From: Lachnospiraceae bacterium
GTDB taxonomy: Bacteria; Bacillota; Clostridia; Lachnospirales; Lachnospiraceae
Direction of reading: 5' to 3'
Length of the DNA: 53,111 bases
Assembly (NCBI GenBank): GCA_017557525.1
Contig: JAFYYN010000082.1
Location: 1-53,111, forward strand
Positions 1-53,111 of the stretch are shown here, in pieces; positions within the stretch are counted from its first letter, which is position 1, and every line of letters begins with the position of its first letter. The position numbers and the translations under genes are program-made. Below the pieces are notes generated by a model that had not been told where the DNA came from, did not search any database, and was given only the letters and a program-made list of their open reading frames with translations.

Positions 1-222
1 GAGAGTGATAAGTTTTTGTGTGGTAACTTAAACTATACACCATCTTGAATTCATTTACTACTGCCATTTATAAAAGTAAGCCGCTAGCTCAATGACCTTG
101 GCAGGCCGTCGCGCAGCGACTTAGTTCAATCGGAATATAAATTGATAAGAAAAACCGCAATTCAATCTAAACAACTCATCATAAAAGAACCATTTGGAAA
201 CACAGGGAAATGGAATAACATT
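1..222. other. Intergenic, no gene recognised
   Basis: No convincing coding frame is visible here; a short open frame running through 142-366 has no ribosome binding site and crosses a hairpin. Positions 77-135 contain tRNA D-arm-like strings (CTAGCTCAATG near 84 and TTAGTTCAATCGG near 121) and a small GTCGC-gca-GCGAC hairpin, but no complete cloverleaf or T-arm can be drawn. It may be debris of a tRNA or the tail of an off-window feature. Confidence 0.5.
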
Positions 223-229
223 ACAGCGT

Positions 230-272
230 TAGGCGCAGGTTTGAGAGAAAATCTTATTCCTGCGCCTTTTTT
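230..272 (+). terminator. Rho-independent terminator-like hairpin, element copy 1
   Basis: GGCGCAGG (232-239) pairs with CCTGCGCC (259-266) around an A-rich loop that can pair further (GAGA/TCTT), followed by six T. No gene is recognised just upstream inside the window, so it may end an off-window transcript. Near-identical hairpins occur at 32610-32652 and 33870-33916. Confidence 0.75.
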
Positions 273-302
273 GTTGCTCTTTAACTACAATCATAATCCG
301 TG

Positions 303-348
303 GTGTAAATTAGGCTACACTATCCATTCAAAGTGTTGCTTAAGCAAC
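303..348. promoter_or_regulatory. Two dyads upstream of the promoter
   Basis: GTGTA (303-307) and TACAC (316-320) form one inverted repeat. GTTGCTTAAGCAAC (335-348) is a perfect 14-bp palindrome. Both lie 20-70 bp upstream of the -35 box and are kept in the second copy (32683-32700 and 32715-32728, the latter with one mismatch). A regulator-binding role is inferred from position and conservation only. Confidence 0.4.
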
Positions 349-369
349 GTTTCAAGGCTATTCTGAATA

Positions 370-398
370 TTGAAAATCAAGGATTTGGGGCGTATTAT
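370..398 (+). promoter_or_regulatory. Sigma-A-type promoter of the first duplicated gene
   Basis: TTGAAA (370-375), a 17-bp spacer and TATTAT (393-398). The same boxes and spacer length appear in the second copy at 32750-32778. It predicts a 5' leader of about 65 nt ending in an AAAGGAG ribosome binding site before the ATG at 470. Confidence 0.7.
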
Positions 399-469
399 AA
401 AGTCACAACAGAGGACAGCAGATCCTCAAATACAAAAAAATCAAACAAAACGAAAAGGAGAAAAAAATT

Positions 470-1369
470 ATGTTTAACGGATTGAAAATGGTTGTAGGTG
501 GAATGATGGTAGCAGGTTTTGTAGCAGCAGCGAGTGCATTTGGTATCAAAGCAAGTGACAATACACTGATCGCAGACCTGGACGGAAACGGTACAGAAGA
601 GATCGTCTCATACGATGAGAACATCGATCATCTTGAGAACGGAGATATCAATTACAGCTTCAAGTTCACTATTGAAGGCAAGACCGTATACAAAGAGGGA
701 GGACTCATCGAGAGATATCCCGAGGTAACAGAAGAAGGTAGGCTCCACGACAAGCTTGACCACTTAAAGACTATCGCAGTTTCAGTAGCAGATATTAATC
801 CCGGCAAGGAAGGCAAGGAACTGATCGCAAAGTATTATGCAGATGTTGATGATATTGTTCTCGGATACAAGGTATTTAGATACAATGACGGCAAGCTCAA
901 TGTAGTCAGCGAATTCTATCCTAATGCATCACATTCATACATCCCCACAGCTCAGGCTGACAACAAGTACATCAAGGTAAACGTAGAAGAGTACATCGAC
1001 GCAATCGGCAAGGTATGGATCACAAGGACATACAAGCTTACAAAGAACGGTTTCGTGGAGAAGGAAAACAAGTCCGGCAAATACAATGTAGCTCCCGCAC
1101 GTTACGAAGAGAACAAGCTTACAAAGTATGTTGCAGCAAACTGTATCGAAATGTTCTCAGACAGCAGCTGTCTTGTTGATTATTCAATCGGCATGCTTCA
1201 GGAGGGTGAGAAGTTCGTGATCAAGAAGATAATCTTCCCCACTGAGTACAACGGTAACTTCATTTCATTCGCATACATCAAGACAGCATCCGGTCTTAAG
1301 GGATGGATCATGGTAGACAACACAATTGATGAGATGGGACAGCCTGTAAATGCAGTAGCAGTAAAGTAA
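470..1369 (+). CDS. Secreted protein with calcium-binding-type loop and SH3-like C-terminus
   Basis: A 299-residue protein. Residues 7-23 are hydrophobic and end in an A-S-A signal-peptidase-like site, so export is likely. Mature residues 36-44 read DLDGNGTEE, the acidic loop of FG-GAP/VCBS and EF-hand-like modules, followed by beta-rich sequence. The last ~90 residues (VAAN...GEKFVI...GWIMVDN) resemble a bacterial SH3 domain. Start chosen at 470 because AAAGGAG sits just upstream. Codon use is strongly biased (AAG, ATC, GCA, CTT), suggesting high expression. A close paralogue lies at 32851-33750; they differ mostly between residues ~205 and 280. The function is unknown; cell-wall or ligand binding outside the cell is inference. 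Confidence 0.85.
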   Translation: MFNGLKMVVGGMMVAGFVAAASAFGIKASDNTLIADLDGNGTEEIVSYDENIDHLENGDINYSFKFTIEGKTVYKEGGLIERYPEVTEEGRLHDKLDHLKTIAVSVADINPGKEGKELIAKYYADVDDIVLGYKVFRYNDGKLNVVSEFYPNASHSYIPTAQADNKYIKVNVEEYIDAIGKVWITRTYKLTKNGFVEKENKSGKYNVAPARYEENKLTKYVAANCIEMFSDSSCLVDYSIGMLQEGEKFVIKKIIFPTEYNGNFISFAYIKTASGLKGWIMVDNTIDEMGQPVNAVAVK

Positions 1370-1403
1370 TCAGACAACCATTTAATCCAAATTAATAAGT
1401 AAA

Positions 1404-1445
1404 CGGAGCAGGCTGATCCAGACTGGACGGTCTGCTCTGCTTTTG
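1404..1445 (+). terminator. Rho-independent terminator
   Basis: GAGCAG (1406-1411) pairs with CTGCTC (1432-1437), with an inner TCC/GGA pairing, then a T-rich tail. It closes the secreted-protein gene. The hairpin at 6725-6766 has the same design with compensating base changes. Confidence 0.8.
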
Positions 1446-1587
1446 TTAAAGGATTTTTTTTGATTTTAAAATATCTAAAAACACCTTTAAAGCTGATATT
1501 CTGTATTTTCAGTTGTACTTTTTTTGAGAATAGTGCTATTATTTAATAAAGTATTTTAGTATTGAAGAAGGGCAGGATGGAATTAAA

Positions 1588-2541
1588 ATGAAGACTTTGG
1601 TTATAGGAATGGGTGCGGTCGGATGCGCGATAGCTATTGCCACGGCAAATGCCGGGATGGAAACAACTGTTGTTGCAAGAGGTGAAACCGCCAAGGCCAT
1701 AAGGAATAATGGTTTAAAAAGGACCGGGATATTTGGTGAAATGACGGTTTCACCGGAATGCATCTCTGTATATGAGAACATTGCTCAAATAGAAGCTGAA
1801 TATGATTATATTGCGGTTGCAGTAAAAACCATGGCTAACAAGACTGTTGCAGATGAATTGGCGGAGAACCGGAACATTATAGGCAAGAACGGTAAAATAG
1901 TACTATTTCAGAACGGATGGGGAAATGATGAGCCGTATCTGGTACATTTCCCGTCTTCGCAGGTATACAATGCAAGGGTAATAACAGGCTTTGAAAGGAC
2001 TGACCCCTGGGTTACGAATGTTACTGTACATAATGCTCCGATTTTGCTTGGTTCATTGCATGGACAAGCTGTTAAAGGGCTTGAGGCATTGGCGAAGGCT
2101 ATAAGCGATTCAGGTATACCGTCTGAGGTTTCGGATGAACTTATTCAGGCACTATGGGCAAAGATGCTTTATAATACAACTTTAAATCCGTTAGGTGCAA
2201 TCATGAATATGAGCTATGGTGAACTGGCGGGTTCGGTGCATTTGGTCGGTATTATGAACAGGCTTATCGAAGAAACCTTTGCCGTGATGAATGCTGCCGG
2301 TTATAAGACGTTTTGGAATGATGCGAAGGAGTATCAGGATGTTTTTTACGATAAACTTGTACCGGATACATTTGCGCATCGTGCATCAACCTTGCAGGAT
2401 ATCGAGAAACATCAGAAAACGGAAATAGATACATTAAATGGTTGTATTCAAAGGATAGGGAAAAAATACGGTGTTAAGACGCCGACTCACGACATGATCG
2501 TTGAATTGATCCGGGGAATTGAAGATATTCGCTGTGAGTGA
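1588..2541 (+). CDS. 2-dehydropantoate 2-reductase-like oxidoreductase
   Basis: A 317-residue protein of the ApbA/PanE family. PanE reduces ketopantoate to pantoate with NADPH on the route to coenzyme A. The N-terminus has a Rossmann nucleotide loop, GMGAVG at residues 7-12, and the C-terminal half has the helical ApbA_C pattern (lysine in ALWAKMLYN, then N-P-L-G-A). Length fits the family. It stands alone, with a terminator upstream and a separate promoter downstream, and no other pantothenate gene is near. Many clostridia carry several paralogues with unknown substrates, so I assign the family, not panE itself. Confidence 0.8.
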   Translation: MKTLVIGMGAVGCAIAIATANAGMETTVVARGETAKAIRNNGLKRTGIFGEMTVSPECISVYENIAQIEAEYDYIAVAVKTMANKTVADELAENRNIIGKNGKIVLFQNGWGNDEPYLVHFPSSQVYNARVITGFERTDPWVTNVTVHNAPILLGSLHGQAVKGLEALAKAISDSGIPSEVSDELIQALWAKMLYNTTLNPLGAIMNMSYGELAGSVHLVGIMNRLIEETFAVMNAAGYKTFWNDAKEYQDVFYDKLVPDTFAHRASTLQDIEKHQKTEIDTLNGCIQRIGKKYGVKTPTHDMIVELIRGIEDIRCE

Positions 2542-2551
2542 TATATTTTCA

Positions 2552-2582
2552 TATAGTATTTTCACACTTAATGTGTTATAGT
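2552..2582 (+). promoter_or_regulatory. Extended -10 promoter, family member 1
   Basis: TATAGT occurs at 2552-2557 and 2577-2582, exactly 25 nt apart. Read as a promoter it is TAGTAT, 17 bp including a TGT extended element, then TATAGT. It precedes the flavodoxin gene by about 57 nt. The same layout occurs at 5593, 6799 and 45596. Confidence 0.6.
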
Positions 2583-2638
2583 TAATATACCCGCAGTTGG
2601 ATAAAATTCATTTAAATATGGCAATTGGAGGATGTATT

Positions 2639-3106
2639 ATGAAGACGTTGGTAGCATATTTTTCGGCAGAAACAGGTAGAACACGTAAAGCAGCGCAGGC
2701 TATAGCAAAACTTACGGGGGGCGAAATCTTTGAGATAAAACCTCAGGAAGAGTACACACAGGCGGATATAAACTGGAGAAACCCGATTTCAAGGTGCAAT
2801 AAGGAAAAAATGGGAAAGAAGGATGTTCCTGTTGTAGGAAAAGTTGAAGATTTTGAGAGTTATGATACTGTATGTCTGGGCTTTCCTATCTGGTACTGGA
2901 GTGCTCCCAATGTTATTAATACGTTTTGTAAGGATTATGACTGGACCGGTAAGAAGATCTATGTATTTGCTACCTCTGGTGGCAGTAATATAGGAAAAAC
3001 CGCAGAGAAACTGATGCCATATGTAGCAGGTGGTGAAATAGTCCATGCTGAAGTTTTAAAGAATACTGAAGAATTGAAAGAGTGGGTAAAAAAAATCGAA
3101 AAATGA
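2639..3106 (+). CDS. Flavodoxin-family protein
   Basis: A 155-residue flavodoxin-like electron carrier. The N-terminus runs YFSAETGRT (residues 7-15), the FMN phosphate-binding loop; the segment GFPIWYWSAPN supplies the second flavin loop with aromatic stacking residues, and TSGGSNIG supplies the third. The ATG at 2639 is preferred over an upstream TTG at 2597 because GGAGG sits nine bases ahead and the domain begins right there. Its stop overlaps the start of the next gene (ATGATG at 3103), suggesting translational coupling. Redox partners are not evident nearby. Confidence 0.85.
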   Translation: MKTLVAYFSAETGRTRKAAQAIAKLTGGEIFEIKPQEEYTQADINWRNPISRCNKEKMGKKDVPVVGKVEDFESYDTVCLGFPIWYWSAPNVINTFCKDYDWTGKKIYVFATSGGSNIGKTAEKLMPYVAGGEIVHAEVLKNTEELKEWVKKIEK

Positions 3107-3702
3107 TGAATGGTGCCATTTGCGAAACAGGGAACAGAAAGATAGCGGCTATTTTTCCGGGAATGGGGTATCATAAGGATAAGCCATTGCTGTATCATTC
3201 CGGGAAACTGGTAAGGGAACTTGGATATGAAGTTGTATATGTCGAGTATCATGACCTGCCACAGAAAATACTCGGAAATTTGAAACTGATGCGCGAGGCT
3301 GCAGATATGGCTTATGTTCAGGCTGAAGAGCAGCTCATGGGCTTAAAACTGAGCAGTCAGGATGAAATCATATTTATCGGAAAAAGTATAGGCACATTTG
3401 TTGCGGCAAGATATGTGCGTGAGTACGGGCTGCCTGCCAGACAGATATGGTATACCCCGGTGGAAGCTACTTTTTCGTTTGAGTCAGAGAATGTAATTGC
3501 CTTTATCGGAGAAGCTGACCCATGGTCAGATCTGAAAGTGGTAAAGGACAAAGCCGGGAAAATGGCGGTTCCGCTATATACTTATCCAGACTGTAATCAT
3601 TCATTAGAAAGTGGCAATGTTCTGGCAGACGTCGGGACGCTGCAGGATGTGGTGCAGAAAACGGCAGAATTTTTATCCGGGAAAACGAAAACCAGGTTAT
3701 AA
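3103..3702 (+). CDS. Small alpha/beta-hydrolase-like protein
   Basis: About 199 residues. The pattern fits an alpha/beta hydrolase: a nucleophile elbow GKSIGT with Ser95, an acid in GEADPWSD (Asp139), and a late histidine in DCNHSLE (His166). These three would make a catalytic triad. No signal peptide. Start is 3103 or 3106 (two tandem ATGs overlapping the flavodoxin stop); an alternative GTG at 3082 would overlap more. It is cotranscribed with the flavodoxin. The substrate is unknown. Confidence 0.7.
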   Translation: MMNGAICETGNRKIAAIFPGMGYHKDKPLLYHSGKLVRELGYEVVYVEYHDLPQKILGNLKLMREAADMAYVQAEEQLMGLKLSSQDEIIFIGKSIGTFVAARYVREYGLPARQIWYTPVEATFSFESENVIAFIGEADPWSDLKVVKDKAGKMAVPLYTYPDCNHSLESGNVLADVGTLQDVVQKTAEFLSGKTKTRL

Positions 3703-3722
3703 TTTTTTAAGCAGGGGAAATT

Positions 3723-3941
3723 ATGTTATTTGAAAAGAAGATTAAAAAACCGGAAATAGTATTTGACCCTGAAACCCAGTACGCCATAATACGCAGTTCA
3801 ATCTGTACAGGCGAGAAGGTTGCCGGGTTTAAGAGCAAGGTAGACGGGCATTTTACAGAGGTCATGCTTATTCGTTCGCATGAGGATGAAATCAGGTTTA
3901 AAGAAACCTATGGCATAGAGATAATTAAGACAGAATATTGA
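3723..3941 (+). CDS. Small conserved-looking hypothetical protein
   Basis: A 72-residue soluble, charged protein starting after AGGGG at a good distance. No domain is recognised. It sits 20 bp after the hydrolase gene and is followed by a clear terminator, so it is the last gene of the flavodoxin operon. The compact frame and ribosome binding site support it being real. Confidence 0.6.
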   Translation: MLFEKKIKKPEIVFDPETQYAIIRSSICTGEKVAGFKSKVDGHFTEVMLIRSHEDEIRFKETYGIEIIKTEY

Positions 3942-3965
3942 CGGTGAAACAAAACATAACCAAAA

Positions 3966-4001
3966 AGATGCAATCTGTGACGAAACAGTTGCATTTTTTT
4001 C
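3966..4001 (+). terminator. Rho-independent terminator
   Basis: ATGCAA-t-CTGT (3968-3978) pairs with ACAG-TTGCAT (3985-3994) around GACGAA, followed by seven T. Ends the flavodoxin-hydrolase operon. Its 3' arm overlaps the -35 box of the next promoter. Confidence 0.85.
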
Positions 4002-4016
4002 TTTTTCCAATATAAT
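3989..4016 (+). promoter_or_regulatory. Promoter of the LytTR pair
   Basis: TTGCAT (3989-3994), a 16-bp spacer and a consensus TATAAT (4011-4016). The -35 box lies inside the terminator stem, so the two signals are nested. Drives the LytTR gene at 4057. Confidence 0.6.
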
Positions 4017-4056
4017 CGAATTGTCAACGTTGAAAAAAGCAGAAAGGAAGTGAAAC

Positions 4057-4506
4057 ATGAAGGTCAGACTTTCAGTAAGTGACACGATATATGAACAAAC
4101 CAAAAAGGAACTTCTTGAGCACGGGATAGAGATAGATGACGGATCAGAGTTGGAACTGATAGAACGCCAGGGGCAGACGGAATACCTGAACGTGAAGAAT
4201 GAGGTAGGAGACAGACTCAAAATACGTGTGGATGAAATAGTATTCATTGAAAGTTTCGGACGAAACATGGATGTGCACACGGAAAAAGAGGTATACAGAG
4301 CCTCGGAAAGAATGTACATCCTGGAAAAGGAGCTGGCGGGCAGAGGCTTCATAAGAGTAAGCAACTCATGTATAGTGGCCCGCAAAAAAATAAAAAGAAT
4401 AAAACCTTCAATCACCATGAAATATGTCTTGGAGATGACGGACAAATCACTGGTAGATGTAACGAGAGGATATTACTATTCATTTAAGGAAAAACTTGGA
4501 GTATAA
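4057..4506 (+). CDS. LytTR-family DNA-binding protein
   Basis: A 149-residue protein. Residues from about 45 to the end match the LytTR DNA-binding fold: IRVDEIVFIESFGR, then an ERMYILEKEL helix, RGFIRVSNSCIV, and a C-terminal GYYYSFKEKLGV. There is no receiver domain; the first ~40 residues are a short alpha/beta region, as in stand-alone LytTR regulators. RBS is AAAGGAAG. The following membrane protein starts 25 bp later, and such pairs often use a membrane partner that controls the regulator. Autoregulation is likely but not shown. Confidence 0.88.
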   Translation: MKVRLSVSDTIYEQTKKELLEHGIEIDDGSELELIERQGQTEYLNVKNEVGDRLKIRVDEIVFIESFGRNMDVHTEKEVYRASERMYILEKELAGRGFIRVSNSCIVARKKIKRIKPSITMKYVLEMTDKSLVDVTRGYYYSFKEKLGV

Positions 4507-4530
4507 AATCACAAAAGAAAGGAAAACAAA

Positions 4531-5565
4531 ATGAGAACATACAGCATAGGAATCGTAATAGCAGTGATACTCCTGATCGCCGCAGCAATAGGCGGGATAG
4601 TGGTATTGCTGTACAGAAAAAGAATGAACAGAGCACTTATAGAAGAACAGAGTACGGCACACACAAGCCTGCCTGCACCTGCTGACACACTTGGTGGTAT
4701 TTATAAGCTTGTCATACTTGGACTTATCATCTGGGTATGCATAAGCATGGGTAAACTAAGCAGCATCCAGCAGGAAATTGAAAACCTGAAATCCCTTTCA
4801 GCAGGTAACTCTAACTCGATCAGCTTTGAGCTTGAAAACTTCAAAAGCGAAATGCTGAAAGCTAACAGCAGGGTAGGCAGTTACACAAGCACATGTAATG
4901 ACCTAAATACATCGGACAATACTTGTATGGTAAAGCATACAGTAAGATTAAAGAGCTTTTCTGACAACACAGAGGTTGTCTTTGTATCCGTCGACGGTCA
5001 GGAAGTAAAGATGGATAAAACCGGGGAAGGCAGATATGAAGCAATCATTAAGACAGATCTGTTTAAAACATATGATGGTGAGTTCGGCATAACCATAAAA
5101 GAGAACGGCGTAAATTACTATGAAGCGCTTGAAGATGAACGGTTTTACGGGACAGAACCTGCGTACTGGCAGCAATATATTCCATACATAAACGGAGAAT
5201 TCGGAACAGACGTAACATACCTCAATAACGATGTTAACATAAGAAATATAGTCGTTTATTCAATGTACAAAAGCGAATACAATATATCATCTGCTAAGGT
5301 CGTAGTAGAGAAAAACGGCAGCGTTATCGATACTATTGATGCAAAGGACAGCTTCGCTATACCATATGGCCCGATAGAAATACCCGTGCAAAAGGACTAT
5401 GAAGTGACTGAGAAAGATAACATGAATGCAACACTGATACTTACAACGGAAGAAGGATATACCCTCGAACAACTTCTGTATGAAAAAACCGGTACAATGA
5501 ACAGGACCTATGGAAACAGCTTCATTATAACAGATAATAGTGGGAATGTGGTGCTTTCCAGATGA
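4531..5565 (+). CDS. Membrane protein paired with the LytTR regulator
   Basis: A 344-residue protein with two membrane segments (about residues 5-28 and 57-74), a charged loop between them, a helical stretch (~75-110, possible coiled coil), and a long beta-rich remainder (111-344), probably outside the cell. Two cysteines (CNDLNTSDNTC) could form a disulphide. RBS is AGAAAGG. It shares the transcript with the LytTR gene. Not a family I recognise; a role as sensor or inhibitor for the regulator is inference from pairing. Confidence 0.7.
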   Translation: MRTYSIGIVIAVILLIAAAIGGIVVLLYRKRMNRALIEEQSTAHTSLPAPADTLGGIYKLVILGLIIWVCISMGKLSSIQQEIENLKSLSAGNSNSISFELENFKSEMLKANSRVGSYTSTCNDLNTSDNTCMVKHTVRLKSFSDNTEVVFVSVDGQEVKMDKTGEGRYEAIIKTDLFKTYDGEFGITIKENGVNYYEALEDERFYGTEPAYWQQYIPYINGEFGTDVTYLNNDVNIRNIVVYSMYKSEYNISSAKVVVEKNGSVIDTIDAKDSFAIPYGPIEIPVQKDYEVTEKDNMNATLILTTEEGYTLEQLLYEKTGTMNRTYGNSFIITDNSGNVVLSR

Positions 5566-5592
5566 CAGATATTTGAGGTTCTATTGGAAAAA

Positions 5593-5623
5593 TATGGAAT
5601 TTTCAAATGAAGTATGCTATAGT
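5593..5623 (+). promoter_or_regulatory. Extended -10 promoter, family member 2
   Basis: TATGGA (5593-5598) replaces the first TATAGT, then ATTTTC and a 19-nt interval to TATAGT (5618-5623) preceded by TGC. Spacing matches the other family members exactly. It lies 74 nt before the DUF2804 gene. Confidence 0.45.
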
Positions 5624-5696
5624 ATATTAGGTATGGAATTACAGAATAAGATAGCGTTGTTTTTAAAATGAAAGTGATGGAACCGGGGGTGAGAGT

Positions 5697-6719
5697 GTGG
5701 AAAGAAATCATGAGGTTACGGAGAGGCATCTTCTTCTCGACGAGAATGGGGAACTTGTAGAGCCGGGGTGGTCCAGACACCTGTTGCAGGAATATGACAG
5801 GAAGATGATAAAGGCCCCTAAATTGAGGATTAAGGAGTGGGACTATTATCTGGTGATGGGACAGGGCTTTGCCGGGGCATTTACTATCTCGGATGACGGA
5901 TATATCGGTCTGCAGTCGGTTTCGCTGCTGGAATTTGGTGAATTTTCCAAGGAACATACTGAAACGGTGCTCAATACCTTCCCTTTGGGAAGACTGAGGC
6001 TTCCTAACAGTTCTACAACCGGGCCCACCAGATATCATGACAAACGCCTGAAGATGAGGTTCGATGTCGGGAACGGCTATAGACGTATAAGGTGCAAATT
6101 TGAGAACTTTAAGGATGGAAAGCCGTTCAGATGCGACATATTTTTGGAGCAGCCTGATATGGAATCGATGGTCATTGCTACTCCATGGGACAAGAAGCAC
6201 GCATTTTACTACAATCAGAAGATAAATACCATGCGTGCGAGCGGCTATATGGAGTTTGACGGAAAGAAATATGTCTTTAACCCTGCAACCGACTTCGGAA
6301 CCCTTGACTGGGGCAGGGGTGTGTGGACATATGACAATACCTGGCTCTGGGGTTCAGGCAACATGGATATTGACGGCAAGAGGTTTGGGTTCAATATCGG
6401 ATATGGTTTTGGGAATACAAGTGCCGCCACAGAGAATGTATTATTCTATGAAGGCAGGGTTCACAAACTGGACGATGTGGAATTCCATATCCCGGATAAT
6501 TACATGGACAAATGGAGCTTTACTTCTTCAGACGGCAGGTTTGAAATGGAATTTGTTCCTGTTCTTGACAGGGCAGCATGTATAGATTTCAAGGTACTGG
6601 TATCCGACCAGCATCAGGTATTCGGCAAGATGACAGGGAAGGCTGTCCTTGATGACGGAACTGTCATAGATGTAAAGGATATGATGTGCTTTGCAGAAAA
6701 GGTACATAACAGATATTAG
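5697..6719 (+). CDS. DUF2804 domain-containing protein
   Basis: A 340-residue soluble protein matching the DUF2804 family in length and pattern: an N-terminal LLDENGELVEPGWSR segment, a middle FNPATDFGTLDWGRGVW stretch rich in Trp/Gly, then FNIGYGFGNTSAATEN. The family is widespread in Firmicutes and Actinobacteria and has no known function. Start is the GTG at 5697; the upstream GGGGGTGA is a fair ribosome binding site. It has its own promoter and its own terminator, so it is monocistronic. Confidence 0.85.
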   Translation: MERNHEVTERHLLLDENGELVEPGWSRHLLQEYDRKMIKAPKLRIKEWDYYLVMGQGFAGAFTISDDGYIGLQSVSLLEFGEFSKEHTETVLNTFPLGRLRLPNSSTTGPTRYHDKRLKMRFDVGNGYRRIRCKFENFKDGKPFRCDIFLEQPDMESMVIATPWDKKHAFYYNQKINTMRASGYMEFDGKKYVFNPATDFGTLDWGRGVWTYDNTWLWGSGNMDIDGKRFGFNIGYGFGNTSAATENVLFYEGRVHKLDDVEFHIPDNYMDKWSFTSSDGRFEMEFVPVLDRAACIDFKVLVSDQHQVFGKMTGKAVLDDGTVIDVKDMMCFAEKVHNRY

Positions 6720-6724
6720 GATAA

Positions 6725-6766
6725 ACAGAACAGGCTGATCCTAAAGGATGGTCTGTTCTGTTTTTA
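6725..6766 (+). terminator. Rho-independent terminator
   Basis: CAGAACAG (6726-6733) pairs with CTGTTCTG (6753-6760) with an inner ATCC/GGAT pairing, then five T. Same architecture and inner sequence (GGCTGATCC) as the terminator at 1404-1445, with paired stem substitutions. Confidence 0.88.
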
Positions 6767-6798
6767 TGGGGGGAATATGGAAATCGGGTTAAATATTG

Positions 6799-6829
6799 TA
6801 TAGTATTTTTGCATATAATGTGGTATAGT
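6799..6829 (+). promoter_or_regulatory. Extended -10 promoter, family member 3
   Basis: TATAGT at 6799-6804 and 6824-6829, 25 nt apart, with ATTTTT after the first and TGG just before the second. Nearly identical to the element at 45596. It precedes the hybrid kinase gene by about 45 nt. Confidence 0.6.
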
Positions 6830-6873
6830 GATATAGTGAAATAATGGTTATTGACCGATTGGAGATTTAAAAA

Positions 6874-9045
6874 ATGAATATTGTCCAAAAAAATAAGAAT
6901 GCGAGTAAGCTGTTTCTTGTTTTTCTTGCAGGGGCAGTTATTTTGCTGATGCTTCTTATAGTTTATATTACCATGGACAGGAGTAAAAGGGAGCAGGCCT
7001 ATCAGGCATCCGACCTACTTATCGACCAGGTCCGAAATGTAATTGATGCAAATGAAAAAAAAGAGCAGTCCCTTACAGATTCACTTAAAGAAAATTATAC
7101 TTCTAAAGCTAAGGCTGTTGCCTATGTCATAGACAATATTCCCGACACGGAGTATGATATCGCAGAGCAGATAAGGCTTGCCAAGCTTATGTCCATAGAT
7201 GAGATACATCTTTTTACGGAACAGGGTGAGATATACAGCGGAACGGTACCGGCTTATTATGGCTATACCTTTGATTCCGGAGAACAGATGGCATATTTTA
7301 AGCCCATGCTTGAAAATAAAGCATTATCCATGTGTCAGGATGTCACACCCAATACCGCGGAAAACAAACCGATGATGTATGCGATATGCTGGAATGACAG
7401 GGGCACCCGTATGATACAGATCGGCATAGAGCCCAGGCGTCTGATTGAGGAAATGCAGAGCAATGCCATTTCTGAAGTAGTAAATAATATTCCCGCTTAT
7501 GAGGGCGTAAACATTCTGGTCGCAGATACTGAAACCGGGGAGATACTTGGAGCTACCGTGAACCGTCATGTCGGGAAAAATCTGTCCTCTCTGGGTATAG
7601 ATACAAATAATACGGTATCTGATGAAGTTACGCATTTTAAAGCGAGTGTAGATCATAAATCCTCCTACTGTGCTGTGCAGGGACTGGAAGACTATATCAT
7701 TGTGGTTGTTCAGGAAAAGGAAGAGGTTAACAAAGAGCTTCCGCTTACAATGCTGCTTATTTTTGTATATCTGCTTATTGCGGCTATCTTTCTTGCTATC
7801 GTCGTAAAACGTATGTCTGACAGAAGAGAGAGAGCGATAGCGATTTCTGAAAGAGCGGTTGCGGCCAACGAAGCAAAATCTTCATTCCTTTCAAATATGT
7901 CACATGAAATCCGTACTCCGATCAATGCGATCCTTGGCATGAATGAAATGATACTTCGCGAGAGTACCGAATCGTCAACTCTTACATATTCACAGAATAT
8001 CAAGACAGCCGGAAATACGCTGCTTGGCATCGTAAATGACATCCTCGATTTTTCCAAGATTGAAGAGGGTAAAATGAATATTGTCCCGGTCGACTATGAT
8101 CTTTTCGCCACCCTGAAAGATCTTGTGAATATGATCAGGATTAAACTCGATGCCAAAAATATTAAGCTGATACTGGATTTCGACGATAATACTCCGAAGC
8201 TTTTACATGGAGATGAGATAAGGATAAAACAGATCATAACCAATATACTTACAAATTCAGCAAAGTATACGGAACGCGGGAGTGTTACTTTCAGGGTTTC
8301 GTACGAAAAGATACCTTCAGAGCCTGACAGCGTTATGCTGAATGTTTCTGTAAAAGATACCGGAATAGGCATTAAGCCTGCCGATATGGATAAGCTTTTC
8401 TCCAAGTTTGACCGTATCGAGGAGAACCGGAACAGGAATATCGAGGGGACTGGCCTTGGGATGAGTATTACCAAGGAACTTCTTGAGATGATGGGAAGTT
8501 CCCTTCATGTCTCAAGCGTATATGGTGCAGGCTCGGAATTTAGTTTTTCTATTAAGCAGACTGTTGTGTCCTGGGAACCGTTGGGTAATTTTGAGGAGGC
8601 ACAGAAAAAATCCAAAGAGGAAGTGAAGGAATATAAGCAGAAATTCGAAGCACCGGACGCAGATATACTTGTGGTTGATGACAATAATATGAACCTGCTG
8701 GTGTTCACCAGACTTTTAAAGCAGACAAAAGTGAAGATAGATACGGCAAAAAGCGGAGATGAGGCTATAAGTATGATATTTAAGAAAAAATACGACGTCA
8801 TCTTCCTTGACCATATGATGCCTGAAAAGGATGGTGTTCAGGTACTGAGGGAGTTGAAAGAAGGCCCAGTAAATCCAAACATGGAAACTCCATATATCTG
8901 TCTTACCGCGAATGCTATAACCGGGGCCAGGGACGAATACATAAAGGCCGGTTTCGACGATTATCTTGCTAAGCCTGTTAATCCTAAGGAACTTGAAGAA
9001 ATGCTTTTTTGCCATTTGCCTAAAGAAAAGATAAATTCACAATAA
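6874..9045 (+). CDS. Membrane-bound hybrid sensor histidine kinase
   Basis: A 723-residue protein. TM1 is ~13-33 and TM2 ~289-312, enclosing an extracytoplasmic sensor region of ~250 residues that may be Cache-like. HisKA follows with the phosphoacceptor His344 in SHEIRTP. The ATPase domain has an N-box (NILTNSAKYT), G1 (DTGIGI) and G2 (GTGLGM). A C-terminal receiver domain carries VVDDNN, the phosphoacceptor Asp646 (FLDHMMP), a conserved Thr/Ala (CLTANA) and Lys (AKP). No output domain and no response regulator is adjacent, so it probably relays to a partner elsewhere. The signal is unknown. It is a single-gene transcript. Confidence 0.93.
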   Translation: MNIVQKNKNASKLFLVFLAGAVILLMLLIVYITMDRSKREQAYQASDLLIDQVRNVIDANEKKEQSLTDSLKENYTSKAKAVAYVIDNIPDTEYDIAEQIRLAKLMSIDEIHLFTEQGEIYSGTVPAYYGYTFDSGEQMAYFKPMLENKALSMCQDVTPNTAENKPMMYAICWNDRGTRMIQIGIEPRRLIEEMQSNAISEVVNNIPAYEGVNILVADTETGEILGATVNRHVGKNLSSLGIDTNNTVSDEVTHFKASVDHKSSYCAVQGLEDYIIVVVQEKEEVNKELPLTMLLIFVYLLIAAIFLAIVVKRMSDRRERAIAISERAVAANEAKSSFLSNMSHEIRTPINAILGMNEMILRESTESSTLTYSQNIKTAGNTLLGIVNDILDFSKIEEGKMNIVPVDYDLFATLKDLVNMIRIKLDAKNIKLILDFDDNTPKLLHGDEIRIKQIITNILTNSAKYTERGSVTFRVSYEKIPSEPDSVMLNVSVKDTGIGIKPADMDKLFSKFDRIEENRNRNIEGTGLGMSITKELLEMMGSSLHVSSVYGAGSEFSFSIKQTVVSWEPLGNFEEAQKKSKEEVKEYKQKFEAPDADILVVDDNNMNLLVFTRLLKQTKVKIDTAKSGDEAISMIFKKKYDVIFLDHMMPEKDGVQVLRELKEGPVNPNMETPYICLTANAITGARDEYIKAGFDDYLAKPVNPKELEEMLFCHLPKEKINSQ

Positions 9046-9080
9046 GTGGAGAAGATACCATTAACAGGAGGTTTTCAGAT

Positions 9081-9131
9081 ATGATGTTAATGCGTCATAC
9101 CTGTACGAAAACATATGCAAGCAGAAGGTGA
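9081..9131 (+). CDS. Possible 16-codon leader ORF overlapping the TraX start
   Basis: The best ribosome binding site in the gap (AGGAGG, 9066-9071) points to an ATG at 9081, not to the TraX start. That frame encodes MMLMRHTCTKTYASRR and stops with TGA at 9129-9131, overlapping the TraX ATG at 9115 in another frame. It may couple translation to TraX, or mark a one-base frameshift that separated TraX from its original start. Confidence 0.3.
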   Translation: MMLMRHTCTKTYASRR

Positions 9132-9864
9132 AGTTAAAAAAACAGTCGGACTTACCGGTAATATGCTTAAGATCATTGCAATCGTTGCAATGACGATAGA
9201 TCATCTTACGTGGATGGGGATAGAAACCTATGAACAGGCAGAAACGCCGATACAGATTATCCTTCATGTAATAGGGCGTCTGACAGCACCGATCATGATA
9301 TTTTTTGTTGCAGAGGGGTATCATTATACTCATGATTTCCGTAAATATGTTCTGCGTATGGGGATATTGGCTATAGTAAGCCATTTTGCCTTCTGCTTTT
9401 TTAATCAATCGGGGTTTAATCCGTTTAATAATCTGATTTTCAATGCAACGAGTATTGCATGGCCGCTTCTGTGGGGATTGTTGTTGCTTAAAACCTGGGA
9501 CAGTGAAAAAATAAAGATCTGGCTAAAGGTTATCATAACAATTGTGGCCTGTGTACTGACGTTTACATCTGACTGGAGCTGTGCAGCACCACTGGCTATA
9601 TTAATGATTGGGAGGAATCATGGGAATTTCTATAAGCAGATGTTATGGCTTATGTCGATAGTTTCCCTGTATGCTGTTGCATTTTTCGTGATCAACAGTC
9701 AAATCTATGGAATAGTGCATCTGGCATGCTGGTTCACGGTTCCGTTGCTGCGTTTTTACAACGGGCAGCGTGGAAAATACCGATGGCTTGGAAAATTTTT
9801 TTACCTGTACTACCCTGTTCATCTGACATTGATTGGATTGTTATGCAGACTGATCTATCCCTGA
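9115..9864 (+). CDS. TraX-family membrane protein
   Basis: A 249-residue polytopic protein with seven or more hydrophobic segments. LTGNMLKIIAIVAMTIDHL near the N-terminus, then IGRLTAPIMIFFVAEGY and the C-terminal FYLYYPVHL, are the TraX/acyltransferase-3-like pattern. TraX in F plasmids acetylates pilin; chromosomal relatives in clostridia are thought to be membrane acyltransferases of unknown substrate. There are no conjugation genes nearby. The start lacks a ribosome binding site of its own (see the overlapping leader ORF). Confidence 0.82.
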   Translation: MQAEGEVKKTVGLTGNMLKIIAIVAMTIDHLTWMGIETYEQAETPIQIILHVIGRLTAPIMIFFVAEGYHYTHDFRKYVLRMGILAIVSHFAFCFFNQSGFNPFNNLIFNATSIAWPLLWGLLLLKTWDSEKIKIWLKVIITIVACVLTFTSDWSCAAPLAILMIGRNHGNFYKQMLWLMSIVSLYAVAFFVINSQIYGIVHLACWFTVPLLRFYNGQRGKYRWLGKFFYLYYPVHLTLIGLLCRLIYP

Positions 9865-9934
9865 TTTCCCCAGAACATACGTGGTTACAACAGGTAACTT
9901 TACAGTAAAAAATGATTAAGATGGAGGCAGGTAT

Positions 9935-10279
9935 ATGTCAGAAAGATTTGTGTTTAAACAAGGAAAAGGAAACGCCAGCAATTCATCTAACTGGAAGGCC
10001 TGCTTCGATATGCAGGAAAACCGATATACCGCTGAAGTACGTTTTGGAGGTGCAGGTGGGGCATCATACAAGCTTTACGAAATTAACAAGGAAATCTTTG
10101 ATCAGATAGGAACTTTCAAGGATGATGATTATAAATCAGAACGCCTGATCAGAGAGGGAGGAAGAAAGCTGTATGTATCAATGGTAGATAGAAACGTACC
10201 CGGATTTGACGAGGTAATTGACAGGGAATACAGAAAACTTTGTATTTGGGCGGAGATAGTCAGTTTTGTTGGCAAATAG
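9935..10279 (+). CDS. Hypothetical soluble protein
   Basis: A 114-residue protein with no recognised domain; charged, mixed alpha/beta, no signal peptide or TM. RBS is GGAGGCAG before ATG 9935. It lies 70 bp after TraX and 44 bp before an acetyltransferase gene, in the same orientation. A clear ribosome binding site and uninterrupted frame support it as a gene. Confidence 0.6.
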   Translation: MSERFVFKQGKGNASNSSNWKACFDMQENRYTAEVRFGGAGGASYKLYEINKEIFDQIGTFKDDDYKSERLIREGGRKLYVSMVDRNVPGFDEVIDREYRKLCIWAEIVSFVGK

Positions 10280-10323
10280 TACAAATAAAAAAAGGATAAG
10301 GAGGGTTGCATTAAGAATTTCTC

Positions 10324-10803
10324 ATGAAAGTCAGGAATTACACGGATAAGGATTTACCGGATATCATCAGAATTTGGAATGAGGTCGTAGAAGAAGGCAT
10401 TGCTTTTCCTCAGGAAGAATTCTTAAATATGGAAAGCGGAGCGGAGTTTTTTGCAGCCCAGAGTTATACCGGGGTTGCCGAGGAAGATGGTAAGATCTAC
10501 GGGCTTTATATCCTCCATCCAAACAACATCGGAAGATGCGGTCATATTTGCAATGCCAGTTATGCAGTTTCTTCCGAAGCGCGAGGCCGGCATATCGGTG
10601 AAAAGCTGGTGACAGACTGCCTTAAGAAAGGGAAAGAACTAGGTTTCGGTGTCCTTCAGTTCAATGCAGTCGTAGAAAGTAATGTTCATGCAAGGCATTT
10701 GTATGAAAGGCTGGGATTCATACAGCTTGGGACTATACCCAGGGGTTTCAGAACGAAGGATGGACATTATGAGAATATCTGTCCATACTACCACGAATTA
10801 TGA
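10324..10803 (+). CDS. GNAT-family N-acetyltransferase
   Basis: A 159-residue single-domain GNAT: VRNYTDKDLPDIIRIWNEV at the start, then the acetyl-CoA binding A motif around EARGRHIGEKLV (R-x-x-G/H-I-G), and the B-motif HARHLYERLGF. The pattern resembles the phosphinothricin-acetyltransferase-like group, but the acceptor is unknown. It leads a tight run of genes to 14374 with gaps of only 4-15 bp, so it is probably the first gene of that operon. Confidence 0.85.
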   Translation: MKVRNYTDKDLPDIIRIWNEVVEEGIAFPQEEFLNMESGAEFFAAQSYTGVAEEDGKIYGLYILHPNNIGRCGHICNASYAVSSEARGRHIGEKLVTDCLKKGKELGFGVLQFNAVVESNVHARHLYERLGFIQLGTIPRGFRTKDGHYENICPYYHEL

Positions 10804-10816
10804 GGAGGTTTAAAAA

Positions 10817-11881
10817 ATGAAGCGCAGTATTATCTTTTTTATTTGTTGTGTATTGGTTTTTACTGTCAGTTCAATTGACATCAATGCATCTGCTAAAAGC
10901 AAAGAAAAATCAGAAGGTAAGAAAATTATAGTTCTGGCTACCGGTGGCACGATAGCAGGAGTAGGAGACGCTGGAAAGACGGCTGGATATAAACCGGGAA
11001 CGCTTACAGCGGAAGAACTGCTTTCGGCTGTACCGGAGCTTGCTGATATTGCAGATATCGAAGCAATACAGGTCTGCAATGTAAACTCGGATGATATTAC
11101 AGCTGAAATATGGATTACCCTTGCAAATATCATCAATGAAAAAGCTTCAGATCCTGAAATAAAGGGTTTTGTTATTACGCATGGCACGGATACGCTTGAG
11201 GAGACTGCTTATTTCCTCAATCTTACTGTTAAAACCGATAAACCTGTTGTAATAACCGGTTCAATGCGTCCATCGACATCGATTTCTGCGGATGGACCTA
11301 TGAATCTGTATGAAGCGGTCAGCATAGCTGCATCTGATGAAGCTGTTGGACAGGGAGTCCTTGTGGTATTTTCCGACAGAATATATTCAGCACGTTCTGT
11401 TACGAAGACAAGTACCTATCATGTTACTGCCATAGCATCGGGTGAAACTGGCGCAATTGGTATAGTTCGTGACGGGGAAGTCCTTTTATATGAAAGTCCT
11501 GTTAAAAAACATACTACACAAACAGTTTTTGATGTAAGCAATTTGGAAAAACTGCCTACAGTGTCAATCCTGTATTTTTCAGTAGACGCAGATCCCAGAC
11601 TTGTAAAATATGCCGCAAAGTATTCGGATGGCCTTGTAATAGCCGGTGCCGGAGCAGGTGAGTTTAGCAAAAAGTGGATCAAAGCTATTAAGAAACTTAA
11701 AATACCGGTAATCATCAGTTCAAGAATAGATGACGGTGTTATCACAAAAGACAACCTATTGTGTGGGAACACGATTGCTGCAGACAATCTGTCTCCACAG
11801 AAGGCTGCCATCCTTTTACGACTTGCCTTAACAGTGGATGCGGACAAAGAACAGATTGAAGAGATGTTCAAGGAATATTGA
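10817..11881 (+). CDS. ansB: Type II (exported) L-asparaginase
   Basis: A 354-residue asparaginase that hydrolyses asparagine to aspartate and ammonia. Residues 1-25 form a signal peptide (KR, hydrophobic core, then INASA). The first catalytic Thr sits in ATGGTIAG and the second triad in THGTDTLEETAYFL; the SMRPSTSISADGP loop is also present. Export and length fit type II enzymes. RBS is AGGAGG. It is followed four bases later by the Cof-type phosphatase. A glutaminase side activity cannot be judged. Confidence 0.92.
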   Translation: MKRSIIFFICCVLVFTVSSIDINASAKSKEKSEGKKIIVLATGGTIAGVGDAGKTAGYKPGTLTAEELLSAVPELADIADIEAIQVCNVNSDDITAEIWITLANIINEKASDPEIKGFVITHGTDTLEETAYFLNLTVKTDKPVVITGSMRPSTSISADGPMNLYEAVSIAASDEAVGQGVLVVFSDRIYSARSVTKTSTYHVTAIASGETGAIGIVRDGEVLLYESPVKKHTTQTVFDVSNLEKLPTVSILYFSVDADPRLVKYAAKYSDGLVIAGAGAGEFSKKWIKAIKKLKIPVIISSRIDDGVITKDNLLCGNTIAADNLSPQKAAILLRLALTVDADKEQIEEMFKEY

Positions 11882-11885
11882 CAGA

Positions 11886-12734
11886 ATGAAGGCAGTACTT
11901 AAGGAAGATAGTAAAACTCTTTACGTATCGGATCTGGATGGTACGTTAATGAGAAATGACGAGACTCTTTCGCAGGATACAGTTCAAATCATCAATGAAC
12001 TAGTAGAGAAGGGGCTTGCGTTTACATATGCAACAGCCAGGTCAATTGAGAGTGCCAGGACAATTACAGGCGGACTTCGCTTAAAGCTTCCGGTCATCAC
12101 CAGGAACGGCGCGGTACTGGCAGACAATATGACAGGGAAGCATCTGGAAAGAGCATTGTTTACACAGGAGGAAGTCAGCCTGATAAAAGAACTGCTTCCG
12201 GAACTTCCGAGATATGGGTTTGTTTCCTGTTTCTTGGGGGAAGAAATGCATCGATTGTATGTTGACGGCGAGCATGTCCCTGAGCTACAGGGTTATATCG
12301 ATTATTATGAAAAGAACCCGACAGTCAGACCGGTTGCAACTACAGAGGAACTTTTCTGCGGAGAACCGGGCTATGTAACACTGATTGGGCCAAAAGCCGA
12401 TATCGCGGTACTATATGATCGGGTAAAAGGGTATCCCGGCTGGGAGAGCCTTTTCCAAAAGGACACATACCGTGATGAATATTGGCTGGAAATCTGTCCG
12501 AGAAATTGCACAAAGGCAAAAACGATCCAAAAAGTTAAAGAGAAATTCGGGTATGACCGGGTTGTGGTTTTTGGTGACGGGATTAATGACATTCCCATGT
12601 TCAAAATTGCGGACGAGGCATATGCCGTTAGCAATGCGCTCGATGAATTAAAACAGTTTGCCACAGGCATTATTGGAAGCAATGAAGAAAACGCAGTGGC
12701 AGAATATCTGAGACAGCAGATTGGGAAAGAATAA
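11886..12734 (+). CDS. Cof-type HAD phosphatase
   Basis: A 282-residue HAD-IIB enzyme. Motif I is VSDLDGT (Asp16, Asp18), motif II the Thr in TYATARS, and motif IV FGDGINDIPMF; the cap domain lies between. Such proteins dephosphorylate sugar phosphates, flavin or related cofactors; the substrate is not predictable here. Start 11886 is chosen over an in-frame upstream start inside the asparaginase gene because the domain begins there and an AAGGA precedes it. Likely cotranscribed with its neighbours. Confidence 0.88.
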   Translation: MKAVLKEDSKTLYVSDLDGTLMRNDETLSQDTVQIINELVEKGLAFTYATARSIESARTITGGLRLKLPVITRNGAVLADNMTGKHLERALFTQEEVSLIKELLPELPRYGFVSCFLGEEMHRLYVDGEHVPELQGYIDYYEKNPTVRPVATTEELFCGEPGYVTLIGPKADIAVLYDRVKGYPGWESLFQKDTYRDEYWLEICPRNCTKAKTIQKVKEKFGYDRVVVFGDGINDIPMFKIADEAYAVSNALDELKQFATGIIGSNEENAVAEYLRQQIGKE

Positions 12735-12748
12735 GTCGGAGGTAACAA

Positions 12749-13786
12749 ATGAGCCTGAAGCTTGTAAAACTCACACCGGAGTATAAACAGCAGCTGATCG
12801 AAATGATAGAGGAGTGGTCTTCGGATATCCAGGTTAATCATACGGATCATTCTCCCTGGGCAATATTCAGAAATGATTGCCATGATTTTGACTATTATCT
12901 GGAGAATCTGGAATGCAAAGAAGAAACAGAGGATGGGAAAGTACCTGATTCGGTCTTCTTTTGTTTGGATACAGACAGGAATATATTTGTCGGGGCGGTA
13001 GACATACGGCATTATCTGAAGGGTGATCTCTGTTTTACCGGAGGGCACATAGGAGACGGCATAAGACCTAGTGAAAGACGCAAGGGTTACGGGACCAGGA
13101 TGGTAGGGCTGGCTCTTGAGGAATGCAGAAAAATGGGCCTGAATAAGGTCCTGATGGTCTGTGATTCCGGTAATACAGCTTCTGAAAAGACAATCACCGC
13201 GAACGGCGGGGTATTTGAAATGGATCTTGAGGAGAACGGAAAGGTTGAAAAACGTTACTGGATCACTCTTAATGATGAGATCGTGGAAACGGAGAGACTG
13301 GTTTTAAGACGTCTTATGGCAGCTGATTATAAGGCTATGGCGGCATGGGATATGGATGAAAGAGTCTATAAATATCTTTTGGGTAACGTTTGTAAAACTC
13401 CTGAGGATCCGCTTTGCTGGCTGCCTAAAAAAGATCCCAATTCGAGCATAAATATCCTTATGATCGCCGAGGAAAAGTCTGACGGACATGCTGTAGGCAT
13501 ATATGCCTTAAATCATGATGTGGAAAACGACGTCTGGTCCGTTTCTTATACTAACAGATATGATGACTGGGGAAAAGGTTATACTACGGAAGGTATGCGC
13601 GGGCTTATAGATCATGCAGTTAAGGTATACGGAGCGCATTCTTTTGAGGGAGAGTGTGCAAAAGAAAACCCGGGAAGTGCCAGGGTGATGGAAAAACTCG
13701 GAATGGTATATGATCATGATTCTACATATGCAAAAAACGATGGCAGCCGTACTTTTGAATCGGTTGTTTATAAGATGCATATATGA
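12749..13786 (+). CDS. Tandem GNAT acetyltransferase (two domains)
   Basis: A 345-residue protein with two GNAT domains. The N-terminal one (~1-175) has IRPSERRKGYGTRMVGLALEE as acetyl-CoA motif; its class resembles acetyltransferases acting on small molecules. The C-terminal one (~178-345) starts ETERLVLRRL and has GYTTEGMRGLIDHA and GSARVMEKLGM, typical of RimJ-type enzymes. Two different GNAT subfamilies in one chain suggests fusion rather than internal duplication. RBS is CGGAGG. Substrates unknown. Confidence 0.85.
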   Translation: MSLKLVKLTPEYKQQLIEMIEEWSSDIQVNHTDHSPWAIFRNDCHDFDYYLENLECKEETEDGKVPDSVFFCLDTDRNIFVGAVDIRHYLKGDLCFTGGHIGDGIRPSERRKGYGTRMVGLALEECRKMGLNKVLMVCDSGNTASEKTITANGGVFEMDLEENGKVEKRYWITLNDEIVETERLVLRRLMAADYKAMAAWDMDERVYKYLLGNVCKTPEDPLCWLPKKDPNSSINILMIAEEKSDGHAVGIYALNHDVENDVWSVSYTNRYDDWGKGYTTEGMRGLIDHAVKVYGAHSFEGECAKENPGSARVMEKLGMVYDHDSTYAKNDGSRTFESVVYKMHI

Positions 13787-13801
13787 AAGGGCTTAAGAGA
13801 A

Positions 13802-14374
13802 ATGTATCCAACAAGAGAAGAAGCAGAAAATCTTTTGAAAGAAGCAGAGAAATGCAATCCTGGGCCATGGGGAAACCACAGCAGAACGGCAGCACATTGT
13901 GCTGAGGCGATTGCTGCTAAATCCGGCATGGACCCTGAGAAGGCATATGTACTCGGATTGCTCCATGATATAGGCAGAAAATTTGGGAAAAGGCATCTGG
14001 GACATGTTAGCGATGGCTATTCATATATGATGTCTCTTGGCTATGATGACGCCGCCAGGATCTGCCTGACGCATTCATTTAATGAAAATGATATATCAAA
14101 ATACGTCGGTAATTTCGATACTACGGAAGAAGAAACCGCTTTGATCAAAGATCAGCTTAATGCTGCGTTGATTGATGATTATGACAGGCTGATCCAGCTC
14201 TGCGATTCTATAGCAGGAGCGGAGGGGGTCATGGATCAGATTGCACGAATGACGGATGTAAAGATTCGTTATGGGGGGTATGATCAAAAAAAGTGGGACA
14301 CCAACATAAAACTCAGGAAATATTTCGAAGAAAAGATGGGAGAGGATCTTTATTTGGCGGTTGGAAAAGAATAA
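13802..14374 (+). CDS. HD-domain phosphohydrolase
   Basis: A 190-residue HD-superfamily protein. The metal ligands are visible as the first His in NHSRTAAHC and LLHDIGRK (His55, Asp56), followed by a late Asp in IDDYDRLIQLCD. The family hydrolyses nucleotide or other phosphate esters. It is the last gene of the 10324-14374 run, 15 bp after the tandem GNAT. Substrate unknown. Confidence 0.85.
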   Translation: MYPTREEAENLLKEAEKCNPGPWGNHSRTAAHCAEAIAAKSGMDPEKAYVLGLLHDIGRKFGKRHLGHVSDGYSYMMSLGYDDAARICLTHSFNENDISKYVGNFDTTEEETALIKDQLNAALIDDYDRLIQLCDSIAGAEGVMDQIARMTDVKIRYGGYDQKKWDTNIKLRKYFEEKMGEDLYLAVGKE

Positions 14375-14390
14375 CGGAATAGCTTATGAA

Positions 14391-14443
14391 TTGAAATTTT
14401 AATGGAACCAACTATTATATAGATTTCGTCTAATCTATATAAT
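14391..14443 (+). promoter_or_regulatory. Promoter overlapped by a perfect 11-bp inverted repeat
   Basis: TTGAAA (14391-14396), 16 bp, TATTAT (14413-14418). ATTATATAGAT (14414-14424) and ATCTATATAAT (14433-14443) are exact reverse complements separated by 8 bp, covering the -10 box and the presumed start point. The AGGAGGG ribosome binding site follows at once. It looks like a repressor operator; an RNA hairpin masking the ribosome binding site is an alternative. Confidence 0.6.
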
Positions 14444-14455
14444 AGGAGGGCATTT

Positions 14456-15367
14456 ATGATGAAGAAAAATTCAATATTCCTGGTTGTGCTGATTATGGCG
14501 ATTCTTGTTTCGGGCTGTACCAAGAAGGAAAGCGAAGCAAAAGCAGAGAAAAAAGAAGATATTTCAGTTGTGCATAGGGAAAACGATATTAAAAAGGACA
14601 CTGGGGATGAAAATGAATCTCTTAAAGAGTATAGTTTCCCTACAGTAGATTCTATAAATAATCTTTCAGATGAAGATGTAATATATTTAGCGACTCACAA
14701 GTATAAAACCAGTGATTTTGTAGATGATTACAGGGGAGATTCGTATAGTGATTTTGGTACGCCCCTTGGTGATTCAGAAAGATTTGAACCGGTTCTGCTT
14801 AATCCGGGAGGAGAAAGACAGGATTACGATGTTAACAAGAAGATATCCGATCAGGATTTTAAAAAGTTAACAGAGGAATATATGAACAGCTTCAAGGAAA
14901 ATATCGATGGCATGAAGACTGATTATTTGGGAGAAACGGATCATTATGTGGAGTATCGTTATTCTGCATCTCAGCAGTCTGGTTCAGGCAGGAGATGTTT
15001 TTATCGAAATACGTTTATGATATCGGAAAAGATTGATGGTAATTTTTTTGCAGGACCTGTTTATCTGGGTGAACTGACAGTTGACAGTGTCTTGTCAGAT
15101 GGAGATTTCTATTTGTCGATTATGGATGATTCATGCATCTTATGGCGGGAGGTTAATGAAAATAAGCTTACAATAGTTTACTCATATTATTGTCCGGATT
15201 GGAAACAGATCGGAGATTACGATGAATATGGAGAAAACCAGAAGGCAGAGATATATAAAAATGAGATTATCTATGATAAGGAGACCCACCGAATAACAAT
15301 GGAGGCAGCGGTTGTTCGCTCTGTTGACATTCCGGGTACTACATTATACATTCCCGAGGCTGTTTAA
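14456..15367 (+). CDS. Secreted lipoprotein of unknown function
   Basis: A 303-residue lipoprotein: positively charged N-terminus, hydrophobic segment and lipobox VSGC with Cys21, then a Lys/Glu-rich linker. The mature part is acidic and aromatic-rich with no family I recognise. Two ATGs (14456 and 14459) fit the strong AGGAGGG site; the second has better spacing. It stands alone under an apparent operator (see 14391-14443), so its expression is probably controlled by a specific repressor. Confidence 0.8.
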   Translation: MMKKNSIFLVVLIMAILVSGCTKKESEAKAEKKEDISVVHRENDIKKDTGDENESLKEYSFPTVDSINNLSDEDVIYLATHKYKTSDFVDDYRGDSYSDFGTPLGDSERFEPVLLNPGGERQDYDVNKKISDQDFKKLTEEYMNSFKENIDGMKTDYLGETDHYVEYRYSASQQSGSGRRCFYRNTFMISEKIDGNFFAGPVYLGELTVDSVLSDGDFYLSIMDDSCILWREVNENKLTIVYSYYCPDWKQIGDYDEYGENQKAEIYKNEIIYDKETHRITMEAAVVRSVDIPGTTLYIPEAV

Positions 15368-15389
15368 TAAGACAGATAGAGTTAATTCA

Positions 15390-15440
15390 CGGATGTAGCT
15401 CAATTGTCAGAGCAGTGCTGTGTTATTTACCACAGATGCC
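15390..15440 (+). pseudogene. tRNA-like fragment (5' half)
   Basis: CGGATGTAGCTCAATTGTCA resembles a tRNA acceptor 5' strand plus D-arm: GCTC (15398-15401) pairs with GAGC (15410-15413). A second stem CTGTG/CACAG (15418-15435) stands where an anticodon arm would be, but the loop is 8 nt, extra bases intervene, and no T-arm or 3' acceptor strand follows. Probably a decayed or captured tRNA piece rather than a working tRNA. Confidence 0.4.
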
Positions 15441-15469
15441 GGTATAAAAATAATAAATGAAAAACGGGG

Positions 15470-15486
15470 AAGCGAACCTTTCGCTT
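15470..15486 (+). other. Short perfect hairpin in leader
   Basis: AAGCGAA (15470-15476) and TTCGCTT (15480-15486) are exact complements around CCT. No T-tract follows, so it is not a terminator. It lies in the leader of the HAD gene at 15555 and may be a structural element or part of the tRNA-like debris upstream. Confidence 0.35.
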
Positions 15487-15554
15487 AGAAAAGTTGTGGC
15501 ACTATGCGAGGTCTCACATGCTGCACCCTATGCACATTTTAAGGAGAAAGAATA

Positions 15555-16256
15555 ATGAAGGCGGTATTATTTGATCTGGATGGAACACTGCTTCCGATGG
15601 ATCAGGAGGTTTTTGTAAAGGCATATTTCAAGGAGTTGTGTAAAAAAGCGGCTCCATATGGATATGATCCCGATAAGCTGATAAAAGGTATTTGGACGGG
15701 GACCGGAGCAATGGTAAAAAACCAGGGGAATAAAACCAATGAAGACATGTTCTGGGATACGTTTTCCGGTATATTCGGTGAAAAGGCATATACGGATAAA
15801 GCCGTATTCAATGATTTCTATGCCAATGAGTTTGACATAGCAAAAGAAGTATGTGGTTTTAACCCTGATGCCGGTAAGCTGGTTAAGAGGCTTAAAAATG
15901 CCGGGATAAAGCTGGTGCTCGCTTCTAACCCTATATTTCCGATAGTTGCTCAGAAAAAACGTATGCAGTGGGCAGGTATTGATCCTGATGATTTTGAATA
16001 TATCACATCCTATGAGAATTCCCACTATTCCAAGCCTAACACGATGTATTATACCGAATTGCTTAAGGTATTAGGATATGATGCAAATGACGTTATAATG
16101 GTGGGGAACGATGTGTCAGAAGATATGTGTGCTTCAGAAGTAGGAATAAAGACATTTCTGCTTACAGACTGTATGATAAATGCGGCAGATAAAGACATTT
16201 CCGTGTTTGACCGCGGGGGTTTTAGGGAACTGGAGAATTTCCTTTTTGGTAAATAA
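15555..16256 (+). CDS. HAD-family hydrolase
   Basis: A 233-residue HAD phosphatase. Motif I is FDLDGTLL (Asp7, Asp9), motif II the Ser in LASNP, motif III the Lys in YSKPN, and motif IV VGNDVSEDM. An alpha-helical cap sits between motifs I and II. RBS is AAGGAG. Its stop overlaps the first possible start of the LRR protein gene, so the two may share a message. Substrate unknown. Confidence 0.88.
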   Translation: MKAVLFDLDGTLLPMDQEVFVKAYFKELCKKAAPYGYDPDKLIKGIWTGTGAMVKNQGNKTNEDMFWDTFSGIFGEKAYTDKAVFNDFYANEFDIAKEVCGFNPDAGKLVKRLKNAGIKLVLASNPIFPIVAQKKRMQWAGIDPDDFEYITSYENSHYSKPNTMYYTELLKVLGYDANDVIMVGNDVSEDMCASEVGIKTFLLTDCMINAADKDISVFDRGGFRELENFLFGK

Positions 16257-16282
16257 TGAAAGAAGAAGCAGGGAGGAACGAC

Positions 16283-18307
16283 ATGAAGAAAAGGATTTTG
16301 GCAGTAATGTTAACTATCGTGACAATTCTGTGCGGCCTGACCGGGTCTGTTTCAGTTGAAGCAGCCGGGAAAATTCAGGCTCCGTCAGGGGTTTATGTTA
16401 AGACCAGCAAGAAAGGGAACCCTGTCATACGCTGGGGAAAAGTAGAAAAAGCATCAAAATACAGAGTGTACAGAAAAACCGAAAGTGACTCTTCGTGGGT
16501 GAAAGTCAAGACAACCTCCAAGCTTAAGATTACAGATACCAAGTGGAAAGCAGAAGAGGGAAGTAAGATACAGTATGCTGTCAAAGCTTGCGAGAAAAAA
16601 GATGGCAAAACGGTTTGGAGTAAAAAGTCAAAAACAATAACTTGGACGGTGCCGGTAAATAAATCCGGGGAGAACGCAAATATAGGACTTGAAAGAGTCA
16701 GCATCGATGAGGCACATTTCCCGGATGCCAATTTCAGAGCGTATATCCAAACAGCTTTTGACGATGATGGAGACGGATATCTGACCAGCCCGGAGATTGA
16801 CCTCATCTGGAATGTTCACTGTGAAAACATGAATATCTATTCCGTAAAAGGTATCGAGTATTTCCGCGAACTAAAAGGGCTATGGTGTAAAGGAAATCAC
16901 ATAACCGAGCTCGACCTGTCGGGAAATCCCGGTATGAAGGGAATTTGGTGCTCATTTAATGATTTTGAATCATTGGATTTTTCGGATTGCCCTGAGCTTG
17001 AATGGGTATACTGCTTCAACTGTAATCTGAAAGAATTGAATATCAGGAATAATCCCGAGATGGCATATCTGGAATGCAATTCCAATCCAGATCTGAAAAC
17101 ACTCGACCTGTCACAGAACACCAAACTGGAGAACCTGTTCTGCAGCAGGTGCGGGCTGACATCTCTTGACCTTTCCAATAATCCGTTATTGTGCGAACTT
17201 GCGGCATTTTATAATGACCTGGAAGAAATAGATGTGTCCAATAATCCGAATCTTAAGCGCTTTGATATCTGGCACAATCCGAGGCTTGGAAATGTAGATG
17301 TGAGCGGCCTTTCAGGACTTCAGTATTACAACTGTGCATGGACTGCATTGACGGAAATAGATGTGAGCCATAATCCGGAGCTTGTGGAGCTGGTATGCGG
17401 TTATAATGACGGACTACGCACACTTGACCTTTCACATAACCCGAAGTTAGCGTATTTTGCATGTGAATGTGACGTAAACCTCGAATCCCTCGATCTCTCA
17501 CATAATCCGAGGCTGTACTACCTGCTGGCATTTGGCTTATCCAGCATCGATACGATTGACATCAGTAAAAACAGCCGTCTGTGCAAGGCATATAATGAGG
17601 GAGAATATGTACATGAGACGGAAAACCTCGGCTATGTATACTCCATGACGATTGATTACGGTGGAAGCAGCGATCCATTTGACGAGTTACGTCATTGTGT
17701 CTGCTTTGATGACAGAACCAAGATCATCGCAAAATATAAGGGAAAGGATGACGTACCTGACAGTGTGGTAGATAAGAGTGACGGGCATGCCGATACGGAA
17801 ACCTTTGTCACTAGAGCCGAAGCTGTTGCAGCACTATACGAGGCGGCAGGGAGCCCTAAGGTTATAGGAAATTCCTCGTTTAAGGATGTATCAGCAAATG
17901 CATCATATGCAAAAGCCGTAAAGTGGGGCGAAGATAACAAAATATGCTTCGGCTATCCTAATATAAGCTCGGATACATTCTGCCCTGATGAACTGATCAG
18001 CAGACAGGATTTTGCCCTTATGGCACACAGATATGCGGATTATATGGGATTTGGAACGGCCATGGACTATGGAAGAACAGACTGGTTCAGAGACTTTTTT
18101 GACATAGATTTTTATGCATGGTGTCCATTCACCTGGGCTATCCAGTGGCGTGTGCTTAAGGTTGATGAGGACAACAATCTCTGTTATCCCCACGGAAGGA
18201 TCACGAGAGCAGAGCTCAAAGCAGGAGTAGCCGAGATCTTCGATCTTGATGAAGGTGCTGCATATTCCGGTATTGTCGGAGGAAATGAGGGCAATCCTAA
18301 CGAGTAA
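16283..18307 (+). CDS. Secreted LRR surface protein with FN3, EF-hand loop and SLH-like module
   Basis: About 674 residues. A signal peptide (KKR, hydrophobic core, VEAA) is followed by an FN3-like domain (16376-16650), an EF-hand-type loop DDDGDGYLTSPE (16759-16795), about a dozen leucine-rich repeats of the form LDLS-NP-L---- (16900-17580), and an S-layer-homology-like C-terminus (17800-18270: FVTRAEAVAALYEAAG, then ISRQDFALMAHRYADY). It is probably displayed on the cell wall and binds a protein or glycan. Start 16283 is chosen for its GGGAGG site and signal peptide; 16256 is an upstream alternative. Repeats are irregular, with many Cys and Trp. Confidence 0.85.
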   Translation: MKKRILAVMLTIVTILCGLTGSVSVEAAGKIQAPSGVYVKTSKKGNPVIRWGKVEKASKYRVYRKTESDSSWVKVKTTSKLKITDTKWKAEEGSKIQYAVKACEKKDGKTVWSKKSKTITWTVPVNKSGENANIGLERVSIDEAHFPDANFRAYIQTAFDDDGDGYLTSPEIDLIWNVHCENMNIYSVKGIEYFRELKGLWCKGNHITELDLSGNPGMKGIWCSFNDFESLDFSDCPELEWVYCFNCNLKELNIRNNPEMAYLECNSNPDLKTLDLSQNTKLENLFCSRCGLTSLDLSNNPLLCELAAFYNDLEEIDVSNNPNLKRFDIWHNPRLGNVDVSGLSGLQYYNCAWTALTEIDVSHNPELVELVCGYNDGLRTLDLSHNPKLAYFACECDVNLESLDLSHNPRLYYLLAFGLSSIDTIDISKNSRLCKAYNEGEYVHETENLGYVYSMTIDYGGSSDPFDELRHCVCFDDRTKIIAKYKGKDDVPDSVVDKSDGHADTETFVTRAEAVAALYEAAGSPKVIGNSSFKDVSANASYAKAVKWGEDNKICFGYPNISSDTFCPDELISRQDFALMAHRYADYMGFGTAMDYGRTDWFRDFFDIDFYAWCPFTWAIQWRVLKVDEDNNLCYPHGRITRAELKAGVAEIFDLDEGAAYSGIVGGNEGNPNE

Positions 18308-18451
18308 AAGTTTCCCTTATACAAAGCCAGGGTTTTCTATTTCGTAGCAGAATGGCAATTATGAATTTCTTATTTGTAATTATAATGGTTTAAAGCAGGT
18401 ATTTTTCATGCTAGAATAATTCCAAATAATACCATGAGGGGTGGGCAGCAT

Positions 18452-18871
18452 ATGAAGATACCGTTGATAATACTTTGCGGGATAGTACTTTTTATATTAC
18501 TTGAAAAGGTGTTTAACCAGATTTCCATCAAATCGAAATGCAAGAGCAAAACTGAAGGCACCTTAATAGGAATGGATGACAGCTTTATGGGAATGGGAGC
18601 AGCTCCCGGGTCGTCCCATTATTATGCGGTTTATTATCCGATCTATGAGTATATAGTTGACGGGATCTCATATTGGGCACAGCTGAAAAAATACAGCCGA
18701 AATGCAGCTACTTTTGCAAAGACTGTAAGTGTTTTATATGATCCCGAGGATCCTGAGAAATGTTTTATAAATAATACACCGGGACATATCATCTCAAGAT
18801 ACAACAAGGAAGAGTATGACAAGAACAACGGAGGGAAGAACTTAACTCTGGATTACAAATGGAGACCGTAA
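18452..18871 (+). CDS. Membrane-anchored small protein, DUF3592-like
   Basis: About 139 residues. The first ~20 residues are a membrane anchor; the rest is a small beta-rich domain with YPIYEYIVDG, VSVLYDPEDPEKCFI, a pattern seen in DUF3592-type membrane proteins (P-x-Y-x-Y, then Y-D-P-x-D-P). Start at ATG 18452 follows GGGGTGGG. Alone between a spacer and a GNAT gene. Function unknown. Confidence 0.65.
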   Translation: MKIPLIILCGIVLFILLEKVFNQISIKSKCKSKTEGTLIGMDDSFMGMGAAPGSSHYYAVYYPIYEYIVDGISYWAQLKKYSRNAATFAKTVSVLYDPEDPEKCFINNTPGHIISRYNKEEYDKNNGGKNLTLDYKWRP

Positions 18872-18933
18872 AAGCGGTGGTGGAAAAACTTCGCATATGA
18901 CGAAGTACGGCTATCAGGGTTTGGAGAAAAGCA

Positions 18934-19449
18934 ATGAATAATGATAAAGGACAAATAATTATCAGAAAAGCAACAAGTACTGATGCAAGACAAATTGCAG
19001 AAATCATCGTAGAGGACTGGAAAAATGCTTACAAGGGCATTATAGACGATGATTTTCTCGATTCTATGGATGTAGAAGAAAGGCATCAAAGAGAATCACA
19101 AAGATATCAGTTATATACGGTTGCTGCAGTTGAGAATAATATTTTGGGGCTGACATGGAATGAGATGACCGAAACGGATGAATCAGACTGTGAGATCATT
19201 GCGCTGTATGTCAGATATAATCAAAGGAAAAGCGGGATTGGGAAAATCCTGTTTCAGAACTCAGTTGATGTTTTCAGAGCATCGGGAAAGAAAAAGATGA
19301 TAATATGGTGTCTCAAAAATAATTATGAGGCTAGAAAGTTTTATGAGAAAATGGGTGGAAAAGAGTATACCACCGGAACTCACAAATGGGGTAATCGGGA
19401 TTATGATATGATATCGTATATCTATCATTTGGATGATATTTCAAAATAA
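18934..19449 (+). CDS. GNAT-family N-acetyltransferase
   Basis: A 171-residue GNAT: IRKATSTDARQIAEIIVEDWKNAYKGII at the start is typical of the group whose N-terminus reads W-K-x-A-Y-x-G-I. The acetyl-CoA site is YNQRKSGIGKILFQ, and the B-motif NNYEARKFYEKMGG. RBS TTGGAG. A terminator follows. Acceptor unknown. Confidence 0.88.
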   Translation: MNNDKGQIIIRKATSTDARQIAEIIVEDWKNAYKGIIDDDFLDSMDVEERHQRESQRYQLYTVAAVENNILGLTWNEMTETDESDCEIIALYVRYNQRKSGIGKILFQNSVDVFRASGKKKMIIWCLKNNYEARKFYEKMGGKEYTTGTHKWGNRDYDMISYIYHLDDISK

Positions 19450-19492
19450 ACTGGTAAATAATGTGCCAAGTTTAACAATGTATAATATATAT

Positions 19493-19533
19493 GCCTCGGG
19501 AAGCAGTATTTACTGACTTGCTGAGGCTTTTTA
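19493..19533 (+). terminator. Rho-independent terminator
   Basis: GCCTC (19493-19497) pairs with GAGGC (19523-19527); AGCA (19502-19505) pairs with TGCT (19519-19522) inside; five T follow. Ends the GNAT transcript and separates it from the next promoter. Confidence 0.75.
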
Positions 19534-19567
19534 ATTTGTTTGGACTGTCATATGGATTCTGTTTTGG

Positions 19568-19596
19568 TTGACCGAAAGTTGGTAATTTGGTATAAT
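19568..19596 (+). promoter_or_regulatory. Near-consensus sigma-A promoter of the long operon
   Basis: TTGACC (19568-19573), a 17-bp spacer and TATAAT (19591-19596). The genes from 19648 to 27247 follow with gaps of 13-45 bp and no obvious terminator, so this is the likely main promoter of that operon. Confidence 0.75.
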
Positions 19597-19647
19597 TAAA
19601 AAGATTTTAATGTTTTAACATACACTTATTTGCGAAAAGGAAGAGTT

Positions 19648-20106
19648 ATGACAATAAGAAAAGCACAGCATAAAGATTTATCACGTATAGCAGAAATACT
19701 GGTGTTTAACTACCGCCTGTACTTCTATCCAATATTTCAAAACGACGAGTACTACTTTTCCGAATTACAAGTCCCATCGCTTATGAAAAGCTATGAATCT
19801 GAGTTAGACAGCTTGTATGTATATGACGACGGAGTCGTTAAAGGTTTTATTAAAATCGAAGGCACATATATTGCAAGACTGTTTGTTGAACCTGTTCTTC
19901 AAAATGCCTCTATTGGTTCACGTTTGTTAGAGTATGCAGTGAATGAACATCATGCGGATCATCTCTGGGCATTGGAAAAAAATACAAGAGCTATACGTTT
20001 CTATGAAAGAAATGGTTTTGTTGCTACCGGAGAAAAGAAACTCGAGGAAGATACTACAGAATATCTTATTCTCCTAAGGAAGAGGGAAAAAACGAATAAT
20101 GGTTGA
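19648..20106 (+). CDS. GNAT-family N-acetyltransferase
   Basis: A 152-residue single-domain GNAT: MTIRKAQHKDLSRIAEILV, the acetyl-CoA segment NASIGSRLLEYA, and the C-terminal NTRAIRFYERNGF. The A-motif lacks the usual R/Q-x-x-G-x-G/A start and reads LQNASIG, still compatible with CoA binding. Start 19648 has AAGGAAGAG upstream; 19630 is a weaker TTG. First gene of the 19.6-27.2 kb operon. Acceptor unknown. Confidence 0.85.
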   Translation: MTIRKAQHKDLSRIAEILVFNYRLYFYPIFQNDEYYFSELQVPSLMKSYESELDSLYVYDDGVVKGFIKIEGTYIARLFVEPVLQNASIGSRLLEYAVNEHHADHLWALEKNTRAIRFYERNGFVATGEKKLEEDTTEYLILLRKREKTNNG

Positions 20107-20121
20107 CAGGAGCTGAGACAT

Positions 20122-21156
20122 ATGGCAGACGAAAAAGCATGTGGCGCAATTGTATTTACTTATGAGAATGGTGTCAGGAAGTATGTTATTATCCGTGGGT
20201 ACGGGATCTATCAGGGATACTGCGGCTTCCCCAAAGGGCATGTGGAAGCAGGGGAAACTGAATGCGAAACGGCTATTCGGGAAGTAAAGGAGGAGACCGG
20301 GCTGGATGTTGTCCCATTCGATGATTTCAGGACGGTGGATGAACATGCATTAGCACGGGAGGGGCGCCCGAATGACAAGAAGATGAACGTTTATTTTCTT
20401 GCAGAATACCATAATCAGGAGTTAGTTGCACAAAAATCCGAAGTTTCGGAGATTGCCCTTATGACATATGAAGAAGCGTTGGATAGCTTTCAATATGAAG
20501 AATCAAAAAGGGAGCTTATGGAGGCCGAGAGTTATTTAAGAAAATCATGGAAGATAGAAACTGAACGGCTGATCGTCAGATTGTTCCGTGAGGATGACGG
20601 TGAGGCTTTGTACAGGATTAAGACTGATCCACAGGTATTGGAATTTTGCCCGGACTTTTTGGATGTAGATGTAAAACAGGAAGATATTCTGAAATATATC
20701 CAAGCGTTCAGAAAATATGAGGAGGACGGAGACACGGACACATGGCGATGTTATGCCATTGAAAACAGGGAAACCGGAGAGGTTATGGGTGCCATTACTT
20801 TCAGCAAGCATAACATGCTCCATGAATACGAACTTGGCTGGATGATGATCGGCGAATATTACGGGAAAGGATATGCTTCCGAAGCTGCAGAAGCATTTTC
20901 CGAGTCTTTCTGCCGGAAACACGGAGTCGACTATCTGATTGCGGTCATGGATATTGATAATCCTGCATCCCGCAGGACTGCTGAGAAGAGCGGGTTCCGG
21001 CTTTTTGAAAAGAGGACGGTGTATGATTATCATTACAACAGGTATGCGGATGACTATTTCTATTTCCGCAGATACTGGACAGGATGTACACTGAAAGACC
21101 GGTTTTACGGAGATGCACCATATTACGGGCGTTCAACATCGGACAGGCAGGAGTAA
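20122..21156 (+). CDS. Nudix hydrolase-GNAT acetyltransferase fusion
   Basis: A 344-residue two-domain protein. Residues 1-135 are a Nudix hydrolase with a complete Nudix box from Gly39 to Leu61 (E45, R53-E54, E57-E58, G60), of the type that cleaves dinucleoside polyphosphates. Residues ~143-335 are a RimJ-type GNAT (ETERLIVRLF, ELGWMMIGEYYGKGYASEA, NPASRRTAEKSGF). The junction is short (YLRKSWKI). Both active sites look intact. The fusion suggests hydrolysis of a nucleotide-linked molecule and acetylation of a related one, but that is inference. Operon gene 2. Confidence 0.88.
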   Translation: MADEKACGAIVFTYENGVRKYVIIRGYGIYQGYCGFPKGHVEAGETECETAIREVKEETGLDVVPFDDFRTVDEHALAREGRPNDKKMNVYFLAEYHNQELVAQKSEVSEIALMTYEEALDSFQYEESKRELMEAESYLRKSWKIETERLIVRLFREDDGEALYRIKTDPQVLEFCPDFLDVDVKQEDILKYIQAFRKYEEDGDTDTWRCYAIENRETGEVMGAITFSKHNMLHEYELGWMMIGEYYGKGYASEAAEAFSESFCRKHGVDYLIAVMDIDNPASRRTAEKSGFRLFEKRTVYDYHYNRYADDYFYFRRYWTGCTLKDRFYGDAPYYGRSTSDRQE

Positions 21157-21169
21157 AAGGAGGTCAGAA

Positions 21170-22288
21170 ATGAAACTGTTATTATGTGGTGGTGGCTGCG
21201 GAGAACAGACCGTAGAGGCAAACAAGGTGTTTAATTCTGTCATAGATCATGAAAAACCACTACTATACATCCCTTTGGCTATGGATGAAGCAGATCATCC
21301 TTACGATGACTGCCTAGAGTGGATCAAAGGGGAACTTGCAGATGTAGAATTTCCCTATATTGAAATGGTCAGAGCATATGAAGAGCTGTCGGATAAGGAT
21401 TTTATGGCATATTGCGGAATCTTTATAGGCGGGGGTAATACATTCTCGCTATTAAAAGGCTTAAAGGACAGTGGTGCTTTCAGTAAACTGGGTGAGTATA
21501 TCAGGAACAATGGTATAGTATTCGGAGGCTCCGCAGGAGCCATCATATTTGGAAAGGATATCCTTACAGCTATGGCAATGGATCCCAATGATGTTGGACT
21601 GGAGGATACTGCGGGATTTGATGTGCTTGGCGGCAAGTCCATCTTTGCCCATTATGAAAGCGGGTGGAGTGCAGAGGAAAAAACGCGTTATACGCAGTTC
21701 ATAAAAGAGTATTCAAAGACACATGAAGCGGTAATTGCCATACCGGAAGAAGACACTGTATTCATAGATGGTGACAAGGTACAGGTTATCGGTGACAGGC
21801 CTTACTATATCTATGAAAATGGCCAGGTAACAGAATTTTCCGGGCCTGTTAAAAGAACAAAGGCTGTAAAATATTTTGCCGATCATCTTCACTGCTCACA
21901 ATCAGTTCTTGCAGCATATGCTGAGGAATGCGGGATCTCTGAAAAACAGGCATTCCGGCTGGGATCATGCTTTGGTAGCGGGATGCGCAAGGGCGATGTT
22001 TGTGGTGCATGCACGGGAGCACTTATGGTTTTGGGTCTGATGTTCGGAGAAGATCACGATGGCGATCCCGACGAACGCCTAAGGTCAAACAGGATCAATG
22101 ATATGATGCTGGACCGCTTCAAACAGGTTAACGGGACATATATATGCAATGAATTGCTCGGATGCGATATTACTACACCTGAGGGGGTCCAGTATGCCAG
22201 GGAGAATGGTCTGTTCAGGGATTTCTGTCCAAAGATGGTTGCAAGCGCAGTTGACATTCTGGAGAGTATCATCAAGGAAATGAAATAG
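21170..22288 (+). CDS. S51-type peptidase fused to a C_GCAxxG_C_C domain
   Basis: A 372-residue protein. Residues 1-~225 match peptidase family S51 (dipeptidase E/cyanophycinase-like): GGGNTFSLLKGL, then FGGSAGAIIFG with the nucleophile Ser121. Residues ~240-370 match the C_GCAxxG_C_C redox-protein family: HCSQSVLAAYAEECG, SCFGSGMRKGDVCGACTGAL, and later paired cysteines. Both modules are usually separate proteins. RBS AGGAGG; 13 bp after the Nudix-GNAT gene. Whether the peptidase part cleaves aspartyl peptides and what the cysteine domain binds is unknown. Confidence 0.85.
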   Translation: MKLLLCGGGCGEQTVEANKVFNSVIDHEKPLLYIPLAMDEADHPYDDCLEWIKGELADVEFPYIEMVRAYEELSDKDFMAYCGIFIGGGNTFSLLKGLKDSGAFSKLGEYIRNNGIVFGGSAGAIIFGKDILTAMAMDPNDVGLEDTAGFDVLGGKSIFAHYESGWSAEEKTRYTQFIKEYSKTHEAVIAIPEEDTVFIDGDKVQVIGDRPYYIYENGQVTEFSGPVKRTKAVKYFADHLHCSQSVLAAYAEECGISEKQAFRLGSCFGSGMRKGDVCGACTGALMVLGLMFGEDHDGDPDERLRSNRINDMMLDRFKQVNGTYICNELLGCDITTPEGVQYARENGLFRDFCPKMVASAVDILESIIKEMK

Positions 22289-22309
22289 TAAAATGGCAGG
22301 TAATAAAAT

Positions 22310-23305
22310 ATGAAGAAGAAAATTAAAGTAATCATATATTTTATTCTTACAGTCGTCCTGTTATGCGGACTGGTTTTCCTGATACTGAATTCCAATTGGT
22401 TCAGGATGTGGAGGCTCGAGAGCCAGCTGGCAGAGAAATACGGTACGTCCTTTGACGTGACTGATACGGAGAAAGACAGGCCTTTCTTATCCGAGAGCCA
22501 TACATATGATGCCTGTTCGGAGAAGGGCATCAGGTTTCTTGTCGAATGCAGCTGGTACGGGAAACTGATATCGGATTCATATGCACATTTTTATTATGCT
22601 GAAGATATGAATGGTATAATAGAAACATACATTAAGGAATACTTCGATGAATTTTATGTTGTAAGAGACTGCTGGGAATACGGTTCTAATAAGTCGATTA
22701 CAGAGCTCGTAAAAGAAAGCGATTCTGCCTCTTTTGAGGATTATCTCAAAAGTGATCATGAGGTAACGGTAACATTCCGGGTTTACTTAAGGAAAAACAT
22801 AAAAGCCGGTCAGTTAAATAGAGCTTTGGAGAAATTTAAGTTTGCAGGCATTGATTACAGCGTATATTTCCTTTCGGTAACGGATGAAATATATGAGATG
22901 GTTTCCGGATCAGGGCTGAAATGCTATTATCCACATTCAAAGGTGGGCGAAACCCTGCTTTCATCTTCAGATAAGGTTACGGATATGGATGTAGAAAATA
23001 TTTTGATAAATCCATGGGATGTAACTGTCGCACAATATGTTCCAAAATATAATCGATCAGAAATGACGTTTTCAAAAAATATCACCAGAGACTATTTCAG
23101 GAATCTCGACAGGGATTACAACCTGAAAGATATTGTGGAAGAAATAGGACCATATGGGATAGAAGGATCGGGTATATGGCGTTTTGTATGGCCGATAAAC
23201 GACGGCTCTAAGGGGAAAATTATGTTTGACAGCAGTGAACGCATTATTTCTATTCATATCGTTGATGAAAACGGAACCGAAACCGTTTTTGACAGATATG
23301 AGTAA
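22310..23305 (+). CDS. Membrane-anchored hypothetical protein
   Basis: A 331-residue protein with one N-terminal membrane anchor (~5-27, KKK before it) and a long soluble region, probably outside the cell, rich in aromatic and acidic residues. Residues around 275-331 (NLKDIVEEIGPYGIEGSGIWRFVWPIND...IIFDS-like) resemble small lipoprotein tails where a short helix precedes a beta hairpin, but I cannot name a family. It lies in the middle of the operon, between the S51 fusion and the polymerase gene. Confidence 0.7.
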   Translation: MKKKIKVIIYFILTVVLLCGLVFLILNSNWFRMWRLESQLAEKYGTSFDVTDTEKDRPFLSESHTYDACSEKGIRFLVECSWYGKLISDSYAHFYYAEDMNGIIETYIKEYFDEFYVVRDCWEYGSNKSITELVKESDSASFEDYLKSDHEVTVTFRVYLRKNIKAGQLNRALEKFKFAGIDYSVYFLSVTDEIYEMVSGSGLKCYYPHSKVGETLLSSSDKVTDMDVENILINPWDVTVAQYVPKYNRSEMTFSKNITRDYFRNLDRDYNLKDIVEEIGPYGIEGSGIWRFVWPINDGSKGKIMFDSSERIISIHIVDENGTETVFDRYE

Positions 23306-23342
23306 GTCTGTCCAAAACAGGAGTCAGGGGTCAATAAAAAAG

Positions 23343-24860
23343 ATGAGTAGAAAATATATAGCTATAGATCTCAAGTCATTCTATGCATCTGTGGAATGCG
23401 TGGAGCGTGGTTATGATCCGCTGAACACAAATCTTCTTGTGGCTGATGAATCAAGGACGGAGAAAACGATATGCCTTGCGGTATCACCTTCGTTAAAGAG
23501 TTACGGATTAGGAGGCAGATGCCGTCTTTTCGAGGCAATACAGAAGGTGAACGAGGCAAATGCACTTAGGAGGGTAAACGCCCCGGGACACTCGTTTACC
23601 GGTAAGTCACAGTTTTTTTCAGAGCTTTCAGCGGATCCCGCACTTGAGATAGATTTTATAATTGCGCCGCCTCATATGCGGAAATATATGGAGATAAGCC
23701 GGAAGATCTATGAGATATATCTCAAATATATTTCACCCGATGATATACATGTATACTCGGTTGACGAGGTATTCATGGATGTGACTGATTATCTGCGTAT
23801 GTATGAAATGACTCCCAGGGAACTTGCTATAAAGATTATCAGGGATGTTCTTTCTCAGACGGGGATTACTGCAACAGCAGGCATAGGCACTAATATGTAT
23901 CTGGCTAAGATTGCGATGGATATAGTTGCCAAACATATGCCTGCAGACAGCGACGGGGTAAGACTTGCAGAACTCGATGAAATGTCATACCGTGAACAGT
24001 TGTGGAATCATCTTCCTCTTACTGATTTCTGGCGGGTTGGAAGAGGCACAGTCAAAAGGCTTGAGAAAATTGGGATCAAGACAATGGAAGATATTGCAAG
24101 ATGTTCCATTGGTGATTCCAATGAATATTTTAATGAAGACCTGTTATATAAGGTTTTTGGAAAAAATGCAGAACTTCTGATAGACCATGCATGGGGATGG
24201 GAACCGGTGGGAATGCCTGATATAAAAGGGTATGTTCCTCAGACTCACAGCATAAGCCAGGGGCAGGTATTACCGGGACCATATTCGTTTGATAAAGGAC
24301 GTCTTATTATACGTGAGATGACAGACCTGCTATTGCTTGACCTTGTTGAGAAGCAGATGGTCACAAACCAGATGGTGATCACCGTGGGATATGACATAGA
24401 AAATCTCGCAGATGCACAAAAAGTCTCCGAGTACAAAGGGGAGACCGAAACAGATTATTACGGACGCACAGTACCGAAATCAGCTCATGGGTCAATAAAC
24501 CTTGAAGAATATACCTCCTCAACAAGAATGATAATGGAGGCGGTAACAGAACTGTATGAACGTATTGTAGATCCCGAGCTTACTGTCAGAAGGATGTATG
24601 TCGTGGCAAATAACGTTATCCCGGAAGATAAAATACCGGTGAAAGAGTACGAACAGCTGGATTTATTTACCGACTATGAAGCAAGGGAAATTGCAGAGAA
24701 AGAGAAGAAAAAACAGCTTGAAAAGGAGCGCAATATCCAGAAAGCTGTACTTGAAATAAAGAACCGTTATGGTAAATGTGCCATGCTCCGTGGAATGAAC
24801 CTTGAAGAAGGGGCTACCACCATTGAACGGCACGGACAGGTAGGAGGACATAAAGCATGA
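23343..24860 (+). CDS. Y-family DNA polymerase (UmuC/DinB type)
   Basis: A 505-residue translesion polymerase that copies past damaged DNA. Palm residues are Asp9 in DLKSFYASVE and Asp141-Glu142 in SVDEVFMDVT, the metal ligands; ATAGIGTNMYLAKIA and the helix-hairpin-helix around FWRVGRGTVKRLEKIGI follow, then a little-finger domain. The C-terminal tail (GMNLEEGATT, GQVGGHKA) is typical of Firmicute UmuC-like proteins that pair with YolD. Start 23343 is at the domain start; ATG 23298 overlapping the previous stop is an alternative. Overlaps the YolD-like gene by 4 bp. No LexA box found nearby. Confidence 0.93.
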   Translation: MSRKYIAIDLKSFYASVECVERGYDPLNTNLLVADESRTEKTICLAVSPSLKSYGLGGRCRLFEAIQKVNEANALRRVNAPGHSFTGKSQFFSELSADPALEIDFIIAPPHMRKYMEISRKIYEIYLKYISPDDIHVYSVDEVFMDVTDYLRMYEMTPRELAIKIIRDVLSQTGITATAGIGTNMYLAKIAMDIVAKHMPADSDGVRLAELDEMSYREQLWNHLPLTDFWRVGRGTVKRLEKIGIKTMEDIARCSIGDSNEYFNEDLLYKVFGKNAELLIDHAWGWEPVGMPDIKGYVPQTHSISQGQVLPGPYSFDKGRLIIREMTDLLLLDLVEKQMVTNQMVITVGYDIENLADAQKVSEYKGETETDYYGRTVPKSAHGSINLEEYTSSTRMIMEAVTELYERIVDPELTVRRMYVVANNVIPEDKIPVKEYEQLDLFTDYEAREIAEKEKKKQLEKERNIQKAVLEIKNRYGKCAMLRGMNLEEGATTIERHGQVGGHKA

Positions 24861-25036
24861 CCAGAGAAGAACTGATAAAACTGCCTCATCCTGTATCAAA
24901 AAAACATAAACCCATGGCGATGAGCGACAGGGCAGCACAATTCTCGCCTTTTGCCGCACTCACCGGTTTCGAGGAAGAGATAGACGAAGCAGGCAGAAAA
25001 AGAGTAGAGGAAATGAAAAAGGAAAAGCTGATATAA
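24857..25036 (+). CDS. Short YolD-like protein
   Basis: A 59-residue protein whose ATG overlaps the polymerase stop (ATGA at 24857-24860), so translation is coupled. It reads MTREELIKLPHPVSKKHKPM, then MSDRAAQFSPFAALTGFEEE, the conserved core of YolD-like proteins, and a charged helical tail. In Firmicutes this protein is regularly next to a UmuC-type polymerase and may be a UmuD-like partner that lacks peptidase function; the exact role is not settled. Confidence 0.88.
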   Translation: MTREELIKLPHPVSKKHKPMAMSDRAAQFSPFAALTGFEEEIDEAGRKRVEEMKKEKLI

Positions 25037-25081
25037 GCATTACAATATAAACCAACAATTAATTGAAAGGAAAAACAAGAT

Positions 25082-26797
25082 ATGAAGGTTAAAAATCTGC
25101 TGGGAGAACGCTTTAAGGAAGCACCGAAGGATTGTGTGATAGAATCACATTCACTGATGATGCGTGGCGGCTACATGAAATACATGGCAAACGGTATATT
25201 TTCCCTGTATATGCCGGCAAAGAGGATCACACGCAAAATCGAGCAGATCATACGTGAGGAGATGGATGCCATTGATGGCCAGGAAGTAATGTTCCCGGTC
25301 GTTATGCCTGCATCTCTCTGGGAGGAATCGGGAAGATATACTTCCATAGGGAGTGAGATGGCCCGTTGGAAGGATCGCTCCGGGAATGCTATGGTCCTGG
25401 GAATGACTCATGAGGAAGCTGCGGTACATCTTGCGCGTGATACTGCACAGTCCTATGCAGATTTCCCTTTTATGATATACCAGATCCAGACGAAGTTCCG
25501 CGATGAGCCTCGGGCAAGAGGAGGACTTATCAGAGTTCGTGAATTCACAATGAAGGATGCCTATTCCTTCCACACTTCCCAGGCTGATCTTGAGGATTAT
25601 TACAAAAGAGCATTTGATGCATATAATCGCATCTTTAAACGCTGTGGATGTAAAAATTTTATCTCGGTACAGTCAGATTCGGGTATGATGGGTGGCAGCA
25701 TATCGCATGAATTCATGCTCCTGACCGAAGTCGGGGAAGATACGCTTGCCATATGTGACTGCGGTTACCGAGCAAACATGGAAGCAGCTGCGGTAGTAGT
25801 CGGGAATGAGCCGGGCGAGATAGCTCCCCTTACCGAAGTTAATACTCCGAATATCAAAACTATTGAAGATCTGACACAATTCCTGAAAATTGACGCCAAA
25901 AAGCTTGCAAAAGCTGTTGTATATCAGAGGAATGAAGATGATTCTTATGTTATAGCATTTATCAGGGGAGATCTTGAAGTCAATGAAACCAAACTCCGTA
26001 ATTATCTCTGTGCCGAGATTCACCCTGCGGTCGAAATATCTGAAGATAGCGGAATAGTAGCAGGATTTATCGGACCGGTCGGCCTGTCGGACAAGATCAC
26101 CGTTGTATATGACAGTTCGCTAAAGGGAATAGAAAACCTGGTATGTGGTGCTAACAAAGAAGACACGCATTTTACCGGGCTCAATATCAAACGGGACCTT
26201 GGCAGTGTGGAATATGTTGACGTGGCAAAAACGTTTGAAGGAGCTATCTGTCCTAAGTGCGGGAAACCGCATATCACAATAAGCAAAGGCATCGAGATTG
26301 GAAACATATTCCAGCTTGGTACTAAGTATACAAAGTCAATGAATATGACATATCTGGACGAGAACGGAGAGCGCCAGTATCCGATCATGGGGTGCTATGG
26401 TATAGGCGTTGGCAGATTGTGTGCATCGATCTGTCAGGAATCACATGATCAGTATGGCCCAATCTGGCCTATGGCAATTGCGCCCTGGCAGGTTGAGATC
26501 TGCTGTTTAAGGTCGGATGATTCCACAGTCAGGGAAGCTGCAGAAAAGCTGTACTCAGATCTTAGCTCACGCGGAGTTGAGGTACTTTATGATGACAGGG
26601 ATATAAGACCGGGAGCTATGTTTGCAGATGCTGATCTTTTCGGTATACCTGTCAGGGCAATAGTAAGCCCTAAGTCCCTTGAAAATGGGACAGTGGAAAT
26701 ATCAGCCCGTGATAAGTCATTTAAGGAGAACGTACCCGTTCCCGATGCAGCCCAATGGCTTCAGGACAAGGTTTCTGAAATGTTAAAAGAAATTTAA
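25082..26797 (+). CDS. proS: Prolyl-tRNA synthetase
   Basis: A 571-residue class II synthetase joining proline to tRNA-Pro. Class II motifs 1-2 are visible (PVVMPASLWEESGR; FRDEPRARGGLIRVREFTMKDAYSFH), followed by the YbaK-like editing insertion (~230-380), motif 3 (MGCYGIGVGRLCASI), and the anticodon-binding domain (~470-570). Bacterial-type architecture and length are normal. It lies 45 bp after the YolD-like gene with no T-box leader in the gap, so it is probably transcribed through from the operon; whether it is the only ProRS cannot be told. Confidence 0.95.
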   Translation: MKVKNLLGERFKEAPKDCVIESHSLMMRGGYMKYMANGIFSLYMPAKRITRKIEQIIREEMDAIDGQEVMFPVVMPASLWEESGRYTSIGSEMARWKDRSGNAMVLGMTHEEAAVHLARDTAQSYADFPFMIYQIQTKFRDEPRARGGLIRVREFTMKDAYSFHTSQADLEDYYKRAFDAYNRIFKRCGCKNFISVQSDSGMMGGSISHEFMLLTEVGEDTLAICDCGYRANMEAAAVVVGNEPGEIAPLTEVNTPNIKTIEDLTQFLKIDAKKLAKAVVYQRNEDDSYVIAFIRGDLEVNETKLRNYLCAEIHPAVEISEDSGIVAGFIGPVGLSDKITVVYDSSLKGIENLVCGANKEDTHFTGLNIKRDLGSVEYVDVAKTFEGAICPKCGKPHITISKGIEIGNIFQLGTKYTKSMNMTYLDENGERQYPIMGCYGIGVGRLCASICQESHDQYGPIWPMAIAPWQVEICCLRSDDSTVREAAEKLYSDLSSRGVEVLYDDRDIRPGAMFADADLFGIPVRAIVSPKSLENGTVEISARDKSFKENVPVPDAAQWLQDKVSEMLKEI

Positions 26798-26812
26798 AAG
26801 GCAAAAGCGATT

Positions 26813-27247
26813 ATGAAAGAGATTGAAGTATACAAACACATAGTACAATATTATGAAACAGATATGATGGGCTTTGTTCATCATTCAAACTATATCAGAT
26901 GGATGGAGGAGTCAAGGGTGGATTACCTGCGCCAGATAAATATAGATTATACAAGGCTTGAAAAGGATGGGATTGTCTCACCCACTGTTGAGGTAAATTG
27001 CAGATATAGGAAAAGTACCACATTTCAGGACGTAGTTTTCATAACAGTAACAATGTCAGAGTTCAAGGGAGTAAAGCTGAAGTTCGCTTATGTTATGAAA
27101 AATGCTGACGGAGATGTTGTCGCGGAGGCCAGTTCAGTACATTGCTTTATAGATAAAGTCGGGAGACCGATCCGTTTGGCTAAGGAATATCCCGAATATT
27201 ACAGTATAATTATGGACAACATTGTCCAGGAAAGCGATTCAAAGTGA
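26813..27247 (+). CDS. Acyl-CoA thioesterase (YbgC/4-HBT hot-dog family)
   Basis: A 144-residue hot-dog fold thioesterase that hydrolyses acyl-CoA thioesters. The signature YYETDMMGFVHHSNYIRWMEE carries the catalytic Asp (ETD) and the following G-x-V-H-x-x-x-Y. Length fits YbgC. It is 15 bp after proS and is the last gene before a gap with two hairpins, so the operon probably ends here. Substrate unknown. Confidence 0.9.
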   Translation: MKEIEVYKHIVQYYETDMMGFVHHSNYIRWMEESRVDYLRQINIDYTRLEKDGIVSPTVEVNCRYRKSTTFQDVVFITVTMSEFKGVKLKFAYVMKNADGDVVAEASSVHCFIDKVGRPIRLAKEYPEYYSIIMDNIVQESDSK

Positions 27248-27248
27248 T

Positions 27249-27291
27249 GGGCCATCGGGAAACGCCCTACAGATTCATGAAAAGCCTGTAG
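27249..27291 (+). other. Two tandem hairpins before the transglutaminase gene
   Basis: GGGC (27249-27252) pairs with GCCC (27264-27267), and CTACAG (27267-27272) pairs with CTGTAG (27286-27291), with A-rich loops. No T-tract follows, so this is not a plain terminator. It may be part of the mRNA leader of the gene at 27353 or a weak end signal of the operon. I could not match it to a known riboswitch. Confidence 0.4.
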
Positions 27292-27352
27292 AAGGAAAAA
27301 GAAGGGTAAACGTAGTTGTATATAAAAGGTTCTTTTAAAGGAGGCACTCTTT

Positions 27353-29365
27353 ATGAAGAAGATATTTCAGGGTTTTTGTAAGGCATTTGTACTGCTTTTA
27401 ACAGCAGTTATGGTTATTTCACTTGCTGAACCGCTTACGGCTGAGGCGGCAGCTGAGAAAATAAACAAAAAGAAGCTCACTCTTACTGTTGGAAAAACAT
27501 ATAAGCTAAAGATAAAGAGTGCTAAATCCAAATATACATGGACAAGTGATAAGCCCTCGGTAGTTAAAGTTAAAACAGCAAAAGGAAAATCAACAAAAAT
27601 AACAGCTGTTTCAGAAGGCAATGCAGTCATTACTGCTACGAATGCAAAAGGTAAGACCTTTACTTGCAAAATAACTGTCAAAAATAAAGAAAAATCAGGT
27701 ATAGTAACTCCCACGCCTGAAGTGATAAAGGAGTACAGTGTTTCAAGCAACTCGACACCTGTAACAATAAAGGTGGGTGAAAAGGTACAGCTCGTACTTG
27801 GAGTAAATAAGACTGCAAAAAGGTTTTACGTTAATGATTCGGATAAAGGTAAGCTGAATGTTACCGAAGAGGGTCTGGTAACTGGAATTGGCGCCGGTTC
27901 CGGCTATGTCAAGGTTGAAACAACTGACTATAATTATTATACTATTAAAGTTACCGTGGAAGAGGAAAGCGTAGCTCCTACGGCTGGTCCTGTAGTTACT
28001 TCAACGCCCAAGCCTACAGCTACACCAAAGGTTACTGCAACGCCTACGGCCAAACCGGTAGTTACCTCCACACCTAAACCTACAGCAACACCCAAGCCTA
28101 CGGCAACGCTGCAACCTACAGCTACCCCGAAGGTTACTGTAACTCCTACGGCCAAACCGGTAGTTACCTCAACGCCCAAGCCCACGGCAACGCCCAAGCC
28201 CACAGCAACACCGAAACCCACAGCAACACCCAAGCCCACAGCTACGCAGGCTCCTACGCCTACACCGAAGCTGGATAATCCATATCTGTCTCCTTCATCA
28301 GCGACAATAAAGATAAACGAGACATATCAGATTAACCTCATAGGAACATACATCATATTCTGTTATGAAAATGACTGGGGCGATCAATACGCTTATATAG
28401 ACCCTACCGGCAAGCTTACAGGAAAGGCCGAGTGTAAGAATGCTGTAGTAAACGTAATGGGTGATAACGGACAAACTTATAAGTTCTACCTTACCGTTTC
28501 CGGTTATATGGATCCTGTTGAAGAAAAGAAGGAGGAACTTACAGAGGATGATAAGAGGATAAATGAAATCCTGACCCAGAATACATACGGAATCATAAAT
28601 AAGAAAACCAAAAAGTCATATACGGCCGCGCTGTATTACGATGTAACCGACAAGAACAGTATGATAATAGCCGCACATGACGGTCTCGAAAGAGGAGCAA
28701 AGGAAATACATTTCCGCTTTACTTCTCATGATGCCGATTATTGGCTGGACGTATTCAGCGATATAAGACAGCACAGAAGTGAATGCGCCAACTATACTTC
28801 ATATTATGGTTATGAGAAGAAGTCTGGGGAACTCGTTATAAACCCGACTTACAAGGACGGCTGGAAGGTCGTGCTTGCGATGAGATTCAGTGGTTATGAA
28901 ATAGATGAGAAGGCTCAGAAGCTTTGGAGGGAGTCATACAGACTTGCCAAAGAGGCATATGACATGTATCCGGGTAACATAAGGGATATGTTGTTGTACA
29001 TTAACAATACCTTCTGCGACTGGGTTGAATATACCTACAGCAATAACGATCATGATGATGCCAGCGGAGTTTTCCTTGACCATAAGGCTGTCTGTGCAGG
29101 ATATACCTCAGCTTTAAATCTTGTATGCAATATTCTTGGAATTGAGAACAGGGATGTCGTTAGCACAAGCGGAGATCATACATGGAATAATGTAAAGCTT
29201 GATGGCATATGGTATCATATTGATGTAACTTTTAATGACCAGAAGGGGAATGACGGAAATTATCTGAATGATTTCTTTATGCTTACCGATGAAGAGCTTG
29301 AAGTAGAAAAATATAATTATAAAAATCCGCAGAGTCATGATTATCCTGAGTTCGTTGTAGAATAA
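27353..29365 (+). CDS. Secreted transglutaminase-like protein with Ig-like domains
   Basis: A 670-residue exported protein. Signal peptide (KK, hydrophobic core, TAEAAAE), then Big_2-like Ig domains at ~36-110 and ~127-203, a Thr/Pro-rich linker ~211-305 (TPKPTA repeats), another Ig-like domain ~307-383, and a C-terminal transglutaminase-like domain. The triad is Cys581 (AVCAGYTS), His609 (GDHTWN) and Asp624 (YHIDVTF). RBS AGGAGG. In Firmicutes such proteins act at the cell surface as proteases or cross-linkers; the target is unknown. The linker DNA is internally repeated (27985-28270). Confidence 0.9.
   Translation: MKKIFQGFCKAFVLLLTAVMVISLAEPLTAEAAAEKINKKKLTLTVGKTYKLKIKSAKSKYTWTSDKPSVVKVKTAKGKSTKITAVSEGNAVITATNAKGKTFTCKITVKNKEKSGIVTPTPEVIKEYSVSSNSTPVTIKVGEKVQLVLGVNKTAKRFYVNDSDKGKLNVTEEGLVTGIGAGSGYVKVETTDYNYYTIKVTVEEESVAPTAGPVVTSTPKPTATPKVTATPTAKPVVTSTPKPTATPKPTATLQPTATPKVTVTPTAKPVVTSTPKPTATPKPTATPKPTATPKPTATQAPTPTPKLDNPYLSPSSATIKINETYQINLIGTYIIFCYENDWGDQYAYIDPTGKLTGKAECKNAVVNVMGDNGQTYKFYLTVSGYMDPVEEKKEELTEDDKRINEILTQNTYGIINKKTKKSYTAALYYDVTDKNSMIIAAHDGLERGAKEIHFRFTSHDADYWLDVFSDIRQHRSECANYTSYYGYEKKSGELVINPTYKDGWKVVLAMRFSGYEIDEKAQKLWRESYRLAKEAYDMYPGNIRDMLLYINNTFCDWVEYTYSNNDHDDASGVFLDHKAVCAGYTSALNLVCNILGIENRDVVSTSGDHTWNNVKLDGIWYHIDVTFNDQKGNDGNYLNDFFMLTDEELEVEKYNYKNPQSHDYPEFVVE
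27985..28270 (+). repeat. Thr/Pro linker repeats inside the transglutaminase gene
   Basis: Tandem and interspersed units coding TPKPTA, TPKVTATP and TAKPVVTS. Two long copies of a nested block are visible (about 27990-28080 and 28110-28190), with synonymous differences such as ACA/ACG/ACC in Thr codons, so the repeat is old enough to drift or was built by slippage and recombination. It encodes an extended spacer. Confidence 0.9.
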
Positions 29366-29452
29366 CTTTGAGGAGTAGACATGATAATCTTTATGTGTTG
29401 AAAAGTTACGCGATTAAATATTTCAATCTGCAACAATGTAAAGGAGAATAAT

Positions 29453-30004
29453 ATGTTTGCAACAGGAGTAATGGATCCAAACTGGTGGAAATATGACAGG
29501 TTAAATCACAGATGGTATAGAGATGATGACACTTACGCGGATTACTGTGAAGCTGCCTTGATAATGGGTTTTGAAAAATCGAAATTTATCGGTGTTCATT
29601 TTGACGGAGCGGAAGGGTATTCTGCAGTGCTTATTCCGATGACATCTTATATGTCTACAGATGAACCGTTTGAGCTGCAGATTTCAGGTACGATGGAACT
29701 TAAAAGTCCTGATGGCACGAATAAATATAGAGTGATCAAGATCGTTTGTGAGAGTAAGATGCTTACGTTTACCGTTCTGAAGTTAAGCTCAAATGAAGAG
29801 ATTGCCGTAACAATGGTTATAGCGCCTGATGGTTTTACTACGAATATCTTTGATGACCTCATGGCTCGGCAAGTAACTAATCCACCGTCATCCGGGGTTC
29901 CCAAAGTCGACACTGCTCAACCGTTATCTGAATGGATCTGTCCATGCGGTACCAGGAACAACGGAAATTTTTGCTCGCAATGCGGACATCCTCGGGGGCA
30001 ATAA
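29453..30004 (+). CDS. Hypothetical protein with C-terminal zinc ribbon
   Basis: A 183-residue protein. The last 23 residues (161-183) are a rubredoxin-like zinc ribbon with Cys163, Cys165, Cys174 and Cys177 (C-P-C ... C-S-Q-C). The first 150 residues are beta-rich and not recognised. RBS AAAGGAG at a good distance. A very similar ribbon survives as an orphan at 32379-32603, so the tail is a recurring module in this genome. Cytosolic; function unknown. Confidence 0.75.
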   Translation: MFATGVMDPNWWKYDRLNHRWYRDDDTYADYCEAALIMGFEKSKFIGVHFDGAEGYSAVLIPMTSYMSTDEPFELQISGTMELKSPDGTNKYRVIKIVCESKMLTFTVLKLSSNEEIAVTMVIAPDGFTTNIFDDLMARQVTNPPSSGVPKVDTAQPLSEWICPCGTRNNGNFCSQCGHPRGQ

Positions 30005-30094
30005 ACTGGTGGCGTCCGGGACTGACCTTAGACAAGCAATGTTTGTGCATTAAGTAATACAAAAGATTTAATAAGGATTAATTTCAGAGGTAAT

Positions 30095-30574
30095 ATGATC
30101 ATGCAGAATGAAATTTTAAAGAATATAAGCAGAACTGAAAAAGCTGAATTTACTGTGCTGTGCCTTATACAGGATGGGGATAGGCTACTTCTTCAGAATC
30201 GAGTAAAGGAAGATTGGAAAGGTTATACTCTTCCCGGAGGACATGTCGAACCCGGAGAGTCCTTTGTTAATGCGGTTATACGTGAGATGAAGGAAGAAAC
30301 AGGGCTTGAAATTATTAATCCGAAACTTGCCGGGATCAAACAGTTTCCAATAGAGGGTGGCAGGTATATCGTGATTTTGTTCAAGGCGGAGCAGTTCAAG
30401 GGTAAAGTAGTATCCTCTGATGAAGGCGAGATGGAATGGGTTGAATACGACAAGCTTTCTGAAGTCAATACCGTAGATGACTTAGAGGATCTCTTAAAAG
30501 TTATAAACTCCCCATATCTTACAGAATTCCAGTATGTGGTAAATGGAGATGAGTGGACGGCTTATTTAAAGTAA
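30095..30574 (+). CDS. Nudix hydrolase (MutT/8-oxo-dGTPase-like)
   Basis: A 159-residue Nudix protein. Its box runs GGHVEPGESF...REMKEETGL with E, R-E and E-E in place, so it should be active on a nucleoside diphosphate-linked substrate. The N-terminus (FTVLCLIQDGDRLLLQNR) and LPGG motif match MutT/YtkD-like members, which clean oxidised nucleotides; actual substrate is unproven. It is preceded by GAGGTAAT and stands alone. Confidence 0.88.
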   Translation: MIMQNEILKNISRTEKAEFTVLCLIQDGDRLLLQNRVKEDWKGYTLPGGHVEPGESFVNAVIREMKEETGLEIINPKLAGIKQFPIEGGRYIVILFKAEQFKGKVVSSDEGEMEWVEYDKLSEVNTVDDLEDLLKVINSPYLTEFQYVVNGDEWTAYLK

Positions 30575-30616
30575 GCACTTTCAAGGTGAATCATAAAAGC
30601 GGGAGGTAAAAGTGGA

Positions 30617-31858
30617 ATGCGGAAAAATACAGGTTTTTCATTCATAATTATTCTCTGCATCATCCTTTTCACAGGGTGCAATGACAGGAGTAACAGTCCT
30701 GAAGAAACTATAACTGTTCCTGCCAATGATAATACAGATTCAGAAAATATAATTAAACATAAACTGTTGGAAAATGCGTCTGTCTCAAACTCTGCAATTT
30801 GGCTATTTAAATTTGATGGGCAGAATACAACGTGGCGTATAGTAATAGATAAAGAGTGGGAACAGAGAGTAGTGGATGAAATCAATTCGCTTAATCTTTC
30901 TACTGCAGACGAGAACGAATTATCAAAGTGGAGTGAGCCCTGTTATGGCGTTAATATTGGCAATGCTGAAGGCTGGGAAATATGGCTGGCATATTCGGAT
31001 GGACTGTGGCTAGAAAAGGATGGTTCGCTTTATAGGGCGGATTTTGATATAGCTAAGTATTTTGATAAAGCTTCTGAAAGAGAAAACACCCAGGAATTTA
31101 CTTGTGACTCAGGGATACAGATACCGAACGCTGCAATACTTAGCAAATACAATATAAAATACTGTAGAAAATCAACAGATAAATTGACGAACGAAAAAGA
31201 CGGAGTAACACTGAAGTTTATTTCATTGGATAGGGATATTGCAACTCTTGAATATCAGAACAACTCCGGGAATGGATTCAGCTTTGGAGAACATTACTAT
31301 CTTCAGAAAATTATTGACGGAGACTGGTATGATATTCCTGTAGCAAAGTCTAACTATGGTTTTAAGGATATCCTTAATCTTGTAAATCCCGGAGAGTCCA
31401 GGCAGATCAAATGCGATTTATCATTGTACGGAGAACTGGAAAACGGCTGGTATCGCATTGTTAAAGATGGTTTCTGTGCAGATTTCAGTATTCCATTTTT
31501 AAATGACGATGAGAAAGGAAAACTGTATGAAGAGGCTCGCGAAGCACGTAAGCAGGAGATATGGGCAAAAGCTTCATTTGACATAGACGGCGACGGTATT
31601 ATAGAAGACTGTACCATTACCCCGGGACCAACTGTGGGAGTTTGCACTGCATTTATCACAGCTTATGTTGACAATGATGAAAAATATAGCAATTTGTACT
31701 ATCTTAAGCATGGCAGCTTCTCATTCAGCGAAGAAAACGGTGAGGCATATATTGTTATTGACAGTTCCATAGATGGGGAAAACCTGCAGACTGAACGCCA
31801 TAGGATATATGCTGAAGAAGGCACTATTATTATCGATGACATGAAACTTGCTTGTTAA
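30617..31858 (+). CDS. Lipoprotein with Ig-like and calcium-loop C-terminal region
   Basis: A 413-residue lipoprotein: lipobox FTGC with Cys21. The middle has an immunoglobulin-like section (DGVTLKFISLDRDIATLEYQ...SRQIKCDLSLYGEL) of the kind found in bacterial Ig-like surface proteins, and residues ~322-331 read DIDGDGIIED, a calcium-loop motif. RBS GGGAGG. Anchored on the outer face of the membrane. No enzyme motif seen. Confidence 0.78.
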   Translation: MRKNTGFSFIIILCIILFTGCNDRSNSPEETITVPANDNTDSENIIKHKLLENASVSNSAIWLFKFDGQNTTWRIVIDKEWEQRVVDEINSLNLSTADENELSKWSEPCYGVNIGNAEGWEIWLAYSDGLWLEKDGSLYRADFDIAKYFDKASERENTQEFTCDSGIQIPNAAILSKYNIKYCRKSTDKLTNEKDGVTLKFISLDRDIATLEYQNNSGNGFSFGEHYYLQKIIDGDWYDIPVAKSNYGFKDILNLVNPGESRQIKCDLSLYGELENGWYRIVKDGFCADFSIPFLNDDEKGKLYEEAREARKQEIWAKASFDIDGDGIIEDCTITPGPTVGVCTAFITAYVDNDEKYSNLYYLKHGSFSFSEENGEAYIVIDSSIDGENLQTERHRIYAEEGTIIIDDMKLAC

Positions 31859-31919
31859 AACTGGAAAAGGCAAGACTACAAACTTCCAGTTAATTGAAGT
31901 ATATATGAAGGAGAACATG

Positions 31920-32363
31920 ATGAGAGTCGCTTATAAGATGGAATACAAATACCCGGTAGATGAGAGATCCTCTATAGAACTGGTTCCGTATTCTACAGAA
32001 TATAAGAATAAGTATAAACAGGTTTACAATGACTGTTATCATGTAATGCGAGTAAAATTAGATAAAAAGCCTTATGATTTCATTCAGGATGATACTTTCT
32101 TTCACACGGGAATGGAGTCCGTATATCTTCTTCTTGACAATGGTGAGATTATTGGAAGTGTCGCACTGAGAGGCGAGGAAATCGACGATCTGATAGTTAA
32201 CCCCAGGTTTCAAGGAAAAGGATACGGAAAACAGTTGTTACTTTGGGCACTCGAACATATAAATACAGAAAGAATTATATTGCATGTGGCTGAATGGAAT
32301 AAAAGAGCTTTAAATCTATATACAAAAAATGGATTTGAAATTGTTGAGACTATACCTATATGA
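31920..32363 (+). CDS. GNAT-family N-acetyltransferase
   Basis: About 147 residues. The acetyl-CoA motif is NPRFQGKGYGKQLLLWAL and the B-motif NKRALNLYTKNGF. Start chosen at 31920 (second of two tandem ATGs) because AAGGAG is six bases ahead; the longer frame beginning at 31848 overlaps the lipoprotein gene. The N-terminal 40 residues are unusually basic and aromatic. Acceptor unknown. Confidence 0.82.
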   Translation: MRVAYKMEYKYPVDERSSIELVPYSTEYKNKYKQVYNDCYHVMRVKLDKKPYDFIQDDTFFHTGMESVYLLLDNGEIIGSVALRGEEIDDLIVNPRFQGKGYGKQLLLWALEHINTERIILHVAEWNKRALNLYTKNGFEIVETIPI

Positions 32364-32378
32364 TTTTTGAAAGGCTGA

Positions 32379-32603
32379 AAAAAGGGACAAAATGTAAATG
32401 AGAACGCTTTTCTTGAGTTCAAACGCGGAGCCTGGAAATGTAGTTGCGGTACCGAAAATACCGGAAAGTTCTGTGTAAACTGTGGAAATCCAAGAGAAAA
32501 TTTGTATATTCTTATTGCAGAAGTGAATATAGATGGCCTAAGAAAGGTGGCCGAGGCTCTGAAATGGCATTGCTGGGTAAAGAAAGAAAATCGGAGGGGT
32601 TGA
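32379..32603 (+). pseudogene. Orphan zinc-ribbon gene remnant
   Basis: An open frame of 74 codons with no start codon or ribosome binding site. Its first part codes AFLEFKRGAWKCSCGTENTG, KFCVNCGNPRE, a zinc-ribbon tail like that of the protein at 29453 and of SPFH/virion-core-type proteins. The rest of the frame runs without similarity I can see up to the start of the second duplicated unit. It is the 3' end of a lost gene cut by insertion or deletion next to the repeat. Confidence 0.7.
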
Positions 32604-32609
32604 CAGCGT

Positions 32610-32652
32610 TAGGCGCAGGTTTAGGAGAAAATCTTATTCCTGCGTTTTTTTT
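32610..32652 (+). terminator. Terminator-like hairpin, element copy 2
   Basis: GGCGCAGG (32612-32619) pairs with CCTGCGT (32639-32645) with one G-T pair, followed by an eight-base T-run. Same loop sequence as the copy at 230-272. It follows the orphan zinc-ribbon frame. Confidence 0.7.
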
Positions 32653-32749
32653 GTTGCTCTTTAACTACAATTATAATCCGTGGTGTAAATTAAGCTACAC
32701 TATCCATTTGAAGTGTAGCTTAAGCAACGTTTTCGGGCCATTTTGAATA

Positions 32750-32778
32750 TTGAAAACCAAGGATTTCGGGCGTATTAT
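32750..32778 (+). promoter_or_regulatory. Sigma-A-type promoter of the second duplicated gene
   Basis: TTGAAA (32750-32755), 17-bp spacer, TATTAT (32773-32778). Boxes identical to those of copy 1 despite several substitutions in the spacer, which argues that the promoter is under selection and both genes are expressed alike. Confidence 0.7.
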
Positions 32779-32850
32779 AAAACCAAACAAAGGGAACAAA
32801 CCTGAAAAACTAAAATAAAAAAGGCAAACAAAAGAAAAGGAGAAAAAAAT

Positions 32851-33750
32851 ATGTTTAACGGATTAAAAATGGTTGTAGGCGGAATGATGATGGTGGGTTT
32901 TATAGCAGCAGCAAGTGCATTTGGTATCAAGGCAGATGACAATACCCTGATCGCAGACTTGGACGGAAACGGTACAGAAGAGATCGTCTCATACGATGAG
33001 AACATCGAGCATCTTGAGAACGGAGATATCAATTACAGCTTCAAGTTCACTATCGAAGGCAAGACAGTATACGAGGAGTCAGCACTCATTGAAAGATATC
33101 CCGAGGCAACAGAAGAGGGAAGTCTTCATGACAAGCTTGACCACTTAAAGACTATCGCAGTTTCAGTAGCAGATGTAAATCCCGGGAAGGCAGGCAAGGA
33201 ACTGATCGCAAAGTATTACGCAGACGTAGATGACATCGTTCTCGGATACAAGGTATTCAGATACAATGACGGGAAGCTCAGCGTAGTCAGCGAATTCTAT
33301 CCTAATGCATCACACTCATATATACCCGATGCACAGGAAGATAACGAGTTCATAAAGGTAAATGTAGAAGAATACATCGACGCTATCGGCAAGGTATGGA
33401 TCACCAGGACATACAAGCTTACAAAAAACGGTTTTGTTGAGATGGAAAACAAGTCGGGCAAATACACGGTAGCTCCTGCATATCACGAAAAGAACAGGCT
33501 TCCGGAATACGTTGCAGCAAATCCTATTGAAATGTTCGTATACGACAGATGTGATGTTAAGGATTCAATCGACATGATGGTAGAAGGTGAAAAGTTCGTG
33601 ATCAGGGAAGTAATCTTCCCCAATAAAAACAATGGATACATCATTATGAGAGCACGCATCAAGAATGAATTAGGTCATCAGGGATGGATCATGGTAGACA
33701 ACACAATCGATAAGATGGGACAGCCTGTAAACGCAGTAGCAGTACAGTAA
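32851..33750 (+). CDS. Secreted protein, paralogue of the gene at 470
   Basis: Also 299 residues, with the same signal peptide, DLDGNGTEE loop and C-terminal SH3-like domain. By eye identity is about 85% overall, near 93% in the first 200 residues, but clearly lower between residues ~205 and 280 (for example SDSSCLVDYSIGMLQ versus VYDRCDVKDSIDMMV). The last 20 residues are again nearly identical. RBS AAAGGAG. A strong terminator follows at 33793. The divergent patch may alter ligand choice; that is inference. Confidence 0.85.
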   Translation: MFNGLKMVVGGMMMVGFIAAASAFGIKADDNTLIADLDGNGTEEIVSYDENIEHLENGDINYSFKFTIEGKTVYEESALIERYPEATEEGSLHDKLDHLKTIAVSVADVNPGKAGKELIAKYYADVDDIVLGYKVFRYNDGKLSVVSEFYPNASHSYIPDAQEDNEFIKVNVEEYIDAIGKVWITRTYKLTKNGFVEMENKSGKYTVAPAYHEKNRLPEYVAANPIEMFVYDRCDVKDSIDMMVEGEKFVIREVIFPNKNNGYIIMRARIKNELGHQGWIMVDNTIDKMGQPVNAVAVQ

Positions 33751-33792
33751 TTTAAGATAAATGCATAACAAACTCAACGAAGGGAGAAAAAC

Positions 33793-33840
33793 AAAAATAA
33801 GCTCGGGATTAAGAAAATTAATTCCCGGGCTTATTTTTGT
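33793..33840 (+). terminator. Strong bidirectional-looking terminator
   Basis: AAAAATAAGC-TC-GGG-ATTAA (33793-33812) pairs with TTAATTCCC-GG-GCTTATTTTT, giving a long stem with an A-tract before and T-tract after. Ends the second duplicated gene. Confidence 0.88.
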
Positions 33841-33869
33841 TTTCCGTCTACCCCTTCCATAATTTTTCA

Positions 33870-33916
33870 GCATTAGACGCAGGTTTAAGAGAAAATCTTA
33901 TCCCTGTGCTTTTTTG
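33870..33916 (+). terminator. Terminator-like hairpin, element copy 3 (unaccompanied)
   Basis: CGCAGG (33878-33883) pairs with CCTGTG (33903-33908) with one G-T pair, then six T. It begins with CAGCATTAGACGCAGG, matching the start of both duplicated units, but no gene follows; the rest of the leader has no similarity. Probably the stub of a third unit or an independent copy of the hairpin. The remainder of the 354-bp gap to 34105 holds only a TATAAT at 34009-34014. Confidence 0.6.
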
Positions 33917-34104
33917 TTTCTCGGAGAAGATTATCCCTTCTACGTTTTCATTATCTGTGACATTTTTTATCTTGGGTATTTAGTTAAGTTTTAGGCTAAA
34001 TTTACCGATATAATAATAGTAAGGGGTTAATTTTTTGTAAAATAGGAATCCATTAACAATTCGGAGAGATGAAAAAAACAAAAAAATTATAAAGGAGACC
34101 AGAT

Positions 34105-34506
34105 ATGAAGAGAACTAACAAGGAAAACCTTAAGAGCTTATCAGTACTTTACATGATTTTTTTTGTCATTGGTATCGCTTTGATCCCAGTATTGGAATTT
34201 GTACCTGACCTAATGAGCAAAGTCCAAGAATATGTTAAGCCTGGAGATCTGGATATTGATCCTAAATACTATGTTTATGGTACTATTGGGATTCATGCAT
34301 TATTGGATTTATGGTACTTTTATCTGTGCAGGAGATTTTGTTCCGGAAAGAGTAAGGGTGCCTTATTGGCTATTTTATTAATTCTAAGTGTTGCCGGCTA
34401 TATTGCTGGATACTTCTTCTCTGGAGAGTCACTTACTTCGATACCTGCGATATTAGATATTCTTGCGTTAGTTTTCTTTTTACTTGCCAAAAAAAATAGA
34501 GAATAA
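34105..34506 (+). CDS. Small polytopic membrane protein
   Basis: A 133-residue protein with about four membrane segments (roughly 13-31, 52-74, 83-101, 109-128), basic at both ends (MKRTNKEN; KKNRE). RBS AAAGGAG. No family recognised. It may share a transcript with the GNAT gene 40 bp downstream. Confidence 0.7.
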   Translation: MKRTNKENLKSLSVLYMIFFVIGIALIPVLEFVPDLMSKVQEYVKPGDLDIDPKYYVYGTIGIHALLDLWYFYLCRRFCSGKSKGALLAILLILSVAGYIAGYFFSGESLTSIPAILDILALVFFLLAKKNRE

Positions 34507-34546
34507 ATAAGACAGACTGGAAGAAAACAGACACAAAGGGATGAAT

Positions 34547-35179
34547 ATGGTTGAATATAAGCATTATGACAGTTCGTATGAGGCTGACGCATTAAAGGTT
34601 CTTATAGAGGCATTTGTTAACTATCCTCTTTTTTGGGGGGTTTTTGAAGGACGGTTCAAGTCGGATATAAAGCTACGCAGTTTCTATGAGAGACTGATGA
34701 AGGGGATATTCAGAGCTACTATTCGCAAGGATGACTGTTATATAGCTGTTGTGGACGGAGAGGTCGCAGCTATCGTAATTGTTGAGAAACCATCAGACAA
34801 AACGATTGGTTTTTGGGATTACGCTGTAAACGGAATGCCAGGTGTTATAGCGAAAATTGGACTTGCAGACACTCTTAAGTATATGGAACTTACAGATAAA
34901 ACGGAAATTATTGTAAAAAGCATTACTGAACCCCACTGGCACTTGTATTTTCTGGCAGTTGATCCGAAATATCAGGGTCAGAGCATCGGTACGGGTGTGA
35001 TACAAAATTTCGTTATTCCTTTGGTAAGAGCCAATGGCGGAAATTTAATTACTGTAACTACAAATTCTGAGAAAAACGTGAATTTTTATAAAAATAACGG
35101 TTTCTCTCTTATTAAAGAAGAAACGCTTGAATACAAAGCAAAATCTATCAGGAACTGGTCTTTCAGAATGGATCTGTAA
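34547..35179 (+). CDS. GNAT-family N-acetyltransferase
   Basis: About 210 residues. The core VDPKYQGQSIGTGVIQNFV is the acetyl-CoA A-motif, and EKNVNFYKNNGF the B-motif. The N-terminus (YKHYDSSYEADALKVLIEAF) and the C-terminus (YKAKSIRNWSFRMDL) are also found fused to each other in the remnant at 40428. Start 34547 is taken for its AAAGGG spacing; 34541 is an alternative. A terminator follows at once. Confidence 0.85.
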   Translation: MVEYKHYDSSYEADALKVLIEAFVNYPLFWGVFEGRFKSDIKLRSFYERLMKGIFRATIRKDDCYIAVVDGEVAAIVIVEKPSDKTIGFWDYAVNGMPGVIAKIGLADTLKYMELTDKTEIIVKSITEPHWHLYFLAVDPKYQGQSIGTGVIQNFVIPLVRANGGNLITVTTNSEKNVNFYKNNGFSLIKEETLEYKAKSIRNWSFRMDL

Positions 35180-35185
35180 ATTGCC

Positions 35186-35234
35186 GCCTAACTTGTGACT
35201 TCAGTTGTAAGTTAGGCAGTTTTACTTGTTTTTT
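35186..35234 (+). terminator. Rho-independent terminator
   Basis: GCCTAACTT (35186-35194) and AAGTTAGGC (35209-35217) pair perfectly around a 14-base loop; a T-rich tail follows. It closes the GNAT transcript and marks the left edge of the GC-rich block. Confidence 0.85.
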
Positions 35235-35287
35235 AGCTAGTAAATCTGCAAAATACTTTTAACTGACAACGAAAGGACGTCATTCTT

Positions 35288-37000
35288 ATGAAGGGATTTT
35301 GTGAAAAAAAATTTAGTTCCTTACTGATTTCCGGAACCTTCACTAAGGCAGTAATGTATCTGATGTTGCTTAGTGACAGTATCATCGCCGGTTTCTTCAT
35401 CGGTAAAGCGGGTGTCGCCGGGATCAATGCGATCACACCGGCGACGGCAGTGGTTACTTTTTTTGGGGATCTTGTCTCGACCGGCGTTGGAATTGTTTTC
35501 GCGCGCGAGGTCGGTGCGATGCAAAAAAATAGAGCCAACGAGATCTATGGACAGGGCCTCATCATCAGCATCGGCATTGGACTGATATCCGCGCTTTTTC
35601 TTTTCCTTTTCAGGGATACTTATTTCAGCTTGTGCGGCGTTTCGGGAGATATCCTAGACAAAGCACTCCAGTACTACCGTTTTGTCCCGATCAACTCATT
35701 TTTAACTATCGTTATCTTTTATCTTGAACAAATGGTCTACAGCGACGGAGACGAACTCGTTAATAACATCTGCTATGGTTTTCAGATCGGCGGAAATGTC
35801 ATCTGCTCAATCATACTGACCAAGTTCTACGGGATGATGGGTATCATTCTCGGATCCGTGATTGGAAACACGCTCGGCATCCTGACCTGCCTTTTGCACT
35901 ATTTCCGGAAGGGAAACACATTACACTTCGTCTGGCATCTGTCCCTAAAGGACTTCCTGCTGACATCGCGGTACAGTATCGTAGATTCTTCCGTATATAT
36001 CTGCTGGGGACTGATGGACTATGTTATGATAGGTTTTGTTTCTCGAGGCTATGGTGAGACCGGGCAGATCACGCTCGCCGTGGTTGTCAGCTTGATTGAG
36101 TTCGGCGTCGTAATGGATGGCGTGGGCATGGCAATGCAGCCCTTGATCGGTACCTATTTTGGAGAAAAAAATCACAATCTCATCAAACGGGTTATGAAAT
36201 CCGGAATCAAGGCCGCGATCGTGGAAGGCGCAGTAGCGACGGTACTTATCTGGGTGTTTACAAAGCAGTTCTGCGGCCTTTTCGACGTTACCGATTCTAC
36301 CTCGCTTTCTTCAGCGATACCGGCCCTGCGTATCGTATCGCTTGGCTTTGTATTCTGCAGTGTCGTGTCGCTAACGACATCTTACTATATGCTGATCGAC
36401 CACATCGGAATGGCAACCTGCACCGCATGCTTTCAGAACGGTCTTCTTTACATCATCCTTCCAATATTAGGTTCCATCCTTTTCGGAATCAACGGGCTAT
36501 GGGCAGGCTTTGTCATCGCTCCAATCCTAACGATTATCATTGCCATGCTCTTTGTACGTCTGCGACACGGCAAAGATAACTTTCCGTTTTTGCTGAAGGG
36601 CATGACCTCAGATATAGTTGTTATTGACAGTACACTCACGCCGGAAACCGCCGCCTCGCTCTCCGAGCAGGTCGGAGACATCCTGCGTTTACATCAGTAC
36701 ACGAGCGAAACTGCGAATCGTGCGGCTCTTTTTATCGAGGAGATAGGGTTGACAATTCTCGAATGCAATAAGCAGGCAAAGAAACCGATCCTGATCGAGC
36801 TTTCTCTTTTCTTTGAAGATGATCATGTCCTTATGATAGAGCGTGATTCCGGGATACTTTTTGACCTGACAGATCCGGATGCCGAAACCAAGGGACTGAG
36901 CGGATTTGTACTGAGCGGACTGATGGAAGCACATGACGAAAAAGCATATCTCGTGACCACGGGATATAATCGGAATATGATACGGTTTTCACGTGCGTAA
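35288..37000 (+). CDS. MATE-family transporter with C-terminal ATPase-like domain
   Basis: A 570-residue protein. Residues ~1-430 are a MATE multidrug/organic-cation antiporter (12 segments; GKAGVAGINAITPATAVV near the start). Residues ~440-570 are a cytoplasmic domain resembling GHKL/anti-sigma-type ATPases: EEIGLTILECN as N-box and RDSGILFDLTD as a degenerate G1, ending TTGYNRNMIRF. Such fusions occur in clostridia, but the role of the tail is unknown. Base composition is raised (35/60 G+C in 36061-36120). RBS GAAAGGA. First of three GC-rich genes. Confidence 0.85.
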   Translation: MKGFCEKKFSSLLISGTFTKAVMYLMLLSDSIIAGFFIGKAGVAGINAITPATAVVTFFGDLVSTGVGIVFAREVGAMQKNRANEIYGQGLIISIGIGLISALFLFLFRDTYFSLCGVSGDILDKALQYYRFVPINSFLTIVIFYLEQMVYSDGDELVNNICYGFQIGGNVICSIILTKFYGMMGIILGSVIGNTLGILTCLLHYFRKGNTLHFVWHLSLKDFLLTSRYSIVDSSVYICWGLMDYVMIGFVSRGYGETGQITLAVVVSLIEFGVVMDGVGMAMQPLIGTYFGEKNHNLIKRVMKSGIKAAIVEGAVATVLIWVFTKQFCGLFDVTDSTSLSSAIPALRIVSLGFVFCSVVSLTTSYYMLIDHIGMATCTACFQNGLLYIILPILGSILFGINGLWAGFVIAPILTIIIAMLFVRLRHGKDNFPFLLKGMTSDIVVIDSTLTPETAASLSEQVGDILRLHQYTSETANRAALFIEEIGLTILECNKQAKKPILIELSLFFEDDHVLMIERDSGILFDLTDPDAETKGLSGFVLSGLMEAHDEKAYLVTTGYNRNMIRFSRA

Positions 37001-37141
37001 TATAGATGATCGTTGATAGTTTCTTTGTATTCGGCAAGACAATTGACACAAACAAAAAACACCTGAGGAGCATATCTGGGGTAAAATTGTAATGAAGTTG
37101 TCGGTATGCACAGAATATAAAAGAGCAACAGGAGGCGACAC

Positions 37142-37774
37142 ATGAATGTATATGATTTTGATGGAACGATTTTCTCGACGGACTGTTCGATCGGGTTTTG
37201 CTTTTACTGTATGAGGCGCCAACCGAAGATGTGGTTCACATTTTTCCCGAAGGCACTCAAAAACCTGGTTCAGAGAAAACGGGGAAAGATACCTGAGCAT
37301 CTGCTGGCACGACGGTTCTTCAGTTATCTGACTCTGGTCAAGGATTTCGATGTGAAAATTGAGCGTTACTGGGATAAAAATGAGAAGAAGATCGCCTCCT
37401 GGTATCTGGCACAGAAAAAACCGGACGATCTGATCATCAGCGCTTCACCCGACTGTATCATCGAGCCTATAGCAAAACGGCTCGGCGTAAACTATATGGC
37501 TACGGAATTCGACCGTGAATACGGCGTATTCTTGAACAACCTCATGTACGCAAGAGAAAAGGCCAAGTATATCATCGATAAAGGCTTTCCGATGATCGAT
37601 AATTTTTACTCTGACTCTCTGGCGGATACGCCACTTGCTTTGTGCGCGGAAAAAGCTCATCTGGTAACCAAGAAGGCCAGTACCGTGATCGATTGGCCGG
37701 AGTTGGATGTCGAAACCATAAAAAAGGTTAAAGAGAAGATCGACACCGGTTGGAGCGTCCATCTGGATGAGTGA
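37142..37774 (+). CDS. HAD-IB family phosphatase
   Basis: A 210-residue HAD-IB phosphatase (phosphoserine-phosphatase-like superfamily). Motif I is YDFDGTIF (Asp5, Asp7), motif II IISASPD, and the Asp of motif III/IV lies in FYSDSLADTPL. A helical cap (RRQPKMWFTFFPKAL...) is present. RBS ACAGGAGG. Located between the MATE and FGGY genes, both GC-rich, so they may act on one pathway, perhaps dephosphorylating an intermediate made by the FGGY kinase; inference. Confidence 0.85.
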   Translation: MNVYDFDGTIFSTDCSIGFCFYCMRRQPKMWFTFFPKALKNLVQRKRGKIPEHLLARRFFSYLTLVKDFDVKIERYWDKNEKKIASWYLAQKKPDDLIISASPDCIIEPIAKRLGVNYMATEFDREYGVFLNNLMYAREKAKYIIDKGFPMIDNFYSDSLADTPLALCAEKAHLVTKKASTVIDWPELDVETIKKVKEKIDTGWSVHLDE

Positions 37775-37844
37775 GTATAATACAACTTGTGTGACAGCAG
37801 CATATGCTATCTAGTATAAGGTGAAGCAGGGAAGGACAGAGCAT

Positions 37845-39437
37845 ATGTATATCATCATCTATGATTTCGGAACTAGCAGCGTAAAATCCTGCCTCTTCGA
37901 GATAGATACAGAGATTAATCTTGTGACCGCTTCCGCAGCCGGGTACGGTCTCTATATATCCGATGATGGTGGTGCAGAGCAAGACACAGAGGAGTGGTGG
38001 GCCGCTCTGTGTACCACCACGCGTGATGTGCTTGATAAATCGGATATCAGAGCGGAAAAGATCGAGGGGATGGCATTCTGTTCACAGATGCAGGGATCGG
38101 TTTTTGTTGACAGGGATGGAAAAGCGGTCAGATCTCCGATGAACTACCTGGATCAAAAGGGATACAAAGAATACAAAAACTGCATGGGACGCGGCATCAT
38201 CAAGGTCTCAGGCTGCAGTCTATACAAACTTGTACGAAATCTGATCGTCAATTATGCCGGTTCGACCAGCGCCAAGGATCCGGTCTGGAAGTATAAGTGG
38301 GTGGAAAACAACGAGCAGAAAGTTTACAATAAGATATACAAGTGGCTGGATATCGGAGACTATCTTAACGCCAGGTGTACGGGCAGGATTGTTAGAACCG
38401 CCGATACCGCTTTTGCCACCTTTCTCTATGACACGCGAAAGGGAAAGGAAGGCTGGAACAAGGGCCTTTTGAAGATGTATAAAGTGAATCCCGACCACAT
38501 GCCGGAAATTATCGACTGTACAGATCTTGTTGGCGGGCTCACGGAAAAAGCGGCAGCGGATCTCGGTCTCGTTGCCGGCATACCGGTCTTCGGTGGAGGC
38601 GGTGATACAACCTTTGTCAATATCGGTGCCGGTTGCACGAAGCCTGGGGATACACATATCTATGTCGGGACATCCGGATGGGTTTCTACATTTTTGGATC
38701 ATCAAACTGTCGATATCGTCTCCATGATAACCGGGGTTCTGTCTGCCAAACACGGCTATTTTAATTACTATGCGGAACTGGAAACGGCAGGCAAGTGCTT
38801 CGAATGGGTTATTAATCATCTTGCATTAGATGAAGTCGGCATTTATCTGAATCATGCCAAAATCATGGATGACATAGAGAGCAAATATACAAGTATCTAC
38901 GATTTCCTTTCCGGTGAGGTAAGCCAAGTTCCGCCTGGAGCAAACGGTGTGATCTTCACTCCGTGGCTACACGGAAACCGATGTCCGTTCGAGGATTCCA
39001 ATGCAGCGGGGATGTTCTTCAACATCAAAGTCGAAACCAGCAAGAGAGATATGATCCGGGCCGTGCTCGAAGGAATCTGTTATCACCTGCGATGGCTCCT
39101 GGAAGCTTCAGAGAGAAAGGTAAACTCCTCGAAAACGATACGGTTTGTCGGAGGCGGTGCTCTGTCACCCGTAACCTGCCAGATGCTTGCAGATATCACG
39201 GGAAGAACGATTGAGACCGTAAGCAATACCCAGGAGGTCGGGGCCATCGGCGCGGCACTTGTTGTCGCTGCAGGAATTATGGGTGTGGATGTATTGGAGT
39301 TATCGAAGCAACTCGTAAAGCCGGTGAACAATTATATCTCCAATTCCGATAATAAGAAAACATATGATCATAATTATAACGTGGTCAAAAAATTATACAA
39401 ATCCAACGCCTCGAGCTTTAAGGAGTTGAATGGTTGA
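37845..39437 (+). CDS. FGGY-family carbohydrate kinase
   Basis: A 530-residue FGGY kinase (xylulokinase/gluconokinase-like) transferring phosphate from ATP to a sugar or polyol. N-terminal DFGTSSVKS (residues 7-15) is the first phosphate loop; YVGTSGWVSTF and FVGGGALSP in the C-terminal lobe complete the ATP site. Start 37845 has GGAAGG upstream. Substrate not assignable: no sugar importer or isomerase is adjacent. G+C is high (37/60 in 38521-38580). Confidence 0.88.
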   Translation: MYIIIYDFGTSSVKSCLFEIDTEINLVTASAAGYGLYISDDGGAEQDTEEWWAALCTTTRDVLDKSDIRAEKIEGMAFCSQMQGSVFVDRDGKAVRSPMNYLDQKGYKEYKNCMGRGIIKVSGCSLYKLVRNLIVNYAGSTSAKDPVWKYKWVENNEQKVYNKIYKWLDIGDYLNARCTGRIVRTADTAFATFLYDTRKGKEGWNKGLLKMYKVNPDHMPEIIDCTDLVGGLTEKAAADLGLVAGIPVFGGGGDTTFVNIGAGCTKPGDTHIYVGTSGWVSTFLDHQTVDIVSMITGVLSAKHGYFNYYAELETAGKCFEWVINHLALDEVGIYLNHAKIMDDIESKYTSIYDFLSGEVSQVPPGANGVIFTPWLHGNRCPFEDSNAAGMFFNIKVETSKRDMIRAVLEGICYHLRWLLEASERKVNSSKTIRFVGGGALSPVTCQMLADITGRTIETVSNTQEVGAIGAALVVAAGIMGVDVLELSKQLVKPVNNYISNSDNKKTYDHNYNVVKKLYKSNASSFKELNG

Positions 39438-39529
39438 GAAAATGTTAGAAAATGGGGCTGTGAAAAAAGTTCCATATTAATACTGATAATCGATGACTTT
39501 AACATTAATAGCGGAAAGGTTTAAATAGG

Positions 39530-40420
39530 ATGAACAAGAAAAACATAATGGCAGTACCCAAAATATACTTTTGCATTGTGATAGCAGTATGTGCGCTAGG
39601 CATAATTATTGGATCCTTTTTTGACTTTGATATAAATGTCGCTTTGGCAAATAAGACGGATATCGGAGCTTTTTTTGCCACATATGGATCGTATTTTTCA
39701 TATTGCCTATATCCTGCGGCAGGTATGTGTATTTTCAAGGGGCTTATGAAAAAGGGAAGCAGATACAGAATGCTTGCGTGGGTGGTCCTGGTAATTTCAT
39801 ATTTCATGGCAGTTTATTACAGTAACAACTATAACGGTTCGAAGGTGAGAGAACTGTTTGGCTATACAGCAGGTGAATCGTCTATGGCATTATCTTTCTT
39901 AAGCTGGGCATTCTGGGTGGTCCTATATGCATGGGTACCTTTTGTCTGCTACCGAATTTTTGACGATGCGGATACCGGTAAACTGATCATGACAGGAGCA
40001 GCCATACTCATTGCCGGTATTCTTGCTGACAATACCAACTTATGGCTGAAACAGGTGGCGTCAAGACCTCGGTATAAGTACCTGATCACACTTGAAGATC
40101 CTGCAGCAGGATTTCGTAACTGGTGGGATATGGTTCCTTACCTGGCCGGATCAAATGATAATTTCAAAAGTTGGCCAAGCGGTAATATGACCATAGCAAG
40201 TATGATGTTTTCTCTGCCAATGTTGGCAGATGTGTTGAAGAAGCGCTCAAATGCCAAAAACATGATCTGTTTTGTGGTTGCCGTAGTTTTCGTTATGATT
40301 TACGGCTATAACAGGATACATATGACAAACCATTTCCTTTCGGATGTGTGCTTTGGAACGCTTATTACCTATCTGATTTTTTCCGTGATAAGCACTGCTT
40401 TCTTAAAATCAAGAGAATAA
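39530..40420 (+). CDS. PAP2-family membrane phosphatase with altered motif 2
   Basis: A 296-residue polytopic PAP2 protein. Motif 1 is KQVASRPR, and motif 3 YNRIHMTNHFLSD keeps Arg, His and Asp. Motif 2, normally PSGH, reads PSGN with Asn219, so the general acid His is missing. PAP2 enzymes dephosphorylate lipid phosphates at the membrane; this one may be slow, altered or inactive. The sister gene at 42228 has a normal motif. Upstream gap of ~90 bp. Confidence 0.85.
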   Translation: MNKKNIMAVPKIYFCIVIAVCALGIIIGSFFDFDINVALANKTDIGAFFATYGSYFSYCLYPAAGMCIFKGLMKKGSRYRMLAWVVLVISYFMAVYYSNNYNGSKVRELFGYTAGESSMALSFLSWAFWVVLYAWVPFVCYRIFDDADTGKLIMTGAAILIAGILADNTNLWLKQVASRPRYKYLITLEDPAAGFRNWWDMVPYLAGSNDNFKSWPSGNMTIASMMFSLPMLADVLKKRSNAKNMICFVVAVVFVMIYGYNRIHMTNHFLSDVCFGTLITYLIFSVISTAFLKSRE

Positions 40421-40427
40421 AGATTCA

Positions 40428-40553
40428 TATAGTTGCAGCTCATATGAAACTGAGGCATTAAAGGTTCTCATAGAGTCTTTTGTTAATAAAGAAGAAAAGA
40501 TGGAATACAATGCAAAATCTTTCAGAAACTGGACTTTCAGAATGGATTTATGA
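40428..40553 (+). pseudogene. GNAT remnant: N- and C-termini joined
   Basis: An in-frame piece of 41 codons ending in TGA. It reads SYETEALKVLIESFVN, then EEKMEYNAKSFRNWTFRMDL. The first part matches residues ~8-25 and the second the last ~20 residues of the GNAT at 34547, with the ~165 residues between deleted. No start codon or ribosome binding site. It is a duplicate that lost its core. Confidence 0.85.
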
Positions 40554-40613
40554 GGAAGGTTGTGCCTGCATGTAAAAGCTAAAATCTATTTGACAGAACA
40601 GGGAGGTAAGGTA

Positions 40614-41852
40614 ATGGGAGACAATACAAAAGAAACTCAAAAATTTTCAAGGCGTAAAGAGATATATGAATACACACTTAAAAATGATATAAAATACCGG
40701 GGCCCGCTATCTTACAGGATGCTGAAGATAGTAGGATGGATTGCTCTGGCTTTTTCGCAGTATTTATTACTGGCAAAATTACAGAATAGCGTCTTAAAAA
40801 TTGATGAGCCGATAGCTTTTGGCAATACCATAAATGGGATTATAGTAGACCTGGCACTTCCGTTACTGCTTTTTGGTAATTTTGCCTTATTGTTGAACGG
40901 ACAAAATAAATTCAGAACTCATTTCCTGATAAACGGAGGTGCTTCGCTAGCCTTTATCATTGTATATTTTATAGTATATCAGCGCTATGTTATTGGTTTT
41001 GCTTCTGTGTTCACTGATACAAGGGCGGGGGCAATCACGAGTGTTGATAAATTCTTTTATCTCCTTAACGCTACATACGAGAACTTTTATGGATTTGTAG
41101 CATTTAATATTTTTATTGACATGTTCCTCTGTACACTTGGATGGTTTTTTATAGTATATACGCCAAAGAAATGGTTTAAGGGGAAGAAGATATATATATT
41201 CCGTTCTTTTGTACTTATACCGCTGATATATGAAATAGTTTGCATAGTATTGAAAATAAGAATTGCAAGTTTCCCAACAGAATTGTTGCCTGTTGCTTCG
41301 TTCCCTTTCCTTACCACGAAGCCACCGCTGGTTTTTATACTTTTTATGGCATTAGGTATTTATATAAAGCTCAGGGAAAGAAAGTTCCTTAAAACCGGGA
41401 AAACCAAAGAAGATTATCAGGCATTTTTAAAAACCAATAAGAACTCGCTTGATATAATGTTATTTGCGATCGTGGTGATGTTGGTCATCATAGTAATTGA
41501 TGAATTCTTACTTAAAGACCTTATTGTTCCAAGGATTGTGGCATCCAATAGGGGAATAATCCCTGAGGAATATGATTCAGCTTATGAATTTCTTATTGCA
41601 CCTGCAGTAAGTGCATGCGGAATCGGTGATATGAAAAACATGCTGCTTTTTACCCCACTTTTATTACTTTTTTCGTACACCAGAACCCACAAGCATACGA
41701 TAATCGATGCGGGAATAACAGTTCTGGGGATAGCCGGTATTGCATTGATCTACCTGGACGGAATAATGGGTATTATCAAAAACCTGTTAATTGTTATTAG
41801 AAATTCACCAGTTTATGATATTGTAGCTAATAGCTTTTTCCCGTTAGAATGA
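40614..41852 (+). CDS. Polytopic membrane protein of unknown family
   Basis: A 412-residue protein with about eight to nine membrane segments separated by short loops, and a ~50-residue hydrophilic N-terminus rich in Lys/Arg. No family recognised and no enzyme motif seen. Start 40614 follows GGGAGGTAAGG. It lies between two PAP2 genes, so a role in lipid or envelope handling is plausible but unproven. Very A/T-rich (15/60 G+C in 41101-41160). Confidence 0.75.
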   Translation: MGDNTKETQKFSRRKEIYEYTLKNDIKYRGPLSYRMLKIVGWIALAFSQYLLLAKLQNSVLKIDEPIAFGNTINGIIVDLALPLLLFGNFALLLNGQNKFRTHFLINGGASLAFIIVYFIVYQRYVIGFASVFTDTRAGAITSVDKFFYLLNATYENFYGFVAFNIFIDMFLCTLGWFFIVYTPKKWFKGKKIYIFRSFVLIPLIYEIVCIVLKIRIASFPTELLPVASFPFLTTKPPLVFILFMALGIYIKLRERKFLKTGKTKEDYQAFLKTNKNSLDIMLFAIVVMLVIIVIDEFLLKDLIVPRIVASNRGIIPEEYDSAYEFLIAPAVSACGIGDMKNMLLFTPLLLLFSYTRTHKHTIIDAGITVLGIAGIALIYLDGIMGIIKNLLIVIRNSPVYDIVANSFFPLE

Positions 41853-41926
41853 CCGATAAGTTAAAACGGCCTGTGTTGCAGACGCATAGGCTTTGGTGTC
41901 TTAAGTCTGCAAAACACTTTTGAATT

Positions 41927-42250
41927 ATGGATAATAAAAAGAAAATCGATATCACCTTACGAATTATTGAGAGCCTTACATTTATAGTCTCACTGTTTTT
42001 TTCGATGAAAATGCTGAGTCTTATTTCCGCTTGTTATGAAGACACATATCTGATAGTATTCTGCATTAATATATTTGCATTTGGACTGAGCGCTCTGAAT
42101 GCAAAGGGGAAGAATAAAATCAGCTTTTTTAAATTTGTATCAGCATCGGTCTATTATCTGATAATGACATTGCCAAGAAAAATGGCAATAAAAACTAACA
42201 GGACGATTATACGAGGAGAGATTGACTATGAAGAAAAATGGAGAATTTAA
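41927..42250 (+). CDS. Small membrane protein overlapping the PAP2 start
   Basis: A 107-residue protein with two or three hydrophobic segments (about 13-32, 41-58, 72-84) and a basic C-terminus. No ribosome binding site stands out; the upstream ATTATGG start is weak. Its last 23 bp overlap the start of the second PAP2 gene in another frame, suggesting coupled translation. Family unknown. Confidence 0.55.
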   Translation: MDNKKKIDITLRIIESLTFIVSLFFSMKMLSLISACYEDTYLIVFCINIFAFGLSALNAKGKNKISFFKFVSASVYYLIMTLPRKMAIKTNRTIIRGEIDYEEKWRI

Positions 42251-43118
42251 CAAATTAATTATCTTAAATTTTCTCATGCTGATATTTTTCATAAGTATGC
42301 TTCTGTTGGGAACATTCAACGATGAAGCCATTTCAAAGACCCTGTATTCGCCGGATAATCTGTCTTTGAAATTAATCACGGCAATAGGAGCATACCCGTT
42401 CTTTGCTTTTTGTGTTGTTTTTTCAGGAAGTTTGTTTGAACGCACTCTGCATTCAAATACAGGTAAAGGCCTAAAAATATTCTTAAGTATTTTGCTTGTA
42501 ATTTTTATAATATTCATCGGATTTATAGGTTCGGGAACACTGGCAGAACGTGACAGTCTCGGCAGTATATTTCCGAATATGGACAGGAATATCCCTGTAA
42601 TAGTTGTAATAAGTCTTGTAACTGTTTTCCCGCTGTGTTATCTTGGATACAGACTGGCTAAAAAGAGTGATGATCCAAAGCTTGTTAAACGTATATTATG
42701 TTTGTTCATTTTATTAGCGATAGCATATGCTTCGCTACAAGTTTTAAAAGGGGTATTTAACCGCCCAAGATACAGACTGGTCGTTACCGGGCAGGATGGT
42801 ATAGGATTCATCCCTTGGTATGAGCGTTTTACAGGAGCTTCGGAATATATAGAGAGTTATGGTATCAACAAAGGAGAGTTCCGATCCTTTCCCAGTGGCC
42901 ATAGTATTTTGAGTGCTTCTATGATCCTATGTTTTCAGACTCTGTCTTGGCTCTGTCCGAAGTTAAAAAACAAAAGGTTTCTTTTGGCTTTTCTTGGCTT
43001 TTTATTTTCGGTGATCATCATGCTTACTAGGATCATACTCGGAGCCCATTATCTGTCTGATGTATCTTTCGGTGCTATCATAGTTGTAATATTGTCATTC
43101 TGTTACAGCATAAAATAA
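42228..43118 (+). CDS. PAP2-family membrane phosphatase
   Basis: A 296-residue polytopic protein with all three PAP2 motifs: KGVFNRPR (motif 1), FPSGHS (motif 2) and TRIILGAHYLSD (motif 3). It should dephosphorylate a lipid or polyprenyl phosphate at the outer membrane face. The length equals that of the PAP2 at 39530, so the two are probably diverged paralogues. Start at ATG 42228 with GAGGAG upstream. Confidence 0.88.
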   Translation: MKKNGEFNKLIILNFLMLIFFISMLLLGTFNDEAISKTLYSPDNLSLKLITAIGAYPFFAFCVVFSGSLFERTLHSNTGKGLKIFLSILLVIFIIFIGFIGSGTLAERDSLGSIFPNMDRNIPVIVVISLVTVFPLCYLGYRLAKKSDDPKLVKRILCLFILLAIAYASLQVLKGVFNRPRYRLVVTGQDGIGFIPWYERFTGASEYIESYGINKGEFRSFPSGHSILSASMILCFQTLSWLCPKLKNKRFLLAFLGFLFSVIIMLTRIILGAHYLSDVSFGAIIVVILSFCYSIK

Positions 43119-43143
43119 ATACTTTTTTAAGGAGAAAATGCTT

Positions 43144-44067
43144 ATGGGTGATATCAATGAAAAAAGGCAAAATAATGATAAGCCTTTAAAAGAAATATCG
43201 ATAGAAGGCTGCGAGCTGCTCGGGAAGGGTGGAAACGGTGCTGTTTACAGATTGGACGATGAAAGAATAGTAAAAATATATTTCAGTAATCGTGCTGATT
43301 TTGAAAAGATTAAAAGAAACAGGGAGATTACTAAAACTGCATTTGTGCATGGTATACCTTCGATGATCGCCTTTGAGATGGTAAAGGTAGGACGGGATTA
43401 TGGTGTAATCTATGAAATGATCAACGCAAAGTCCTTCGGAGAGGAAATGTATCAAAATCCTGATAAGATTGATTTCTTCGCGCATATGATTGCAAGTACT
43501 CTTAAAAAACTGCACAGTACCGAATTTGAAGACGGTGTTTTGCCGGACTCGAGAGACCGGCTCCGTAATGAAGTAAAGATGACTTTAGATGCAGGCTTCT
43601 ATAAACCGGCTGAGGCTGAACGTGTATATAAGCTGATAGATACAATCCCCAAAAGAAACACATTCATACATCAGGATTTTCATCCGGGTAATCTTATGTA
43701 TCAAAATGGGGAGATCATGCTGATAGATGTTGATGATTCTGGTGTGGGACATCCGATTATGGATCTGGCGGCCATGCATCTGGTATATGTTACTGCCGCA
43801 AAATCTAAGTATAAAGTAACAGCCAACGGATTGACAAAGGATCAGTATGCAAGAGTATGGCATATCATACTTGAGGATTATTTTGAAACAAAGGATCCAA
43901 AGGTATTAGCAGAGTATGAGCGAAACATAGAAGGTTTTGCCATGATAAGTCTGATAAAGGGTGTGGCAACCTCGCCCAATGTTAAAAATTTTATTCGAAA
44001 ACCGGTATGTTATTTTATGAAAAAGAAATTCTTTAAGATTATCGATACGATACATCCTGTACCATGA
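43144..44067 (+). CDS. TIGR02172-like phosphotransferase (APH/kinase fold)
   Basis: A 307-residue protein with protein-kinase-like fold: glycine loop GKGGNGAVYRL, a Lys in VKIYF, catalytic HQDFHPGNLMY and metal-binding LIDVDDSG. The pattern is that of the TIGR02172 group of choline/aminoglycoside-kinase relatives common in Lachnospiraceae and Fibrobacter. Substrate unknown. Start 43144 has better spacing from GGAG than 43138. It is 25 bp after the PAP2 gene and probably cotranscribed. Confidence 0.85.
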   Translation: MGDINEKRQNNDKPLKEISIEGCELLGKGGNGAVYRLDDERIVKIYFSNRADFEKIKRNREITKTAFVHGIPSMIAFEMVKVGRDYGVIYEMINAKSFGEEMYQNPDKIDFFAHMIASTLKKLHSTEFEDGVLPDSRDRLRNEVKMTLDAGFYKPAEAERVYKLIDTIPKRNTFIHQDFHPGNLMYQNGEIMLIDVDDSGVGHPIMDLAAMHLVYVTAAKSKYKVTANGLTKDQYARVWHIILEDYFETKDPKVLAEYERNIEGFAMISLIKGVATSPNVKNFIRKPVCYFMKKKFFKIIDTIHPVP

Positions 44068-44113
44068 TCTTTAATTAATGTTTGTGATAATTTTATGATG
44101 GAGTAAAAATTTT

Positions 44114-44935
44114 ATGTTAAAAAATGAGATTTCCCTTCCGGGTATAAATAATGCAAGGGAGCTGGGAGGTTATAAAGCAGGAGACAAGGTTATAAAGCAT
44201 GGATTGCTTATAAGGACCGGAGCATTAAAAGATGCTGCGCCTGAAGCTGTAGAACTGCTAAAGAATAAATATAATCTAAAGGCTATAGTTGATTTCCGCA
44301 TGCAGAGTGAGAGAATAAATATTCCCGATCCTGAGGTGGAAGGCGCAAAATATTACGGTTTCTCGGTAGTTGAAATGGAGGATTATTTTGCCAGGGCAAA
44401 GGATGTAAGAGAGGTTGACAAGCAGTTGCTGTGGAAGACAAATGACAGGATGGCTTTGTTTGAACAGGCTTATGAGTATGGTATGCTCGGACCTGAGACC
44501 TATGTTTCGTTCCTTATGGAAGACAGAGGCAAAAAGGCATACAGGGAGTTTTTTAAAGTCCTTTTGGATGTTGAGGAAAATGCTGCAGTCCTATGGCATT
44601 GTACTGACGGAAAGGACCGTACAGGCCTGGCTGCTATGCTGATTCTTATCGCACTCGGAGCGGATAAAGATACCGTTATGGAAGATTATATGCTGACAAA
44701 TGTATATAATTCTCAGACTTTAGAATATGTTAAAAGCAGACTCGCCGGTTCCGATATGCCTCAGAGAAAACGTGATGCATTGATGTTTATGCTGGGTGGT
44801 GTTGTGGAAAGGTATATGACCGGTGCCATTGAGGCTCTTATAAATAGCTATGGGAGCGTCAAGGAGTATATGTTTGAAGAACTCAGTGTAGGAGATCCGG
44901 AACTGAAAGTTTTACGCAGAAAGTTTTTGGTATAG
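44114..44935 (+). CDS. Tyrosine-protein phosphatase-like protein (Tyr_phosphatase3)
   Basis: A 273-residue phosphatase of the Tyr_phosphatase3 type. The P-loop HCTDGKDRTG has the nucleophile Cys163 and the Arg of the C-x5-R motif. The N-terminal NARELGGYK and LIRTGALKDA are characteristic. Such enzymes act on phosphotyrosine or phosphoinositides, and the real substrate is not known. It follows the TIGR02172 kinase by 46 bp. Confidence 0.9.
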   Translation: MLKNEISLPGINNARELGGYKAGDKVIKHGLLIRTGALKDAAPEAVELLKNKYNLKAIVDFRMQSERINIPDPEVEGAKYYGFSVVEMEDYFARAKDVREVDKQLLWKTNDRMALFEQAYEYGMLGPETYVSFLMEDRGKKAYREFFKVLLDVEENAAVLWHCTDGKDRTGLAAMLILIALGADKDTVMEDYMLTNVYNSQTLEYVKSRLAGSDMPQRKRDALMFMLGGVVERYMTGAIEALINSYGSVKEYMFEELSVGDPELKVLRRKFLV

Positions 44936-44992
44936 TAAAACTGAATTTGAAAATACGATCATTATAAATGAGGGATTATGGCAGAGACTTAA

Positions 44993-45436
44993 CCTTGTCT
45001 TCATGTACTTGCCAATGATTATCATATCTATAAACGGAATGATAACAGCGTAACCATTAAGAAGCTTAAAGCGGCTACAGGCTATGACTATAAGGTGCGT
45101 GCGGTAGCAGACAAAGTTTTTGTCGGCCCGTTCAGTGATACATTATCCTGTGCAACGCTTCCTAAGAAGACCAAGGTATCAAATGTAGCTCTTTCGGGCG
45201 ACAGTTTCTCATTAACCTACAAAAAGGTTGCAGGAAGCGGTTATGAGATCCAGGTAGCTACCGACAAGAAGTTCAAGAGTATCGTAGCTGACGAGTCTGT
45301 AGCTGACATCAAGACTGTTAAGATTGCTAAAGATATTCCCGGAGCATCAGCTTTAAAGGGTTCCACACTCTATGTAAGAGTAAGGGCATACTTCACATAT
45401 AATGATGTGACAGTATATGGATCATGGAGCAGGTAA
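44993..45436 (+). pseudogene. Truncated FN3-domain gene remnant
   Basis: An open frame of 148 codons starting right after a stop, with no ATG or ribosome binding site near its beginning. It codes the end of one FN3 domain (YHIYKRNDNSVTIKKLKAAT, then YDYKVRAVADK) and a complete second (SFSLTYKKVAGSGYEIQ ... YVRVRAYFTYNDVTVYGSWSR). The stop lies exactly where such domains end. It is the 3' part of a lost surface-protein gene. The 159 bp before 45095 otherwise hold nothing. Confidence 0.75.
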
Positions 45437-45482
45437 AGAGTTTTAATGCCAAGTAATTAATAACTGAATAATATGTATTTCA

Positions 45483-45514
45483 GGGCACAATTATCTTAAC
45501 CGGTGATTGTGCCC
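45483..45514 (+). terminator. Stem-loop after the FN3 remnant
   Basis: GGGCACAAT (45483-45491) and ATTGTGCCC (45506-45514) pair perfectly around 14 bases. The following T-tract is weak (GATTTATTATT). Probably the old terminator of the truncated gene. Confidence 0.6.
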
Positions 45515-45595
45515 GATTTATTATTGAAATCTGATAGGATGTTTAGAAAAATCTCAATTCATTCTATGGGAATACAGAGGATGGAGTAAAATTCA

Positions 45596-45626
45596 TATAG
45601 TATTTTTATATACAATGTGGTATAGT
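45596..45626 (+). promoter_or_regulatory. Extended -10 promoter, family member 4
   Basis: TATAGT at 45596-45601 and 45621-45626, 25 nt apart, with ATTTTT after the first and TGG before the second. Almost identical to the copy at 6799. A further TATTAT lies at 45686-45691. Upstream of the HAD gene at 45750. Confidence 0.6.
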
Positions 45627-45749
45627 GATATATGGAATGTGTTCAATTATTTGACAAAGGGTTGCCGAAAAAGAAAATAGTGTGGTATTATAGTATGAAA
45701 ACAGCTCTGAGATACACCGGACTGAATCAGGCTGGAGAGGAGTAACGAA

Positions 45750-46382
45750 ATGATAAAGAATATGGTTTTTGATATAAGCAATGTACTTGCTCCGTTCAGA
45801 TTTAAGGAGTTTCTTGCAGAAAAAGGTTTTGACGGAGCGATGATAAAAAGGATTATCAAGGCTTCTGCTATGACACCATATTGGGTCGAATACGAAAAAG
45901 GAAAACTCACATACGAGGAGGCGATGGAAGCGTTTGTTAGTGCAGACCCTGATATAGCGGACGAACTACATAAGGCCTATGATTCATGTTCGGGTATTAT
46001 GGGCAGATATGATTATACCGAAGGCTGGATAGATTCACTGAAAAAAGCTGGTTACAAGCTTTATTGCATTACCAATTTTACACCTGCCGGATATGAACAG
46101 TGTTACGATTGCATTTCATTTATAGAAAAATTTGATGGTTGTATTTTTTCATTTAGAGAAGGCCTAGCGAAACCGGATCCGGAGATATACAAGACATTGC
46201 TGGGAAGGTATAACCTGAGAGCTGAAGAATGTGTGTTTATAGATGATACGGAAGAAAATGTACTTAGTGCTGAAAAGCTTGGATTTAAAGGAATAGTATT
46301 TTCGGGATATGAAGATGCGGTTTCCAGGCTTAATGATATTTGTAATAGTTCTGATTTAGACTACCTTAAGAGGCGTATATGA
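45750..46382 (+). CDS. HAD-family hydrolase, YihX-like
   Basis: A 210-residue HAD protein. Motif I is FDISNVLAP: Asp8 is present, but the usual second Asp is Ser10, as in the YihX-type group with D-x-G/S-N. Motif II is ITNFTPAG, motif III KPDPEIY, motif IV FIDDTEENV. A helical cap is present. The substitution matters because the second Asp is the acid/base in most HAD phosphatases. Start has GAGAGGAG. Substrate unknown. Confidence 0.85.
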   Translation: MIKNMVFDISNVLAPFRFKEFLAEKGFDGAMIKRIIKASAMTPYWVEYEKGKLTYEEAMEAFVSADPDIADELHKAYDSCSGIMGRYDYTEGWIDSLKKAGYKLYCITNFTPAGYEQCYDCISFIEKFDGCIFSFREGLAKPDPEIYKTLLGRYNLRAEECVFIDDTEENVLSAEKLGFKGIVFSGYEDAVSRLNDICNSSDLDYLKRRI

Positions 46383-46467
46383 AAATCGCAATTATACAGG
46401 CAACATCACAAATAAATAAGAACAAGTTAATATGTTCAGCGGTAAAAAAGGAAGGGAGAAGGTTGAA

Positions 46468-47550
46468 ATGACTGATAAGAATTCTTTTGAAACCGTCGAG
46501 TTGCTAAAGCCGATATCTCTGATACAGATAGACGGCAGCGAGCCGTTGTATGTTAAAGATGAAGCAGAGACTGTGCAAAGTTCTGTGAAAACGAACGACG
46601 TAACTGCAGATAATGCCATGACGGTAAGTGGTACTACCGATGTAACCCCCAAAACAGATATAAAAGCTAAAACGGAAATAACCCCCAAAACAGATGTGGA
46701 AGCTTCAGCAGAGCACGATACTCAAAAGGTGCTTGTGGACCCTAAAAAGCTTCTTGGTAATGACGAGGATTCCGGTGAAAGGCAGGATTATCAGAAGCAT
46801 AATTATGCCGCAAGATTCATTGTCTTCTGCGTTATAGTAATCGGTATCATTTTTACGCTGGTAATGGTAAGAAATTTTAAGGCTACGGACAAGCATACCG
46901 TTGCCGAGAGCAATTATAACCCGATACTAGTGTCGCAAGGGGAGGATACCAGCAGGTTTATCTATACCGGTGGGGCAGGTCTGAACATTGTCCCTGTTTA
47001 TAAGGAGATGGGTTTTGACGCGGATGAAATCGACGCCGATCTGCCTGTCATTATAAACCACAAGTGTGTGGAATATACGAATTCGTCCAATAGGATATTA
47101 TATTTTATGGCTACTCCGACTGAGGAAGATGTAGGTCTGATGATGAATGTGGAGATGTTTGACAGGTTTGGCCATTCATTTGGTGCTTCGGCAAACAGCA
47201 ATTGTGATGTGTCAGCAGGTGAAGAGTTCATGATCCCGATATTTTTCAGTTTGTCTCCTGGCGTGGATTTAAGCGGTGTAACCTACAAGATAAAGGCGGA
47301 GACATTTAAAGACAGGGAAGAAGCCTTGCTCAGAACAATCACGGATGTTACGGAGGCCGAAAAAGGACGCTTCCTTATCACATGTGAGGGTGCCACATAT
47401 TCCAGTGTGAATATATATGTCGCCATGTATAAGAACGGAAACGTGGTTTGCATTCTTTCGGGCTACAGTGATTTTGACGATAACGGAAAAGCGGTAGTTG
47501 AAGTTTACAAAGGCGATGTTGATTATGATACATATAAGGTGTTTTACTAA
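46468..47550 (+). CDS. Single-pass membrane protein with repeat-rich cytoplasmic part
   Basis: About 360 residues. The N-terminal ~110 residues are hydrophilic, with short repeats of T-P-K-T-D-V / A-K-T-E-I near residues 52-76. One membrane segment at ~115-137 is followed by ~220 residues of beta-rich sequence, likely outside. No family recognised. Start 46468 is preferred over 46432 because of its GGGAGAAGG site. It is 95 bp upstream of the EIIC-EAL gene in the same orientation, so they may be functionally linked. Confidence 0.7.
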   Translation: MTDKNSFETVELLKPISLIQIDGSEPLYVKDEAETVQSSVKTNDVTADNAMTVSGTTDVTPKTDIKAKTEITPKTDVEASAEHDTQKVLVDPKKLLGNDEDSGERQDYQKHNYAARFIVFCVIVIGIIFTLVMVRNFKATDKHTVAESNYNPILVSQGEDTSRFIYTGGAGLNIVPVYKEMGFDADEIDADLPVIINHKCVEYTNSSNRILYFMATPTEEDVGLMMNVEMFDRFGHSFGASANSNCDVSAGEEFMIPIFFSLSPGVDLSGVTYKIKAETFKDREEALLRTITDVTEAEKGRFLITCEGATYSSVNIYVAMYKNGNVVCILSGYSDFDDNGKAVVEVYKGDVDYDTYKVFY

Positions 47551-47644
47551 CGGAGAGAAATAATAAATAGTAAGTAGTAAATAGATAAAGCTGCCACACA
47601 TGGCGGAAAAATGTGAAAACCATACAGAAAGGAATTGCGGCTAT

Positions 47645-49741
47645 ATGAAGACAAGGACCAGAAAAAACATAAACACCATTGCCCAAACGATAAGGAACAG
47701 CCTGGCTATGGTCGTTCCAATACTGTTCATAGGCAGCATGACGGTCTTCCTTAATGGAATGCCCGTCGACGCATATCAGAAATTCCTTGATTCATTTCTG
47801 GGAGGGGTCCTTCGCAGCATAATTCAGGCCATACAGTATTCGACGGCAGGAATACTCGCAATATATCTGACCATTTCCATCAACCTGTGCTATATGAGCC
47901 GCACGGAAGAAGGGCAGCGCATGGTATTCAACTTCGGCAGCCTCTTGGGGTGTCTTACCGGGTATTGCATACTGGTGGGTTTTTTTTCGGGCGAGCCCGA
48001 CCTGTCGCTGCTATCCGGACAGGGCGTATTCAGTGCGCTCATTGCCGGCGTGGTAGGGTCGATGCTGTATCAGAAATTTGACAAGCTGTTCAATACCAGG
48101 AAAATGTTTTTCGTGGACGGTGCGGATTCGATATTCAACGCATCCCTGCATGTCATACTTCCGTTCATTGCCGTCACAATATGCTTCGCCGTAGCCAACC
48201 ACCTCATCACGGTGCTCTTCCAGGTGAACAGCGTGCAGCACCTCTTTATGAAGGTTCTGGAGACACTATTTATGAGGATGCAGCGTTCGTACTTAAGCGG
48301 ACTGCTCTTTCTTCTGTTCATCAGCATAATGTGGTGGTTTGGCATACATGGGAACAACGTGCTGAATCAGGTGGCGGAGGACATGTTCGTCCCCATCATA
48401 GCCGGACATATAGTCTCAAAGAGCTTTATTGACACCTTTGTAAATATGGGCGGTACCGGCTGCACCCTCGGCCTGTTGCTGGCAATGATAATATTTGGAA
48501 AACGCAGCTCCACGAAAAAATTGTCAGGGATGGCACTGCTACCGGGAGTCTTCAACATCGGGGAACTGATGGTGTTCGGATTCCCAGTAATCTATAACCC
48601 GTTGATGGCCATACCGTTCGTCCTGACACCGCTGTTGTGCTACACAAACGCATACCTGTTTACGGTTCTGGGCATAATGCCGCAGGTAGAAACCGAGGTA
48701 GTATGGACAACGCCCGCAATCATGAGCGGATACCTCGCGACCGGATCGGTAATGGGCATAGTGGTGCAGGTCCTGAACATTGTAATCGCGGTGGCATGCT
48801 ATGCGCCATTTGTGATAATGTATGAAAAGAAGTCTCTTAAGGAATCCTCTTCGGCAATGAATGAACTGGTCGGCATACTTAAGAAATGTGAAGAGACAAC
48901 GGAAGAGATAGTGCTTACGGAATGTGAAGGAAATGCAGGAAGATTGGCTAAACTTTTGGCTACAGATCTGGAGGTTTCTCTTTCTTCTGCAGACATAAAA
49001 GGTGACACGGGGAATACAGTCAGTCCGCTTTTGATAAAATACCAGCCGCAGTTTGACAATAAGGGCAACTGTATCGGAGCGGAATCATTGCTTAGATGGA
49101 ACCATGAGAGGTACGGGATAATCTATCCTCCTCTGGTCATACATCTGGCGAAAGAAAGCGGTAATCTGTATAAGCTTGAAACATATATCATAGAATGTTC
49201 GGTAAAGGATTCGGAAAGCTTCAGAAAATGCTTTGGTGAAAAATTTAAACTCAGTGTAAATGTAACTGTAACTACTTTGTATGATAAGAGATTTATGGAC
49301 TTTATAGAGGAACTTGCCCATCGCTATGAAATAAAGCCGGGGAATATCTGTATCGAGATTACGGAAGAAACGGAACTTGTCACTTCCGAGGAGACCGGCG
49401 AGCTGATCAAGAAAATCCGCTCCTTTGGCTATACTTTTGCTTTAGACGATTTCAGTATGGGTCATACTTCTCTTCAGTATCTGCAGCACAACCAGTTCGA
49501 TTTGGTGAAGCTGGATGGAAATCTTGTAAGATCCATATTGACCAATGCCCGTACAAAAGAGATAATCAACTCTATCGTATATCTGTCTAAATCATTGGAT
49601 TTTAAGGTTCTGGCGGAATTTGTGGAGACGCAGGAACAAAAGGAAGCATTGGAGGGGATAGGCTGTCTATTGTACCAGGGGTATCTTTATAGTCCGGCAG
49701 TGGACAGGGATTCTCTTATTGCGATGGGTAATGTAAAATAG
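47645..49741 (+). CDS. PTS EIIC-like membrane domain fused to an EAL domain
   Basis: About 698 residues (713 if the ATG at 47600 is used). Residues ~10-390 are a PTS EIIC of the lactose/cellobiose type: WWFGIHGNNVLNQV, GGTGCTLGLLLAM and FNIGELMVFGFPVIYNP. Residues ~440-698 are an EAL c-di-GMP phosphodiesterase; the catalytic Glu480 sits in ESL, and NVTVT, IEITEE, LDDFSMG, VKLDGN and AEFVETQEQ follow, so ligands appear complete. No EIIA, EIIB or HPr gene is near. It probably couples a sugar or other membrane signal to c-di-GMP breakdown. The EIIC part is far richer in G+C than the EAL part. Confidence 0.88.
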   Translation: MKTRTRKNINTIAQTIRNSLAMVVPILFIGSMTVFLNGMPVDAYQKFLDSFLGGVLRSIIQAIQYSTAGILAIYLTISINLCYMSRTEEGQRMVFNFGSLLGCLTGYCILVGFFSGEPDLSLLSGQGVFSALIAGVVGSMLYQKFDKLFNTRKMFFVDGADSIFNASLHVILPFIAVTICFAVANHLITVLFQVNSVQHLFMKVLETLFMRMQRSYLSGLLFLLFISIMWWFGIHGNNVLNQVAEDMFVPIIAGHIVSKSFIDTFVNMGGTGCTLGLLLAMIIFGKRSSTKKLSGMALLPGVFNIGELMVFGFPVIYNPLMAIPFVLTPLLCYTNAYLFTVLGIMPQVETEVVWTTPAIMSGYLATGSVMGIVVQVLNIVIAVACYAPFVIMYEKKSLKESSSAMNELVGILKKCEETTEEIVLTECEGNAGRLAKLLATDLEVSLSSADIKGDTGNTVSPLLIKYQPQFDNKGNCIGAESLLRWNHERYGIIYPPLVIHLAKESGNLYKLETYIIECSVKDSESFRKCFGEKFKLSVNVTVTTLYDKRFMDFIEELAHRYEIKPGNICIEITEETELVTSEETGELIKKIRSFGYTFALDDFSMGHTSLQYLQHNQFDLVKLDGNLVRSILTNARTKEIINSIVYLSKSLDFKVLAEFVETQEQKEALEGIGCLLYQGYLYSPAVDRDSLIAMGNVK

Positions 49742-49743
49742 TC

Positions 49744-49899
49744 TTAAATGACTTTCCATATTCTCGCGAGGATTATCGGATCATTGCCGGCTGGGCTATG
49801 GTTTTATATGGGATAAAAGATCAGACACCTGATATTGACTTGGGTTATAATAGTAGAATGGCTGACCAGCTCGAAGAGGAATTTAATAAAATATACTAA
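49744..49899 (+). pseudogene. Nucleotidyltransferase-like gene remnant
   Basis: An open frame without a start codon. It codes LNDFPYSREDYRIIAGWAMV, then LYGIKDQTPDIDLGY and a diverged tail ending in TAA. The G-W-A ... T-x-D-I-D-L core matches small nucleotidyltransferase-fold proteins. The N-terminus and most of the protein are missing. It starts immediately after the EIIC-EAL stop codon and ends 12 bp before a GNAT gene. Confidence 0.75.
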
Positions 49900-49911
49900 G
49901 AGGAATGATAC

Positions 49912-50352
49912 ATGAATTTGAAACGACTATCGATATGTGATAAAGAAGCCATAAAAGTACTGTTCACGAGTGTTTTCACAGGAGAGCCATGGAACGACGA
50001 TTGGTCTGATGGTAAGCAGCTTGACTTGTACATAGAAGACCTCTGCGGTCAGAGCTATTCACTGACATACGGACTTTACGATGGTGATGAGTTAATCGGA
50101 CTATCTATGGGATATATAAAACACTGGTACACGGGAACAGAATACATAATCAACGAACTGTGTATCAAGACCGACCGTCAGGGTTGCGGTGCCGGAACAT
50201 TTTTCCTGGTACAGATTGAAAAAGCCATAAAGGAAATGGGCCTTAAGCAGATATTCCTCCTCACGGACCGAGATGTGCCGGCTTATAATTTCTATAAAAA
50301 GAACAATTACGTTGAAGTTAGTAACCTAGTGCCGTTTGCTAAACAAATCTGA
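49912..50352 (+). CDS. GNAT-family N-acetyltransferase
   Basis: A 146-residue GNAT: EPWNDDWSD near the N-terminus, the A-motif TDRQGCGAGTFFLVQIEKA, and the B-motif VPAYNFYKKNNY. AGAGGAATG is upstream. The N-terminal W-N-D-D-W pattern occurs in the aminoglycoside 6'-N-acetyltransferase-like group, but resistance cannot be concluded. It stands between the nucleotidyltransferase remnant and an MBL-fold gene. Confidence 0.85.
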   Translation: MNLKRLSICDKEAIKVLFTSVFTGEPWNDDWSDGKQLDLYIEDLCGQSYSLTYGLYDGDELIGLSMGYIKHWYTGTEYIINELCIKTDRQGCGAGTFFLVQIEKAIKEMGLKQIFLLTDRDVPAYNFYKKNNYVEVSNLVPFAKQI

Positions 50353-50390
50353 CTTGGCATACGTACACATAATCTAAGGAGACACAACAA

Positions 50391-51068
50391 ATGGAACTAA
50401 AGAAGCTTACTAAACATATATGGTATATGCCTTTTGAGGAAGAACGTGATCGTCCGAATCTCGGATATATAAAGGGTGATAAGTGGAGTCTTGCCATCGA
50501 TGCGGGTCATTCTGAAGCGCATATCAGGGAATTTTACGATTTACTACGTAAGGAAGGTCTGTCTCTTCCAACACTTACGGTACTTACACACTGGCACTGG
50601 GATCATACTTTTGCTATGCACGCAGTAAACGGTCTCACCATAGCAAACAAGACAACAAACGGGCATCTTCTGGAATGCATAGAAAAGATAGAGAAGAACG
50701 GGCCTGACGCGTTCCTGAACATTTACGAAAGTATCCGAAAAGAATATATAGGCAATAAAGAAATGATCGTTGTTCCGGCCGATATTGTTTTCGAGGGATG
50801 CATGACGATCGATCTTGGCGGATGCACGGTTAACATCCTTCAGACTGAGGCTCCTCATACTGACGATTCAACACTTGTTTATGTGTGCGAGGATAAAACT
50901 CTCTTTGTCGGCGATGCTACCTGTGCGCAATTTCCTAATGGTGCCAAGGATAAAAAACTTGCGAATGAATTGGCTGACAAAATCCGTTCGACGGGTGCTG
51001 TCACCTGTGTTGAGGGACATTGGCAGCCTGTAGAGACTGAAGATACCCTGAGGGATCTTCTTGGCTGA
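50391..51068 (+). CDS. Metallo-beta-lactamase-fold hydrolase
   Basis: A 225-residue MBL-fold protein. The metal-binding motif is THWHWDH (His67, His69, Asp71, His72), with the following TEAPHTDDSTLVYV (third-motif His) and FVGDATC Asp. It is probably a Zn2+ or Fe hydrolase of the glyoxalase-II-like/quorum-quenching range; nothing indicates beta-lactam use. RBS AAGGAG. A small ACT gene follows ~120 bp later. Confidence 0.9.
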   Translation: MELKKLTKHIWYMPFEEERDRPNLGYIKGDKWSLAIDAGHSEAHIREFYDLLRKEGLSLPTLTVLTHWHWDHTFAMHAVNGLTIANKTTNGHLLECIEKIEKNGPDAFLNIYESIRKEYIGNKEMIVVPADIVFEGCMTIDLGGCTVNILQTEAPHTDDSTLVYVCEDKTLFVGDATCAQFPNGAKDKKLANELADKIRSTGAVTCVEGHWQPVETEDTLRDLLG

Positions 51069-51190
51069 TGTATCGGGAAAGTTTGCGTAAGGATACGTGA
51101 TAATCGCAATATAACTTGGTAAGAAAAATTGCAAAATTCCGGTTTTTCTAACTAAATTATCTTTGAATTAAAAACGACTACGAGGTTGAT

Positions 51191-51556
51191 ATGGAATTAA
51201 AGAGATTATCACATAACTTAACAGTGTGTAAAGTCAATAGTATAAAAGACATTTGCTTTGATACAGAGTTTTTCTTTATAGGAAAGACTGATGAAGAAAT
51301 CTCACTTGTTTGCAAAACAGAAGATACACCTACAGGTACTATCGAGCGCGAGGATGGATGGAACGGATTTCGGATTCAGGGAATACTTGATTTTTCACTG
51401 ATCGGGATACTGTCTAAACTGTCAACTATCCTTGCAGAAAATGAAATAGGTATTTTTGCTGTCTCGACATACAATACGGACTATATACTTGTTAAGTCAG
51501 AGAATTTTGAAAAAGCAATGAGTGTTTTGGAAGAACAAGGATATAGGGTGGTTTGA
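51191..51556 (+). CDS. ACT-domain protein
   Basis: A 121-residue protein. It contains a C-terminal ACT module of the CASTOR/ACT_7 kind: FRIQGILDFSLIGILSKLST, then LAENEIGIFAVSTYNTDYILV. Such stand-alone proteins bind amino acids or other small ligands and often repress or protect partners. TAC-GAGG precedes the ATG. No clear operon partner; a terminator is not seen. Confidence 0.85.
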   Translation: MELKRLSHNLTVCKVNSIKDICFDTEFFFIGKTDEEISLVCKTEDTPTGTIEREDGWNGFRIQGILDFSLIGILSKLSTILAENEIGIFAVSTYNTDYILVKSENFEKAMSVLEEQGYRVV

Positions 51557-51609
51557 TTTTATCTTTTAATATAAATGAGTATGACAAATCGGAATTTTGG
51601 AGGTAAAAC

Positions 51610-52878
51610 GTGGAACAGAGACTTTTTACGGGGATTCGCCCCTTATATTCATCGAGTAAAATGAATCCAAATGAAATCAGGATCAGGATCCGGATGCGTG
51701 ACCTGATCGAACCTGTCGTTCTGCGTCATGCAGTGGATACCACCATGCAGCGGTACCCCTACTTCTGTGTCGAGCTTCAGAAGAAGGACGGGCAGTACGT
51801 TTTTGTAGATAACAACCGACCTGTTGTAATAAGCAATTCTTTTCACGGCGTGGAATTGAATGCAGAAGCGTCGAACTATCACATGGTAGCTTTTGCGTAT
51901 CAAGACAACTGGATCATCTTTGATGTGTTTCACGGACTGACAGATGGAACCGGTGCGTATGAAGTGATTCGTACCCTTCTATACTATTACTGTTCCGAAA
52001 GATATGGGGTAAAGCTCAAGGAAGAAGGAATTCGCCTTGCTGGAGATGAGATCAGTGACGAGGAATGGACAGATCCGGTCGAAACTGCAACTGACCTGCC
52101 AACTCCTGTTCGTTCTGAAATACCAAAGGCTCTCAGTATCATCGAAAACGCGCAACTGCAGGATGACACAGTAAAGACGGTCTACAGCGTAGCAATCGAT
52201 GAATCAGAGTTTATGAATTTCAGCATGGACAATGATGGCAGTCCCGGAACGATAACCGCATTGTTCTTAAGCCGCGCAGTTGCAAAGCTGTTCCCAAATG
52301 CTGATGATCCGATCAGGGTCACTCTTTGTGTGAACCAGAGGAAAGCTCTTCATAAACCGAAGGCTCATCATAGCCTCGTCGGTGGTGCCATGCTTGAATA
52401 CAAAGAAAAGATGCGTAAATGGCCTCTGGACAGACAGGCGACAGCATACCGGGGTATGGTATTCGCTCAGACGATGGATGAGACTGTTCTGGCAGGAGTC
52501 AACAGTCTAAAGGGTCTCACACAGATGCTGCTGTCCAAGGAAACCGATCAGGAGCGGCTTGGCATTTCGGCATTCATTGCAAAAACTACAGATGAAATAT
52601 TGACAGCTACGGTCAGTTATGTGGGCAAGGCAAACTACAAAGAAGCTGAAAAGTACATCCGGGATTTCCGGACCTGGACAGGTGCAACAGGACATTATCC
52701 TTGTATTGAGATTGCCGCTGTGAACGGTCGTTTCACACTTGATTTTATTCAGCCATTTTCAAGCCCATTGATTGTGAATGCTTTTTTGAAAGAACTTGAC
52801 GATAGCGGTATTACCTATGATCTGCAGGATGTGGCAGTACTGGATGTGCCAAATATCAGGCTTCCATGGAGTGTATGA
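51610..52878 (+). CDS. Condensation/alcohol-acetyltransferase-like enzyme
   Basis: A 422-residue acyltransferase of the CoA-dependent (condensation/AATase) fold. The catalytic signature HxxxDG is present as FHGLTDGTGAYEV (His108, Asp112). A second conserved segment is the late DFIQPF-type motif. In fermenting clostridia such proteins make esters or acylate sugars or peptides; no carrier protein or NRPS is next to it. RBS TTGGAGG. G+C is somewhat raised (28/60 in 51661-51720). Confidence 0.8.
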   Translation: MEQRLFTGIRPLYSSSKMNPNEIRIRIRMRDLIEPVVLRHAVDTTMQRYPYFCVELQKKDGQYVFVDNNRPVVISNSFHGVELNAEASNYHMVAFAYQDNWIIFDVFHGLTDGTGAYEVIRTLLYYYCSERYGVKLKEEGIRLAGDEISDEEWTDPVETATDLPTPVRSEIPKALSIIENAQLQDDTVKTVYSVAIDESEFMNFSMDNDGSPGTITALFLSRAVAKLFPNADDPIRVTLCVNQRKALHKPKAHHSLVGGAMLEYKEKMRKWPLDRQATAYRGMVFAQTMDETVLAGVNSLKGLTQMLLSKETDQERLGISAFIAKTTDEILTATVSYVGKANYKEAEKYIRDFRTWTGATGHYPCIEIAAVNGRFTLDFIQPFSSPLIVNAFLKELDDSGITYDLQDVAVLDVPNIRLPWSV

Positions 52879-52988
52879 AGGGAAGTCATCAATGAACTTG
52901 TAAATTCCAGTTTGTCGGGATGAGGGCATAGCCTTTTATCTCGGAAGATAACTTTCTAATACAAATCGGAACTTGAGGATATGTTTGT

Positions 52989-53111
52989 ATGGATTTAGCA
53001 ACTCATTATGATTTATTGATAGACGAAAATAATGACCCTTTTCGTGACCCGCCTATATTGCAAGAATATATGTGCAAATGGGATGGTGAAGAATTTTGTG
53101 AAGCGTTAGAA
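52989..53111 (+). CDS. Partial SAM-dependent methyltransferase (5' end)
   Basis: The frame begins at ATG 52989 (after GAGGATATG) and runs off the window. It codes MDLATHYDLLIDENNDP, then FRDPPILQEYMCKWDGEEF, the N-terminal pattern of small class I methyltransferases whose SAM motif I would come next. The catalytic region is outside the window, so the family is a likely call only. Confidence 0.65.
   Translation, partial: MDLATHYDLLIDENNDPFRDPPILQEYMCKWDGEEFCEALE

Follow-up and report, generated by a model that had tools for sequence, protein, structure and literature searches.

An EIIC-EAL fusion gene

The window, by which we mean the whole stretch of 53,111 nucleotides that was analysed, carries on its plus strand a single open frame (47600..49741, +; 713 codons plus stop) that joins a PTS permease domain to an EAL domain. 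Both domains score over their Pfam cut-offs, PTS_EIIC (PF02378) at aa 33-344 with 96 bits against 30.7 and EAL (PF00563) at aa 479-699 with 178.7 bits against 31.3, in agreement with the original prediction, which had read an EIIC membrane domain and an EAL domain in one frame. Residues are counted here from the first ATG. The true start of the gene may well be 47645, the in-frame M16, because methionine is common at this position in the aligned fusion proteins (33/54), and the M1 column is filled in 13 proteins with methionine in one, the window's own.

The EIIC domain occupies 47663..48853 (+; aa 22-418). The NCBIfam lacE subfamily model matches it over aa 25-416 with 199.2 bits, under the curated cut-off of 236, and its only solved relative at E <= 0.001 in a sequence search is ChbC (3qnq; E 4.8e-36, 128 bits, aa 30-416), the IIC of the diacetylchitobiose PTS from Bacillus cereus. 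Judged by these matches, the EIIC half is a divergent homologue of the lactose/cellobiose PTS IIC family. ChbC functions together with IIA and IIB. The two proteins have the GIHG and FNI-x-E motifs in common, whereas the EAL tail and the failure to find partners are features of the fusion. His250 (codon at 48347..48349, +) aligns with the GIHG histidine of ChbC and is kept in 53 of 54 fusions; Glu322 (48563..48565, +) aligns with the FNI-x-E glutamate and is likewise kept in 53, with Asp in one; Asn319 is kept in all 54, alongside many Gly and Pro of the EIIC fold. These residues persist across fusion proteins with as little as 25% identity in EIIC, and one distant fusion, L022, has lost both pocket residues, the His and the Glu. 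The missing EP dipeptide beside the catalytic Glu was considered as a mark of sensory EIICs and rejected, since ChbC itself has EM there.

The linker between the domains (48854..49024, +; aa 419-475) is mostly helical up to aa 463 in an AlphaFold2 model, which also predicts a single helix at aa 384-433 (48749..48898, +) running from the last EIIC membrane helix into the linker. This model (pTM 0.67) is the sole source for the helix and for the orientation of the domains, and its EIIC half superposes poorly on 3qnq (rmsd 10.1).

The EAL domain follows at 49025..49738 (+; aa 476-713), as delimited by domain search and residue alignment, and its nearest solved relatives are BifA (8arv), Bd1971 and PA3825. 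Its set of catalytic residues, as defined by RocR-type enzymes, is complete: the window's fusion has E495, N554, E586, E589, D616, D617, K637, E673 and Q693, each shared by 53 or 54 of the 54 aligned rows. Domain fold, model score and catalytic residues thus agree at the sequence level with a c-di-GMP phosphodiesterase, and support the prediction of this activity for the EAL half. The loop-6 motif DDFSMGHTS (49445..49471, +; aa 616-624) includes a mark of the whole fusion clade, DDF[SG]MG. Of 66 fusion frames, which include three pairs of identical copies, 62 have this motif and the remaining four stop before loop 6; it occurs in none of 21 non-fusion EALs. Among the shortened frames, L067 (4959-6782), L070 (4959-6854) and L093 each end in a distinct way before catalytic loop 6, and a kinase gene adjoins all three. 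Two other fusions are broken, L011 by an in-frame TGA and L100 by a frame break, perhaps through decay or sequencing errors.

The neighbours scanned in the window encode a tyrosine phosphatase, a HAD hydrolase, a GNAT acetyltransferase, a metallo-beta-lactamase-fold protein and two proteins without a credible family. Just upstream of the fusion lies a gene for a 372-aa protein (46432-47550) whose best Pfam match, at E 0.0047, is under the cut-off. Apart from the fusion, only one of the ORFs in 40001-53111 (at 51.6-52.9 kb) clusters with a relative's locus, and solely with L047. No RNA family matched the window at gathering score, so no c-di-GMP riboswitch is seen in it.

Origin and spread of the fusion

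Fusions of this kind were found in at least 19 of 150 family genomes drawn evenly (counting that of the window, and with an in-frame stop in one of the 19), and, by frame size, in at least 43 of 397 family genomes, plus one cut by a contig end. Among the 29 loci fetched from the latter set, 28 have the EAL and the other is the one cut at the contig end. At the named loci the fusion is present in 39 of 41, the remaining two being contig ends with EAL only. It occurs in at least 5 of 24 genomes of the same genus, again counting the window's own, and, in a sample of the phylum, in at least 5 of 398 genomes, which belong to five other families, plus one broken frame. Since the genome searches scored the best few candidates of each genome, every such count is a minimum. 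The named close relatives are mainly Lachnospiraceae, and the relatives of the window's bacterium are animal-gut dwellers. The fusion gene is apparently an old, patchily kept gene of Bacillota, present mostly in the window's family.

The trees of the two halves took in 14 close relatives (L062, L064, L067, L068, L070, L072 and L090-L093 are among those left out). In the EAL tree, the 39 rows from fusions (two are broken frames) cluster to the exclusion of 19 other EALs, with support of 100/99; 11 of these 19 come from the window's own genome, whose 13 other EALs are represented except for L087, a fragment, and L088, not reached by the search. In the EIIC tree, 27 unfused EIICs fall on one side of a branch supported at 100/97, and the 39 fusions lie opposite, together with an EIIC fused to a kinase. 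"Unfused" here denotes a frame without EAL, and these sequences were taken either as the top hits of a profile built on fused EIICs or from the search of 150 family genomes. The kinase fusion and several EAL fusions have long branches. The EIIC tree has no root; when it is split at its midpoint, L020, L095, L097, L098 and L099, all fusions, sit as a grade on the unfused side, and unfused EIICs may have come from fused ones or the reverse. The window gene has both domains in frame and groups with the fusions in both trees. Taken together, the EAL and EIIC trees point to one old, widespread fusion event that preceded the spread through families, and this speaks for such an event as the explanation of the gene.

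A composition step inside the gene

The gene is markedly uneven in composition. The five hand counts of G+C from which the original prediction started (38, 35, 32, 27 and 20 of 60) are exact on recount, and the change that it placed near 48810 is found by computation at codon 398 (nucleotide ~48794), so that a uniform composition, which would have spoken against the prediction, was not observed. GC3 is 0.648 before this codon and 0.438 after it (z 5.6); none of 20,000 permutations of the codon order and none of 5,000 synonymous shuffles preserving the amino acids gives a step as large. Stratified by amino acid, the GC3 contrast between the halves has an odds ratio of 2.2 (z 4.7). The step is the largest among the 18 window ORFs of >=330 codons, the next reaching 3.26, and exceeds any in 154 ORFs of >=450 codons from other loci (best 4.76; a few of the ORFs being duplicates). 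The 51 ORFs of the window have a mean GC3 of 0.420 (SD 0.065) and, therefore, it is the EIIC half that is odd, at 3.5 SD above this mean, while the EAL half is typical. A three-segment fit places the GC3-rich tract at codons 90-398 (47867..48793, +), with a start between codons 11 and 105 and an end between 389 and 414 within 2 lnL.

A sharp step at a domain boundary, with one half aberrant and the other typical of the window, is what would be expected if a foreign EIIC had been inserted before a resident EAL gene in this genome, as the original prediction held in proposing a transferred EIIC joined to a native EAL. The relatives speak clearly against such a recent chimera. We compared GC3 in 54 frames, each matching the window's protein from residue 60 or earlier through to residue 600 or later; L011, L064, L068, L070, L072 and L074 (broken or cut) and duplicates of the window locus were left out, and L067 with its short EAL was retained. 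In the 36 close full-length relatives, which show 59-77% identity over the matched part and were picked as near full-length matches, GC3 of EIIC minus that of EAL averages -0.0005 (SD 0.046, range -0.089 to 0.090); in 17 distant fusions it averages -0.013 (SD 0.045); in the window fusion it is 0.183. That all these relatives carry the fusion follows from the selection itself, which demanded a near full-length match. Furthermore, the EAL half lies in a clade of fusions only, apart from the 11 resident EALs in the tree, and the EIIC half is nearest to the EIICs of other fusions, at 73% identity or less. The phylogenies of the halves thus match at the level of the fusion clade, and we find a recent chimera hardly credible. 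Because the close relatives show no GC3 difference between their halves, the step is a property of the allele of this genome and not a mark of the origin of the fusion.

What, then, produced the step? A composition effect of the membrane segments was considered and rejected, since relatives are without the step and synonymous shuffles fail to reproduce it. We suggest that the tract may be a later replacement of ~0.9-1.2 kb of the EIIC half by the homologous allele of a GC-richer relative, and the low-high-low composition within one intact frame fits such an allele replacement. No donor stands out among the relatives compared: the best identities to the window are 0.73 for EIIC (L066) and 0.875 for EAL (L051), with other close relatives little lower. 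In trees of the half-genes among close relatives, the position of the window is weakly supported for either half, too weakly to amount to a conflict. As no donor was found and these trees are weak, the replacement is argued from composition alone. The step could also be an artefact of the assembly, with two strains joined in the contig, or a local effect of codon usage. The assembly is in 196 contigs and 92.5% complete, and the missing donor of the tract would suit an artefact. Yet a low-high-low tract would need two joins inside one intact frame, and an effect of codon usage is at odds with a step that survives amino-acid-preserving shuffles and that relatives do not have. We consider these explanations distinctly unlikely. 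Either way, the case cautions that a GC step within a gene need not mark a fusion point.

PTS partners of the fusion

The fusion appears to be an orphan of the PTS. No IIA or IIB was found among the neighbours scanned, as the original prediction had already remarked for the adjacent genes, and searches for lactose/cellobiose IIA (PF02255) and for IIB (PF02302) gave no match in the genome. The assembly being 92.5% complete, such genes could hide in a gap. The genome (G000) does have enzyme I (PF05524 match) and one complete EIIBCA protein, whose gene adjoins one that, by eye, reads like a sucrose-type glycoside hydrolase. Among the 28 fusion genomes tested, which are those known before the survey of 397 genomes and exclude its additions, 24 are without the lactose-type IIA and 15 without a PF02302 IIB; these same 15 are without both. 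At least 13 have some PF02302 IIB, and at least 4 of them also have the lactose-type IIA. In the 19 fusion genomes of good quality, PF02302 is found in 11 and PF02255 in 3, so some IIB is not rare among carriers; many of the PF02302 matches are frames of 600-700 codons, i.e., fused proteins. Because PF02255 and PF02302 have no match in the window's genome and both are absent from 15 of the 28 carriers, we do not file the fusion as a PTS transporter.

The nearest unfused EIICs have small neighbour genes that, by eye, read like IIB and IIA. A different arrangement is seen on another contig of the window's own genome, where ~55 bases separate the gene of an unfused EIIC of 362 aa (L003 1447-3673, contig C84) from a GGDEF gene downstream of it, and the 3.8 kb covered there shows neither IIA nor IIB. 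With the fusion and this GGDEF-adjoining EIIC, two of the three PF02378 proteins of the genome are, by domain content and gene order, tied to c-di-GMP enzymes.

Histidine kinases linked to the fusion

EIICs of this kind are also linked to histidine kinases, which we read as a hint of a receptor function. In one genome (L023 1-2868, -; L142), the EIIC is fused to a hybrid histidine kinase with HisKA, HATPase and receiver domains. A search at E 1e-80 found this architecture in at least 1 of 397 family genomes, and its EIIC groups with two EAL fusions (97/93) on a long branch.

A second link is one of neighbourhood. Directly upstream of the fusion, 16 of 36 close relatives with >=500 upstream bases have a hybrid kinase gene, which in 13 of the 16 overlaps the open frame of the fusion. 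One example is the 7TM hybrid kinase gene at L043 2098-4983, and the same is seen at 15 other close loci. The three copies scanned (L043, L061 and L053) have a 7TM sensor, HisKA, HATPase, receiver and Hpt. In 15 copies of the kinase, 14 upstream and one downstream (in L053), the sensor part is 60-68% identical to that of L043; the kinase downstream in L073 is a different one. Ten of these adjacent kinases served to build the detector, and a partial upstream frame of the kinase cluster in L055 fell short of its threshold. Among 25 distant loci, this kinase is never upstream, and a kinase lies downstream in one. No ortholog of the adjacent kinase is present in the window's genome, the best match being 24% identical (E 2.7e-11).

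Proposed function

The reading that we favor, and to which we give a fair probability, is that the fusion is a partnerless EIIC sugar receptor that sets c-di-GMP hydrolysis by the EAL half through a helix, the GC-rich tract being a later event. The EIIC half would be a PTS permease domain no longer served by phosphorylation partners. Its pocket may bind an oligosaccharide of the beta-disaccharide type, and the binding, or the elevator-like motion that accompanies it, could shift the substrate-carrying part of the EIIC. The long helix that starts in the last membrane segment would relay this movement to a C-terminal pair of EAL domains, whose activity would be set by the relay, such that the availability of sugar alters c-di-GMP hydrolysis. 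The sugar effect could have either sign, and the EIIC half presumably does not transport. The original prediction had described a c-di-GMP phosphodiesterase that responds to sugar and may have no transport activity. The orphan EIIC, the pocket and catalytic residues kept and the presence of an EIIC on a kinase are in line with this description, which we retain by inference, and suggest that the fusion probably works as a sugar sensor. The second partnerless EIIC of the genome, beside a GGDEF gene, points the same way.

Some observations fit this proposal less well. The conserved pocket residues would equally suit a working transporter, the EALs of L067, L070 and L093 stop before loop 6, and L022 is without the pocket residues. 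The main rival of the sensor reading is a transporter that borrows a IIB. The protein would import and phosphorylate its sugar in the manner of a working PTS transporter, and the EAL would be a regulatory tail reporting transport. Borrowed phosphorylation keeps some plausibility because 13 of the 28 carriers have PF02302, 4 of them with PF02255 as well, and because the window's genome, where enzyme I is present, has the complete EIIBCA. In known systems, however, EIICs of the lactose family are served by IIBs of the lactose type, 15 of the 28 carriers have neither PF02255 nor PF02302, and no IIA or IIB is seen beside the window gene. We regard a borrowed IIB as unlikely.

Alternatively, the EIIC could be a mere membrane anchor and dimerisation scaffold for the EAL, without ligand. 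This would fit the faster divergence of the EIIC, whose mean pairwise identity is 0.68, against 0.79 for the EAL, in the 36 close rows, and 0.34 against 0.40 in the 17 distant ones, as well as the one distant fusion devoid of both pocket residues. A scaffold is harder to reconcile with the retention of the pocket His and Glu in all but one of the 54 fusions, of Asn319 in every one, and of many Gly and Pro of the fold, down to 25% identity. We think it improbable that the EIIC is only an anchor.

A sensory EIIC could have implications beyond this gene. We propose tentatively, and with slightly more doubt than confidence, that partnerless EIICs constitute a plug-in class of sugar receptors in the membranes of gut Bacillota. 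Their output would be c-di-GMP hydrolysis and, in one instance, a hybrid histidine kinase, and some of them would work in an operon with a dedicated kinase.

Known systems and implications

The combination of an EIIC with a c-di-GMP enzyme is one that we take as already known, since the passages on EIIC in the 2022 review "Sensory Perception in Bacterial Cyclic Diguanylate Signal Transduction" list PTS_EIIC with GGDEF, EAL and/or HD_5 in Pfam, giving no separate number for EAL (PMC8846402). There, PTS_EIIC is called a rare input domain of c-di-GMP proteins and is treated as a phosphoreceiver that governs the output by its state of phosphorylation (PMC8846402). In those proteins, as in the fusion, the EIIC is the input of a c-di-GMP enzyme; the phosphoreceiver model contrasts with our finding that 15 of 28 carriers are without both lactose-type donors. 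The passages of the review on EIIC mention neither the fusion clade nor its residues or kinase relatives (PMC8846402). The new content here is the missing partners, the common origin and the links to kinases.

Other systems offer parallels. In Vibrio cholerae, EIIA-Glc links the PTS to the c-di-GMP phosphodiesterase PdeS (PMC6877527), such that sugar supply tunes a phosphodiesterase through the PTS, which parallels the role proposed for the fusion. The difference is that EIIA-Glc interacts with a separate enzyme, whereas in the fusion the membrane EIIC is part of the enzyme. Transporter domains also serve as the input of signaling proteins in the SLC5-histidine kinase proteins CbrA, described as transporting histidine (preprint PMC13022988), and CrbS (PMC5715377), where both the transporter fold and the output differ from those of the fusion. 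By analogy, CbrA is a precedent for a transporter domain acting as input. In the open-licence literature, covered through titles and the starts of abstracts, and with subscription papers mostly outside, we found no experiment on an EIIC-EAL protein.

These results suggest that an EIIC in a signaling protein need not be a phosphoreceiver and that, in most carriers tested, effects of sugars would not be attributable to a lactose-type IIA. The idea of a receptor is testable because partners are missing in most of these carriers. If it is true, the fold of a PTS permease can act as a receptor without phosphotransfer. In other bacteria, c-di-GMP runs the switch between motile and sessile life; the fusion, if it works as we propose, would give sugars a direct hold on this switch in bacteria of the rumen and gut.
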